From contig NC_133123.1 in NCBI RefSeq assembly GCF_033568475.1, positions 2,046,001 to 2,110,000 on the forward strand: a stretch of 64,000 nt of DNA, read 5' to 3'. Below the pieces are notes generated by a model. It was not told the origin of the DNA and made no database searches. It was given only the letters and a program-made list of their open reading frames with translations. This stretch comes from Henckelia pumila (lineage: Eukaryota; Streptophyta; Magnoliopsida; Lamiales; Gesneriaceae). Position numbers and translations under genes: made by a program. Below, in pieces: positions 1-64,000 of this stretch; the stretch's first letter is position 1; every line of letters starts with the position of its first letter.

Positions 1-114
1 AATGTTGACCACGTTGATACCGGTCCTATCTAGTGACTGTTGAGTGTCAGTGGTATCATTTCCTCATTTCCATAAGCGGAGAATGTGAGAGGACCAGATA
101 TCCTCAACTTATTC

Positions 115-297
115 TGTCACGCCCCAGGCCCAGGCCCGTGCCTACGCGACTGCACAATGGGCCCCTATGGCAACTACTTCGTATTCGTTCTCGCTTTACG
201 AAAATGATTAACTCAAGTTGCTATAGAAGTCCATTGTAGCCCATTTTAAATTCATTTTAAATCCTTGATTTTTCCCATGTGGGATAGGGGTTTCACA
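115..297 (-). repeat. TRIM LTR (3' LTR of the minus-strand element)
   Basis: 183 bp. It aligns end to end with 521-703 with a scatter of substitutions, for example CACGCC against CATGCC near its start. No 5S rRNA-like block is recognisable, so I do not call it Cassandra. Confidence 0.9.
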
Positions 298-520
298 ATC
301 ACCCCTCCTTCAGAACGCGACGTCCTCGTCGCGACCTGACCTCTCGATCCACCAGCACCGGGAATCTAGAGGTGGCTCCTACGGGTTCAAGAGGTGGCTC
401 TCGTCATGTAGCACTTTGCCCCGCATGTTCAAGAGGTGGCTCCCACGCACGTAGCACTTTGTCCCGCATAGCACTTATTTCTCGGGGTCTGCCGGCTGGT
501 GACCGTCTCTGATACCGTTT

Positions 521-703
521 TGTCATGCCCCGGGCCCATGCCCGCGCCTGTGCGACTGCACAATGGGCCCCTATAGCAACTACTTCGTTTTCGTCCTCGC
601 TTTACGAAAATGATTAACCTAAGTTGCTATAGAAGTCTATTGTAGCTCATTTTAAATCCATTTTAAATCCTTGATTTTTCCCATGTGGGATAGGGGTTTC
701 ACA
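521..703 (-). repeat. TRIM LTR (5' LTR of the minus-strand element)
   Basis: 183-bp partner of 115-297. The primer-binding site lies immediately on its lower-coordinate side, which gives the minus-strand polarity. Confidence 0.9.
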
Positions 704-1128
704 TATTCAGTACAACTACTATGTTGTTTCCAATTAACCCAACATATGCGGAAGAGATAATCTTGCAATTCTCGTAATCCCACCAGACAGAAATAGGATC
801 TCCATTGTTTGCCTCAAAATCAATTTTCGGATTAGCAAAGAGAAGTGTAACCTTCAACCCCAATTTCAAACTAGGACAGACACCTCCATCCTTGGATTTC
901 AAACCAATCTTAGGACTAGGAGACATACCTTTCTTGACAACCATTTTGGATCGTGGACTAGGAGACAAACCTTTCTTGAGAACCATTTTTCATCGTGAGC
1001 AAGAGCGCAAGAACGAGAGCATGAGGGCGGGTGAGAGCAATGGTGAAATCAACAAAATGAAGAGGGGTAGCCCGTTAAAAACGTGTGTCTGCAATAAGAA
1101 TATGAAGATGGGATCCCAACGTGCAAAT

Positions 1129-1440
1129 TAGGGATGACAATTTTCCCAGCGGGTTCAGGTCCCCGAGGGGAATACCCGAATCGGGACGGGTTCGAGAGAG
1201 AATATTCGGGTATGGGTTTGGGTTATGGGAATTTAAAAAATCATCGCAAAATATTGCCGGCGGGGGGGGGGGGGGGGGGGGTATGGAGATGTTATTCCAA
1301 CCCCCGAACCCGCCCCGATGATGATGATGATGATAATAATATTTTTTTCATGTAACTAGACATTTAAAATATTAATATTAATTTATGAAAATTTTGTTAT
1401 TTATTTTGATAAATTTAGAAAAAAATATATATATTCTGAA
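1129..1440. mobile_element. Ac-like hAT element, left part only (unit 1)
   Basis: It begins TAGGGATGACAAT directly after GTGCAAAT (1121-1128). The same 8 bp, with one change, flanks the right end of the complete copy at 6287-6294. The right half is missing here: sequence similarity to the complete copy stops near 1440, where it joins the next NYN unit. It contains a run of about 19 G (1262-1280) and a short GAT repeat. Confidence 0.7.
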
Positions 1441-1499
1441 TCTAACTGCAATCATTATAACAGTGATTCTAAGTATCTCCGAGATGAAGATGGCAATGC

Positions 1500-2407
1500 T
1501 ACGTGCATGATTTTCTCAAGTTTATTATTTATCTTCCACGCTCTTAACCCACTCCAAGAAAGGCTGTTGCGAACCAAAAGTGAGAATTTTCTCCAGTCTG
1601 TCATCCTTGGTCTCGGTAGCTATGAGTTTAGATATTTGCCCCATGCAAATGTCCTTCCAAGGCCAGCTACGGTGTGCCGTGGAGACAAGATGGGAGGAGT
1701 AGCCTTCGGGGGCTGCAAGCAGTATATTGTAACAAAGATTTCGTGACTTGTACAGACAAGTGAAGAAGTTTTTGTCTCATGAAATAAGCATGTAGGTGAC
1801 AGGGGTGTGTTTCCAACGCACCATTGGGACATATTCAGAATCATGTTCAAGTCAATGTCATTTTTACCTAAGACAAATAGAAATTTATGAACAACTTCGG
1901 AAAAAAAAAAACAAAACATAAACTATATTCCAACCCATCAATCCATCTCAAAACAATTTGTCTAAACAAAACAATAATTTTCATATATATACTTACCACT
2001 TGTAATGTTGACCACGATGATACCGGTCCTATCTAGTGACCGTCGAGGGTCAGTGGTATCATTTCCTCATTTCTATAAGCGAAGAATGTGAGAGGACCAG
2101 AGATCCTCAACTTATTCAGTACAACTACTATGTTGTTTTCAATTAACCCAGCATATGCGAAAGGGATAATCTTGCAATTCTCGTAATCCCACCAGACAGA
2201 AATAGGATTTCCATTGTTTGGCTCAAAATCAATTTTCGGATTAGCAGAAATAAGAGTAACCTTCAACCCCAATTTCAGACTAGGACAGACACCTCCATCC
2301 TTGGATTTCAAACCAATCTTAGGACTAGGAGACAGACCTTTCTTGACAACCATTTTGCATCCTGAGCGAGATCGCGAGAACGAAAGCGTGAGGGACGGTG
2401 AGAGCAT
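1500..2407 (-). pseudogene. NYN-domain gene copy B, decayed
   Basis: The first coding segment (2407 to about 2033) encodes the K-K-G-L-S-P-S-P motif once, the basic linker, and the NYN start ISVWWDYENCKI followed by LRISGPLTFFAY and EEMIPLTLDGH; a stop follows at 2033-2035. A GTAAGT donor lies just beyond at about 1995. A second segment (about 1880-1790) encodes KNDIDLNMILNMSQW, which matches the second half of NYN domains. A third, about 1720-1540, encodes a decayed PPKATPPILSPR stretch that corresponds to the conserved alanine-rich helix before WLW in plant limkain-type NYN proteins. The stop before the first donor and poor splice context indicate a pseudogene. Confidence 0.65.
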
Positions 2408-2503
2408 GAGAGCAACGGTAAAATCAACAAAATGAATAGGGATAGCGCGTTAAGAACGTATGTTTGCAATAAGAATGTGAAGATGAGATCCCAACGTGAA
2501 AAT

Positions 2504-2900
2504 TAGAGATGACAATTTTCTCAGCGGGTTCAGGTCCCCGAGGAGAAAACCCAAAACGGGGCGAGTTCGAGGAAGAATATTCGGATATGGGTTTGGGTTC
2601 GGGGAATTTAAAAAATCCCCGCAACATATTGGAGCGAGCATGGAGATGCTTTTCCCCATCCCCGAACCCGCCCCGATGATGATGATAAGTGTACAAATAT
2701 TTTATTTATCAATTTTTTTTAAATTTAAAATTTTATAAATATTAAAATTAAAAGATTATTATTCTTTAATTTTATATATTTTTTATGTATCGAATTTTTT
2801 TTCATGTAACTAGACATATAAAATATTAATATTAATCTATGTATATTTTGTTATTTATTTTGATAAATTTAGGGAAAAAAAATATTCTGAATCTAACTAA
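2504..2900. mobile_element. Ac-like hAT element, left part only (unit 2)
   Basis: The terminus is TAGAGATGACAAT after GTGAAAAT, with the same internal sequence as the copies at 1129 and 5427, cut before the right terminus. That all three units carry the left end at the same place shows the insertion came before the tandem duplication. Confidence 0.65.
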
Positions 2901-3145
2901 AATCTTTATAACTGTGATTCAATGATGTGTGCAGGATTTTCTCAAGTTTATTCTTTATCTTCCACGCTCTTAATCCACACCAAGAAAGGCTCCTGCGAAC
3001 CAAAAGTGAGAATTTTCTCCAGTCTGTCATCCTTGGTCTCGGTAGTTATGTGTTTAAATATTTGCCTCGTGCAAATGTCCCTACAAAGCCAGGTACGGTG
3101 TGCTGCGGAGACAAGGTGGGAGGAGTAGCCTTCGGGGGCTGTAAG

Positions 3146-4595
3146 CAGTGGCGGATCTACTGTAGGACGAAGGTGGGCCACGACCTCCCCGAATTTTTTT
3201 GAAAAATTAAGTAGCATATATAGCGTATAATTTTTATGTTTTAGATATATTTATATTTTTGTCCCCAATAAAACAACATTAATGTGTTTGGTCCATTGAT
3301 AGGGCCTCCCAAGTTCCACCTAATCTATCTATAGAAGGGGAATGTCGATCCTACAGAGGGGGTATTACCCCCTCTGTGTTTTCTTGGCCATGATTGGTCA
3401 ATTTTTATGTGGGGCCCACAATTTTTATGTGGGCCCCACATAAAAATTGGATGTGGCCCAATCATGGCCAAGGAAAATGCAGAGGAGGGGGGACATTACT
3501 CCCTCTGGGTCGAAATTTCCCTATAGAAGCTCGAGTTCGATTCTTCGCGACCACCCATGAAGACCTTTTTTTTTATTATTATTCTTTTATTACTCATTTT
3601 ATTTAAAAAATTTTATCATTTTTTGTTTATAAAATTAATATTTTATTTAAAACCCTATTATAATTTTTATTTTTTCGATTATTTGAAAAATTAAAATATT
3701 TTATTTTTAAAAACTCGTGAATTTTTTTTTTAATTTTTTAAAATTCTTATTTTATTTGTCATCAATGTATATTACTTTGTTCTATTTTTAATATGTTTGA
3801 AGTTAGTTTAAGATTTGAGATTTTGGAGTTTTTGGTAGTCAATAATTTCATTATTTTTTAAAATCAAGAATAATAAATTTTTGGTTTTTCTTAACATAAA
3901 AATTAGCTCAGTGCGTGATTGATAATTTTTCATTTAGTCACGTGACTTCTGTTAATCTTTTGTTCTTTTTTGTTTTGTATTATGATTAATTTTATTTTTT
4001 TATTGACTTCTTCATTGATGATCTTGTTTTGCTTGCAAGTTGCAATGTTTTTTCTGAATGAAAATTTACTCATCGACTTGCACAAAAAACAAACTCATAT
4101 CCACTTGTATCTCCAAAATTATATATATATTATAAAATTTATGCATTATAATACTTTATGCGTTCTTATTTGAATTAATATTTTAGCATGTTATTTTTAA
4201 GATCGAATCATTTTTTAAATACGTTATTATTTTGAGACTGTATATTTTATAATTTCGAGTTGCATGTAAAAAGAAGTTCAGGCGTTCCTGGTATCATTTT
4301 GTTCAACGAGATTTTAAACAAGTTTTGAGTCATATGATTTTTGACTCGTTGATTGAACTTAATTTTATATGTGATATCTTATACCTACGAACACAACACA
4401 TCTTTTAGAAAATCAAAAAATTATTCCGCATTTCATATTTTCATAAGCATCAATCAAATATACGAGACATCACAATATTTATTTTTTTATTGTATTCTTA
4501 TTATTGAAAGTTATATATAAACATATAATATTTATTTTTGTCATTGTGTATACTGACACGACCCCTCCTAATATAGCATCCTGGATCCGCCCCTG
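3146..4595. mobile_element. Non-autonomous hAT element (Tip100-like ends), 1450 bp, TSD GCTGTAAG
   Basis: Inverted ends CAGTGGCGGATC (3146) and GATCCGCCCCTG (to 4595) are flanked by an exact 8-bp duplication GCTGTAAG at 3138-3145 and 4596-4603. Copies A and B of the surrounding unit lack it. No transposase reading frame is visible; most of the interior is AT-rich. It carries a nested MITE at 3338-3521. Confidence 0.93.
3338..3521. mobile_element. Mutator-like MITE nested in the hAT, about 184 bp, foldback
   Basis: Ends GGGAATGTCGATCC and the complement of GGGAAATTTCGACCC form the start of an inverted repeat covering almost the whole element. The two arms share the TTGGCCATGATTGG and GTGGGGCCCAC blocks. 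It is flanked by CTATAGAAG or TATAGAAG (3329/3330-3337 and 3521/3522-3529), an 8-9 bp duplication expected for Mutator-like elements. Confidence 0.85.
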
Positions 4596-5426
4596 GCTGT
4601 AAGAAGTATATTGTAACCAAGATTCTGTGACTTGTATAGACAAATGGAGAAGTTTTTGTCTCCTAAAATAAGCATGTACGTGACAGAGGTGATTTTCCAA
4701 CGCACATTGGGACATATTCAGAATCATGTTCAAGTCAATGTCATTTTTACCTAAGGCAAATATAAATTTATGAACAACTTCGAAAAAAAAACAAAACAGA
4801 AACTATATTCCAACCCATCCATCCCATCTCAAAATACTCTGTCTAAACAAAACAATAATTTTCATATAAATATTTACCACTTGTAATGTTGACCACGACG
4901 ATACCGGTCCTATCTAGTGACTGTCGAGTGTCACGGGTATCATTTCCTCATTTCCATAAACGGAGAATGTGATAGGACCAGAGATCATCAACTTATTCAG
5001 TACAACTACTATGTTGTTTGCAATTAACCCAACATCTGCGGAAGGGATAATCTTGCAATTCTCGTAATCCCATTAGATAGAAATAGGATCTCCATTGTTT
5101 GCTTAAAAATAAATTTTCGGATTAGCTGACAGAAGTGTAGCCTTCAAACCCAATTATAGACTAGGACATACACCTCCATCCTTGGATTTCAAACCAATAT
5201 TAGGACTAGGAGACCGACTTTTCTTGACAACCATTTTGGATTTTAGACTAGGAGACATACTTTTCTTGAGAACCATTTTGGATCGTGAGCTAGAGCGCGA
5301 GAACGAGAGCGTGAGCTAGGGTGAGAGCGTGAGAGCAACGGTAAAATCAACAAAATGAAGAGGGGTAGCCCGTTAAGAACGTGTGTCTCAAATAAGAATG
5401 TGAAGATGGGATCCCAACGTGCAAAT

Positions 5427-6286
<860 letters not shown>

Positions 6287-8015
6287 GTACAAATAAAGAA
6301 CACATGTTCACAAAAAATAAAAATGTTACCTCAAATAATATGTTTGTTTTAAACAAGCTTCTATCCTTTACATTGTGATTAATTAGTTAATAATGTTAAA
6401 ATCCTTAGATGGTCTTAGTTTTTAAATTACTTTTATAATAATTCATAAAAATGGATAAATTAATTATTTATTATAATTATAATAAACTCACAAACATTTT
6501 TTGTTTTAAATTTTATGTATAAAAAATAATATTATTTTAATTTATTTAATAATACTTAGCAATAATTTGATAATAAAATCAATTTATAAAACTTCCTATA
6601 AAATTTCATTCACTAAAATAAACATCCTTAAATAGAAAGATAAAGTTGTCCAAGATAAACGGAACAAATATATCTCAAATTAACTCATGTGATGCACATA
6701 CAAAGTGTGCATGATTTAGCAACCTTTGGAGGTATGTTTCGTTTCATTATTCTGGTCTCCTTCTCCATTTACAAGCTTTTCACACTTTTTTTCCAGGAAA
6801 AAGTATATTACTTTATTTCACATCTTCTAATACAGTCATTACATGTGGTTTTAAATTTTTATTGTTTCCTAAACATTCAAATACCAAGCACACCCTAATC
6901 CAACAAGAATAATTTTTAAACCATCCTGGAAAAAATTATATATATACATATATGATTTGGCATCACCAACACCTTGTCCCATAAATTTTACAAAAACTGT
7001 GAAAATGAATCCAAAGATAGCCTACAGTTTCTTACTTCATTTGAGGTCTCCATGTATTATTATTTTGATGCAAATAGGTCATTCCCTTGGAGACGTCGAT
7101 TGCTACATTGAGTAAATTAAAGCTGGAAGCTTGAACACACCCTTTTGTTTGTGCTGGAAATCATAAACACTCCCCCGTGCATAAACTAGATTTGAAACAT
7201 GCAATGTGAGAAAAAAAGTCAGTCGAAGTTCCTCGAATCTTGAAAGAAAAAGAAGAAAAGAAGAAAAGTGCATAAAAAACGTTGGCCAATTATCGATCAT
7301 AACAAGAAAGATTGGAGGTCTTGTACATGCACATATAAATTGTTCTACATTTTTGTGCCACACTTTCCTGATCATAGCAAAAGACATAAAGAAACTTGAA
7401 TACAATTTCCTGAATAACAATATATAACATCTTGGTGTTGAATATATAGCAAAAAGACATAAATAAACTAGTTCTTTGACTAGTTTGTTCGGTACAAGAA
7501 ATTAGTATGTATTTACATCAATTCATTAATATGTGTATTTTGGAGAATATTTAATAGAATAGCATTACAAATAAATTATCGGGCTTTTGGCCCAATTTTT
7601 GACAAGTTCAAACGAATAAGGGTTAACAATTTTATCCAATCCATAAGCCCAGCTCACAATTCTTAATAGTGATGGGCCAATCCATAAAACTTGTATTTGC
7701 TATTCATTTTTTTAATCTTTTTATTATGAACGACAAACATGATCGATTCGATTAAAAATATATAAAAAATAAAAAGAACATAAAGGGTTGGTACGTTGGT
7801 ATTGTCAATCCCTTTATTTGTTTGTTCTTTAGTATATATGTAATTACCAAAATGTCATTTAATTTTGTCCATTGATAACTAATTATTTACGAAAATGTCA
7901 CTTTTACTATTTTTTTTGTCTTTCTATGTATATTTATTTACAATAATGTCATTTTTTTATTTCACTATTTATTATTTATTATTTTATTTTATTTTCAGTT
8001 AAAAAAATGAACAAT
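6287..8015. other. AT-rich intergenic DNA, no gene supported
   Basis: No splice-consistent coding similarity is seen on either strand. The overlapping frames around 7103-7427 lie on opposite strands of the same stretch, lack family signatures and look like chance. From about 7785 the sequence resembles 8333-8460 and belongs to a repeat ending in a Helitron-like terminus. Confidence 0.6.
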
Positions 8016-8041
8016 ACGCAACATGTGCGTCCGAGTACTAG
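7785..8041 (+). mobile_element. Helitron-like 3' end
   Basis: The stretch ends with a small hairpin (ACGCA-ACATG-TGCGT, 8016-8030) followed by CCGAGTACTAG and then T. This fits the Helitron 3' rule of a hairpin about 10 bp before CTRR with insertion next to T. The left boundary is not defined; the coordinate marks where similarity to the second copy begins. Confidence 0.5.
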
Positions 8042-8079
8042 TATATATTAAGATTGTGAATAATAGAGACAAATTTTGA

Positions 8080-8318
8080 AATGTCAACTAAATTTGGTGT
8101 GTCATTATAGAAATTTCCAAACCACCCCTATAGTTTATCAAAATTATCAAAATACCCAATGTTTTATAAAAATTGCAAGATACCCCATGGTTTACAAAAA
8201 ACATTCAAATACCCATATTAATTACAAAACATCCATATATAAGTAAGTATAGATACAAATTGACCCAACTTCGTATTTTGTTTTGTGTAAGTACGCAACG
8301 CGTGAAACATGCCGCTAG
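8080..8318 (+). mobile_element. Second Helitron-like 3' end
   Basis: It ends in GTACGCAACGCGTG..CCGCTAGT, with a short ACGC-AAC-GCGT stem and terminal CTAG at 8315-8318 followed by T. Sequence like 7785-7920 resumes directly after it (8333-8460), suggesting nested or tandem members. The left boundary is uncertain. Confidence 0.4.
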
Positions 8319-8634
8319 TATTTTATTAAAGTTGTTGGGTTGATATGTTGGTATGACCAGTTCTTTTATTTTTATCATTTAATATATATATTTAATTATC
8401 AAAATACCATTTTATTTTTGTCCAATAATAACTACTAATTTAGGAAAATATCACTTTTATAAAATTAATTTATTCATATACAAAAAAAACACTTGTTAAA
8501 ATTATTCTCTACTTATATTTTTGATTTTTTGTAAAAAAAAAAAGAAAATAAGCAAATAACATGAATATAATTTTAATTAACATTGCGATTTACGTGAGTA
8601 CACGACCACGATTAAATTTTATGGGATTTTTCAT

Positions 8635-9363
8635 CAGGGGCGGCCCTTATGGAGGGCGAATCGGACGACAGTCCAGGGCTCTATTTTGAGAGAGGGTCCA
8701 ATTATTTTTAGAAATTATTATAATATTCATATAATTTTAGATAATTAAAAAAAAATAAAATATTTGGGAATAGATCTCCATGACATACACGTACAATCAT
8801 AATTTAGTCACTCGTTTCTTTCAATCCATGCTAGGTTTATCAAATTTAATTTTCATCATCAATTCTTCAAAGTGTGCACCTCTCACATACAAGTACTTGT
8901 TCTTTATTATGATCTTATTATATTTATACATTTTCAATTATGTATAATTTTAAATTAAATTGGGAGAATTTATAATAAAATTGTAGACTAAAAAGAAGTT
9001 TTTTCAAGTTAAAATTATTAAAATTTTATTGAGTACCACAATGAGTCAAGAAATATTAAATGATTTGACGGTTATTCAAGGATATTTCACGTGACAGTAT
9101 AATTAATGAATTTGCTTTTATAAAAATTAAAAGTAGGGTGCATTTTATATAATATTGATTTTTTTTAAAAATAATTTATAGTAAGAAATGATGTAAAACA
9201 TTATTTCTATTAACTAGCTTTACAATTACATATTAATGTTTACTTTGATTATGCTATTAAATTATTATATATATATATATATATTTGAGTTTTCAAGTTA
9301 ATGAGATAGAGCTTATATTTTTTTAATCACTCTAGACCTCGTTTTTTCTCAGGATCGACCCTG
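8635..9363. mobile_element. Non-autonomous hAT element, 729 bp
   Basis: The ends are CAGGGGCGGCCCT and AGGATCGACCCTG, with flanks TTTTTCAT (8627-8634) and TTTTCCAT (9364-9371), 7 of 8 matching. The interior is AT-rich with no frame. Related elements lie at 34902-35819 and 59791-60834. Confidence 0.8.
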
Positions 9364-10424
9364 TTTTCCATGCGACACAAGTAGTATAATTATACCGTAG
9401 GTGTCATAGCAAAATATCATTTTTTTTTTCACGAATGGAAATTTGTATATATAAAGAGTCATGACACGCGATTTAGAAGTTTTTATGTAAATTATAATAA
9501 TACAATTTTAACGTGAGAGAAACTCAAAATATAAAAGGTATTACGAGATTATTTAATGCACTGAAAGTGGTAAATTTGGAGCATGCATGGGACAGTTGTT
9601 TACCAATTATTTATATTTGAAAGCTTCTTTTAACCCTCACAACCTTGGCAGCTGATTGAGAAAATCATATCGGGCCTTTGTATGGTTTTTTACACCTTAA
9701 TTGGTTGATGCCCCTTTTTCCAATATTTTATCCATGTCGAGACTTGAGAGGGCACAGTAAAAGTAGGTTTTATATTTTTCTTGGTGAAACAAATATGATT
9801 CCTTTTTTCTCCCCTTGAACTGTTTGAATCATAAATTTTTTTATTTAATTCAACAGCTCCGGCAAGGAATTTGATGTCACATCTCGGCGAGTAGCAGCTT
9901 CAAATTCATTTCTGAAGGATGCGTTTACTGAGGCATTGCAATACAATGAGTGAGGGAACTGTTGATGAGAAATAGAGAAACTCCTAACTAGTTACCATTC
10001 TTACATGGATTAGTATATGTAAACTACAACTTAGTTGCTAACAATGGATTTTTACAAATGTGAGCCTTCCATAATTTTGTTTCGTAGTCAGTCGTTTAAT
10101 ATTTTCTTTAAGCTTCAGTTGCCATATTTCTTGTGAAAATAAGCAGAATTTAGTGTCGATGTCTTGTATGTAAATTGGAAAATTCAAGGCCCTGTACTCA
10201 ATGTTCAAGAAGGAAAGGGAAATAATTAAGACAAAATCAGATGTGATTCGTAAATAACCAAAAAGATTAAAGAACGAGTTATACACACGATCCTACAAAA
10301 ATCTAGATAAATACTGGGAAAAATACACAAAGGAGCAGCAACATATAAAAAACATAAAGTGCTGGGACAAAAACTAGTGGCAAAATGGAAACATCTATCT
10401 AAACCTCTAAATATATAGCTGGTT
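9364..10424. other. Intergenic, 3' flank of the b561 gene
   Basis: AT-rich. A short plus-strand frame at about 9858-9953 (GKEFDVTSRRVAAS, ending in TGA) has balanced codon use and may be a fossil exon, but no family is recognised. 10038-10424 is the likely 3' UTR region of the neighbouring minus-strand gene. Confidence 0.4.
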
Positions 10425-12031
10425 TTATACTGTATCATGTGCCCTTGGTCCATATCCATTGTATCCATTGATCACATTTGGCGTCTTTTTGGGGCTGCTA
10501 CTTGTCTTCTTCCTTTTCAAAACTACGAACCACGTGTAAACTTCCAAGATTGCAGCAACGAAAGCCAGACCTAATAGGAATCCAATGTATCCCCTCTTCC
10601 ATTTTTCAGCTGGATTTAAAATATCAAAACCTTTGAAGATGTTGACAATGCTGAGAACTATGACCGAGTATCCGATCAAGTGGTGGTATACGTTCCAGAA
10701 AACTCTGAATTTATGATCTTTTTTCGGCCTTAGAAGCAATGCGAACACCTGTTTAGGAAAGCTCAGTATATTAGATATATACATTAATATGTAGCAGTAG
10801 TAGAAGTTGGAAACTCCGGATGTAGAAAAATGGATCATACCTGGAGTGTTCCAAGACAAAAAAGGATAATGCCAATAGTCCTGTGGGCACTGTATTGGAC
10901 TCCAGGAGATTGGCTTCCTAGTCTAAGACCAGTTGCCCAACCGGCAACTCCAATGATGTAGGCTGATGTTTGGCAAGTCGCGTGAAGGTAAAACCATGCC
11001 GGATCGGCTCTAGGAAACACTTTTAGGTACCTTGCGAATACGACACCAATGGGTAACATGATCCCCCAACTTACAACATTCAACACTCCATGAATCTGAA
11101 TGTGTTTCGTAAACTCAGTAAGATACCGTGTGCATATTTGTTAGACATATGAAGTAAAAAAACTCCTGAATGAAAAGATCTCTCTCAAACTTCAAATTAG
11201 AAAATTGGATTCTGAGCCAAAGGCTTTGTGACAATCTTGAATAACACGTCTATTGTACTAACAATTCACGTAATCATGGCCCAGGGTGGGTATTATGCAA
11301 TGTAACATTTAAACTTATTGGTAGTTGATGAATATGCAGATTCTTAAATGTAGAGACAGGCACAAAAACAGAGAATTCCTCTGTATGTTCGAGTAAGGAT
11401 CAACAAAACTTACATTCCTTTTCTTGGTTTTCGAGTTTGCGGTTCCTCCCGTTGTCTCCGACTCCCCAGAAAGAAGGTTCAGTGTCCCCATGGACTGAAC
11501 ATTAGGACCAGAAGTAGCATGTGATGAAGGAGAAGCTCCTGAAACCGGGCCTTCCTGCCACACCTGATTCACTGTAGAGCTGAGATTACCAAGATTCAGC
11601 GTTGCGAAAATGATGATTTCGTTACTATCATAAGTTGCTGTAAGATCAGAAACTTGAAAACTCAAATCCCCTGGCTGCAACCCAGTTTGGTAGCTAGCGA
11701 CAGGCGCTGTGTAAGCAGTCACGGTACCATCAGATTTCTGGAAAGCCACGAGTGCCTGCGCTCCAACCATTCCTTGGCCGCTTGGATTGATGGCCCAGGC
11801 CACCCATCTCGAGGGTGAGACGCCGGTATGCCGATACGCCATTTTAACAGTTTTAGTAGACTGATCATAGTCCCAGTGAAGAAACGAGTTCAAGTATGGG
11901 AGATCATTGCAGGATCTGAAAATTTGGTTACTCGAAAAGCTATATTTTCCGCATGATTGAGCGTGAGATGATGATACACCAAGGGAAAACAGTGCACAAA
12001 AGATGAAAACAGGGTTCAAGAATTTGCCCAT
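10425..12031 (-). CDS. Cytochrome b561 and DOMON domain-containing protein
   Basis: Three exons on the minus strand: 12031-11414, 11095-10841 and 10748-10425, all joined in phase 0 with GT-AG borders (GTAAGT and GTATGA donors; TTCAG and AACAG acceptors). The product is about 398 residues, the usual size of this plant family. An N-terminal signal peptide ends near HAQSC. A DOMON domain (about 45-165) includes [20 protein letters not shown] short linker leads to a b561 core with about five membrane helices and the four expected haem histidines ([28 protein letters not shown]). Family proteins are ascorbate-reducible transmembrane electron carriers, with the DOMON part outside the plasma membrane. 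I chose the start at 12031 because the signal peptide follows it; an upstream in-frame ATG at 12313 would bury it. It appears intact. Confidence 0.93.
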
Positions 12032-12313
12032 TTGAGTTGATAGCCTGAAGAATCTGAGGCAGTGGTGAAATGAAATGAAGATTATGAGGAGGAATGAGAG
12101 AAGGGTTTTAATATAGACTGAATGATGAATTGTGGATGTGGGGCATGGGTAGTTACAGTTTGGTAAAAGAAGTTTGTGTGTGAAAGAAACAACATTCCAA
12201 CTTTCTCTAAAGACATGGCACTTGGCAAAAACACTAATATAATGCAGGGGGCTATCTTTTCCTTGTTGTTTCAACAACCTTCTATTTTCATACCGGTGCA
12301 TGTCCAACTTCAA

Positions 12314-14410
12314 CTGTAATTTTGCGCTCTATTTGGCATGCAATTTATGTGATCATGATTAGGTATTTAGGTTAGGATAAATAAATTGGACGGTGATACC
12401 GAAAATTACTGATTATCAGATGCTCATGCTACGCGCGCCAACGGTTGAAATCATCATGTTATAGTTTTGACAAGAAGTAAATGATGGATGGACACCATGT
12501 GAAACATATCATGAAACATGGACACCACTTTTTAGTTTTTCCCACTTGAATGGTATGAACATGATAACAGATGTGTCCACGCTTCCTTTTGCTGGAAAGG
12601 GTATTTACTTGATTCAAGATACAGCAACAATTTCAAAATACAACACCTGCCTTTTTCTAATTAACATCATAAAATATATCTTTTGAGCAAAAATGGTTAT
12701 TTAATTAGTCGATCGATCGAGCCGCAAAATCTTTAAAAATTATTAAAAGCAGTGAAACATATATAACCACTTCAATATATTCATGGTTCATATAATTGAT
12801 CCAGATTCCAAAGGGCATGAAGACGAGCATCAAATTTGATGTGATAAGGTGGATTAGGTGCAAAATACATATGGTGGGAACCCAATATATATATATATTT
12901 TTTATTCATTTGTTAAACCAAATCCAACCTCAACTAGTGCCACCTTCGTGTACACCAAAGCGCAAAGTACGATATGAATCAGATGCAAATCAACAAGTCA
13001 AAAAAAAAATCTCTTTGGATTTAATTATATTTCTTTTAAAAAAGAATTTGGACTCGTCTGGAATCTGGATGCATGTTATTAGTTAAATATTATGTGGTTT
13101 AAAAATCATGACAGCAGGATTTCAGCATTGGGTGATGTAAATTGCCTTTTGTTTAATGGTATAATTAATTAATTAACAAGCATTTTTGCCTTTCTGGCCA
13201 CTTTAATTTGTTTTTCGTTAATGTATGTATGTATTATTGCCTTGTGAAATGCTTTTTTTCTAGGGGATTTTTCTACGATGAATCTGGTAGTATCATTAAC
13301 TCTCATTAATTATTGTGCTTAAGTACTCCAAATTATATTATATTAAAAAATATAACATCGTAATGTACTTATAATTCAATTTTCATACGAGATTAATTAA
13401 CATCTCACTTCAACAAGGTCTTGTGATTCTCTGTTATTATTTTATTAATAACAAGTGGACAAATATAGTAATTGTGTATTCGTGTTCTTATATATATTAA
13501 CGTATAATTAATTGAGTCCCCGAATTAATATGGACAGTTATAATGCGATTTAATCAGTAGTATTGACGTAATAACTTCGTACGTAGACCCAAAATAAATA
13601 AATAAATAAATTTGAAAACTAAAAAAAAAAAAATCATTGACGTAAAGGAAACGTGATCATGACGTCATCAATCGGACAAAGAAAATCTTGGTTTAAAAGG
13701 ACGTCATTACGCAATAATTTCTTGGCCAAGGTTGGTAAGATGGTGACCTTTTTTTCCCCAGAAAACTAGCACGTCGACTCATGCAAGCTCTAGCTAATTA
13801 GATGAAGCTAGACCTCTCTAAAGTTATTTTTTCTTCTTTTTTTGTTTACTCCAAATTTATATTAGTCGATACGATTGATATATAATGTTCTTGAAATGAT
13901 ATTTGGATTAGGAAACAAATCAAAGATTGAGTTTAAAAAACGTATTTGAATTTGCAATTATTTGATTAAATGCACGCATGCGGCATGCCCGAATAAACTA
14001 ACAGAAAGGGGAGAAACTTCGTGGATGCACCCATGCATATATTCCTCATTTTCTTGAATAATTTATGTATATTCAAAGAATAAGTATCTTTCTTTCAAAA
14101 AAAAAAAAAAGAATTAATAAGTATCTCTTAACCCAAAATTCTATCAACTCGTGGGGACATGCATCTTTTTATTTCAACCACGGGTCCTTATTTTTCCTGG
14201 TGAATGAATGGGAATTATTGAGATCATGCATTATATTGTTGGAGAAGTACTAGCTATTTATTATTGAATTATTGTATATCTTTTGACTTGTATATCTTTT
14301 TGACTTACGTACATTAATGGTTTCTTGCCATCTTTATCATAATGTGAGAGTAAACATATGAATTATGATACTAATTACAGATGTCATTTTTCCAAAAGGA
14401 AAAACAAGCT
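12314..14410. other. AT-rich intergenic region, no gene supported
   Basis: Upstream of the b561 gene (divergent side). A TATATTAAAA-like stretch on the minus strand at about 12103-12113 could be its TATA box. No coding similarity and no terminal repeats were found. There are short A/T runs and an AAAT tetranucleotide run near 13590-13612. Confidence 0.5.
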
Positions 14411-14747
14411 AAAATAATCCTCTAAGTTTGCCCATTTTGTGTTTAATTTAGTAAATACTCAATTTCGGATTTGATTAGGTATGTTTTGGTTTTTGGCCTT
14501 CTATTATCGGAATACTAACATGGCGTAGATCATGTCAATACTCCATATATAAAAAATAAATAAAAACCAAACACAACCTACTTAATCAAAAGTCCGAAAT
14601 CCGAATTAGAATAAAATATAAAATATTGTTTTTTTATTGTATATACGAATATGAGTAAAATGGATCCATATCATAAATAAAAATCAATAAAACCAACTCG
14701 TAAAAGAACTACTCAATACAAAATGGGCAAACTTACTTAATTATTGT
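14411..14747. mobile_element. MITE-like foldback sequence
   Basis: The left arm carries TAAGTTTGCCCATTTTGT and the right arm its complement (ACAAAATGGGCAAACTTA). The arms also share inner motifs. No clear TSD was found. The same 'CCATTTTGTGTTTTGGTCC' style of terminus occurs at 57194-58036. Confidence 0.55.
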
Positions 14748-14959
14748 TGTTATCCTCATTCCAAAATGCTCATGTTTTTTTATTTAGTAGAGTGGTTAAT
14801 TGTTGCGTTTCGAATCTGAAAATTGGTGTCAAAGTAAACTTAATTGGACAGGATATTCTCGCCTGAGAACACATTTCCTACACAATTAATTAGTGATCCA
14901 CAAAGAATATAACGGGCCTTAATATATGTAGACAAAATGGCCCACTTGAAACAAATTTA

Positions 14960-15178
14960 GGCCCGTTTCTTCGGCCCATCCATTTAATTCCACTCTCTCT
15001 CCGTCTCCACGTCTCCCTCTCGCCCTTTACGATTCCCATTGATCTCTCTCTCGTTTCTCCCAGAGAATCTGTTGAAATGTCTTTCTCTTCCGTTGCATCT
15101 CTTGTTTGATCTGCTGCTGAGAAGATTCTGATTTGATCATGATTATTGATATTTGACGGACGAAGTTGCCGCATTTGT
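14960..15178 (+). other. Probable 5' UTR exon of the RABA5 gene
   Basis: A CT-rich, less AT-rich block typical of plant leader exons (repeated CTCTCTC and CGTCTCCC) ends near a GTATGTTTCC donor at about 15179. The next consensus acceptor before the coding start is near 16528 (GACACCAG). This implies a leader intron of about 1.3 kb, a common arrangement in plant housekeeping genes. It is inferred from composition, not from transcript data. Confidence 0.45.
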
Positions 15179-16570
15179 ATGTTTCCTCCTCCTCTTGTTA
15201 TTTTTAATTTTCAAATGTGTTACCATTTGTTGCAGTGATATAATGGCCACTCATGAATTAGGATAACATTAACAATTTCATGGTTTTTCGGGTATTTCAT
15301 TCCGTTGTTTATGTTGGATTTTACGTCAAAAGTCCAAGATGGATGCTTTCTTTGTCTGGACAATAAGAGAAGCAGCTCTAATTTTTGGTGTATTCTGGAG
15401 AGTTGAAGCCATTTGTCGTGTCCCTTTGAACGTTTCTTGAACAGATAGATAAAAAAAAAAAATTGATTCTTTATCAAATTCATCTCCTAAGGTTTTCAGT
15501 GAATAGACCAACTCAATATATGTCAGCTGTCATCAGACGAATTTGAACTGCTGCCTCGAAAATGCTTTTACTGTTAAATTACCGTGTGTTACCAGATATT
15601 TGTGGTACCTCATGGTCAAGAGTTTTTATGTGATTGGTGGAGTTATTCATGGTGAGAGTTCTGACATTTTATGAACTCAAGACATTCATCATTTCTTATT
15701 TATCTGGAAACATTATGCATGTGATTTTTGTTGTGACGTATGGAATAAAAGGTTATGAGTTTGAAGCTGGATGGGCTATTGAAGCCAAGGTGGGGAAGAG
15801 CATTGGTACCTATGGCTGTGAGGAACAGTTGCAGACATAATTATTGACATAATTATTTACTAGCAATCAACGCATACATTTAGACTGTAGAGTGAGCCCA
15901 CGCATTAGTGATTTATCTGATCTTTTTTTTTTCTTGTGATAAATATTGAAATATGAATGATAGTTAGTATAATGGGTATTTAGAAAATTGAAACAGTTCG
16001 TGCTAAAACTGATAAAATTTTCCAAAAGGTAATTTATGCGTTTTTGTATTAAGCATCTTGGAACAATCACAAAAATTTCCTCAGTAGCATTGCCTGTAAT
16101 AGATGGACATGATTGATTTACTACAACACAAGAATTCACTAGAGTATTGTGGTATTATTGGTTTCTGATGCTTGCTTGGTACCGCAGATGCCTTTAGCTT
16201 TCAGCTTTTCTGATGGGCCAGATTGGAATCTGAAGCAGAGCTAGTTTATTTTCTACTTGCTGGCGGGAAAGATGCTATTTTGGGGTGGCATGCAACTGTA
16301 TAATCTTTGTCTTTATGGCCGAACTGTTTTCTCGGATTCTTTTCTTCTTGTTTGTGTGTAATCAGAGTGCTTCTTTTTCTCCTTGTGCCTTAACTGTCTA
16401 GCAATCTTCCTCCACGGGTCGTTATCATTGCACATCTTATTCTCTCTTGTCATTTGTCATCTGGCGCTGAGTGTAGTTTGATATTATTTGGTTTTAAAAA
16501 ATCCTGAGTTTGCTATGTTGTAGACACCAGCAAAATATGGTTATGCATCCACAAATTTAAAGGGTGAAAG

Positions 16571-17593
16571 ATGGCCTTTTATACCGAAGAGGAGCAAACA
16601 GACGATTACCTTTTCAAGATTGTTTTGCTTGGTGATTCAGCTGTTGGTAAATCAAATTTGCTCTCTAGATTTGCCAGAGATGAGTTTTACCCAAATTCAA
16701 AATCTACCATAGGGGTAGAATTTCAGACTCAGAAGATGGTAATCAATGGGAAGGAAGTCAAGGCACAGATCTGGGACACAGCAGGCCAGGAGCGGTTTAG
16801 GGCTGTTACTTCTGCATATTATAGAGGTGCAGTTGGGGCACTTCTTGTCTACGACATCAGCCGACACCAGACTTTTGAAAGCGTTGGAAGGTGGCTTAAT
16901 GAACTTCACAGTAAGAAATGTGACTTGTCCATGTTTCTTTTCTCTCTTGTTCACATTTTATAGCCCTTAAAAGATACTCTATTGAAACTCATCTCTCTGC
17001 TTCAGATCAGGAACATCTACTATGAAATGAATTATGAATTCTGCATAAGATGGTGTTGTTTGCCTGTTTTCTGCATTACTTTTCATTGCCATATAGCTGC
17101 TGTAAGAGTCGACTGGCTAGCCGTGACTTATATTTATTCGTGTCTGTTAAAGAGAACTGGCGTGCAAAACAATTTGTCAAGATTGCAGCATGTTATACTC
17201 TTGAGAAAGTCCTCAAAAACGTAGTTTCATGTTTTTTTCTTTTAAACAGCGCATTCGGACATGAATGTAGTTACAATACTGGTGGGCAACAAATCTGATC
17301 TTAAAGAAGGGCGTGAGGTGAAGACTGCTGAAGGGAAATCACTGGCCGAGTCTCAGGGTCTGTTCTTCATAGAAACTTCAGCTCTGGATTCATCCAATGT
17401 TGCTGCTGCCTTTCAGACAGTTGTGAAAGAGATTTACGATATCTTAAGTAGAAAAGCCATTCAATCTCAAGAACTCAAACATAAAGAAACTGGGAGGATT
17501 CCAGATGGGCAAACTGTTGTTTTAGAGGCCGATGATATTGATGGTGGTAAAATGGATGGACAAAGTCAGAAAGGTTGGTGCTGTTCATCATGA
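16571..17593 (+). CDS. RABA5: RABA5-type Rab small GTPase
   Basis: Two coding exons, 16571-16910 and 17250-17593 (GTAAGA donor, AAACAG acceptor), encode 227 residues, the normal length. The GTPase motifs are complete: GDSAVGKS (P-loop), TIGVEF (switch I), WDTAGQE (switch II), NKSD and ETSAL. The C-terminus GWCCSS gives the double-cysteine geranylgeranylation signal. The N-terminus MAFYTEEE and overall sequence resemble Arabidopsis RABA5a, from memory of the family. RAB-A (Rab11-like) GTPases act in trans-Golgi/recycling endosome to plasma membrane traffic. The codon next to the intron is split (A|CG). The gene appears functional. Confidence 0.95.
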
Positions 17594-18482
17594 ATCATTT
17601 GTTCCATTTTCATCAATTACAACATCTGTACATCTAATTCTGTTTATTGTTCCCTCAAAAAAAAAAAAATTTCTGTTTATTGTTACTCAAACAAAAAAAT
17701 TCTGTTTATTGTAAATTAGCAATGAATTTGAAGTGGCTTAATACTTTTCTTAGTGTTGATAATTTTTCTTTACAAATAAACGCCTGTTTTTTCTTAAAAT
17801 ATTGAAATCGAATTCAAATTTGCCAATTTAGCTTTCTTTTTTTGTTTTTTCGTAGAATCTCGAATTTAAAATTTAGGGTGAGCTTGGATACAAAACTTGT
17901 AGGAAAAATAAGTATTTTTATAAAAAAAATTTAAATTTTTTTAAATAGAAACATTAGTAAAAAAATCAAAACTTTAACCTCTTAATTTAAAACTGTTTTT
18001 ATAAAAAAAATTTAAAAAGTTTTAAATAAAAACGTAAGTCAACAAACCAAAATTTTTAACTCGCAATTTAAGTGTTTTTTTAAATTGTTTTTTTACCAAA
18101 CACCACGTAAAAGAAATTTACCCTTAAATAAAAACAATTTTTTTTAAAAAAATAAGAAGTACTTTGGTTGACTTCTGGAAACAAGTGCACTCTACTACTC
18201 TTTGTTAAATTATCACTTTATCCATTTGATATCTCAAAATATCGAGTTATTGCAATTACATATATTTTCCTTTCCCAAAAAAAAATAAAAATACATCTAT
18301 TTTATTTTAAATAATAAATAATAATAACTACCAAAAAAAAAAAAAGTAGTTGAATGATACCCGACAGGTGACCGGGTCGAATACATTCGGTACAAATTCG
18401 GATCCACAGCCCACCAAGATAGATCTCATTATTTTCTGATTTTGCCGCAACGGCGGAAATGAAAGAGACAAAGTTTGTATAG
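17594..18482. other. Intergenic between RABA5 and the thymidine kinase exon
   Basis: The RABA5 3' UTR, then very AT-rich sequence. A possible MITE lies at about 17877-18115 (ends resembling GGTGAGCTTGGATAC and ACCAAACACC), but the ends are too imperfect to call. No coding similarity is seen. Confidence 0.4.
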
Positions 18483-18760
18483 ATGCTAACGATTTCCAGA
18501 GTGAAACCACTTCTCTCTGTCTACAAGCCTCCCGCTGCGGCCGCCATTTCTCGTGGCAAGGTTGAATCTTTGCGATTCCCTTGTTTTCTCCCTGTAATTA
18601 CTCCTCTTCCAAGTATAAAACCTGCAATCTGCGTGCAAAGCCGAGGCTTATGCACCGACGTAGGGGCCACTGGTGAGATTCACGTGATTGTTGGACCTAT
18701 GTTCGCGGGGAAAACCACGACTCTTCTTAAAAGAATCAAGTCTGAAAGCTTCAATGGCAG
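18483..18760 (+). CDS. Thymidine kinase exon 1 (organelle-targeted TK1-like), remaining exons not adjacent
   Basis: It starts at ATG 18483 with a basic, Ser/Pro/Ala-rich leader of about 60 residues that looks like a plastid or mitochondrial transit peptide, then [22 protein letters not shown], the type II thymidine kinase P-loop. The exon ends ESFNGR at a GTTGGT donor (phase 2), where plant TK exon 1 normally ends. The next TK exon (nucleotide-binding lysine region) is not found; a PPR coding exon follows instead, and the downstream TK exons lie decayed at 20600-21143. The exon itself is open. It may serve as the first exon of a chimeric TK-PPR transcript (see findings). Confidence 0.8.
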
Positions 18761-18949
18761 GTTGGTTGAATTTTGTTTTCTTTTGTTTTTGTTAGTTGCA
18801 TTTTAAGTTGATTGAGGTTTAGTTGTTATAGAATTGAAGTGCTCTAACTCTGTTAGTCTTTTCTTTACTGTATTTGTGTATCATGTGCGCTGTGTCAGCT
18901 AGTAAAATTCCATGGCTGAACGAGATTTTCACAGTTGAGATGTTCCCAG

Positions 18950-20261
18950 ATTTCAGGCCGCGGACGCCGGAAAGAATTATTACCATTTGGATAAAACATT
19001 AAAAGGTCTCTGTTTCACGGGGAGAGTTAAAGAGGCTGTTCGGTTATTGTGCTGCTCAGGAGTGCAAGTGCACTCTGAAACCTATTGTCTTCTGCTGCAA
19101 GAATGCATATCCAGGAAAGAATATAGAGAGGGAAGAAGGATTCATTGGCAGATGGTTGCTGTTGGGTTTGTTCCTGATGAATATCTAAATATCAAACTTT
19201 TGATTCTATATGCGAAAGCAGGAGACCTGGATACCGCCCACATTCTTTTTGACTCCTCCTCATGCTTTAATTTAGTTTCATGGAATGCAATGATTTCAGG
19301 ATATGTGCAGAAGGGACAGGATGAGGTGGGTTTGAGTTTTTATAACAGTATGAGACTATGTGGTTTGATACCGGACCAGTATACATTTGCATCAGTCTTT
19401 AGGGCCTGTTCCTCCTTGGCCATTCTGGAACAGGGAAAGCAAGCCCATGGTTTGTTGACTAAGAGCCGGTTTAGTAAAAATGTTGTCGTTTGCACTTCAC
19501 TTATGGATATGTATTTCAAATGCAGTAGCTCATACGATGCGTCTCTTGTTTTCGACAAGTGTTTGGAAAGAAATGTCATAACCTGGACCGCCTTGATTTC
19601 TGGGTATGGTTTTAACGGAAGAGTGGTTGACGTGTTGGGTTCTTTTCATCAGATGATAAATGAAGGATTCAGACCAAACGAAATCACCTTTCTTGCAGTA
19701 CTTTCCGCTTGTAGCCATGGGGGTTTGGTGAATGAAGGGAGGGAATATTTTTCTTCAATGATAAGGGATTATGGTGTTAAGCCACGAGGAAGACATTATG
19801 CTGCCATTGTTGATCTTTTAGGGCGTGGTGGTAGGTTGGAAGAGGCTTATGCATTTGTCCAAATGTCACCTTTTAAGAAGCACCCAGCAGTTTGGGGTGC
19901 TTTGCTTGGTGCATGTAAAATTCATGGAAATGTGGAAATGGTAAAGCTTGCTGCAAAGAAATTTTTTGAGTTAGAACCAGAAAATGCTGGGAAGTATATA
20001 GTATTATGTAATGCCTACGCAACTTTTGGTTTGTGGGATAATGTTGCAGAGGTCAGGAGCATGATGAAGGGGTGTGGAATTAAAAAGGAACCTGGCTATA
20101 GCATGGTCGAGGTGCAAATGGAGGCTCATTTCTTCTTTATGGGCCATAATACTCACAAACAGACTAAGCAAATTTGTGGATTGATTGAAGATCTGACTTG
20201 TATCTTGAAAGATAATTGTGATGTTCGTGATTTCAGTATTGAACTGCAGTACCATGACTAA
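18950..20261 (+). CDS. PLS-class PPR protein with E/E+ domain (At4g16470-like), no start codon of its own
   Basis: An open reading frame of about 437 codons begins at a splice acceptor (TTCCCAG at 18949 or ATTTCAG at 18956), not at an ATG. The apparent start at 18987 is a TTG; the first in-frame ATG is about 55 codons further in. The repeats run in order: L-type near the start, SWNAMISGYVQKG (P), YTFASVFRACSSL (L), CTSLMDMYFKC (S), TWTALISGYGFNG (P), TFLAVLSACSHGG (L2), YAAIVDLLGRGGRLEEA (S2), then E motif VWGALLGACKIHGN and E+ motif ending in GYSMVEVQ. There is no DYW domain. Such proteins are organelle RNA-editing specificity factors. The sequence resembles Arabidopsis At4g16470. No frameshift or stop appears in the frame. 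Its 5' end is the open question: the thymidine kinase exon 190 bp upstream could supply a start and a transit peptide. Confidence 0.85.
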
Positions 20262-20599
20262 ATAGTTGGTGAATGTCCGTGGCATGCCGTTCAATAGGAA
20301 TGTCCTTTTAAGTGTCATTGAATTTCTAGATTACACAATCAGTTTTGGCAGTAATCCTTGTGCTCGTCAGTGAAAGGGGATGGAAAAATCTGGTGACCAT
20401 GTCAGCTTTGGGTAATAAAAAATTAATTTACATATGATTACACCTTGGTTTGCTGTCTGATGAGAAGGGAATAATTTTGGCCCCTTCGAAAAGTAGGACA
20501 CCAAGCATGACTTAACATTCTTTGAACCTTAAAGAAGCAAGTGTTCCCATGATATATGGTACGATTTGGTTTAATAACTTTACGTTTACACAATAACAG

Positions 20600-21143
20600 C
20601 TAGAGGTGATTAGTATTGATGAAGCTTAGTTTTTTGAAAACCTATATGACTTCTGCATCAAAGCTGCTAACAGTGGTGGGAAGAAAGACAAGTAGATTCT
20701 GGATTAGATGACAACATTTTGAGGTAAAAATATAACAAAATAGCCTGTTGTGGAATCATATTTCCATTTCTTGTTGGTATTACGTTTGAATTTGACAAAT
20801 AGTTATGAATCGTAGTAGCCGTTATAAGGAATAGCATTTTATGTTCTCCATATTTTATGTTCAATCCCTTCATTTATGTGATTTGATGCAAGTTTTTGCA
20901 CATCTAGGTTTGGCAGAGGGGCTTTGGAGTATTTCTTGATAGATTTCACTCTGCTGTTTCTGTAAAGAAGTTACCTGCTTGATACAATGTATCAAGTAAG
21001 CATGCTATCTTTACTTTCGAGGAAGTCAGATGAGACTAAGACAGTACTTGTTGCTGGTGCAGAACCAAACCAACCATTGTGCCAATTATGCAAGTGGAGA
21101 AGTGATTAAAGAGGCTGTAAGGGATAGGTTGTCTAACCAGTGA
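20600..21143 (+). pseudogene. Thymidine kinase 3' exons, decayed (copy 1)
   Basis: The exon at 20600-20723 (acceptor ATAACAG, donor GGTAAAA) encodes LEVISIDEA-stop-FFENLYDFC, the TK Walker B region with the Gln codon turned into TAG. A one-base shift then leads to GLDDNILR, which matches the TK segment GLDGDYLR. The exon at 20917-21143 encodes a segment like RSFGSVLD...SVTKL, a stop, then RKSDETKTVLVAGAE and, after a shift, ASGEVIKEAVRDRLSNQ and TGA. The zinc-site MPVCRQHY-like stretch is deleted or garbled. Together with 18483-18760 these are remnants of one TK gene, with the PPR exon lying between them. Confidence 0.75.
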
Positions 21144-21735
21144 ATTTGAATATGTGATTACAGAATAGGATGTCATTTTTTCCAGTTACATGGGATATTT
21201 TTGTGAATCAAGGCTGTATTTTATGTGGATGCATTATGATTTTGCTAAATCTAGGTGCCGTTTATGAAGGCTTCAATTTTATCCAGAAGTTGAAAACTTT
21301 GTGGGGATCCACTTGTGTTCAGGTCTAATCCTCGGAGGGAATGTTTTCCCCAGTTTGATCGTTATTACTTTATAGTTTATATAACATTGTCATAGCCCCA
21401 TAAATCTTTCTTTATTTGTTTTTCAGTATCCGAACGGTTGTCCTTTAAGAAAATAATCATACACTTTAAGAATGGGTAATTTCAATTTTGATTGCATGAA
21501 GAAACAAAAAGCATAGGATCACAGACACAATAGTAAAATATAACAATCACATAATAAATGTGAAAACACAAAAATCATGACAAGTATTCATAGCCCAGAT
21601 CATTATATAGTAATCAGGTCTATCACAACATATATGAACCTTAAAAACTCCTCACATAAAACTAAACAAACTCCTTACCGAACAAATAAAACTTCCAAAC
21701 AGCACATATAGGTCGTTTACATCAGTTTGCACTGG

Positions 21736-24286
21736 CTAAAACTCTGGCCAGCCTTGATGTTGGATCTCAAAACCACTCAAGATGAGATCAAGGATCTTTC
21801 TTCCACCTGCATTGCCTTGAAGCCGCGGGAAATGAGGTGCGAGAGCTTCAACAAGATGCAAATAAAGTGTCTCGATTTGGTATTTCTGCAAGAAAGAGAG
21901 TAAATAGTCAATCTTGAAGAAGATTATACAAGTATTGACATTTTAGCAACTAAACTATGTAGATAACAATAAACCAAGCATTACCTTGAGTTGCTTCAAG
22001 GCGACCTGAATTATGTAATTACCATACGGATGCTGAGCAAGTTGATAAGAAGCTGAGGGGGTTTGTAAAATTTCTGTGACAACTACACATGTCCCAAGGC
22101 GTGAAGACTCGACACATCTCTCGACCACATTACTCGCCCCTTTCACTTGGGATAGCTGTACGAAGTGCCCTTGGAGGCGACGCAGGATATATAGTGCCAC
22201 AAATTTATCACCAAGTAGCATTGCATGTTGCACAACATAGTTCCTGGAAAAAGGAAAAACAAGAAGAATCAGCAATCACTAGCCATGCATATTTAATGTC
22301 ATAAACTCAAAAGCAAGCCATGCATATTTAATGTCATAAACTCAAAAGCAGGATTATTCAGATTGTAATTTGTTGATTACCCGAATCGGTCATTTGATAG
22401 GAACACTGCTTTACTTGCAATTATTCCAAGAAGTGCAAGTTTTTGTTGGCCAAAAATAGTGCTGATGAACTCGTTCAACGATCTGCACCCTACTTCGTGT
22501 ATAGCCAGGTCGCAAACAATAGCCATCACCCTTTCATAAAGAACCTGAGATCTCCACCAGAACATGAAATCAATTAATTTACATGAAATCAATTAATTTA
22601 CATTAATCTCGTGAATGAGATCAATATTTCTATATTAAACCATCCAAATTTTCTTTAACAGCTGTAATTACCTCATTTGGTCTGCTTCCAAATTGATTTA
22701 GGCACTGTGTTATCACTGTCCTCGCCGTATGATCTGTCATCAGATCATATAATCTTAATGACAACAGCTCCGTTAGAGTGTAAGCGTGAATTGTTTTCTT
22801 GATCCTCTTGATAAGTTTATTGATTGAATTTGATCTCCCAAAACAGGAAGCCATAAGGAAAAACAGAGAGAGACAAGAAAATTATTCATTCTAATTTTTT
22901 TTTTTTTTTAAAAAAAAACAAAGGGTCTAGCTAGCTTGCTCACCCCTCTTTAATGAATGCTGCATCTATGAAGCGGGCAGCGTTCTGGAGCAAGAGTTCT
23001 TGGACGAGGGATTCCAGCTGCTCATCTCCGTATTCCTCAAGAAGTTGGTCGAAATGAGAAACTCTGTCGTTCGTAATCATCATCTCAAGAAAAGAGCCTC
23101 GGAGTTGAGAAAACGATATCCGTGGCGCCTTGCCGGCCTCTGACTCTGATTATAGTTTCCCGAAGTTTCTTGCAAAACATAGTTCCTGGACTGTGTTGTC
23201 ATTGTATGGTGTTCATAAGCTGTGGGAAGTCCATGGATTTGGATCCCTCCGATTCGAATCGTCGGGAGCTCAAGAATTGGATCTTTAGAGGAGAGTGGAT
23301 TATCATGAATATCATCAGTGTTTCTTGTTTCAGCATGACCAATATTTGGTTGTGATTCGTGATCAAGAGAATCCATCTCCACTTTTCTGGTTGGACGTCC
23401 AATTACTCCGACATTCTTTGAAATATTATTCCCCCTGCAGAAACAACGTTCAAGAAAATAGCTAATTTGAAACGCTCCAAATTAAGAAGAAATATCTCGT
23501 TTAAAAACAATTTTATAGATTTTTTTTTTAAAAAAACACTTTAATAAAAACGTTTTATAAGTATTAATCCAAAAGAGGGCCGCCTAAATCTTTAATAACT
23601 CGTGTACATGCATAAGAATAATTACCATAATTTGGTTCATTGATTTTGATTCCATTGGTCGGTCGATATCTAGTTTGCTCCAATCTAATTGCCCCAAAAA
23701 CTGGGACGTTGTTGAATGGGATCAATGAATGTCCTCTGCGACAATCTGCAGACGATATCGATGCAGCTTCATCATTAAAATAAGTTTTCCTCACACGAAA
23801 TGAATTCTCGCAAATTACTTCTTTCCCTATAAATTAATAACAATTCAACATTATATCTTATGAAACTCAAAAACAAAAACACACGGGATTATGAAAAATT
23901 AAAAGTATTTTTATAAGTTGCTTGAATTATTTACCTTTACTTCCACTCCCGTGAGATCCCCCTATATTTCCATAACCAACCGAGTTTGCACCTGTAAACT
24001 CCAGAATTCGCCGCCGCGTGGTCGTCGGAGGAGCGGTGGAGTCATTCAAGAAACTTCGAGTCTGATCATCAGAGGTTGTTTGAGTCGTTAACGATCTAGT
24101 ACTCACGACGTTCTTGGAGCTTTCACCGTCCGCAGCGGAGCCGTGAATCGAAGGGTGAATATGGTCATTACTCAACACGAGAGATTCGAAGTTTGCTACA
24201 AACTCATCGCCAACTTGTAGGCTCGGACCCATCTCGGGTTCTACTGAATCTGAGCGCTTGGATGTTCTTGAAACTGAGTCTTCCAT
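21736..24286 (-). pseudogene. Pumilio/PUF RNA-binding protein gene, copy 1 (nearly complete, two frameshifts)
   Basis: Seven exons on the minus strand: 24286-23935, 23826-23626, 23434-22944, 22834-22672, 22544-22381, 22243-21985 and 21885-21736. The 5' three exons give a low-complexity N-terminus (MEDSVSRTSKRSD...). The rest gives about six PUF repeats, such as SINKLIKRIKKTIHAYTLTEL, HEVGCRSLNE, GNYVVQHAMLLGD, ASNVVERCVE and YGNYIIQVALK. PUF proteins bind 3' UTRs and repress mRNAs. Compared with copy 3, one G is missing at the start of exon 3 and one base at about 23114, which shifts the frame. The acceptor of exon 4 reads GGGAG where copy 3 has GGCAG. These lesions make it a probable pseudogene, although much of the PUF domain remains open. 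Confidence 0.8.
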
Positions 24287-25918
24287 GCATGCAAATACAA
24301 AGTGCTAGCAGATAATTAAGTGAACGAATTCAAAAGTGGGTTCAATATGAAGCAAAAGTGATGATAATTACTGTATTGTTCGTGTTTTAACGAGGCATAT
24401 ATATAAATTATCATAGGAGCTCGATTCCTAGTACAACTTGAAATCCATACTCGTGTAGGAAATAGATATGAGGAATGTCACAGTTATGTATGATATGAAG
24501 ATTTTAATTTCATCCTATTTTTAATTTCCACACAAATTAAATTATATATATTTATATATTGTAAATATATTTTTTATCTTGTCTTTTTCTCCACGAAATA
24601 TTTGGACTGAAGAGAATCTTAAGAGTTCTATTAAATTTCTAGCTAAATTTTCGCGAAGCTTAATTGATTGGAGTTCTATTATAAGTCTTATAATAAAATA
24701 ATAAATTATCTATACTTATCCTTGGTACGTATTAGTATTTTAGATTCGTTTAAATTACTTATTCGTATGTATAATTCAAAACGATATATATCTTGTTTAA
24801 TCACCAATATATTTTTATTTGAATTTTCCATGAAAGATTTATAATATATATGATTTAGTTTAGAGAGAAAAAAAAATATTTGTGAAGGATATTTACATAC
24901 TTGTCTTTGGGTTGACATTGTAATTATTTGAAAGGGGTGATAAGTGATAACTGATAATTGTACGTAGGTTAGATTGAGTTTGACGAATTTTAATGAAACT
25001 GGTATTTTACAAATACGATGCACATATCTTATTTTATATAATTATCGACTAAAATTAGTAAGTACGTGCAATTGAATAAATAATTAAAATACAGTTACAC
25101 CAAATGGATTATAGATCCTTCAATTAGAAGAAGAAAAAATATTCTACAAATTTTGAAAATCTTCCTTAAATATAACATTTTTATTTTAATTTTCTGGTTG
25201 CTGTCAATATATATATAACATATCAAATTTTTTAAATCCATATGATTTATATACATGAAAAAAAAAACTTGAATTCAATAGTAATGCTACCATTATCAAA
25301 TTTCAAATTTTGAACCAAAGATTGATACATTATTATATATATAACATTTATGAAAATGTTCACATACATACATATACATATATATATATATATCTTATTA
25401 TATTATTATAGTAGAGACTAGATAGTCTATAAATAGCTAACTTTAAATTAATCGGTGAAGTTTGAGATGAAATTACGATTATATCTTAATTTAATTCCCA
25501 ACAAAACAAAATATATTAGACAAATTAGTCATTTTATAGCAAAATATTTTAATATCAACATATTAATCTAGATTTTGCGAAGGCTAATCTATGTATCTAT
25601 GATATGATATGCAGGCCAGCGCAATACATGAATTAGCTAAGAAGGTTTTTCATGTTCTTAAAACAGATCCTGAAAACTTTGTTTTGGAATTTTCTGGGAC
25701 AAGAAGAATATCGATCAATGAGAAAAACATGATTCAAAGAATTCAAAAAGATGTCTCATTAATGATACATCGGGTAGTGATGTCTCTTCTTTAAAGGGAA
25801 CTAGAGCGCTATCCTCTGTTTCGGAAGGTCAGATCATATGCAGCAGCACCAAGAACAAAGGAAAAAAGAAAAGGAAGATCCCAACAAATTTCGCAACAGG
25901 TAATGGTTCGTATATTTA
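24287..25918. other. Intergenic; AT-rich, with an unassigned exon-like fragment
   Basis: 24420-25020 still belongs to the duplicated block. At about 25300-25400 there is a single unit like the 38-kb repeat array (AATTTCAAATTTTGAACC). 25600-25905 (plus) is exon-like: it encodes HELAKKVFHVLKTDPENF and, in another frame, a Lys-rich KNKGKKKRKIPTNFATG. It is followed by a GTAATG-type donor and then the Copia insertion. No family is recognised. 33676-33760 may be a continuation. Confidence 0.4.
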
Positions 25919-25923
25919 GTGGC

Positions 25924-26112
25924 TATTAGAATCATAGAGTTCGAAAGAGAAAATCAGTAATCTTCATTGAAATAATATTGGGAGAAAAGCTCAGAGTCAA
26001 TTACAATTGAATTGTTCAGAATAATCCAAATGAAACCGCCAAAAGAGCTATATATAGCAATACAAGAGAAATGCAACTTTTTCCTTTAGTATAATAAACG
26101 TGTTTCCTAATA
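25924..26112 (-). repeat. Copia LTR (3' LTR of the element)
   Basis: 189 bp, about 98% identical by eye to 33377-33565 (three differences seen: A/G at GAAATAATA, T/C at GCTCAG, A/G at TGCAAC). This indicates a recent insertion. Confidence 0.95.
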
Positions 26113-26119
26113 CTCCCCC

Positions 26120-29100
26120 TCAAGATGGAGAATGTATATTATGAACACCCATCTTGGACAACAACATACGAAACTGATTTGGCAGTAAAGATTTGGTGAA
26201 TAAATCTGCAAGTTGCAAGTGTGAAGGAATATGCAAAGCTTTGATGACACCCTGCTGAATCTTTTCTCGCACAACATGACAATCAATCTCGATATGCTTC
26301 GTGCGTTCATGGAATACTGGATTAGATGCAATATAGATAGCTGCTTGACTATCACAAAATAGAACAACAGGATTAGGATGAGGCACACGCAAATCTTTAA
26401 GCAATGACAGCAGCCAAGTGATTTCACATGTTGCACTAGCCATAGATCGATACTCTGCTTCTGCAGAAGAGCGTGACACCGTTTGTTGTTTCTTAGACCT
26501 CCATGATATCAAGGACTCACCAATAAGCACACAAAATCCAGTGGTAGAACGACGAGTGTCAGGACAAGTTGCCCAATCAGAGTCTGAAAAGAAAGTAAGC
26601 TTGAGAAGGGACTTAGAGCTATAAAACAAACCCTGACCAATGGTGCCTTTAACATATTTAAGTACTGAATAAGCAGCTTGAAGATGCGTGTCTCTAGGGT
26701 TAGCAACGAATTGACTCAACCTATTCACAGAATAAGCTAAGTCCGGTCTCGTGATGGTTAGATACAACAGCTTTCCAATAAGTTTTCTATACATGATTGG
26801 ATCAGTCAACAATTCTCCTTCTTCACAATTAATCTTCAGATTAGTATCCATAGGAGTGCTGCGTGATTTACAACCAGTAAGTCCTGCTTCAGATAACAAT
26901 TGAAGAGCATAATGCCTTTGACAAATAGATATGCCATGAGATGATCTTGCCACTTCTATGCCTAGAAAATACCTCAAATCTCCCAAATCTTTCAGTTTGA
27001 ATTTACTGTCTAGAAAAACTTTGAGATCCTCTGCTTCTTGTTTATTGTTGGTAGCAATAACAATGTCATCAACATACACTAGCAATGCCAAAAAGATATC
27101 CCCACGGGTCCTAACAAAGAGAGAATTATCTGCATGACTTTGTGTAAAACCAATATTCATTAGAGTGGAAGAGAATTTGGCAAACCACTGCCTTGAGGCT
27201 TGTTTAAGCCCATAAATCGACTTATGCAATTTACACACTGGATTATTGGGTAAAGACTCCCCCTTTCGTTGATAACCCGGAGGCAAAGACATGTAAACTT
27301 CCTCAGAAAGATCACCATGCAAAAATGCATTGTTAACATCCAATTGAGTGAGAAACCAACCTTTAATAGAGGCAAGAGCCAACAAGGTTCTAACTGTAAC
27401 CAATTTGGCTACAGGAGAGAAAGTTTCCAGAAAATCGATTCCTTCTTATTGCGTATAACCTTTGGCAACCAAGCGAGCTTTATATCGCTCCAAAGAACCA
27501 TCAGCTTTAAGTTTAATCTTGTAAACCCATTTGCAACCCACAACACTTTTCTGAGAGGGTAAAGAAACAATGGTCCAGGTACCATTGTTTTCAAGAGCTT
27601 GAAGTTCATCAGTCATGACTTGACACCATGCTGGTTGAGCAGCAGCTTGAGCGAATGTTTGTGGTTCAGAAATGGTAGAGACATTGTGAACAAAGGAACG
27701 GTATGAAGTAGAAAGTTTCTGATCACTAAGTACTAGGTGCAGGGGATGAACAGTAGAAAAGGATGAGGGAAAAGAAGAAGTGGCATAGCAATGAAAATCA
27801 CGCAAATGAGTACGTTTGATTGTAACTCGATGAGAACGTGTCAGATAAGGCTATTTGTCTGGACAAGTTTGCACAATATCCTTAGAAGATGACACGAAAG
27901 TAGATTGGTGTGGAATCACAGGATTAAAAAATGAGACTGGATCTTGATCAAGAGAACTTTCTTTAAAAGGAAATGAAGTCTCATGAAATATCACATCACG
28001 CGAGATATAAACTTCATTTGTTTCTAGATTCAACAATTTATAAGCTTTATAACCTGGTGGATAACCTAGAATACAGATCTTATGGCTCGAGGAGAAAACT
28101 TATGGCGATGAGAAGGAAGAGTGGAACCATAACATAAACACCCAAAAACTCTTAAATGATCATAAGAAGGATCTTTACCAAAAAGAAGTTGGAAAGGACT
28201 TTTATTGGACAAAAGTGATGAAGGTGTTCTGTTAATGAGATAAACAAAAGTTAGTATGCAATCACTCCAATATCCTAGTGGAATATGAGATTGAAACACC
28301 AAGGCTCGAGCTACATTCAAGATATGTTGATGTTTTCGTTCGACCACAGAATTTTGTTGTGGCCTCTCAACACATGAATGATAAGAAAGAATCCCTTCAT
28401 CATTGAAAAATTAAGCTCAGGAGCATTATCAGATCTGACAGATTTGATCTTTTGTCCAAACTGAGTATGCACCATCTTACAAAAATTAGGAATGATATTC
28501 ACTGCAGCAGACTTGGATTTAAGGAGATAAACCCATGTGAACGTGTATGATCATCAACAATTGTCAAAAAATACTTATAACCTTCAATACTTAAAGTTTG
28601 AAACGGTCCCCAAATATCAATATGAATCAATTGAAAAGGAAGATCACTAAGAAAATTATTTGAAACAAAAGGTAAACGCTTTTGTTTGGACAAATGACAA
28701 GTATTACAAACCAGGGAATCATCATGTTTTATTGATGTAAGACTCAAATCATTATTTACAATGGCAACTTTTGAAAAAGAAGGATGACCCAACCGATAGT
28801 GCCAAAGTTCAGAAGTACTAAAGGAAACATTACAGATTGCTTGAGGAAAGTCTTGAATTTGAGTGTTCAGAATGTATAGGTTTCCAACTCTTCTACCCAT
28901 CCCAATCATCTTGTCCTTGGTAAGATCCTGGATGTGACAGAAATCATGAGAGAAAGAAACTAAGCAAGACAACTGTGCAGTTAAGGAGCTTATAGACAGT
29001 AAGTTAAAATGGAATTGAGGAACAAACAAGACATTGTCTAAAACCAACTTAGACGTTACTGGAACTGAACCAACATGTGTGGCTGAAACTATAGAGTTAT

Positions 29101-29184
29101 TTGGTAAAGTGACTCGAGAAATTTTTGATTGATAAGACGCAAAGGAATTCAGAGAACAACAAATATGATGTGTTGCCCCTGTAT
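26120..29184 (-). pseudogene. Copia pol: protease (part), integrase, reverse transcriptase, RNase H; frameshifted
   Basis: The protease active site DTGATHH lies at about 29180-29160. It is followed by the GAG-pre-integrase region (LWHYRLGHPSF, HX4H/CX2C with CNTCHLSKQKR), and the integrase core begins at IDIWGPF. The frame then breaks near 28530, 28390, 28070 and 27850. The reverse transcriptase starts in [18 protein letters not shown] and meets a stop at 27446-27448 where a Gln is expected. It then runs open from 27403 to 26120, with [20 protein letters not shown], the RNase H motifs SDSDWA and [10 protein letters not shown], and a final TKSLLPNQF. The RT/RNase H part is intact over 427 codons. 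Confidence 0.93.
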
Positions 29185-29189
29185 CAAGT

Positions 29190-32034
29190 TGTAACGCCCA
29201 GAAATTCGTCACGTAAATTCGCATGCATAACTAGGAGATTTAATAATTTTAAAATAATGTGAAAATGTGTTAAATTATTTTTATGAATTATTATGTGAAT
29301 TATGTGATTTATTGACATGTTTTAAATATTGTTTCGACATTTAAATCGGTATGATATGATTTATGAATTTATTTGAGAAAGTTTATTTTATGATCGCGTA
29401 GGCGAGTCCGTGGATGGACGAGATGTTTGTTTTCACCCAAAATATTTTATGAGATTTTTTAGGAGCCTTAAAATATTATTTTAAGGTATAATTTGATGAA
29501 AATTATGGTATTTATATATACGTATATTTATAGGTACGTTTTTACCCAAAATAAGTCATTTTAATGACTTTTATTAATCTTTAAAAATCCCATTAATTAT
29601 AATTTCGGGATTTAAGGTTTAAAAATCAGATTTATATTGTATTTAAGAGTTTTAAAATTCTATATGTTTAGAGTATTTATTTAAATATTTAACCTAGAAT
29701 ACCCAAAATATTATCCTAAGATCTTCTATCCTAATCCTCCTACCCATTACCCTACGTAAATTCACCCCTAAGCCGCCTCCAACAGAAACCTTCAGCCTCC
29801 ATTCTCACTCACCACACACTTTCACGTAAGTTTGAAGAAAAGTTTGGAGATTCGACGTCTCGATCGTCCCGGTGCGCCGATACGTGTTATTATCAATTTT
29901 TGGATCAAGCAATCGTCGAGGCATGTTTGATTTCCATTCTTGAACACCATTTAGATTATATTAAACTATTTTTAAGATGAATGATGAGATTATTGCATGT
30001 GTTTCGGATTTGAATGACATTCTTCATAGTTCATCCTTGTTTTTCACGTATTTATGCATATGTCTTGGTTTCTGCATGTTTATGGCCATGATTTGTTCGG
30101 GCCTGCTGCACCAGGGTTCGGGGTCCTAAATAGGGTCCTTAGAGTCTGTTTAATGGGGTGGTTCGTTCATGGAAAAGGCTGGAACCCAAGCTGGGACGTG
30201 TCCCTTCCTCGGATCGGCAGATTTCCCGTAGCGGCTTGATTATGGGTTGGGGGCTTCGGTTGGTTCAGGCAGGGTCTTGGCTTGAGCCAAGCCTGGTCCT
30301 AAAGTTGCGCCTGGACCTTGGGGTGGTCCAGGTGTCGGAGTTCCGGTCGGCGGTGGCCGGAGCTGGGCAGAAGAAAGGGGAAAAGGGGCTGTGCGTGAGA
30401 GTGCATGCGAGAGGGAGGAGAGGAACACACAGTTGAGTTTTGGGTTTCTTGAGGATTCTAGGATCGGCCATTAGAAAGAACTAGCATGGGTTTGAACTAG
30501 AGATGGGTTCAAGTCCTTGGGGGGGGGGGTCTGATTAAGGGTCTTAGATGGTTAGATGAGGGATGGTTTGAGGGCTAAGGCAGATCACGGGTTCTATGGG
30601 CCTTGGAACGTGAGTTTTGGGATTTTTGTGCATGGGTTCTTGTGGTTCCTGCATGGGCGGCGTGCATGGGTGCAGGCTGGTCCATGAAGGGTCGGTTAGG
30701 GTCCTAAGGTCTTGGTTGAGGACTGGTTTCATTGGGCTAAGGCTAGGACCGATTGGATTCTTGGGTTTTAGCATATAAGGTTTGAAAATTTTGCACAGGA
30801 AATAACAGAAGCTGTATGGACGGTTTTTGGGTTCTAATTGGTATGGTTTGGGTTGTTTTGAGTTTAAGTCTAGTGGTCGGCAGCTCGAGCAAGTCCTTGG
30901 AAAAATAAAAGTCCGTAAATATATATTTAACTCATGCATGCATTTTTATTAGATATATAAGTATGATTTTTAAGAAAATAAATTAGATATATATTTACGG
31001 GAAAATTTTCATGAAATAAAGAAATAATGAGAATTTTTAAGTTTATGCATTATGTAAGAATTTTTATGATAAGTTCAAATGCATGTTAAAAAAATATATT
31101 TTTTTTTTATGGAAGTTGAAGTGCAGGTGGAAAGTGGTGTGGTTGGAGGCCGGGATACCTGGGCCCGGTGACCTTTCTAATAATGTTTATGTTATGATGA
31201 GCTTATGGATCCAGCTGAGAGGGCTGGTAAAGTGGCAGCACAGAGGTGGAAACCCCACCGCCACGTACGTTGGTTTATAGATTGATCAATCGCTCAGTAT
31301 GATGCCACCGACATGGATACGACCTGATGAGAACTAAGAAATCATGATATGTTATTTTTACGAAAATTATAAAGTATGATGAATTATGTTATAACATGAT
31401 GATTTAGCAGTACAATTATTTTATTTCATGTTTATATGCATATAATTTTAAGATCATGCACGTATAATTATTATTCATGTATTTTATATGATGTGTGCTT
31501 GTGTGTGGTTTCATTTTGTTATGTAAGAATAGAACGTGCTGAGCCTCTAGGCTCACTAGATTTAAATGGTGCAGGTGAGCAAAATGTCAATAAGGATAAT
31601 GTGTTCCCGACTGACGGCGAGGGCGTATGAGTATCCAGGCGGCTAGAACCCGTGACCATTGCTCTAAGATGAATTTTATGTTGAGACTAGAACATTTATT
31701 TCCGCATATGTTTTATTATTATAGATTTTCAGTATCTGCATGAATTTTAGATTTAAGTATTTATTTTCTAAGTTTTCCTGAATTTTGTGAAAGAAATATT
31801 ATTTAGGGATTTTATTATGGAATATTTATAAATGATTATTTAGTAATTAATTTTAAGTATTTAATTGAATGTGTTGTATTTATTGTGTTTATGTATTTTA
31901 AATTAAGTAAAGTTATTTTTAAGTATGATATATATATGTATGGGCATATATATATATTTATATTCATTATTTTATTATCAGAGAGTTTTGTAAAAAAAAA
32001 AAAAAAAATTCAGTAGGAGTTTTAGGATGTTTCA
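29190..32034. mobile_element. Gypsy-type solo LTR, 2845 bp, inserted in the Copia protease, TSD CAAGT
   Basis: It starts TGTAACGCCC and ends GGATGTTTCA (a mirror-type terminus), flanked by exact CAAGT at 29185-29189 and 32035-32039. The flanking Copia codons run straight on across the duplication, which confirms the borders. Long LTRs that start TGTAACGCCC and carry a GTGAGC...GAGGGCGTATGAG-like 3' region are typical of the Ty3/gypsy chromovirus Tekay/Del group (from family knowledge). No internal domain remains, so it is a product of LTR-LTR recombination. It includes a G10 run (about 30520) and a poly-A run (31992-32008). Confidence 0.9.
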
Positions 32035-32039
32035 CAAGT

Positions 32040-33298
32040 ACCCAATCAGAAGAAAGATTGGAGTTAAAACCTACTGATAAAGAATGATTACCATTTAAGA
32101 ACGAAACAGACGGTTCAGGCTGCTGATTGACCAGTGTGTGACCATGCTGCTGATTGACCAGTGTGTTATTATGCCCCATTTGAAGTTTAGAACTCAAGAA
32201 TGCAATAAGTTGTCTGCATTGGTCTGGATTCAAAGAATCATTCACAGATACATCAGAAGATACAACTGATTGATTTGCTTGCATCCTTCCATCATTCACA
32301 GGAACATAAGTAGAAACATGGGCTTGATTTGCTCGCATTCTCCCATCATTTAGTTGTTTCTGTTTATACTTAGGATGTCCCGGAAGATAACCATGAATCT
32401 TGAAGCATTTATCAATAGTATGACCAGGATAATGATATCCAGAACACAAGGGTCTATCAGTAGGATATCTATCAGTAGGATATCCATTTCTACCACCCCT
32501 ATTATTCTAAAAATTTCGCACAGCAGCAACATGAGATGATTGAGCTGCTACAGACGATAAATCCATACTACTATCTAGAACATTTTTGTGTATAGAACGT
32601 TGTCTTTCCTCCTGTAATACTAATGAGAAAACCTTTGAAATTGCTGGAGTTGGCTCCATCATTAGAATCTGAGCCCTAATTTGAGCATAAGAGTCATTTA
32701 ATCCCATCAGAAACTGCATAACACATTCTTGATCTTGATAATTCATCCACTCTTTCATTGAACCACAATTACACACAGACACCGGTTGAAAATCCTTGAG
32801 CTCATCCCACAGAATTCTCAATTTAGTATAATACGAATTAGCATCCATAGATTCTTGTTGTAAACCATTCAATAGCTTCTTAATCTGGAAAATTCGTGGA
32901 GCATTACTTTCATGAAATCGATTACGCAGATCCGTCCAAATTTCAGAAGCAGTAGAGAGATACAACAGGCTATCCGCAATGTCACGGCTCACAGCGTTCA
33001 ATATCCATGAAATGACCATACTATTACAACGAATCCATGCTCCAAGCAGTAAATCATCAGAATTAGGTCGCAACAACGAACCATCAACAAAGACGAACTT
33101 GTTTTTGGCTGTTAATGCCATAAACATAGATCGATTCCAGGAATTATAGTTATTACCTGTGAGCAAATGAGACACCAATTTCATACCAGGATGATCCCCA
33201 TTTTGCAAATACAACGGACTACCAGTATCTTCAAGAGGTGCTCGTCCGATCGGATTCGGCAGAGCTTGAGTATTCTGAGCTTGCGATCCCTTCGCCAT
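32040..33298 (-). pseudogene. Copia gag, one in-frame stop and a damaged zinc knuckle
   Basis: It starts at ATG 33298 (MAKGSQAQNTQ), with the copia gag hallmarks YNSWNRSMFMALTAKNK and AWIRCNSMVISWILNAV. The frame is open to a TAG at 32507-32509, then continues in frame with the knuckle region CSGYHYPGHTIDKC, in which the second Cys of the CX2CX4HX4C pattern is Tyr. A short internal duplication (PTDR twice, about 32450-32485) precedes the knuckle. The reading enters the protease region and is cut by the solo LTR at 32034. Confidence 0.9.
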
Positions 33299-33376
33299 GA
33301 CGAATACAAATCAAATGACGAATACAAATCAGATGACGAATACAAATCAGAGTAGCATTTTAATGCTCTGATACCA

Positions 33377-33565
33377 TATTAGAATCATAGAGTTCGAAAG
33401 AGAAAATCAGTAATCTTCATTGAAAGAATATTGGGAGAAAAGCCCAGAGTCAATTACAATTGAATTGTTCAGAATAATCCAAATGAAACCGCCAAAAGAG
33501 CTATATATAGCAATACAAGAGAAATGCGACTTTTTCCTTTAGTATAATAAACGTGTTTCCTAATA
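33377..33565 (-). repeat. Copia LTR (5' LTR of the element)
   Basis: 189 bp, followed on the minus strand by the primer-binding site TGGTATCAGAGC complementary to the initiator methionine tRNA 3' end. Just inside there is a short direct repeat (CAAATCAGATGACGAATA-like units, 33300-33350). Confidence 0.95.
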
Positions 33566-33570
33566 GTGGC

Positions 33571-33968
33571 CATCAACGTTTGTTATTTAAATTGGTAATA
33601 TTAATAGATCATTAAGATTTATTTAAATTGCAGGTAATACTAATAGATCATTAAGATTTTGTAAATATAGGTCGTAGAAGAGCATCCAATTCACAGGAAA
33701 GAGGAGCACAATGAGATTAGTGATCATTCTGGCTGTTATTACCAACTGTAAACCACTGATGATGATCAGGATTCTTGAAATAATTAATGTTTTTTCTTTT
33801 CCTTTTTAATTTTATGCATGCACCAACAGACCTCATTATGTTGTTGATTTGATTCTTGTGTAAATGATTCTAGTCGAATGAGCATGGAGATAATAGCTAC
33901 AAGAATAGTCACGTTAGTAGTATGGTGAAAAATGACTACAAATAAGAATAAATGCCAACTCACATCAA
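33571..33968. other. Right flank of the Copia insertion
   Basis: A 36-40-bp direct repeat (TAATAGATCATTAAGATTT at about 33600 and 33645). A possible exon fragment (plus, about 33670-33765, after a TAAATATAG acceptor) may belong with 25600-25905. It is not identified. The rest is AT-rich. Confidence 0.35.
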
Positions 33969-34494
33969 TAGAGATGTAAACGAGCTGAGTCGAGCCGAAC
34001 TTTTGAATGTTCAAGCTCGGTTCTTTTATAAACGAGCCGAGTCCGAGCTTATTTAACGAATATATTCATGGCTCATGAGCTTATTCGAGCTTTTATCGAG
34101 CCTAAACGAGCTTAATATATTTAAACTATAAATTTAAATATGCATTAAATTAATTAAAAACTAAATTATATATTTGAAAAAATATAATATTATTATTAAA
34201 ATTTGTAATTTTATTCTAATAAATTAATTTTTATAGATTTTTCAATATTTTTCATAAGTAAAGTGTAAATTTATAAATTAAATATCAATACTATTATTTT
34301 TTCGTCTAAGAGATGACTTACGAGCTTGTTAACGAGCCTGTTAACGAGCATGTTCACGAGCTAACGAGCCGAATATTGTAAAGCTCAAGTTTGGTTCGTT
34401 TGCCTTAACGAGCCTCATTAAACGAGCCCGAACGAGCTTTTAACGAGCCGAGACCCGAACAGTTCGCGAACTGTTCGTCTCATTTACATCCCTA
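33969..34494. mobile_element. hAT MITE, 526 bp, TSD CACATCAA
   Basis: The ends are TAGAGATGTAAACGAGC and CATTTACATCCCTA. An exact 8-bp duplication CACATCAA lies at 33961-33968 and 34495-34502. The sub-terminal regions are dense in CGAGC/GAGCC repeats (for example AACGAGCCTGTTAACGAGC), while the middle is AT-rich. Confidence 0.92.
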
Positions 34495-34901
34495 CACATC
34501 AACTTGAAAAACGAAAAATTATATGCTTGAAAATGAAAAATAATCGAATTACATGAGCTAAATTGCAATTCCCTTTGTATTAATGTTGTGTGATCTTTTA
34601 TACACAATTTCACGATTATGAAAGGTGGGCTTTAGTAATTGGAAATATCCATTTGAATAAGAAAAGGAATAAAGGATTGGCTATTAAAATTCCTCATTTC
34701 ATTTTTATTCTTGACCAAAAACGAATATACAATAATTTCCACTCCAAATCACTCTTTTTCCAAATCTGAAATATTCCACAACGATCAAATGTCATATATA
34801 CCTGCTCATTGATATTTTTTTTTTTCCTTTTAGTGGAGTGTGTCGGCACATAGATATGCAGGTCTCTCGTTTTTAGTCATTAGATTTTATCTTATTTATC
34901 A

Positions 34902-35819
34902 CAGGCCCGGATCTAACATGAGGCGAATGAGTCCACCGCCTCAGGCCCAGGTCCAAAAAAGGGCCCAAAAAATATATAGAATATTGTTATTATTATATAT
35001 GACTCATAAAATTTTTAATTGCTGTATTTTTGCCCAAAAAAGGCCCAGGTCCAGGGAGAACCCAAAACAAACATATAATTATATTATTATTGTATGTGGC
35101 TCAGAAATTTTTTTTCCGTCGCTGTATTCTTTGTCCTCTCCTCTTCAACGTCTACCGTCTATCTTTCTCCCCAAATCACAGTTTCGATCGCATCCCTTGA
35201 TAACTGGTGAACAACTCTTGTGTTTCAAGACTTCCGTCACTCTCTTGCATTATTGATCCGTTGATTACATTGACCATACACGGTATTTATTTTTTACTTT
35301 TCCCTTTCTTTTCTTTTGTTTTTTTTTTTTTGAGGAATTTTTGTTATATTTTTTTTATTCATATGCATGATTAGGGTTCAATGTAAGAAATTAAATATCT
35401 TACTTCAATATATATGTGAATTCAATTTCTTGAATATCGTGTATTGTCAAATATGGTGGTTATTTTTATCAATTTTTTATGCACTCGGAAGAATTATACA
35501 ATTTTATAGTTTTATAATCGTAAATTTATATCTACTGTAGCCAAAGTGGAACAAATCGTTCCTTAATTATCAAATAATTTGTCCCCATTTACGATTTTTT
35601 AATCATTATTTAAGTGATTATTTAGAAACATTTTAGTTTTATTATTTATACATTATATAGGTTTTGAATATTGTATGTTTTTTTTATACTTAAGCCTATT
35701 GTATTTTGCATTTTTAGTGTTGAAAAATTCTCTTTAATAATTTTAAAAATTAAAATATTTACCTGGGGGTCCAAATTTTAAGTTCGACTCAGATCCTAAA
35801 ACTCGTAGGTACGGCACTG
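34902..35819. mobile_element. Non-autonomous hAT element, 918 bp
   Basis: The ends are CAGGCCCGGATCTAA and GTAGGTACGGCACTG, with flanks ATTTATCA (34894-34901) and ATTTATGA (35820-35827), 7 of 8. It contains a direct repeat of CCCAGGTCCA-type sequence near the left end and an AT-rich core. The 138-codon frame around it is open by chance. It is related to 8635-9363 and 59791-60834. Confidence 0.8.
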
Positions 35820-36000
35820 ATTTATGAAAATGACATTCGATAACTTTGTTTTTAAAAAAAAAAAAATTAGTTTAGATAGTTATCACTCTTAAACTTTTGA
35901 ATATCTAATTCATCATGCGACTTCTAAAAATAATGTAACATTAAAATCAATTAACATAAAAAAAATTATGTATATGCACGCATCACGTGCAAAAGACACA

Positions 36001-36001
36001 A

Positions 36002-36051
<50 letters not shown>
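36001..36051. repeat. (TA)n microsatellite
   Basis: About 25 TA units. Confidence 0.97.
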
Positions 36052-36058
<7 letters not shown>

Positions 36059-36059
36059 A

Positions 36060-36180
36060 AAACACAACAAAATTAACTGAAATTTAAAGTATGATAATAT
36101 CCGATTAAATTTCAAATTTTGAAGCGAAAATTATACATTATCATATATAAAATTTATAGAAATATTGATATATGTATACA
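36060..36180. repeat. Unit of the ~125-bp tandem repeat family (left outlier)
   Basis: It carries the family core AATTTCAAATTTTGAA..GAAAATTATACATTATCATATATAAAATTTAT. It was separated from the main array at 37982-39055 by the two insertions at 36181-36798 and 36847-37981. Confidence 0.6.
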
Positions 36181-36798
36181 CAGTATTTTTAGAACCGAAC
36201 CGGACCGGACCGGCCGAATATAAAGTGTTTTTAGAACCGGACCGGACCGGTCGGGAATCAATCGTTGGTCCAATCCGGAACTTCTCCAAGAACCGGAAAA
36301 CTGGTCCAACCGGTCAGAACCTGTCAAAATCGATCAAGAACTGGTTGGACCGGTTAATAACCGGAAAATCGGTTGAACCGGCTTTTTGATTTTTTTTCTT
36401 AGAAAATTTAAATTTTTTATTTTTAAAACTTTAAATTTAATATTTATATATATATATATACATTATTATTAAAAAAATTTACTTCATTTAAAAAATTATT
36501 TTAATAATTATTGGTTTTTTTATAAATTAAATAATTCATTATTTAAATAATTTATAACTATAAATGATATTTTAAATATATTTACATATTTATTTAGCTT
36601 TCAAACTATACCAAATATATATTTTTGTCTATTTATATATATTTTTGAGTTTTTAAAATTCAAAATATATTATTTATTATATTATATTATATAAACAATT
36701 TTCCAGTTCGATCGTCCGATTAAAACGGTCCGATCGGAATGACCGTTTTTTTAGGTAGACCGGTTGGTTCGCTCACAGGTCCGGTTATAAAAACACTG
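36181..36798. mobile_element. hAT MITE, 618 bp, CCGG-rich ends
   Basis: The ends are CAGTATTTTTAGAACCG and CGGTTATAAAAACACTG. The sub-terminal sequence is made of ACCGG/CCGGT motifs, and the left end shows a short tandem duplication (GTGTTTTTAGAACCGG). The flanks TGTATACA and TGAATATG match only partly. A relative with a better duplication is at 57419-57911. Confidence 0.75.
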
Positions 36799-36846
36799 TG
36801 AATATGGACACAAAAAATTATTTGAAATTAAAAAGTAGTGAGAACG

Positions 36847-37981
36847 TGTTAAGAATTCAGTTTTGGTGTTTATGGAAATTGTTCAGTTTTTACGAAAATT
36901 GCTAAGACATGTGCTAAACTGATATTTCATAAAGTAAAGTGCCAAACCGAGTTTCAAAGGTAAATAACGACTTTATTAAGAAAAACGCTAAAAAGGAAAA
37001 GTGCGACTTTACAAGAGATAAGCCAAACTGATGTCTTCGCATAAAATAACTAAACTGATAACTTGAAGAAAAGTGCTAAACTGAAGATATAAAGTTGAAG
37101 CACTAAACTGATATCACGAGACACTCAACCGATGGAAGTACCAAACTGACGAAAGTAAACTGATCGTTTTAAGCATCTCACTACTGCATCAGTTTACCAT
37201 CGCAATTTTCACTGGATAAGGTTCTCCGTACACTCCGTACTCTGACACTACTGCAACATATATAGCGTCGTGATCCTAGAGAATGTTGGGTGCAGAAAAT
37301 GTCGGTGAAAATGACGAAGCAACGGGAATAATTGAAATTCTATCAGAGACATTTCAAAATTATGACCGTTGAATTTCGAAGCCTATAATTAATAGGCATC
37401 TTGATCAGACGAGGAATAACTTTTGCTCAACTGTTGCTCTCGCGTGTACTTCAATATTCAAGCTTTCAAGTTCAAAGCAATTTGACCAAAAAACTCGAAG
37501 CACAACACTTTAAAGATTATTCTGATCATTCAAGGATATATCGATCTTGTGCAAATTTGTAATCGAGTTGTAACACTTGTATTTCATCAGTCTAGAACTG
37601 AAACTGAGTTGTAACTAGGAGTTCTGAGATAGACTGTGTGTGTAAGTCCTAGTCTTGGATTGAGGTTTTGCTAAGTGCTTGTAAAATTCAAAGTCTTCTA
37701 GTGATATCCTTCCGAGGAGAAATAAGGGATGACGTAGGAGTATTTGAAATTTTCGAACATTCATAAACAACTTGTTGTGTTTTTTTATCATTTTACCTAC
37801 CTACTATCATTATTGCATACACATTTAGTCAAAGTGTTCGGAATCTGCCTTTTGACATATTTTCGTACATTATTTGTTTGTCAATCAGCATTCGACACAA
37901 GATAAATTAGGAATTCAATCACCTTCAAGAAAATTTTGATAGTGTATTCAACCGGCCTCTACGCTCTCAACCGATCCTACA
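36847..37981. mobile_element. Probable solo LTR (Copia-like), about 1135 bp
   Basis: It starts TGTTAAGAATTCAG and ends GATCCTACA. The 3' part has the sequence style of Tork/SIRE LTRs (GTGTATTCAACC, then a Pyr-rich stretch and CTCTCAACCGATC). It splits the ~125-bp repeat array, since array sequence resumes on both sides. The flanks AGAAC and AGAAT give only an imperfect 5-bp duplication. Confidence 0.6.
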
Positions 37982-39055
37982 AGAATGCATGATAAAATTT
38001 TAACTTTTGAATCGAAAATGAGTACATTATCATATATAACATTTATGAAAATGTTAACATATATATCGACGTAAAATAATTAACATGATTAAAAGTAATT
38101 ATAAATCTGATTAAATTTTAAAGTTTGAACTTAAAATTGGTACACTGCCATATATGTAATGCTACATGTACAACCAACTTTGTACAATAAAAATTCAAAA
38201 CAAAAATTTTATTTATCAAATGTCATGACACATTGAATACAAATTTTCACAATATAATTGTTGTTAATATATCGTTGTACGATATATTGTTTGTATCTTT
38301 AGCATTATTTTTATCATATATAGAATCTATTAAAATTTTCGCATATATATGTACACAAAAATTTTTCTAAAATTAAAAAAAATAGTGATAATATCCGATC
38401 AAATTTCAAATTTTGAACCGAAATTTGCTGCATTACCATATATAGCATTTGTGAAAATGTATCGCATACATATATTAACACAAAAAAATAATTAAAAATA
38501 AAAAGTAACGCTAACATCCGGTTGAATTTCAAATTTTGAGCTGAAAATTGGTACATCATCATGTATAACATTTATGAAAATTTTCACATATATATGTTTA
38601 ACTGAAATTAAAAAATACTCATAACATTCGATCAAATTCAAATTTTGAATCGGAAATTGAAACATTATCATATATAAAATTTATGAAAATTTTCCCATAT
38701 ATAGACACAAAAATTAATTGAAATTAAAAATTAGTGATAATATATGATCAAATTTCTAATTTTGAACCGAAATTTGGTACATTTGCATACATAGCATTAA
38801 CTGAAATTAAAAATTAGTAATAACATCTGATCAAATTTCATATTTTGAACCGAAAAATGGCATATTATGATCTATGGAATATGTTACATTTCTATGGACA
38901 CAAAAAAATGAACTAAATTTTAAACTTAGTGATAGCATTCTATTAAATTTCAAATTTTAAACCTAAAATTGGTGCATTATCATTTATAGTATCTATGAAA
39001 ATTTTAACACAAAAATTAGCTGAAATTTAAAAAGTAGTGAATATACAATCAAATT
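37982..39055. repeat. Decayed tandem array, unit about 125 bp
   Basis: The core is AATTTCAAATTTTGAACCGAAAATTGG, then CATTATCATATATAGCATTTATGAAAAT, then AATTGAAATTAAAAAGTAGTGATAA. It recurs about eight times at intervals of roughly 100-130 bp with much divergence (for example about 38020, 38400, 38530, 38635, 38755, 38840, 38950). A foldback MITE (38157-38308) is inserted in it. Confidence 0.75.
38157..38308. mobile_element. Foldback MITE inside the tandem array, about 152 bp
   Basis: The ends are GTAATGCTACATGTACAA and the complement of ATAATGCTAAAGATACAA. The terminus TAATGCTACATGTAC is shared with the MITEs at 56735 and 58498, though the middle differs. Confidence 0.6.
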
Positions 39056-39375
39056 TCAACCCTGGTTTACGTAAACAACGGTTAAGAAGAGCAACAATTT
39101 ATTTAAATCGTGGTTGTTAACCATGGTTTATATAATCATCGCTAAGTTTATTCACAATTTTATTATATTGCTGTTAAAATTAGCTGCAATATATTTATTC
39201 AAACCGTGGCTAATAGCAACAATTTATTTAAACTCTTGCTACATTTATAAGCAATAACTTTGTCCAACCGTTGTTAAAATTAGCAGCAGTTTAATTATCG
39301 TTGCTAACCACTACAAATTTGTCAAACTATTTTTAAAATGAGCAACAATTTATATTGAACCGTTGGTATATTATG
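39056..39375. repeat. CACTA-like sub-terminal repeats, decayed
   Basis: Short repeats of the type AACGGTTGTTAAAATTAGCAACAATTTA occur in both orientations (AAACCGTGGCTAATAGCAACAATTTA, CCAACCGTTGTTAAAATTAGCAGC). This spacing and mirror arrangement resembles the sub-terminal region of CACTA elements. No CACTA terminus with a 3-bp duplication was found. Confidence 0.4.
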
Positions 39376-40683
39376 CTACGAGTTTTAGAATTTATTTTTT
39401 TAAAAGTATAAGTTTATTTTCATATTTAAAGATGATTTTTTTTCCAGATTTTAGTGTATCTCAAATATATTCCACATTATTTGATTATTCAAATTTTAAA
39501 CATGTCTAGAAACATTTACTTGCATTATTTTCACAGTAACTATAATATTAAACGTACGTTAATAATTTATTTATAAAATAAAAACTATTACAATGTATAA
39601 ACTACTAAAAGTGTTTTAAAAAGTAAGTTTAAAATTTATTTGAAATAAAATGAGTCAAACATCTTATTATATCAAATTTGTGATCAAATGAAATTTTTTT
39701 TTTTTGGCGAAATACATTTTTTGTTATGTTATTTGCACTTTTTTTATTTTTGATCATGCTAATGATGAATTTGTATTTTCAGTTTGTAACTTGCATGTAT
39801 TTTTCATTTTTGATTATATATGTAATGACCCATCATTGAATACCTACTAACTTACAATTAAGACATGCATTAAACTTAATTAAAGCATAAACACTAAACA
39901 AAAAAAAAATGTGCTGAAGCATAACTCATAATTTACATATCAGCTTAGTACAGAAGTTTCAAGCTTATTATCAGTAGTGATACAATCATATCGAATAAAC
40001 TTAAGTAAAAACTGTCTGAAATATTATATAGCTATATCGAATTCTGTTGTATAATAAACCCTTGAAAGCTCTGGCTCTCCTACTCCTAGTTCTGCCTCGA
40101 ACTACCAGCTCTGCCCATCATGCGACCTGCCTTGTGGAATGGGGTATCCAAGATAACAACTAGAACGTGAGCGCTAACGCCCAGTATGTAAATATGAGTA
40201 AACATATATATAAAATGCATGCGACCGTGATGATTAGTAAAAGGGTCATCTGATAAGTCATGCTCAGTACAGGCGCCACATGAGTGTTGTAACCTCACGG
40301 ATCAACCTCTGGGTACAACCACACTGGTCTAGAACACCAGAGTAGTCAGACATACATGTCCCCGCCGTCGCGGTACTCTCAATGACAGATTATCAAGTAT
40401 AGAGCTGAACGGCTCTATAATCAGGGTATAACAAGGTACATGATCAACGTGTATGTGCACATGACATATGCATATAGAAAGCGATAAAACATATACCATG
40501 CCACATAATAATGCCAAGTAAATGAAACATATAAACATGTATACTCGCTGACAATCTCAGTCAATGTGTACGTACATAACACCGAAGTTTGAACTAAGAT
40601 GGAAGAAGACAACCCCTAGCTCTGTCCTAGGTCAAAGCCCGGCCCGACCTAGTCTCAAGCCCGACCCGACCTGATCAGCACCT

Positions 40684-42917
40684 TGTAACGCCCCAAAATT
40701 ATCTTAATGGATGTTATTTGAGATAATCAGATATTTTAGAAGTCGAGGGCCGATTCGATTTTGATCAGGGACTAAAATGCAATTTTTGGAATTTTCAGGG
40801 ACTAAAATGCAATTATTGGATTTGTTAGATATTTAAGCATGTTTGACTTGATTTTCTTCACTCTTCATCACCTCCATCGCCTCTTCCTCCATTAGAGCCG
40901 ACTCCAAGCTTTCTCAAGCTTTCAGATTTCTCCCCGAGCTCGATCCGTCCGTTGGAATTTATTTCTGAAGGCAGATTAGCGATCACGACTGCGAGAGCTT
41001 CGTCTATAGTAATTTTTTCTTCGATCCGCTAGACTTTTATTTTCGGATGTTGTTAGAATCGATTGAGTTTGGAGTATGTTGATCTTGGCAGAGTTCTGAT
41101 CGTTTATTATCTGTCGATTTTGAAATAGAGCATCGTTCGGAATTGTTTTGATTTTTGGAAGATTATTTCGAAATTGGAGATTTTAGATTTGAAGGATTTG
41201 AATGGTTTTGATGATATTGAGATGATTATGAGTTTATTGAATTGATATCTTGTTGTCTGCGTTTCCGGTTTGATCAGTTTATAGCCGTTATGTCGTCAGT
41301 TTGAGTTTTGGATATCGTTCAATATTTTGATCGTATCGAGTTTGATTGAGATTTTGGATGCCGATATTGATCCTATTGACTTTTTATGATAGATTGAATT
41401 AAAGTCAGCAGAGTTGCGAGGTAGCAGCTTTGGTCAGTTGGAAGATTGAAGTCGGTATAGTATCGATTTTCTTATTTATCGATTGAAGAAGTTGATTGAG
41501 TTTCGAATGAATTTGTTTGGATATTGATTATTATCCTTATTATTGATTTTTAGATTTCAGTACCTTCGAAGAAAATAAGGTAAAAGACGACTTAGAATTG
41601 AATGGAACGATTAACTCGAATTAAACTTTATTCGAGTGTTCCAAAGAAATCACATACTTGCATGATTGAATGCTTATTTGAAATCATAATGTTTATTTGA
41701 ATGCATGAGATTATATATGCATTTATATTGACGAAATCATGTTTGAATGATTATTTGAATTGATTAATGAAAGCATGATTGAATGCTTATATGAACTGAT
41801 GATTGAAATGATATTAGAATGCATGAGATGACATATGCATTCATATTGAGCCTTGATTCATTTCAATTTGATTAGACGATCTAGAGATTGTAGTTGAGTG
41901 ACCTGGTTGGAGATTTTATACCTTGTCAAACAAACTCTCTATAATGCTCTGGAGTCTAGAGGATTAAAATATGCCTCGTACACCTCGAGAGGGGAGTTCG
42001 GTGTGATTGTTGGATATTTTAACCCCGGGATCCCAAATCGAAGAAAGAAAGAAAGAAGAATTCCATTTGATTATCTGAGTCTGATAATCCAGAAGTTTTA
42101 AAGACATGCACATCATTTTACTCCAGTACTTGGATGAATTACTTGAATTGATCTTGAGGTGATAGATATTTGGAAATTCATACATGTCTTGACGTGATTT
42201 ATATCTGAAGTTGATATATAAGATGGATTTGTTGCGTATCATGATTGATATGTTTGATTGATACTGCATGATTGTCTCTTTTACTGGGAATTATATTCTC
42301 ACCGGATTATCCGGCTGTTGTCTTTGTTTGTATGTGTACTTGGCAACAGGTGAGGCAGGACCGAGTCAGAGGCAGCATGACTAGGTGGTTGAGATGATAG
42401 AAGTGAGTCTTTGATGTTTAAGAGTCGTTTACGTTTTCGAACTCCTTTTTGTAGTTGTATAAGTTCAAACTAGATTGAAGCATGTTCTAATAGTTGGTTG
42501 AATGTATGACTTTAGAACTACCTGGTATTGTTATTGCATGTTGAATGAATTTATACATGTTGTTGTTGTATGTTTGGAAGAGTTGAGGATTGATTTTGAA
42601 AAAGAAAAACCAACTTTTTTTGGGCAGAGTGTCTCGCTCGATCGGCAGAATTTCACCGATCGAGCGAGCACCCCTGTTTTGAGGCAGGAAGTTTGGATTT
42701 GTGCTTCCGCTCGATCGGTAAGTTTTTACCGATCGAGCGGCGGGCTTTTGTAGGTCTCGGCAGAGACTTGGTTAAGATGGCCCGCTCGATCGGTAAAGTT
42801 CTACCGATCGAGCGAGCACTGTTTAAAAAAAACAAATTTATTACTTTTAATCTTGGATCTTGAATGCCCTATTGTTGTTTAATTCCGAGATTAAATGTTT
42901 AGAATCGAGGCCTCACA
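40684..42917 (+). repeat. 5' LTR of the LARD-like element
   Basis: 2234 bp. Near its 3' end it carries three consecutive palindromic hairpins with CGATCG cores (42634-42667, 42707-42740, 42783-42814). The short frame at 41898-42101 recurs in the other LTR and is not a gene. Confidence 0.93.
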
Positions 42918-45900
42918 TTAAATGGTATCAGAGAGATAAGATTCTTGGACTGAACTAGAGTGAGCGGGTAGATCGAGTCCGCTTGAATTGGCATCTCGCA
43001 TGTGTTTGAGTTATTTAATTGATTTATTAAATTCAATGCGAGCATGCTTTATGATTGAGAATTATTTAAATTACTTGGATATGTGATTTAAATTTTAAAG
43101 CATGAATTAATTTAGATATGAACTGTTTCGGGTTACTGGTTATATTTTATACTCTTGAGATCGAATGAGTATGTCGAGCTGAGATTGTTGGATACCGGAT
43201 AGATGTGATTGAGATGGTGTGTCCTAATCCTCTTGAATAAGACTTTCTACTCGGCAAGTTTGAACAGGATTCAACTAGTAGCGAACCCGATTGTACAGAT
43301 TTGTTTTGTGACTGAACTGATGGAAGCATTACTGATGAGATTTCAGTCTGTTAACCCTTCAACTCTAAGGAGTTCTGAGAATGAGTTTGGGTGTGAAAGC
43401 TGATTAGAAGAGATCGATCAGTTGTTTGATTCTTTTTAACTACAGCGATGAACGACGGATTCAGTTAGTTGGTTACCAACTGCAAGGCTTTAGTACTTGC
43501 TCGAGGATTCGCAGATTCTAACTGCTCTTGACGATGATGAAGCAGGTAACTGTTCGATTTTGGTCTTTCGACTCTTATACTTTTAGATATTGATGCAACT
43601 TTTATTCTTGTGGAGAAGTTAGATTGATGCTTCCTCTATTTTTGAGTATCTGAATTAGTTGCGGTGAATTTTGTTAGAATTTCTGAACTTTGTTTCGATG
43701 AGAGTTGATTGCACTGAACAGTACTATACTTCGGTTATCAGATTTTGATTATATTATCGATGTAGTGTATTAACCGAGTACAGGGCAACCGAAGTTGATT
43801 TCAGATTGTTTCCAGATTCAGATCCGAGATGATAGACGAGTGGATTTTTCCTCCGGTAAGAATGCCTGAGTTAAGAATTCCTTTCTTATTAATTGTCGAT
43901 TACCGTTTGTTACAGAAAGGTGCGGAGGAATGTTTGAGGTATGCAGATGATGTATTCAATCAGCCGTGTTGGTTGATTTAACAGAGTTGTTGAGTTTGCT
44001 GATGTTGTTCTGGTTGAGATTCCATATTTGCCTCCGAGTCGAGAGGATGCATTCAGCATTTATTTTAGATCAGACATCATCGACTGATAATCTGAAGGGA
44101 AGATGTTTCAGAGATTGAGTTCGGAATGAGGTACGACCGATTTGAATTTTATCGTACAGATTGAATTGGAATTGCATCTGCAATGTTTATGAGTCCTTTG
44201 AACCGAATCTTCCAGAGGTTTGTAGATGAGTTCTTTAGTATTCTTATCGATGAATCTTTTATCCTTCGAAGATCCGTATTGATCTTTCAGATTCTTTAAG
44301 AATTGTTCGCAGATTTGCATGTCGATCAATTATGCTATTCTTTTGATGTCTGAATCTTGTTGAGAACGAGTTGTCTTTTCCTCGATCTTTTCTCTAAGAA
44401 GATGGAATTTTATTGAATACCTCAAGACTAGAGCTGTTATGAATTGATCTGGATCGACGTACTTATCTAAATTTGAAGATTTTTGGATTTAGCGAATTCT
44501 ATCGCGAATACTTTGAAGAATTCTTATTGTTGATTAGAGAAATACTCAGCAGATTATGTTCTTCTGTTTAGTTTGTATCTTGAGACCAGTTCTTATTGAA
44601 TTGAAGGAGAGATTGATCAGCACCTCAGTATAATTGATTCTTCGGTATTAATGACCTTTTGGTGCTTTGGACTCCTTCTTATTGAGAGTTGAGACTTATT
44701 TTTGTTCAGAAGAACTCCTTGTTATCTTGAGCATCGAAGAAGTTGAAGACGCTCGAGATGCATTATTAGTTTCCGATTCGAGTCTCACAGAGATCTTATT
44801 GCTTGGAAGATTTCAGTAATCTGTTCTGATCTTAAAAGATAGAAGTTTTGAATGTCGCAGTCCGAACTGATTATGATTGGGAAAGAGAGTTTTAGAGGAC
44901 GATTAATCTGACTGTGAATTCTATTGTTATCCAGAGAACTGATTGAAACAGCTAAGATTTTGAGCTGAATGATCTGATCTTATTTTATCTACTTCAGTTG
45001 TCCTCTTTGACAGATGATTTCCGCACTTCTGATAGAGTCTGGAACAGATGGAACGTTTATTTTGACTCCTTCATTCGACTTCGAACCAGAGTTGATTGAG
45101 AAGATTGAGAATGCTTTGGAATATGATTTGACCTTTCAGAATCCGATGAAGATAGATCTGATCTGAGTATAATCTGAGTTTCAGGTTTTTATTGATGCCT
45201 TTTTAGCGAATAACTTTTGTTGTGCCAGATGTTTCGGTTTGAGATAGAGTATCAGGAGTTTTGCACTTTGAAGTTTATTCAGAGTTTTTTCAGATGATCG
45301 GAAGATGTTTGTTGATAAATTGAGGAATCAGATTGAATAGAGGATGATGAAGTATGAGATTCGAAGTATAGTTTCTGATGTTGTGAACTGTCAGCAGTCA
45401 GAAAGAGAACGATCCAATTTTCTATTGTACAGTCTATTCTGATTCAGAATGGAGTTGGGATCACAATTCGTTGATTTTAGTAGTAAGACTACTTTGTTGA
45501 GTTCAAGATGAGATGTTATCTGAGTATCGTTGAGCGAGTGATGGAATACTCCGTTAAGAATTCTCGATTCTAAGAATTCTTGATTTATTCTGTTGAATGA
45601 CTGTTGTTACAGAATAGTATGAGCGAACTCTCGAAGCTTTACAGTTGATGTTTTGAATTGTAACCTGAACTGATTGATGTGTCAGTGGTTATTGAACGAC
45701 TGAAGTTGTTCAGAATGAACTTCTAGTTTGGTCCCGATTGTCAGAACGAGTTCGACACTGATTGGGGATCCGAATTTTATCTTCAGGAAGATCGTGAGGA
45801 GAACTTTCTCAGAATCGTTTCCGAATTGAGGTATGGCCGTTTTGAACTTTTGACAGGCCGTTTGTTTTGACGAATAATCCTGTATTGATGAAGAGTTTTC

Positions 45901-46763
45901 TGTTGACCGAATCTCTCAGAAGTATTAGTTGAAATTAGGAATTCTTATTGATAAATTTCTTGCTTTCTAGCTATGAGAATTGTACTGATCGTACAGAGTT
46001 TTCGACAATCTTTTCAGAATTGTACGCCGATCAGTTGTTTACTAATCACGATGTTTGAAATTCTGATTGAACCGAATGAATTTCTTTGATCTGTTTATCT
46101 GATGATGGAATTTTTGATTATTCGTTCTTCTGTATTCTGAGTTTTAGTACGGGCAATCTTGCAGTACTTGGTTTTCTTCTTATTGAGATTTTTGTTTTGA
46201 ATCTTTTAGCAGAAGGAGTGAATGCAGCAATTGATGTTTAGAACCGAAAAATTTGTTCTTATTTTATCTACTGTCTGATTTTGATTGACCGATAGATAGG
46301 ATCCGTTACAGTTTTCTGTACAGAATGATTTTGATGAAGAAAAGAGAATTGATATCTTGTTAGATGTTGTCAGATGTCATGAATTGCCGAAATCTGTCAG
46401 TTTAGACTGAGATCCTTGATGCATTGTCCTTTCGGCATAGAATTTGAAGAGAATTTTGTTGTCGATTTCAACTACTTTTGATTCGAATTGTGACTGAGTT
46501 TAGAAGATTTTTCTGACGACGATGAGTTGACTTTTGATAGACGGACGAAGTGTTGATGAAGTATTCGACTAGAGTTTTGACTTCTCTGATTGATTGAGAT
46601 GTCGAATTAATTGAGACGAACGATTCAGAGTTTGATTGGAAGCAGATTCTGGACTTAGTTCCGAGATGTAAATTTTTATTGCAGTCCTTTGACTTTATCC
46701 TCGACCTTGTGATAGAACAGTGATTGATTTCGAGGACGAAATCGATTCTTAGAGGGGGAGAAT
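42918..46763 (+). other. Internal region of the LARD-like element, no coding capacity
   Basis: Stops are spread evenly in all frames. The sequence is rich in GATTGAG, AGTTGATT and GAATTCTT-like words. No protease, RT, RNase H or integrase motif is recognisable by eye. Because the LTRs have hardly diverged, this region was already non-coding when the element inserted. Confidence 0.7.
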
Positions 46764-49001
46764 TGTAACGCCCCAAAATTATCTTAATGGATGTTATTTG
46801 AGATAATCAGAGATTTTAGAAGTCGAGGGCCGATTCGATTTTGATCAGGGACTAAAATGTAATTTTTGAAATTTTCAGGGACTAAAATGCAAATATTGGA
46901 TTTGTTAGATATTTAAGCATGTTTGACTTGATTTTATTCACTCTTCATCACCTCCATCGCCTCTTCCTCCATTAGATCCGACTCCAAGCTTTCTCAAGCT
47001 TTCAGATTTCTCCCCGAGCTCGATCCGTCCGTTGGAATTTATTTCTGAAGGCAGATTAGCGATCACGACTGCGAGAGCTTCGTTCTATAGTAAGTTTTTC
47101 TTCGATCAGCTAGACTTCTATTTTCGGATGTTGTTAGAATCGATTGAGTTTGGAGTATGTTGATCTTGGCAGAGTTCTGATCGTTTATTATCTGTCGGTT
47201 TTGAAATAGAGCGTCGTTCGGAATTGTTTTGATTTTTGGAAGATTATTTCGAAATTGGAGATTTTAGATTTGAAGGATTTGAATGGTTTTGATGATATTG
47301 AGATGATTATGAGTTTATTGAATTGATATCTTGCTGTCTGCGTTTCCGGTTTGATCAGTTTATAGCCGTTATGCCGTCAGTTTGAGTTTTGGATATCGTT
47401 CAATATTTTGATCGTATCGAGTTTGATTGAGCTTTTGGATGCTGATATTGATCCTATTGACTTCTTATGATAGATTGAATTGAAGTCAGCAGAGTTGCGA
47501 GGTAGCAGCTTTGGTCAGTTGGAAGATTGAAGTCGGTATAGTATCGATTTTCTTATTTATCGATTGAAGAAGTTGATTGAGTTTCGAATGAATTTGTTTG
47601 GATATTGATTATTATCCTTATTATTTATTTTCAGATTTCAGTACCTTCGAAGAAAATAAGGTAAAAGACGACTTAGAATTGAATTGAACGATTAACTCGA
47701 ATTAGACTTTATTCGAGTGTTCCAAAAAAATCACATACTTGCATGATTGAATGCTTATTTGAAATCATATTTGAATGTTTATTTGAATGCATGAGATTAT
47801 ATATGCATTTATATTGACGAAATCATGTTTGAATGATTATTTGAATTGATGAATGAAAGCATGATTGAATGCTTATATGAACTGATGATTGAAATGATAT
47901 TAGAATGCATGAGATGACATGTGCATTCATATTGAGCCTTGATTCATTTCAATTTGATTAGACGATCTAGAGATTGTAGTTGAGTGACCTGGTTGGAGAT
48001 TTTATACCTTGTCAAACAAACTCTCTATAATGCTCTGGAGTCTAGAGGATTAAAATATGCCTCGTCCACCTCGAGAGGGGAGTTCGGTGTGATTGTTGGA
48101 TATTTTAACCTCGGGATCCCAAACCGAAGAAAGAAAGAAAGAAGAATTCCATTTGATTATCTGAGTCTGATAATCCAGAAGTTTTAAAGACATGCATATC
48201 ATTTTACTCCAGTAATTGGATGAATTACTTGAATTGATCTTGAGGTGATAGATATTTGGAAATTCATACATGTCTTGACGTGATTTATATCTGAAGTTGA
48301 TATATAAGATGGATTTGTTGCGTATCATGATTGATATGTTTGATTGATACTGCATGATTGTCTCTTTTACTGGGAATTATATTCTCACCGGATTATCCGG
48401 CTGTTGTCTTTGTTTGTATGTGTACTTGGCAACAGGTGGGGCAGGACCGAGTCAGAGGCAGCATGGCTAGGTGGTTGAGATGATAGAAGTGAGGCTTTGA
48501 TGTTTAAGAGTCGTTTACGTTTTCGAACTCCTTTTTGTAGTTGTATAAGTTCAAACTAGATTGAAGCATGTTCTAATAGTTGGTTGAATGTATGACTTTA
48601 GAACTACCTGGTATTGTTATTGCATGCTGAATGAATTTATACATGTTGTTGTTGTATGTTTGGAAGAGTTGAGGATTGATTTTGAATAAGAAAAACCAAC
48701 TTTTTCTGGGCAGAGTGTCTCGCTCGATCGGCAGACTTTCACCGATCGAGCGAGCACCCCTGTTTTGAGCCAGGAAGTTTGGATTTGTGCTTCCGCTCGA
48801 TCGATAAGTTTTTACCGATCGAGCGGCTGGCTTTTGTAAGTCTCGGCAGAGACTTGGTTAAGATGGGCCGCTCGATCGGTAAAGTTCTACCGATCGAGCG
48901 AGCACTGTTTTAAAAAAAAAATTATTACTTTTAATCTTGGATCTTGAATGCCCTATTGTTGTTTAATTCCGAGATTAGATGTTTAGAATCGAGGCCTCAC
49001 A
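46764..49001 (+). repeat. 3' LTR of the LARD-like element
   Basis: 2238 bp, with only scattered differences from the 5' LTR (for example CTTCGTTCTATAGTAAG against CTTCGTCTATAGTAAT). The three hairpins are at 48720-48753, 48793-48826 and 48869-48900; only the second shows a stem mismatch (CGATCGATAA). Confidence 0.93.
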
Positions 49002-49979
49002 CACCTGGTCAAGACCGACCAAACCTGGCCTCTTGGTCCTATCCCGAGCTCTTCCTTCCCGAACTCCCGAGCTACTATTTCCCAAACTCCCGAGCTACTC
49101 TTTCTCGAGCAGAAATATGAAGTGAGATGGAAGTGGTGTGAAATTATCTGAACCCTCAGTTCCTATTTATAGACAAAAAATTTGGAGTGTTCGGGATTCT
49201 CGAGCCGATGTCGAGACGTTCGAGCTCCTGTATGCACGCCATGTATCAAATGCTTGAGCTGAGTCATTACCATTTTTGACACCTCATGCTTAGGCGCCAA
49301 CTGTCACTCATGCAAGTGTCCACACACCTGTCTGCCTGTCCTTGAGGGTTCAGCTTCTCTAATAGCAGTTCGGGATTCCCTAGCAGCTGGTCAGGGTTCC
49401 CTAGCAGCTTTTCAAACTTCTTTATTAACGAAATTCCCTAACCGTAGAATCCCTAGCAGCAGATTCCCTAGTTGCTCATGTTTCCCTAGCTACTCTAATT
49501 TCCCTAGCTGTTCATATTCCCTAGCTGCAGTTCAGCTAGTTCAGCAGTTTAGACTGGACCCTTAACCATGATTGGACCCTTAACCATGATTATCATTTTA
49601 TTATCTTAAAATGGAATCTGGGTTACTACAGATTATGTTACAATAAATTTCAATTTTAGTCCAATAAATTATATATTGTTTTAAATTTTATAATTTAACT
49701 TATATTTGATTTCATTTTCGGTATTTTATGAGCGGCATACATGACTAAGATAAAGAAAAGATCAAAAATAAAAATATTATACAAGTTAAATTATCAAAAA
49801 TAAAAATAATATACTAGCTAGTCACATGACTACAAATGGAAAAAAAACTGTAATATGACCAAAATTGGAAAAAAATATCTTGCAAGTTACAAGACTGAAC
49901 ATACAAATTTATTGTTAACATGACCAAAGATGAAAAAGCACAAATAACAAGACCAAACATGTAGTCTCCATTTTTTGAT

Positions 49980-50782
49980 GAAATTTTCTTAACTATTTAT
50001 TTTAAATTGAATTTTAAAATTATTTAGTAACATATTCTGTTAACAAAATAAGATGCATTAAATTCTTATAAAAAAAATTTCGCAAATTTATGATTTATTC
50101 GAGATAATGCCACTGCCTAGAATTTTCGACGCGCGCGCGAGTAATTTGGCGAATTTGTCACAGAGAGTTGATGGCTACAATATCTTGAATATACTCTAAC
50201 AACCCATTGAAGCCAAAGGATTGTTCTAGAGAACTGTAAAAAGGACATGGAGGAATTAGGTTCGTGCACAAGGATCTAGAACATTAAGGACACGACTTGA
50301 ATATTATAAGAACTTGTGGAATGATCTAGAATGTTGTAGAAAAAGTTAGGTCTCGAAGTTTTCAAGGCATTGTAACAAGATGTGGAAACTTTGGAGAAAA
50401 TCCAGACTATTATACAACACTCATATAAATTTATGAAAATCTAGAACAATCTTTGATGTAGAGTAGTGCAAAATACATTTGAAGGATTTAGATGTTAGGA
50501 AACATGTATAAATAGAGGTGTAGGAACTCATTCGTAAATCAACAAATTAAAGAACTTAACCAATTTATTTTTCACTCAACTAACAATTAGACTTTATCTC
50601 TCTACAAATTCTCTTAGCAAGTCATTTATATATTTAGGCACTCAAAATCACTTGACTGCAGGTGAACTTGTTAGAACAGCTAATTTTGTACAATTTATAA
50701 TGGAATGCCAATAAAATCCAGGTGTACATCGTTACTCATAATCTATTAAAAAGAATTAATTTTTGACCAACAACAATCATAC
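49980..50782. other. Intergenic, possibly an old LTR with promoter
   Basis: 50150-50700 has a TATAAATAGAGG box (about 50509-50520) preceded by repeated TCTAGAA(C/T)-type words (GATCTAGAACATT, GATCTAGAATGTT, AATCTAGAACAAT). This looks like a retroelement promoter region, but no termini or duplication could be fixed. No coding similarity. Confidence 0.35.
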
Positions 50783-52262
50783 AACACTTGAAGAAAGTGT
50801 AATTTCAATTTTAATTGCATGAAGAAACAAAAAGCGTAGCATCACAAACACAATAGTAAAATATAACAATCACCTAATAAATGTGAAAAGGCACAAAAAT
50901 AATGACAAGTATCCATAGCCCATATCATTAAAAAAAAACTAAACAGTATCGAATACATTGATCAGCCAAAATCTTCAATAGTAACCGGGTCTATCACAGC
51001 ATACATGAACCTTAAAAACTCCTCACATGAACCTAAACAAACTCCTCATCGGAACAAATAAAACTAACACACAACAAAATTAGGTCGTTTACATCAGTTT
51101 GCATTGACTAAACTCTGGTCAGCCTTGATCTTGGATCTTAAAACCACTCGTTATGAGATCAAGGATCTTTCTTCCACCTACATTGCATTGAAGCCGCCGG
51201 AAATGAGGCTCGAGAGCTTCCACAAGATGCAAATAAAGGGTCTCGATTTGGTGTTTCTGCAAGAAGGAGAGTTCGTAGTGGAGAAGATTACCCAAGTATT
51301 GAAATTTAAGCAACTATGTAGATAACAATAAACCAAGCATTACCTTGAGATGCTTCAAGGTGACCTGAATTATGTAATTACCATACGGATGCTGAGCAAG
51401 TCGATAAGGAGCTGACGGGGTTTGTAAAACTTCTGTGGCAACTACATATGTCCCAAGGCGTGAAGACTGATCAACACATCTCTCGACCACATTCCTCGCC
51501 CCCTTTCTCTTGGGATAGCTGTATGAAGTGCCCACTGAGGCGACACAGGATATATGGTTTCATGACTTTATCACGCATGTTGCACACCATAGTTCTTGGG
51601 AAAAGGAAAAAAAATAGTTCTTGGGAAAAGGAAAAAAAAAAAAAAAAAGAAGAAGAATCAGCAATCACTAGCCATGCATATTAATGTTATAAATTCAAAA
51701 GTAGGATTATTCAGATTTTAATTTGTTAATTAACCGAATCGGTCATTTGATAGGAACACCGTGTGACTTACAATTATTCTGAGAAGTTCAAGTTTTTGTT
51801 TGCCAGAAATAGTGTTGATGCACTCGTTCAACGATCTGCACCCTATTTCGTGTATACCCAGGCCGCAAACAATATCAATCACCGTTTCATAAAGAACCTG
51901 AGATGTCCACCAGAACATGAAATCAATTAATTTCATTAATCTCGTGAATGGGATCAATATTTCTATATTCAACCATCCAAATTTTCTTTAGTAGCTGTAA
52001 TTACCTCATTTGGTATGCTTCAAACTGATTTAGGCACAGTGTTATCACTGGCTTGGCCGTATCATCTGTCATCAGATCATATAATCTTAATGAAAATAGC
52101 TCCCTTAAAGTGTAAGCATGATTTGTTTTCTTGATCCTCTTGATCAGTTTATTGATTGAAGTTGATATACCAAAACAGGAAGCCATAAGTATGATATAAT
52201 CCCACGAAAATTAGTTCCATTTTTTTCCCAAAAACAGAGATAGGCAAGAAAAATATTCATTC
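50783..52262. repeat. Segmental duplication block, truncated copy 2 (Pumilio 3' half)
   Basis: It aligns with 21470-22895. The right border is a poly-T tract (about 52260-52275) where it is fused to the start of the next block (TK 3' part), so the 5' half of this Pumilio copy is missing. Confidence 0.8.
51108..52190 (-). pseudogene. Pumilio/PUF gene, copy 2 (truncated 3' half)
   Basis: It retains the exons equivalent to 4-7 of copy 1: SINKLIKRIKKTNHAYTL (about 52164), GIHEIGCRSLNECI, ARNVVERCVD and YGNYIIQVTLK, then IETLYLHLVEALEPHF and a TAG at 51108. The exon equivalent to 6 has an insertion (a duplicated TTCTTGGGAAAAGG stretch at 51590-51640) and frame disruption. The exon 4 acceptor has become GTATATC. 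The 5' exons are absent. Non-functional. Confidence 0.75.
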
Positions 52263-52514
52263 TAATTTTTTTTAAAATCTGAGGATCATGTCTGCTTTAG
52301 GTAATAAAAAGTTAATTTACATATGATTACACCTTGATTTGCTATCTGATGAGAAGGGAATGATTTTGTCCCCTCGAAAAGTAGGACACAAAGCATGACT
52401 TAAAATTCTTTGAACCTACTTCTCAAAAAAAAATTCTTTGAACCTTAAAGAAGCAAGTGTTCCCATGATATATGGTACTATTTGGTTTAATAACTTCATG
52501 TTTACATAATAACA

Positions 52515-53012
52515 GCTAGAGGTTATTAGTATTGACAAAGCTCAGTTTTTTGAAGACCTATATAACATCTACATCAAAGCTGCTAACATTGGTGGGAAGA
52601 AAGACTAGTAGATTCTGGATTAGATGACAACATTTTGAGGTAAAAATATAACAAAATAGCCAGTTGAGGAATCATATTTCCAGCCGGTATAAGAAATAGC
52701 CTTTTGTTCTCCATATTTTATGTTCAATCCCTTCATAATGTGATTTGATGCAAGTTTTTGCTCATCCAGCTTTGGCAGAGGGAGCTTTGGAGTATTTCTT
52801 CATAGATTTCACTCTGCTGTTTGTTTATGTAACGAAGTTACCTGCTTGATATAATGTATCAAGTAAGCCGGCTATCTTGACTTAAGAAGAAGTCAGAGGA
52901 GACTAACACAATACTTGTTGCTGGTGCAGAACCAAACCAACTATTGTGCCACTGCCAATTATGCAAGTTGAGAAGTGATTAATAAGGTTGTAAAGGATAT
53001 GTTGTATAACCA
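52515..53012 (+). pseudogene. Thymidine kinase 3' exons, decayed (copy 2)
   Basis: The exon at 52515-52639 encodes LEVISIDKAQFFEDLY: the Gln lost in copy 1 is kept here, but the Walker B Glu is Lys. The exon at about 52779-53012 keeps ETNTILVAGAE and a changed EVINKVVKDMLYNQ. A 6-bp insertion relative to copy 1 (ACTGCC) lies at the former zinc-site region. No TK exon 1 or PPR exon precedes this copy. Confidence 0.7.
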
Positions 53013-53200
53013 AAGTGATTACAAAGTAGGATGCCATTTTTTCCATTACATGGGATATTTATGTGAATTAAGGCTGTATTATGTGGGATGGATAATGATT
53101 TTGCTAAATCTAGGTGTCGTTTATGAAGGCTTCAATTTTATCCAGAAGTTGAAAACTAAACTGTCGGGATCCACTTGTGTTCAGGTTTAATCCTCTTAGG

Positions 53201-53686
53201 TAGAGCTGTCAAACGTGCCAACCCATGGCGGGCCAAAAATCCTCAACCCAACCCAACCCAAGGTGGGTTGCGGGTTAGGCGGGCCGGCCCGCGGGTTAGC
53301 TCACGACAAATAAAAATAAATAAATAAAATTATAATTAATTATAAATATCATTTCATAAATAAATATTAATAAAAATATATTAATAAAAATTTAAATTAT
53401 TGATTTCATGTGTGTAAATTTTATATAAAGTAATTAATACAAAAAAAATTCATAACTTTTATTAAAAAAATACATATATCATAATAAAAATAAAAATAAA
53501 TTAATAATCCTCCAGGCCCGCGGGCCAACCCGCGCGGGTCGCGGGCCTTGGCGGGTTGGCCCATCTAGGCCCACTTTTTGTTGGGTTGAAAAAATATCAA
53601 CCCAACCCACTTAAATTATGTGGCGGACCGGGCCGACCCGGCGGACCGGGCCGACCCGGCGGGCCTAACCCAAATTGACGGCTCTA
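53201..53686. mobile_element. hAT MITE, 486 bp, TSD CTCTTAGG
   Basis: The ends are TAGAGCTGTCAA and TTGACGGCTCTA, with an exact 8-bp duplication CTCTTAGG at 53193-53200 and 53687-53694. The sub-terminal regions are very GC-rich (GCGGGCC, CCAACCC repeats, GGACCGGGCCGACCCGGC twice), and the core is AT-rich. It is absent from the paralogous position near 21340. Confidence 0.95.
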
Positions 53687-54040
53687 CTCTTAGGATATGT
53701 TTTCCCAGATTGTTATAATTGATATAACATTGTCATAGCCCCATAAATCTTTCTTTATTTGTTTTTCAGTATCCTAACGGTTATGCTTTGAAGAAAGGGT
53801 GATTTCAATTTTGATTGCATGAAGAAAAAAAAAAGCGTAGCATCACAGACACAATAGTAAAATATAACAATCACCTAATAAATGTGAAAAAACACAAAAA
53901 TCATGACAAGTATTCATAGCCCAAATCATAAAAAAACTAAACAGTACGGAATACATCGATCAACCAAAAGTTTCGATAGTAATCAGTCTATCACAACATA
54001 TATACATGAACATTAAAAAGTTTACATCAGTTTGCGTTGA

Positions 54041-56379
54041 CTAAAACTCTGGCCAGCCTTGATGTTGGATCTCAAAACCACTCGAGATGAGATCAAGAAT
54101 CTTTTTTCCACCAGCATTGCATTGAAGCCGCAAGAAATGAGGCGCGAGAGCTTTGACAAGATGCAAATAAAGGGACTGGATTTGGTGTTTCTGCAAGAAG
54201 GAGGGCACATAGTCAATTTTGGAGAAGATATTATACAAGTATTGGCATTTTAGCAACTATGTAGATAACAATAAACCAAGCATTACCCTGAGATGCTTCA
54301 AGGCGACCTGAATTATGTAATTACCATACGGATGTCGAGCAAGTCCATAAGGAGCTGACGGGCTTTGTAAAATTTTTGTGACAACTACACATGTCCCAAG
54401 GCGTGAAGACTCGACACATCTCTCGACCACATTACTTGCCCCTTTCTCTTGGGATAGCTGTATGAAGTGCCCACTGAGGCGACGCAAGATATATGGTGTC
54501 ACGACTTTATCACCAAGTAGCATTGCATGTTGCACAATATAGTTCCTAGGAAAATAAAAAATAAGAAGAATCAACAATCACTAGCCATGCATATTTAATG
54601 TTATAAACACAAAAGTAGGATTATTCAGATTGTAATTTGTTAATTACCCGAATCGGTCATTTGATAGGAACAATGCGTGACTTGCAATTATTCCTAGAAG
54701 TGCAAGTTTTTGTTGGCCAAAAATAGTGCTGATGCACTCGTTCAACGATCTGCATCCTACTTGGTGTATAACCAAGTCGCAAGCATTAGCCATCACCGTT
54801 TGATAAAGAACCTGAAATCTCCACCAAAACATGAAATCAATTAATTTACATTAATATCATGAATGGGATCAATATTTAAATTTCTATATTCAACCATCCA
54901 AATTTTTTTTTGCAGATGTAATTACCTCATTTGGTCTGCTTTCAAATTGATTTAGGCACTGTGTTATCACTGTCTTGGCCGTATGATCTGTCATCAGATC
55001 ATATAATCTTAATGACAACAGCTCCGTTAAAGTGTAAGCGTGAATTGTTTTCTTGATCCTCTTGATCAGTTTATTGATTGAATTTGATCTGCCAAAACAG
55101 GAAGCCATATGGAAAAACAGAGAGAGACAAGAAAATTATTCATTCTAATTTTTTTTTTCTTTAAAAAAAAACAAAAGGTCTAAGAATAGCTTGCTCACCC
55201 CTCTTTAATGAATGCTGCATCTATGAAGCGGGCAGCGTTCTGGAGCAAGAGTTCTTGGACGAGGGATTCCAGCTGCTCATCTCCGCATTCCTCAAGAAGT
55301 TGGTCGAAATGAGAAACTCTGTCGTTCGTAATCATCATCTCAAGAAAAGAGCCTCGGAGTTGAGAAAACGATATCCGTGGACGCCTTGTCGGCCTCTGAC
55401 TCTGATTATAGTTTCCCGAAGTTTCTTGCAAAACATAGTTCCTAGACTGTGTTGTCATTGTATGGTGTTCATAAGCTGTGGGAAGTCCATGGATTTGGAT
55501 CCCTCCGATTCGAATCGTCGGGAGCTCGAGAATTGGATCTTTAGAGGAGAGTGGATTATCATGAATATCATCAGTGTTCCTTGTTTCAGTATGACCAATA
55601 TTTGGTTATGATTCGTGATCAAGAGAATCCATCTCCACTTTTCTGGTTGGACGTCCAATTACTCCGACATTCGTTGAAATATTATTCCCCCCTGCAGAAA
55701 CAACGTTCAAGAAAATAGCTAATTTGAAACGCTCCAAATTAAGAAGAAATATCTCGTCTTCGACTACTATTTTAAAAACAATTTTATAGATTTTTTTTTA
55801 AAAAAAACACTTTAATAAAAACGTTTTATAAGTATTAATCCAAAAGAGGGCCGCCTAAATCTTTAATAACTCGTGTACATGCATAAGAATAATTGCCATA
55901 ATTTGGTTCATTGATTTTGATTCCATTGGTCGGTCGATTCTCGCAAATTACAACATTCCCTATAAATAACAATTCAACAATATATCTTATGAACTCAAAA
56001 ACAAAAACACACGGGATTATAAAAAATCAAAGGCATCGTATTTTTAGTTGCTTGAATTATTTGCCTTTACTTCCACTCGCGTCATGATGAGATCCCCCTA
56101 TATTTCCATAAGTACCAACCGAGTTTGCACCTATAAACTTCGTGATGGAGTCATTCAAGAAACTTCGAGTCTGATCATCAGAGGTTGTTTGAGTCGTTAA
56201 CGATCTACTCACGACGCTCTTGGAGCTTTCACCATCCGTGGCGTACGTATTTCGTCGTTACTCAACACGAGAGATTCGAAATTTGCAACAAACTCATCTC
56301 CAACTTGTAGGCTCGGACCCATCTCGGGTTCTACTACTGAATCTGAACGATGGGATGCTTTTGAAACCGAGTTTTCCAT
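54041..56379 (-). pseudogene. Pumilio/PUF gene, copy 3 (nearly complete, different lesions)
   Basis: It has the same exon plan as copy 1, from ATG 56379 to TAG 54041. It keeps the GGCAG acceptor of exon 4 and the five-G start of exon 3 that copy 1 lost, and the uninterrupted SFSQLRGSFLEMMITNDRVS stretch before the PUF repeats (55195-55458 region). Its own lesions are a deletion in exon 1 that shifts the frame (near 56230), a deletion of about 120 bp in exon 2 (near 55937), and a TAA replacing CAA in exon 3 (about 55606). PUF repeats from exon 4 onward remain largely open. Confidence 0.8.
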
Positions 56380-56734
56380 GCATGCAAATACAAAGTACTA
56401 GCGGATAATTAATTAGACGTACGTATAGAGAAGTGGGTTCAATATGAAGCAAAGTGATGATAATGTATATATATAATTATCATAGGAGCTCCATTCCTAA
56501 TACCAGTTGAAATCCATACCCGTGTAGGAAACAGATAGAGGAATGCATGTCTCAGTTATATATGTATGATATAAAGATTTTAATTTCATCCTATTTTTTC
56601 TCATAAATTAAATTATATATATTTATATATTGTAAAGATTTTGTTTTTGTCTTTTCTCCACGAAAAATTTCTAGCTAAATTTTCGCGAAGCTTAATTAAT
56701 TGGAGTTCTATTAGAAGTGTTATAATTAAAATAA

Positions 56735-56916
56735 GGGTAATGCTACATGTACATTGAGGGCTACACGTTGGGTTACACATTGCACTTGAAATTACATGAT
56801 TATCCATGCACTTTATTTGAAAAAAATCTTTCAAAAATACATGTAGAATAATCATGTAATTTCAAGTGCAATGTGTAACCCAATGTGTAGCCCTCAATGT
56901 ACATGTAGCATTACCC
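56735..56916. mobile_element. Mutator-like foldback MITE, 182 bp, TSD TTAAAATAA
   Basis: Near-perfect inverted repeats of about 75 bp (GGGTAATGCTACATGTACAT ...) with a loop of about 25 bp. An exact 9-bp duplication TTAAAATAA lies at 56726-56734 and 56917-56925. It is absent at the paralogous site near 24690, so it inserted after the block duplicated. Confidence 0.95.
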
Positions 56917-57193
56917 TTAAAATAATAAATTATATATACTTATCCTTGGTAGTAGTATTTTAGATTCGTTGAAATTACTTATTCGTATGTATAATTCAAA
57001 TCTTGTTTAATCACCTATAGATTTTTATTTGAATTTTGCATGAAAGATTTATAATATATATGATTTTAGTTTAGAGGAAAAAAATCGTGAAGGATATAAT
57101 TTACATACTTGTATTTGGGTTGACATTGTAATTATTTTATTTGAAAGGGCTGATAATTGTAGTTTTAGATTGTTTGACGAATTTTAATGAAAG

Positions 57194-58036
57194 GGAATAT
57201 AGTCAAAATGGTTGTGTAATTTGTCCATTTTGTGTTTTGGTCCTGTAAGTATTTAATTTTGGGTTTTGCATGGTCCTATAAGTTAAGTTATAATTGATTT
57301 TTAGTCCTTTCTTCATAGAGTGTTGACGTAGTATCAGAAAATACTGACGTGACAGCTAAAATTCTTAAGTGGCATCGAGAAATGATGATGTGTCTGTTGT
57401 GAAATCAACAATTAAATGCTATGTTTTTAAAACAGGACTGTACCGACCGGTTCAATCGGTTCGACCCGGAACCGATCACTGATTTGATCCGAAACAGTCC
57501 CAAAAACCGTTTTAACGATTGAACCGACAGAACTGGTCAAGAACCGAAAAATTGGTTTTTCGATTTTTTTTTGAATTTTTTTTATTTTAAAATCTTAATT
57601 TAATATTTTATTATGTATACATGATTATTTGAATTTTTTTTCTTCGTTAAAAATATTATTTATTAATATTAGAGTTTATGATTTTTTGAATATATTTATA
57701 TAGTTATTTAGTTTTCAAACTACGATAAATATATATATTTTTTCTATTTATATAATTTTTTTAGGTTTTTATAATTTAAAGTATATAATTAATTATATTA
57801 TATTATATAAACGGTTTTTCGATCTGACCGTCTGGTTAAAACAGTCCAATAAGTTGGATCGTTTTTTTAAGTTAAATCGGTTTGATCACCAGTTCGGTTA
57901 TAAAAACATTGTTTAAATGAAAAAGAACTAAAAACCAAAATATAACTAAACTTACTTGACCAAAACCCAAAATTGAATATTTATAGGACCAAATCACAAA
58001 ACAAACAAACTTACGGAACTATTTTGAATATTATCA
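57194..58036. mobile_element. Foldback MITE with a nested hAT element
   Basis: The outer arms are inverted repeats (GAATATAGTCAAAATGG... TTTTGTGTTTTGGTCCT against the complement of GATAATATTCAAAATAG... TTTTGTGATTTGGTCCT), about 120 bp each. The middle is interrupted by the hAT at 57419-57911. Confidence 0.7.
57419..57911. mobile_element. hAT MITE (same family as 36181-36798), 493 bp
   Basis: The ends are CTATGTTTTTAAAACAG and CGGTTATAAAAACATTG, with flanks ATTAAATG (57411-57418) and TTTAAATG (57912-57919), 7 of 8. Sub-terminal CCGGTTCAATCGG-type motifs occur as in the other member. Confidence 0.8.
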
Positions 58037-58497
58037 ATGAAATTATGAACTCCAAGCCTTTGATTAGCCGTTGACTCTTTTATTTTGCACGAGAATCTAT
58101 TACATATTTTTAATTTTTAATCATATCGTATTATGGAGTTTCCAGATTTGATATGTATCATAATATTTATCTCTATCTAGAGTTTTCAAAACGAGTTAAA
58201 TTAAGTCAATTTTTCATGAACCACAGGGAGCATAAAAATTAAATCTATCCAAATCAAGCCAATCTCCAACAGTTAAATATTTGGTGTTTGTGATCATGGT
58301 ATAAAATTGTGAACATGGGATATCAAATATTTATATTTATATATATTTAAAAAATAAGTTTATGAGCAAATTTCTAACCAAATCTGATTTATGAGATGAT
58401 TTAATTAAAAAAATATAATATTTAAAGTTAAAAATATTATTTTCAATATAAATATAAATCAGGTCGATTCATTTCACATATACAGATATTTAATTAA

Positions 58498-58680
58498 GAG
58501 TAATGCTACATGTACACAGAGCCTTACACGTTGGGTTACACATGAGACTTAAAATTACATGATTATCCTTGCATTTTATTTGGAAAAAATCTTTCAAAAA
58601 TGCGTGCAAGGATAATCATGTAATTTTAAGTCTCATGTGTAACCCAACGTGTAAGACTATGTGTACACGTAGCAGTACCC
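58498..58680. mobile_element. Mutator-like foldback MITE, 183 bp, second family member
   Basis: It has the same structure and termini as 56735-56916 (GAGTAATGCTACATGTACAC.. / ..GTGTACACGTAGCAGTACCC) with near-perfect arms. An AAT microsatellite begins exactly at its right end (58681-58720), which hides any duplication. Confidence 0.9.
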
Positions 58681-58718
<38 letters not shown>

Positions 58719-58720
58719 CC
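58681..58720. repeat. (ATA)n microsatellite
   Basis: About 13 AAT/ATA units directly abutting the MITE end. Confidence 0.95.
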
Positions 58721-58841
58721 AAAATGATTAAAATGTTTTTCAATGCCCACCGAGTGCGCCTTATAAGACCAAAAAATTTCGATTTCATAGCTACTACTAT
58801 TAATTAGTTATTCCTTATTGGGTGCTCCCTGATTATAAAAT

Positions 58842-59210
58842 TAAATTATTTTATTTAATCAAAATATTAATTATTGGATCGCGTTAAATGGTACACGTAT
58901 GCGTTAAAATTATTGGATCATAATAAGGGAGTGTTTGCAATTATTAAAAAAAGTGATTGTTAGATTTGGCTGAAAAATTCACTTTTGTGTGTTTTCTAAA
59001 CCCAAATTATGCGTTAACTTATCTTAATTTAATTGAAATCAAAATATTAATTATTGGATTGAGTTAATTGGTACACATATGATACATATATTGTGGGTCA
59101 TAATTAGGGAGTGTTTGCAATCACTAAAAAATGTGATTGTTAGTGGCTTTAAAAATCACTTTTGTGTGTTTTTTAAATCCAAATTATGCGTTAGATTATT
59201 GTTAACTTAA
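58842..59210. repeat. Tandem duplication of about 185 bp, with PIF/Harbinger-like termini nearby
   Basis: The two halves (58842-59022 and 59023-59210) share AAAATATTAATTATTGGAT, GGGAGTGTTTGCAAT, AATCACTTTTGTGTGTTTT and CCAAATTATGCGTTA. The GGGAGTGTTTG word and a complementary CAAACACTTCC at about 59439-59449 could be the ends of a Harbinger MITE (59108-59450), but the 3-bp duplication is not clean. Confidence 0.6.
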
Positions 59211-59694
59211 TTGAAATCCAAAAGCTAGTAATATGGACATGGTGATTATAATTCTCCAAAAGTGATTCTAATAAAAATATCAATGTTAAAATTACTCTAA
59301 TTATTTATTTATCAAACACTATCAAACTTTGAATTTTAGATTTTCAAATTTGTTTCCAAACACTACTAACTTTTGATTTTTCTTAATTTTTTTATAATGT
59401 ATAAATTTAATCACTTCTACAAAAATATAATTTTTACAAACACTTCCTTGATTATATGGGTCAAATGCATGACTTTAAGTGAGCATGAGGAATTTGAAAT
59501 TCATGTACAACTTGGAATCAACGGAAAAAGTTAAACAAAGACGTTCATACAAGCATGCTTTAGAAAATAAGTTATCGTCAATCATACTCTTTTCGATGAT
59601 ATGTTAATTTTGTGCATAAAAATATATATATAAAAAATTTATACGATGATTATTTTTAATTAAAAAAGGTACGGTGATTCAAATCACACAAACG

Positions 59695-59705
59695 CGTGCG
59701 CGCGC

Positions 59706-59790
<85 letters not shown>
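59695..59790. repeat. Compound (CG)(CA)n(TA)n microsatellite
   Basis: A GCGCGC start, about 15 CA units and about 22 TA units. Confidence 0.95.
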
Positions 59791-59792
<2 letters not shown>

Positions 59793-60829
59793 TGAGTCAA
59801 AAGAGTCCATTGACTCAGGCCCAATAAATTTGGGGGCCCATAATCTTTTTTAAAAATCTAGTAGTATAGAGAGAACTATTATAGCTCAATCAAAATTTAT
59901 TTATCCAGCCTTTTCCAAAGCTAAACGGAAGTCAGCGATTCGGTAGAAAAAATTAGATATTCAAATTTCACGACAGGAATTATATTTCTTTCGAAGGTTT
60001 TTTTTTCTCAATTCTCTCGTGCTTTATATTTTCCTAATTTTTTTGTTTATTTGATTATTTCATAACTAGATTTAGATATAGAGATATTTTAATGGATTAA
60101 TGTATAATTATTTGAATGAAACGTTTGAATTATTGTACGTAAATTGCTTGATGAAATGTTTGAATTAGTTTTATGGTAACAATGATTATATTTTTCATAA
60201 AAAAATGATAATTGAAAACTGTGAATTTGATTGTCCATATATACCATATAGTCACTCAGATTCCAAAAGAAGTCATTAGCAAGATTTGGTATGAAAAAAT
60301 TTCTTTTCTTTCTTTCTCGGTAATACACTGTCACAAAGGAAATTGAAGAATAGTTGTGATATTTTAGTTCAACTTCTGATTAGTTCTCCAATCACATGAT
60401 ATAAATTATGGTTAGGAAATCTGATGTGAGTTGAAAATTATGATTTATTTTTTCTAAATTTTCAATGAAGAAGAGGTGTATATAATTTCTCTGTGTGATT
60501 TATTTATTAAAATTTTCATTGAATTGTTAAATTCTTAGGTTTATGATACCTCCTAAGTACATGTCGGGGTTTCAAAAAAGAAAAAGAACGCTAAATATTG
60601 AATAACAAATTCGAAGTTAAGCTGGAGATATCAATAAGTACTTTGTTTCAAAAAAAAAATAGTTTGAATTAGTATTGTTTAGTTATTTATATTCTCTTAA
60701 ATTTGTTGATTTAAATTGAAAAGATTAACATGGAACTAAAAAAACGTTAACACATATTATGCTTATTTAAGTTATTTAAGGGCCCTTTTTAAAAAAGATC
60801 TACTCAGGCCTAAAAACCTTTAGGATCGG

Positions 60830-60834
<5 letters not shown>
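59791..60834. mobile_element. hAT-like element inserted in a TA repeat
   Basis: The left part (GAGTCCATTGACTCAGGCCC) matches the sub-terminal GAGTCCACCGCCTCAGGCCC of 34902-35819. The right end TAGGATCGGCCCTA resembles that of 8635-9363. Both sides are TA microsatellite (59740-59790, 60835-60872), so the duplication cannot be read. The frames inside are chance. Confidence 0.6.
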
Positions 60835-60875
<41 letters not shown>

Positions 60876-61487
60876 AATAAAAGGAAGATTTAAAAATAAG
60901 AAAGAAATTGTGCATATATCTCGATCTCTGATCTAGAAACCAACTCAAATTGAAAAGGTGTACGCGAAGACAAAGTCATCGTGCCGCACAAACAAATGTT
61001 CCTAAACAAGAAGTTAAATTATTGGAATATGTACACATTTTGTTATAGAAATCCTGTGTATTTATTTTCATCAACATTTTGAACCTTCTTTCTATTGCAT
61101 TTGCATGGCCTGAGGAGCCAATACGATAATTGTCGAATATATGGGTCAAAATTTTGATATGGAAGGAGGAACATTTAAGTGAAATTTAAGATATCTTTAA
61201 ATAAAGATATACTTTTTTTTTAGAATAGAGATCATTAATTAATTTTCGATGACAACCCGTATATGAATTTATAAAGTGACCGTAATTAATTAATGCCTTA
61301 ATCATCTTCATTATCATCAATACAGCATGGCATATAGGTGGCTAGCCTGGATTTCCTATTTAGGAAAGTACTCAAAAGTAGTCCAAACAAATAAATAGAT
61401 GTAATTTAACTAGGATATATATACTCACCAAAACATACATGCACTGACTAAACAATTTGAAACGAATATTATTATAAATGCATGTTA
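60835..61487. other. (TA)n microsatellite then AT-rich intergenic DNA
   Basis: The TA repeat runs to about 60872. Nothing else recognisable follows. Confidence 0.6.
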
Positions 61488-61809
61488 ATAGAGAAAACTG
61501 CAATTTTGATCTTGTATGTTTGTCACTTTGCGATTTCGGTTTTCTATGTTTTCATATTTCAGTTTTAGTCCTGCATGTTTTGATTTTTGGCAATTTCAGT
61601 TTTTTCTTTGAAAATGCTTGCGTGTCACTGTACACGTCAGCTCCACATCAGCACTGCATTGGTGTTACATCAGCGCCACATCAGAAAAGGGACTAAAATT
61701 GCCACAAAAAAAAATACAGATAGAGGACTAAAACTGAAATCTGAAAATATAGAGGACCGAAATCGCAAAATGACAAATATACCGAACCAAAAAAAGTAAT
61801 TTTCTCTAT
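61488..61809. mobile_element. Foldback MITE, about 322 bp
   Basis: Long inverted arms (about 95 bp): ATAGAGAAAACTGCAATTTTG.. GCGATTTCGGTTTTCTATG against the complement of ATAGAGAAAATTACTTTTTT.. GCGATTTCGGTCCTCTATA. The centre has direct repeats of CACATCAG / CACGTCAG. No clean duplication. Confidence 0.75.
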
Positions 61810-63904
61810 ATAATATAGAGGAGTAAGATGACATGAGGTCCGCACGAGTTTCAAACGTCTACCGATGCCTATCAAAATCTCATATTCCAAAGCTAAGAAT
61901 CATATGCATGTCACCATAATAGATAAACAAATCTTTATATATATAATATATAATATAAACTTAGATATGATGAAACCAAACAATAAAATACATACAATTT
62001 GAAACCTGAGAATTGAAGTACATACATACAACAATCAACATAATAATAATTATGAACATATAAACACCTGAGTGGTGACAAGACTCCCTAAAGATGCGCC
62101 CAATTAACTTCCAACCAAACACATCCACACACACACACAAACCCTAATGGGTGTGTGAAAACATGCGAACTGTCCGTTGCATATGCACTCCTTACCTAGG
62201 ATGAGTCGTCTATGCTGAAAGTACTATCTTTTTTTTTTTTTTGTTTTCGTATAAAATGTTTGCACAATAATCTCACTGCAAGATCCATCGATACTGTTTT
62301 GCTTTACATCGAGACGTTCACACGAGCATTTTGTATAACTCATCGTAAATATAACTTCCGATATAACATAGACTCGTGTGTCATACATATCTAGTGCGCG
62401 CCCATTTTCCAAAGTTGGACATTCCAATTAAAACGCGAATGAATAGTGGTTGTTGGGGTGGGGGACTACCATCCTATCACAAACTGCGGCATCTGCAGCT
62501 TTCATAGCTGCATGCCATTCCCTTCCAATGACTCGGAGACAAAAAAACATGAATTAAGAAAGAGAGAGAATGTTTTGTTGTTTTTCCAAATATCAAGGCG
62601 ATTGATATATGTATCTAGGAGAATGTTAGGACAGCCTTTTTTTCATTTATAATTCAAATATTCTATGTATCATAGTACTATTATGGTTCAATCAAAGAAT
62701 CATAACCTCCTTAGATTATTCCCACTTCGAATGCTAGCTTGTCCTTTTTTATCTTATCTTTTCTTGACGTACATTGCTGCCCGCTCCCCACACACCATCT
62801 TATTATTGCATATCAAAATTCATATATGGCCCTTTATTTATTTTATAAATTATTGTTTAACCATATGTACGTGTATATCTTCACAATGGTTCAAAATTGG
62901 ATAAAATTAATTAGTTTTCATGAATTTACATCATGTACGTAAACAATTAAACTCAAACTTTTACATATGATTTCAGCTCCACATTCCCAAGCTAGTACAT
63001 GAAATTTGATACAAAATAATTATAGTTTATTATATCAATATTTTAACTAATAACTAATTCGTCATTATGGAACACACAACGCTCGAATTAAGAGTGGAAT
63101 TTGTAGATATATACTTCAAGAATATATTCTATCAAATTATTTGCTGCTCTGTTTCAATGGTTGTAGCTAGACATAGTCATTTAGATTTTGCTAAAACAAA
63201 TTAATCTCAAGATCACTAACTCAAATGAATATTCGGTGGATTAGGGGTATCACGGATCCTTCCAAACACTAAATTCCAAGAACAATGTACAGAGAATTAC
63301 TAGGAAAGAAAAAAAGGTATTCAAAAAGAGGTATAATTAATAAGAAGACTTGAAATTGGGGGAAGGACAAGCTTGCATAATTATCAAAGTTTTGAAAAGG
63401 AAAAAGGGCCAAAAAAAAGAAAAGAAAAGAAAACTTGATGTGCACCCACTAAAAGAGGCACCATCTTCTTAGCATGCATAGGGACCTTTGAGGACACTCT
63501 CACATAGCATCAACACAACCTATTATTCTTCCAAACACACCCTTCCAATGTACTAGATTTAACCATCTCTCTTGGATTTTTCTCCAAAACTCTTTTCTCC
63601 TTTGCGCCTCTCTCCCCACTAATACTTTGCAAGATTGGCCTTTCATCTTCTTCCTCTTGGATTTTCTGCTTTTATTGCCGATTCTCCCCCTCTTTTCTTT
63701 TCTTGAAATACCCATACGATTTTCTTTTAATTTCTTTTTTTTTTTTTCTAAAGAATCCCAACATATATCCTCCAACACTATATATATCTATGTTAAACCG
63801 AAAAACCCGTAGCAGCTAGCTTAAACTCAAACAACAAAAACCCTGATTATATTTTTCTTTAATCTCACAAATATACACACACAAACACACACATCGATCG
63901 ATCC
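61810..63904. other. Intergenic; promoter region of the gene at the right edge
   Basis: AT-rich, with small CA and T runs and no coding similarity. From about 63490 it becomes CT-rich, as plant leaders do; TATATATATCTATG at about 63779-63792 may be the TATA box, followed by a leader of about 90-110 bp. Confidence 0.5.
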
Positions 63905-64000
63905 ATGGTGACGGAAGGTGATGACGTTGGTAAAGGAGGCACGGTGGGTCTTTCCTCCATTGCGTTGCTTCAAGAAAGGTTCCGGCAATTGGAAAAGATG
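63905..64000 (+). CDS. N-terminus of an unidentified protein, cut by the right edge
   Basis: ATG at 63905 in a good plant context (CGATCCATGGTG) opens 32 codons without a stop. It reads MVTEGDDVG, then VGLSSIALLQERFRQLEKM, an amphipathic helix seen in several plant proteins of unknown function. It is too short to name. The start is favoured by the leader-like sequence and TATA box upstream. Confidence 0.65.
   Translation, partial: MVTEGDDVGKGGTVGLSSIALLQERFRQLEKM

Follow-up and report, generated by a model that had tools for sequence, protein, structure and literature searches.

Henckelia pumila carries a PPR gene that appears to begin with a thymidine kinase exon, the likely remnant of an ancient nested gene pair

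The presence of a PPR exon with no usable start of its own downstream of an intact thymidine kinase (TK) exon raises the question of where such a gene begins and how the two parts came to be joined. The locus is found in Henckelia pumila, in a window (the whole stretch of DNA that was analysed, 64,000 nucleotides) that covers positions 2,046,001–2,110,000 of the chromosome-scale contig C4. The assembly comprises 884.7 Mb; the available text of its published description gives four pseudochromosomes and 885 Mb (PMC10627561).

The spliced frame and its product

All the features described here lie on the forward strand unless otherwise stated. A Rab-type GTPase gene with a Ras domain (16571..17593), the marker that pairs this block with another on contig C3, is immediately upstream of TK exon 1 (18483..18760), which is followed by a 189-bp intron (18761..18949) and the PPR exon (18950..20261). 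The Pfam TK match, the splice frame, and the public protein P0001 point to exon 1 as the present first exon of the PPR gene. It starts with an ATG, encodes a leader and a P-loop segment (GPMFAGKT), and ends at a phase-2 donor (GGCAG/GTTGGT); the acceptor preceding 18950 reads ...TTCCCAG/ATTTCAG. The PPR exon has about 437 open codons with PLS-type repeats and an E motif, and its stop is at 20259–20261. Between this stop and the relics of TK described below, an AATAAA (20414..20419) is a possible poly(A) signal, judging by the motif.

The original prediction was of a chimeric gene in which TK exon 1, with its leader and P-loop, is spliced in frame to a PPR exon without a start codon. Both splice sites of the claimed intron are present, and the join of exon 1 (to 18760) with the PPR exon (from 18950) gives an open frame of 529 residues. 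The same donor with the acceptor at 18957 does not keep the frame, in agreement with what had been claimed for the alternative acceptor at 18956. Because the frame stays open in 5 of the 27 donor/acceptor pairs tried (4 of these 5 use other GT sites), an open frame alone is weak evidence. The 529-residue product is identical throughout to P0001, a record named 'PPR At4g16470' from Henckelia pumila that may have been predicted by computation alone, and is 72% identical to a Buddleja protein. Upstream, a stop closes the PPR frame just before 18939, and the first in-frame ATG is at 19152. We rejected a translation start at this ATG because it would drop six residues, encoded further upstream, that do not vary among 40 aligned orthologues; the exon has no usable start of its own. 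Overall, the identity with P0001, the recurring position of the junction (see below), and the Pfam TK matches in orthologues confirm, at the level of sequence, that the in-frame junction is above chance, and they suggest that exon 1 is spliced to the PPR exon in vivo.

In the window, the Pfam TK match covers profile positions 1–24 of 176 and lies in exon 1, and the PPR and E-motif matches are in the second exon. Among the 40 aligned orthologues, PPR and E motif are found in 40 and TK in 29. The product has the PPR repeats, the E motif, and the high identity across the PPR part that characterise orthologues of the At4g16470 type (PLS class, with an E motif), from which it differs in that its first 93 residues come from TK. 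It does not have the complete domain of a TK enzyme (P-loop, IDEAQFF, and zinc-binding lid), the remainder of TK being decayed. In the AlphaFold model, residues 1–98 have a pLDDT below 50 and a helical solenoid begins only at residue 99, so the TK-derived segment looks unfolded in the PPR product. E-motif PPR proteins are generally organelle RNA-editing factors, and the product is probably an organellar factor of this type, with a presumed function in editing. The leader has 2 acidic residues among its 63. By analogy with maize TK1, whose N-terminus is described in the available text as necessary and sufficient for targeting and whose first 72 residues took GFP into chloroplasts (PMC7463494), the TK-derived leader would direct the PPR product to an organelle. 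An exon 1 with leader and P-loop is shared with the organelle-targeted plant enzymes AtTK1b and ZmTK1 as the accessible part of that report presents them, whereas the later exons of the window copy are dead and the catalytic core is absent from its product (PMC7463494).

Orthologues across flowering plants

An identity and length cut applied to 304 proteins, taken from the matches listed in database searches, left 134 orthologues of the PPR part. Among the matches listed, TK exon 1 precedes PPR in 74 of the 134: 35 have exon 1 and PPR, 27 have exon 1, PPR, and a TK tail, 10 fall in a decayed P-loop class, and 2 (P0087 and P0301, the script class 'other start') are models that begin within exon 1. 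Inspected by eye, 2 of the 10 decayed P-loops have the variant GPMFSGKT (Juglans P0049, Tarenaya P0091), and 8 are altered or shortened (four Ipomoea, Cuscuta epithymum, Heracleum, Daucus, and Prosopis). The named species with exon 1 belong to what we take to be about 19 core-eudicot orders. The junction motif (R or S, F or L, Q) is at an equal distance from the P-loop in 59 of the 74 among the matches listed; in the other 15 it is at a different distance (4) or absent (11, joined elsewhere or altered). The original prediction spoke of a new gene, and this part of it does not survive. Since the join occurs in about 19 core-eudicot orders, as we count them, and in 74 of 134 orthologues among the matches listed, the gene is not new to H. 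pumila, and the derived part is the loss of the TK half. Comparison with relatives upheld the join, which recurs among the 134 orthologues listed, but not its being specific to Henckelia.

The P-loop segment is altered or shortened, with the frame open, in P0034, P0076, P0082, P0104, P0027, P0090, P0094, and P0099 (Cuscuta epithymum, Apiaceae, Prosopis, and Ipomoea). These probably represent separate losses of the TK half at the locus.

Without exon 1, 12 of the 134 orthologues among the matches listed read through the 3' end of the intron, with similar acceptor codons (mostly D-I-P-S-F-Q or close), and the remaining 48 begin elsewhere. Among the matches listed, TK exon 1 is missing from every one of the 13 named proteins of species outside the core eudicots (Nelumbo, Telopea, Protea, Macleaya, two Papaver, two Stephania, Ranunculus, Tetracentron, Magnolia, Tasmannia, and Phoenix). 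Instead they begin with a short native leader that is usually basic and frequently carries R-aromatic-F-H at about residue 8; the start of P0271 is similar. Nine named core-eudicot models also lack exon 1 (Quercus P0037, Cornus, Castanea P0102, Kalanchoe, Hevea, Rubroshorea, Malania, Malus P0276, and Vitis); the models may be poor, or the exon may truly have been lost. Of the others among the 48, most start at an internal methionine. In P0254 and in Malus P0276, the frame 5' of the acceptor reads HISP(L/V)RYSSFQ, resembling the native leader of the species outside the core eudicots; this stretch may be a surviving trace of the old PPR start. Database records such as P0003, P0008, P0010, and P0016 bear PPR, and several of them are named 'thymidine kinase', because the exon is shared or because the models were joined.

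The PPR tree was made with 31 of 36 chosen proteins, as the start could not be placed in P0006, P0067, P0023, P0041, and P0247. It places Henckelia inside the Lamiales and does not by itself make the window copy a deep paralogue.

The fusion could be an artefact of gene prediction if predictors carry the PPR frame back to the closest start upstream while the true mRNA begins elsewhere. Many database models are indeed over-joined (the 27 of 134 listed orthologues that run from exon 1 through PPR into a TK tail), alternative splice pairs stay open as described above, and exon 1 is found in none of the 31 assembled-contig ('lgn') PPR orthologues among the matches listed, a result that may reflect low expression of PPR or contigs of genomic origin; the 'lgn' TK proteins P0125, P0127, and P0132 have exon 1 joined to exon 2. 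Yet an artefact does not account for an identical junction position in 59 of the 74 listed models with exon 1, nor for the lack of an in-frame ATG before 19152 with six invariant residues upstream of it. The orthologues from outside the core eudicots have their own leader at that very place, so some leader is to be expected there. Hence, we give this possibility little credence.

An exon shared by TK and PPR proteins

If the two genes used the same exon, TK and PPR proteins of one species would begin alike. Exon 1 is 99–100% identical over its whole length in 8 of the 21 TK/PPR pairs compared (Olea, Nicotiana, Camellia, Coffea, Cynara, Lactuca, Chenopodium, and Andrographis). The Citrus pair is identical over 55 residues, its PPR model starting late; four cross-species or partial pairs show 87–94% and Castilleja 81%. 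The exon differs or is missing in the other 7: Cinchona (54%), Ipomoea (43%), Daucus (34%), Genlisea (72% over 25 residues), Henckelia against Primulina (48%), and Tetracentron and Vitis, whose PPR models are without exon 1.

In the joined database models, the TK tail comes after PPR. This order of parts, in 27 protein models among the matches listed, suggests that intron 1 of TK contains the PPR exon in these relatives, and models running on into TK exons are what such a position would lead one to expect. The window has the same layout: the guest exon occupies the host intron and continues the frame of host exon 1, and the host tail, here dead, follows downstream. The decay of TK, correctly predicted for the window, does not extend to many relatives, where TK appears live: 27 of the 74 listed models continue into TK exons, and 8 of the 21 pairs share the exon almost without change. 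Taken together, these comparisons suggest a pairing of great age that is widespread among flowering plants, and the shared exon is probably used by alternative splicing.

The linkage of the two genes outside the core eudicots is suggested for some species only, because the records differ. The PPR and TK genes of Tetracentron carry consecutive tags; those of Macleaya, Telopea, and Protea are on contigs of equal length, the Protea tags (NE237_001673 and NE237_002640) being far apart; in Nelumbo, Ranunculus, and Phoenix, they are on contigs that differ in length (among the matches listed).

The dead TK tail and the surviving TK genes

Searches with tblastn, using intact TKs from Gesneriaceae and Paulownia, revealed relics of exon 3 (20597..20683, with an in-frame TAG within IDEAQFF) and exon 4 (20914..21140, with stops) downstream of the PPR exon, and found no TK exon 2 at the window locus. 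A second copy of the dead tail (52513..52949) is part of a local duplication that includes a Pumilio-type gene. Of the 890 bases aligned between the two tail copies, 77 differ (JC 0.092), and the lesions are shared; since stop codons after GGGAAGAAAGAC are common to both, the TK was probably dead before the local duplication. The duplication as a whole (50772–55757 against 20385–23500) has 82–88% identity with its pieces reordered, and covers the Pumilio-type gene region as well as the tail. Retroelement pieces, presumably of the Copia type, lie on the reverse strand at 26123–29230 (RVT_2, GAG-pre-integrase, and Pol beta-barrel), and related copies are near the C3 locus.

A search of the H. 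pumila genome, in which 10 of 10 candidates were scored, identified an intact TK on C3 (195,530,878–195,532,722) and another on C2. The C3 gene encodes 287 residues in four exons, with an intron 1 of 744 bp and a phase-2 donor as in the window. The C2 gene gives an open four-exon model of 235 residues that starts shortly before the P-loop, and because it has no long leader its product looks cytosolic. Each of these genes is equipped with a first exon of its own. These searches turned up no intact TK exon 2 that is paired with exon 1 of the window, a finding that would have told against the chimeric gene. We also rejected the use of the window exon by a live TK, as the local TK is dead and the C3 and C2 genes have their own first exons.

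A Rab gene lies immediately 5' of the intact TK on C3, in the same order and orientation as in the window. The Rab pair (226 codons) has a dS of 0.80 and a dN of 0.062. This dS is near the Ks of about 0.75 given for a Lamiales duplication, after which the available text of the genome report places none in H. pumila (PMC10627561); the synteny between C3 and C4 consists of these two genes only. A search for further synteny across 120 kb of C3 turned up retroelement genes, a remote PPR-like match at 27% identity, and some short matches, several of which occur in multiple copies. Duplication of the block in the Lamiales-wide genome duplication is the most likely origin of the two loci.

In the genome search with the PPR part, the only close match is on C4, the other PPR genes listed being at most 43% identical (82 of 811 candidates scored), and with a Salvia orthologue as query a single match reaches E<=1e-100, also on C4 (79 of 810 candidates scored). 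TK thus survives on C3 and PPR on C4: an intact TK, with no PPR found, on one, and the only close PPR match, without a live TK, on the other (for PPR, among the 79 of 810 candidates scored). This complementary loss at two paralogous loci fits the division of a gene pair with a shared exon. Intron 1 of the C3 gene has a 25/30-bp match to PPR, equalled in 2 of 2000 shuffles; a gapped alignment was borderline (10 of 300 shuffles as good), and a profile search for a PPR relic in this intron gave no significant result (390 of 896 shuffles did as well). That the match is a relic of PPR is doubtful.

Constraint on exon 1

Between the C3 and C4 copies, the P-loop part of exon 1 (29 codons) has a dN of 0.046 and a dS of 1.26, and the leader (63 codons, uncertain alignment) a dN of 0.41 and a dS of 0.99. 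The exon is 63 bases longer in one copy than in the other, a net difference of 21 codons; the alignment was made on protein, which forces gaps of whole codons by construction, so the gaps being in frame is no evidence of constraint. The pieces of the dead tail (50 codons) have a dN of 0.168 and a dS of 0.763, and the comparison of the P-loop part with the tail (3/67 against 18/118, rounded counts) gives a Fisher P of 0.020. We simulated neutral decay and obtained probabilities that exon 1 stays open of 0.15, 0.02, and 0.004 at 0.046, 0.092, and 0.145 changes per site. The first rate is the lowest that the tail copies allow, and the third a rough estimate from the dN and dS of the tail; if the death of TK is dated by the two tail copies alone, the chance of an open exon 1 is about 0.15. 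These results are suggestive, not decisive, of constraint on exon 1 in the window copy.

The whole locus might be dying, with the PPR frame open by chance; the dead TK tail and the much-changed leader would agree with this. Against it are the length of the open PPR frame, the 72% identity of the product to the Buddleja protein, and the lack of another close PPR copy in the genome (79 of 810 candidates scored), and we find this explanation very improbable. A recent chimera unique to H. pumila, in which a PPR copy entered the TK intron and killed TK, would explain why the join is intact and the TK downstream dead, but can practically be dismissed, since the exon 1/PPR join is found across what we count as about 19 orders, Henckelia falls inside the Lamiales in the PPR tree, and no second close PPR copy is found in the genome (79 of 810 candidates scored).

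An evolutionary scenario

We consider it likely that TK and PPR formed an ancient nested pair sharing exon 1, and that in Henckelia duplicate copies each kept one half. In this scenario, a PPR gene of the At4g16470 type came to sit in intron 1 of a gene for an organelle-targeted TK, and in the ancestor of core eudicots it would have lost its own start and been spliced, in phase 2, onto TK exon 1. A single promoter and exon would then have fed two proteins. Splicing of exon 1 to exon 2, with the PPR exon skipped as in relatives, would give TK; if exon 1 is instead joined to the PPR exon, which brings its own stop and poly(A) site (the AATAAA at 20414 may serve for polyadenylation after the PPR stop), the product would be a protein made of leader, P-loop, and PPR. 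In Henckelia, the block would have been duplicated, most likely in the genome duplication shared across the Lamiales; the C3 copy would have lost PPR and kept TK, and the window copy would have lost TK exons 2–4 and kept exon 1 and PPR. At the C4 locus, only the splice from exon 1 to the PPR exon would remain, so that exon 1 would serve there solely to provide the leader of an organellar PPR protein.

A bolder reading, to which we assign a small chance, is that core eudicots have one promoter and first exon for both organelle dTTP salvage (by TK) and an RNA-editing-type PPR protein, with the choice made by splicing and polyadenylation. The retained P-loop segment would be functional, e.g., in nucleotide binding, and Henckelia, the Convolvulaceae, and the Apiaceae would each represent an independent natural experiment in severing the link.

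Precedents and meaning

A literature search of titles and the starts of abstracts, partial in coverage and with most subscription journals outside it, found no paper on the pairing of TK and PPR. By analogy, the closest precedents are sdh2-rps14 of grasses and SKI7/HBS1 of fungi. According to the available text on the former (PMC1543663), alternative splicing joins the first exon of the host to rps14, which uses the targeting peptide of the host. As in TK/PPR, the host is a nuclear gene whose product belongs to an organelle, and a second gene lies within one of its introns (PMC1543663). The guest of sdh2 moved from the mitochondrion, whereas the guest of TK is a nuclear PPR gene whose relatives have their own leader; in addition, the host gives a P-loop segment, the clade is that of the core eudicots, and the pair has separated in Henckelia (compared with PMC1543663 as far as available). 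In the fungal cases of SKI7/HBS1 and PTC7, one alternatively spliced gene gave two proteins that were divided between two genes after genome duplication, which resembles the division between C3 and C4 in Henckelia (PMC3597508, available text). Those were isoforms of one gene, as opposed to a nested gene with a borrowed leader, and their split was tested by complementation, while that of Henckelia is deduced from sequence (PMC3597508, same text).

The arrangement would add to the few known cases in which residence in an intron of an unrelated gene gave a gene its organelle address; rps14 in sdh2 is the one that we found, and the TK/PPR clade is very large. It would also account for the many PPR proteins called 'thymidine kinase' in databases. 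The Henckelia pair may illustrate how the sharing of an exon is undone, with each copy keeping one half after duplication, and the comparison of lineages with and without the TK half may offer a handle on the role of a P-loop segment freed from catalysis.
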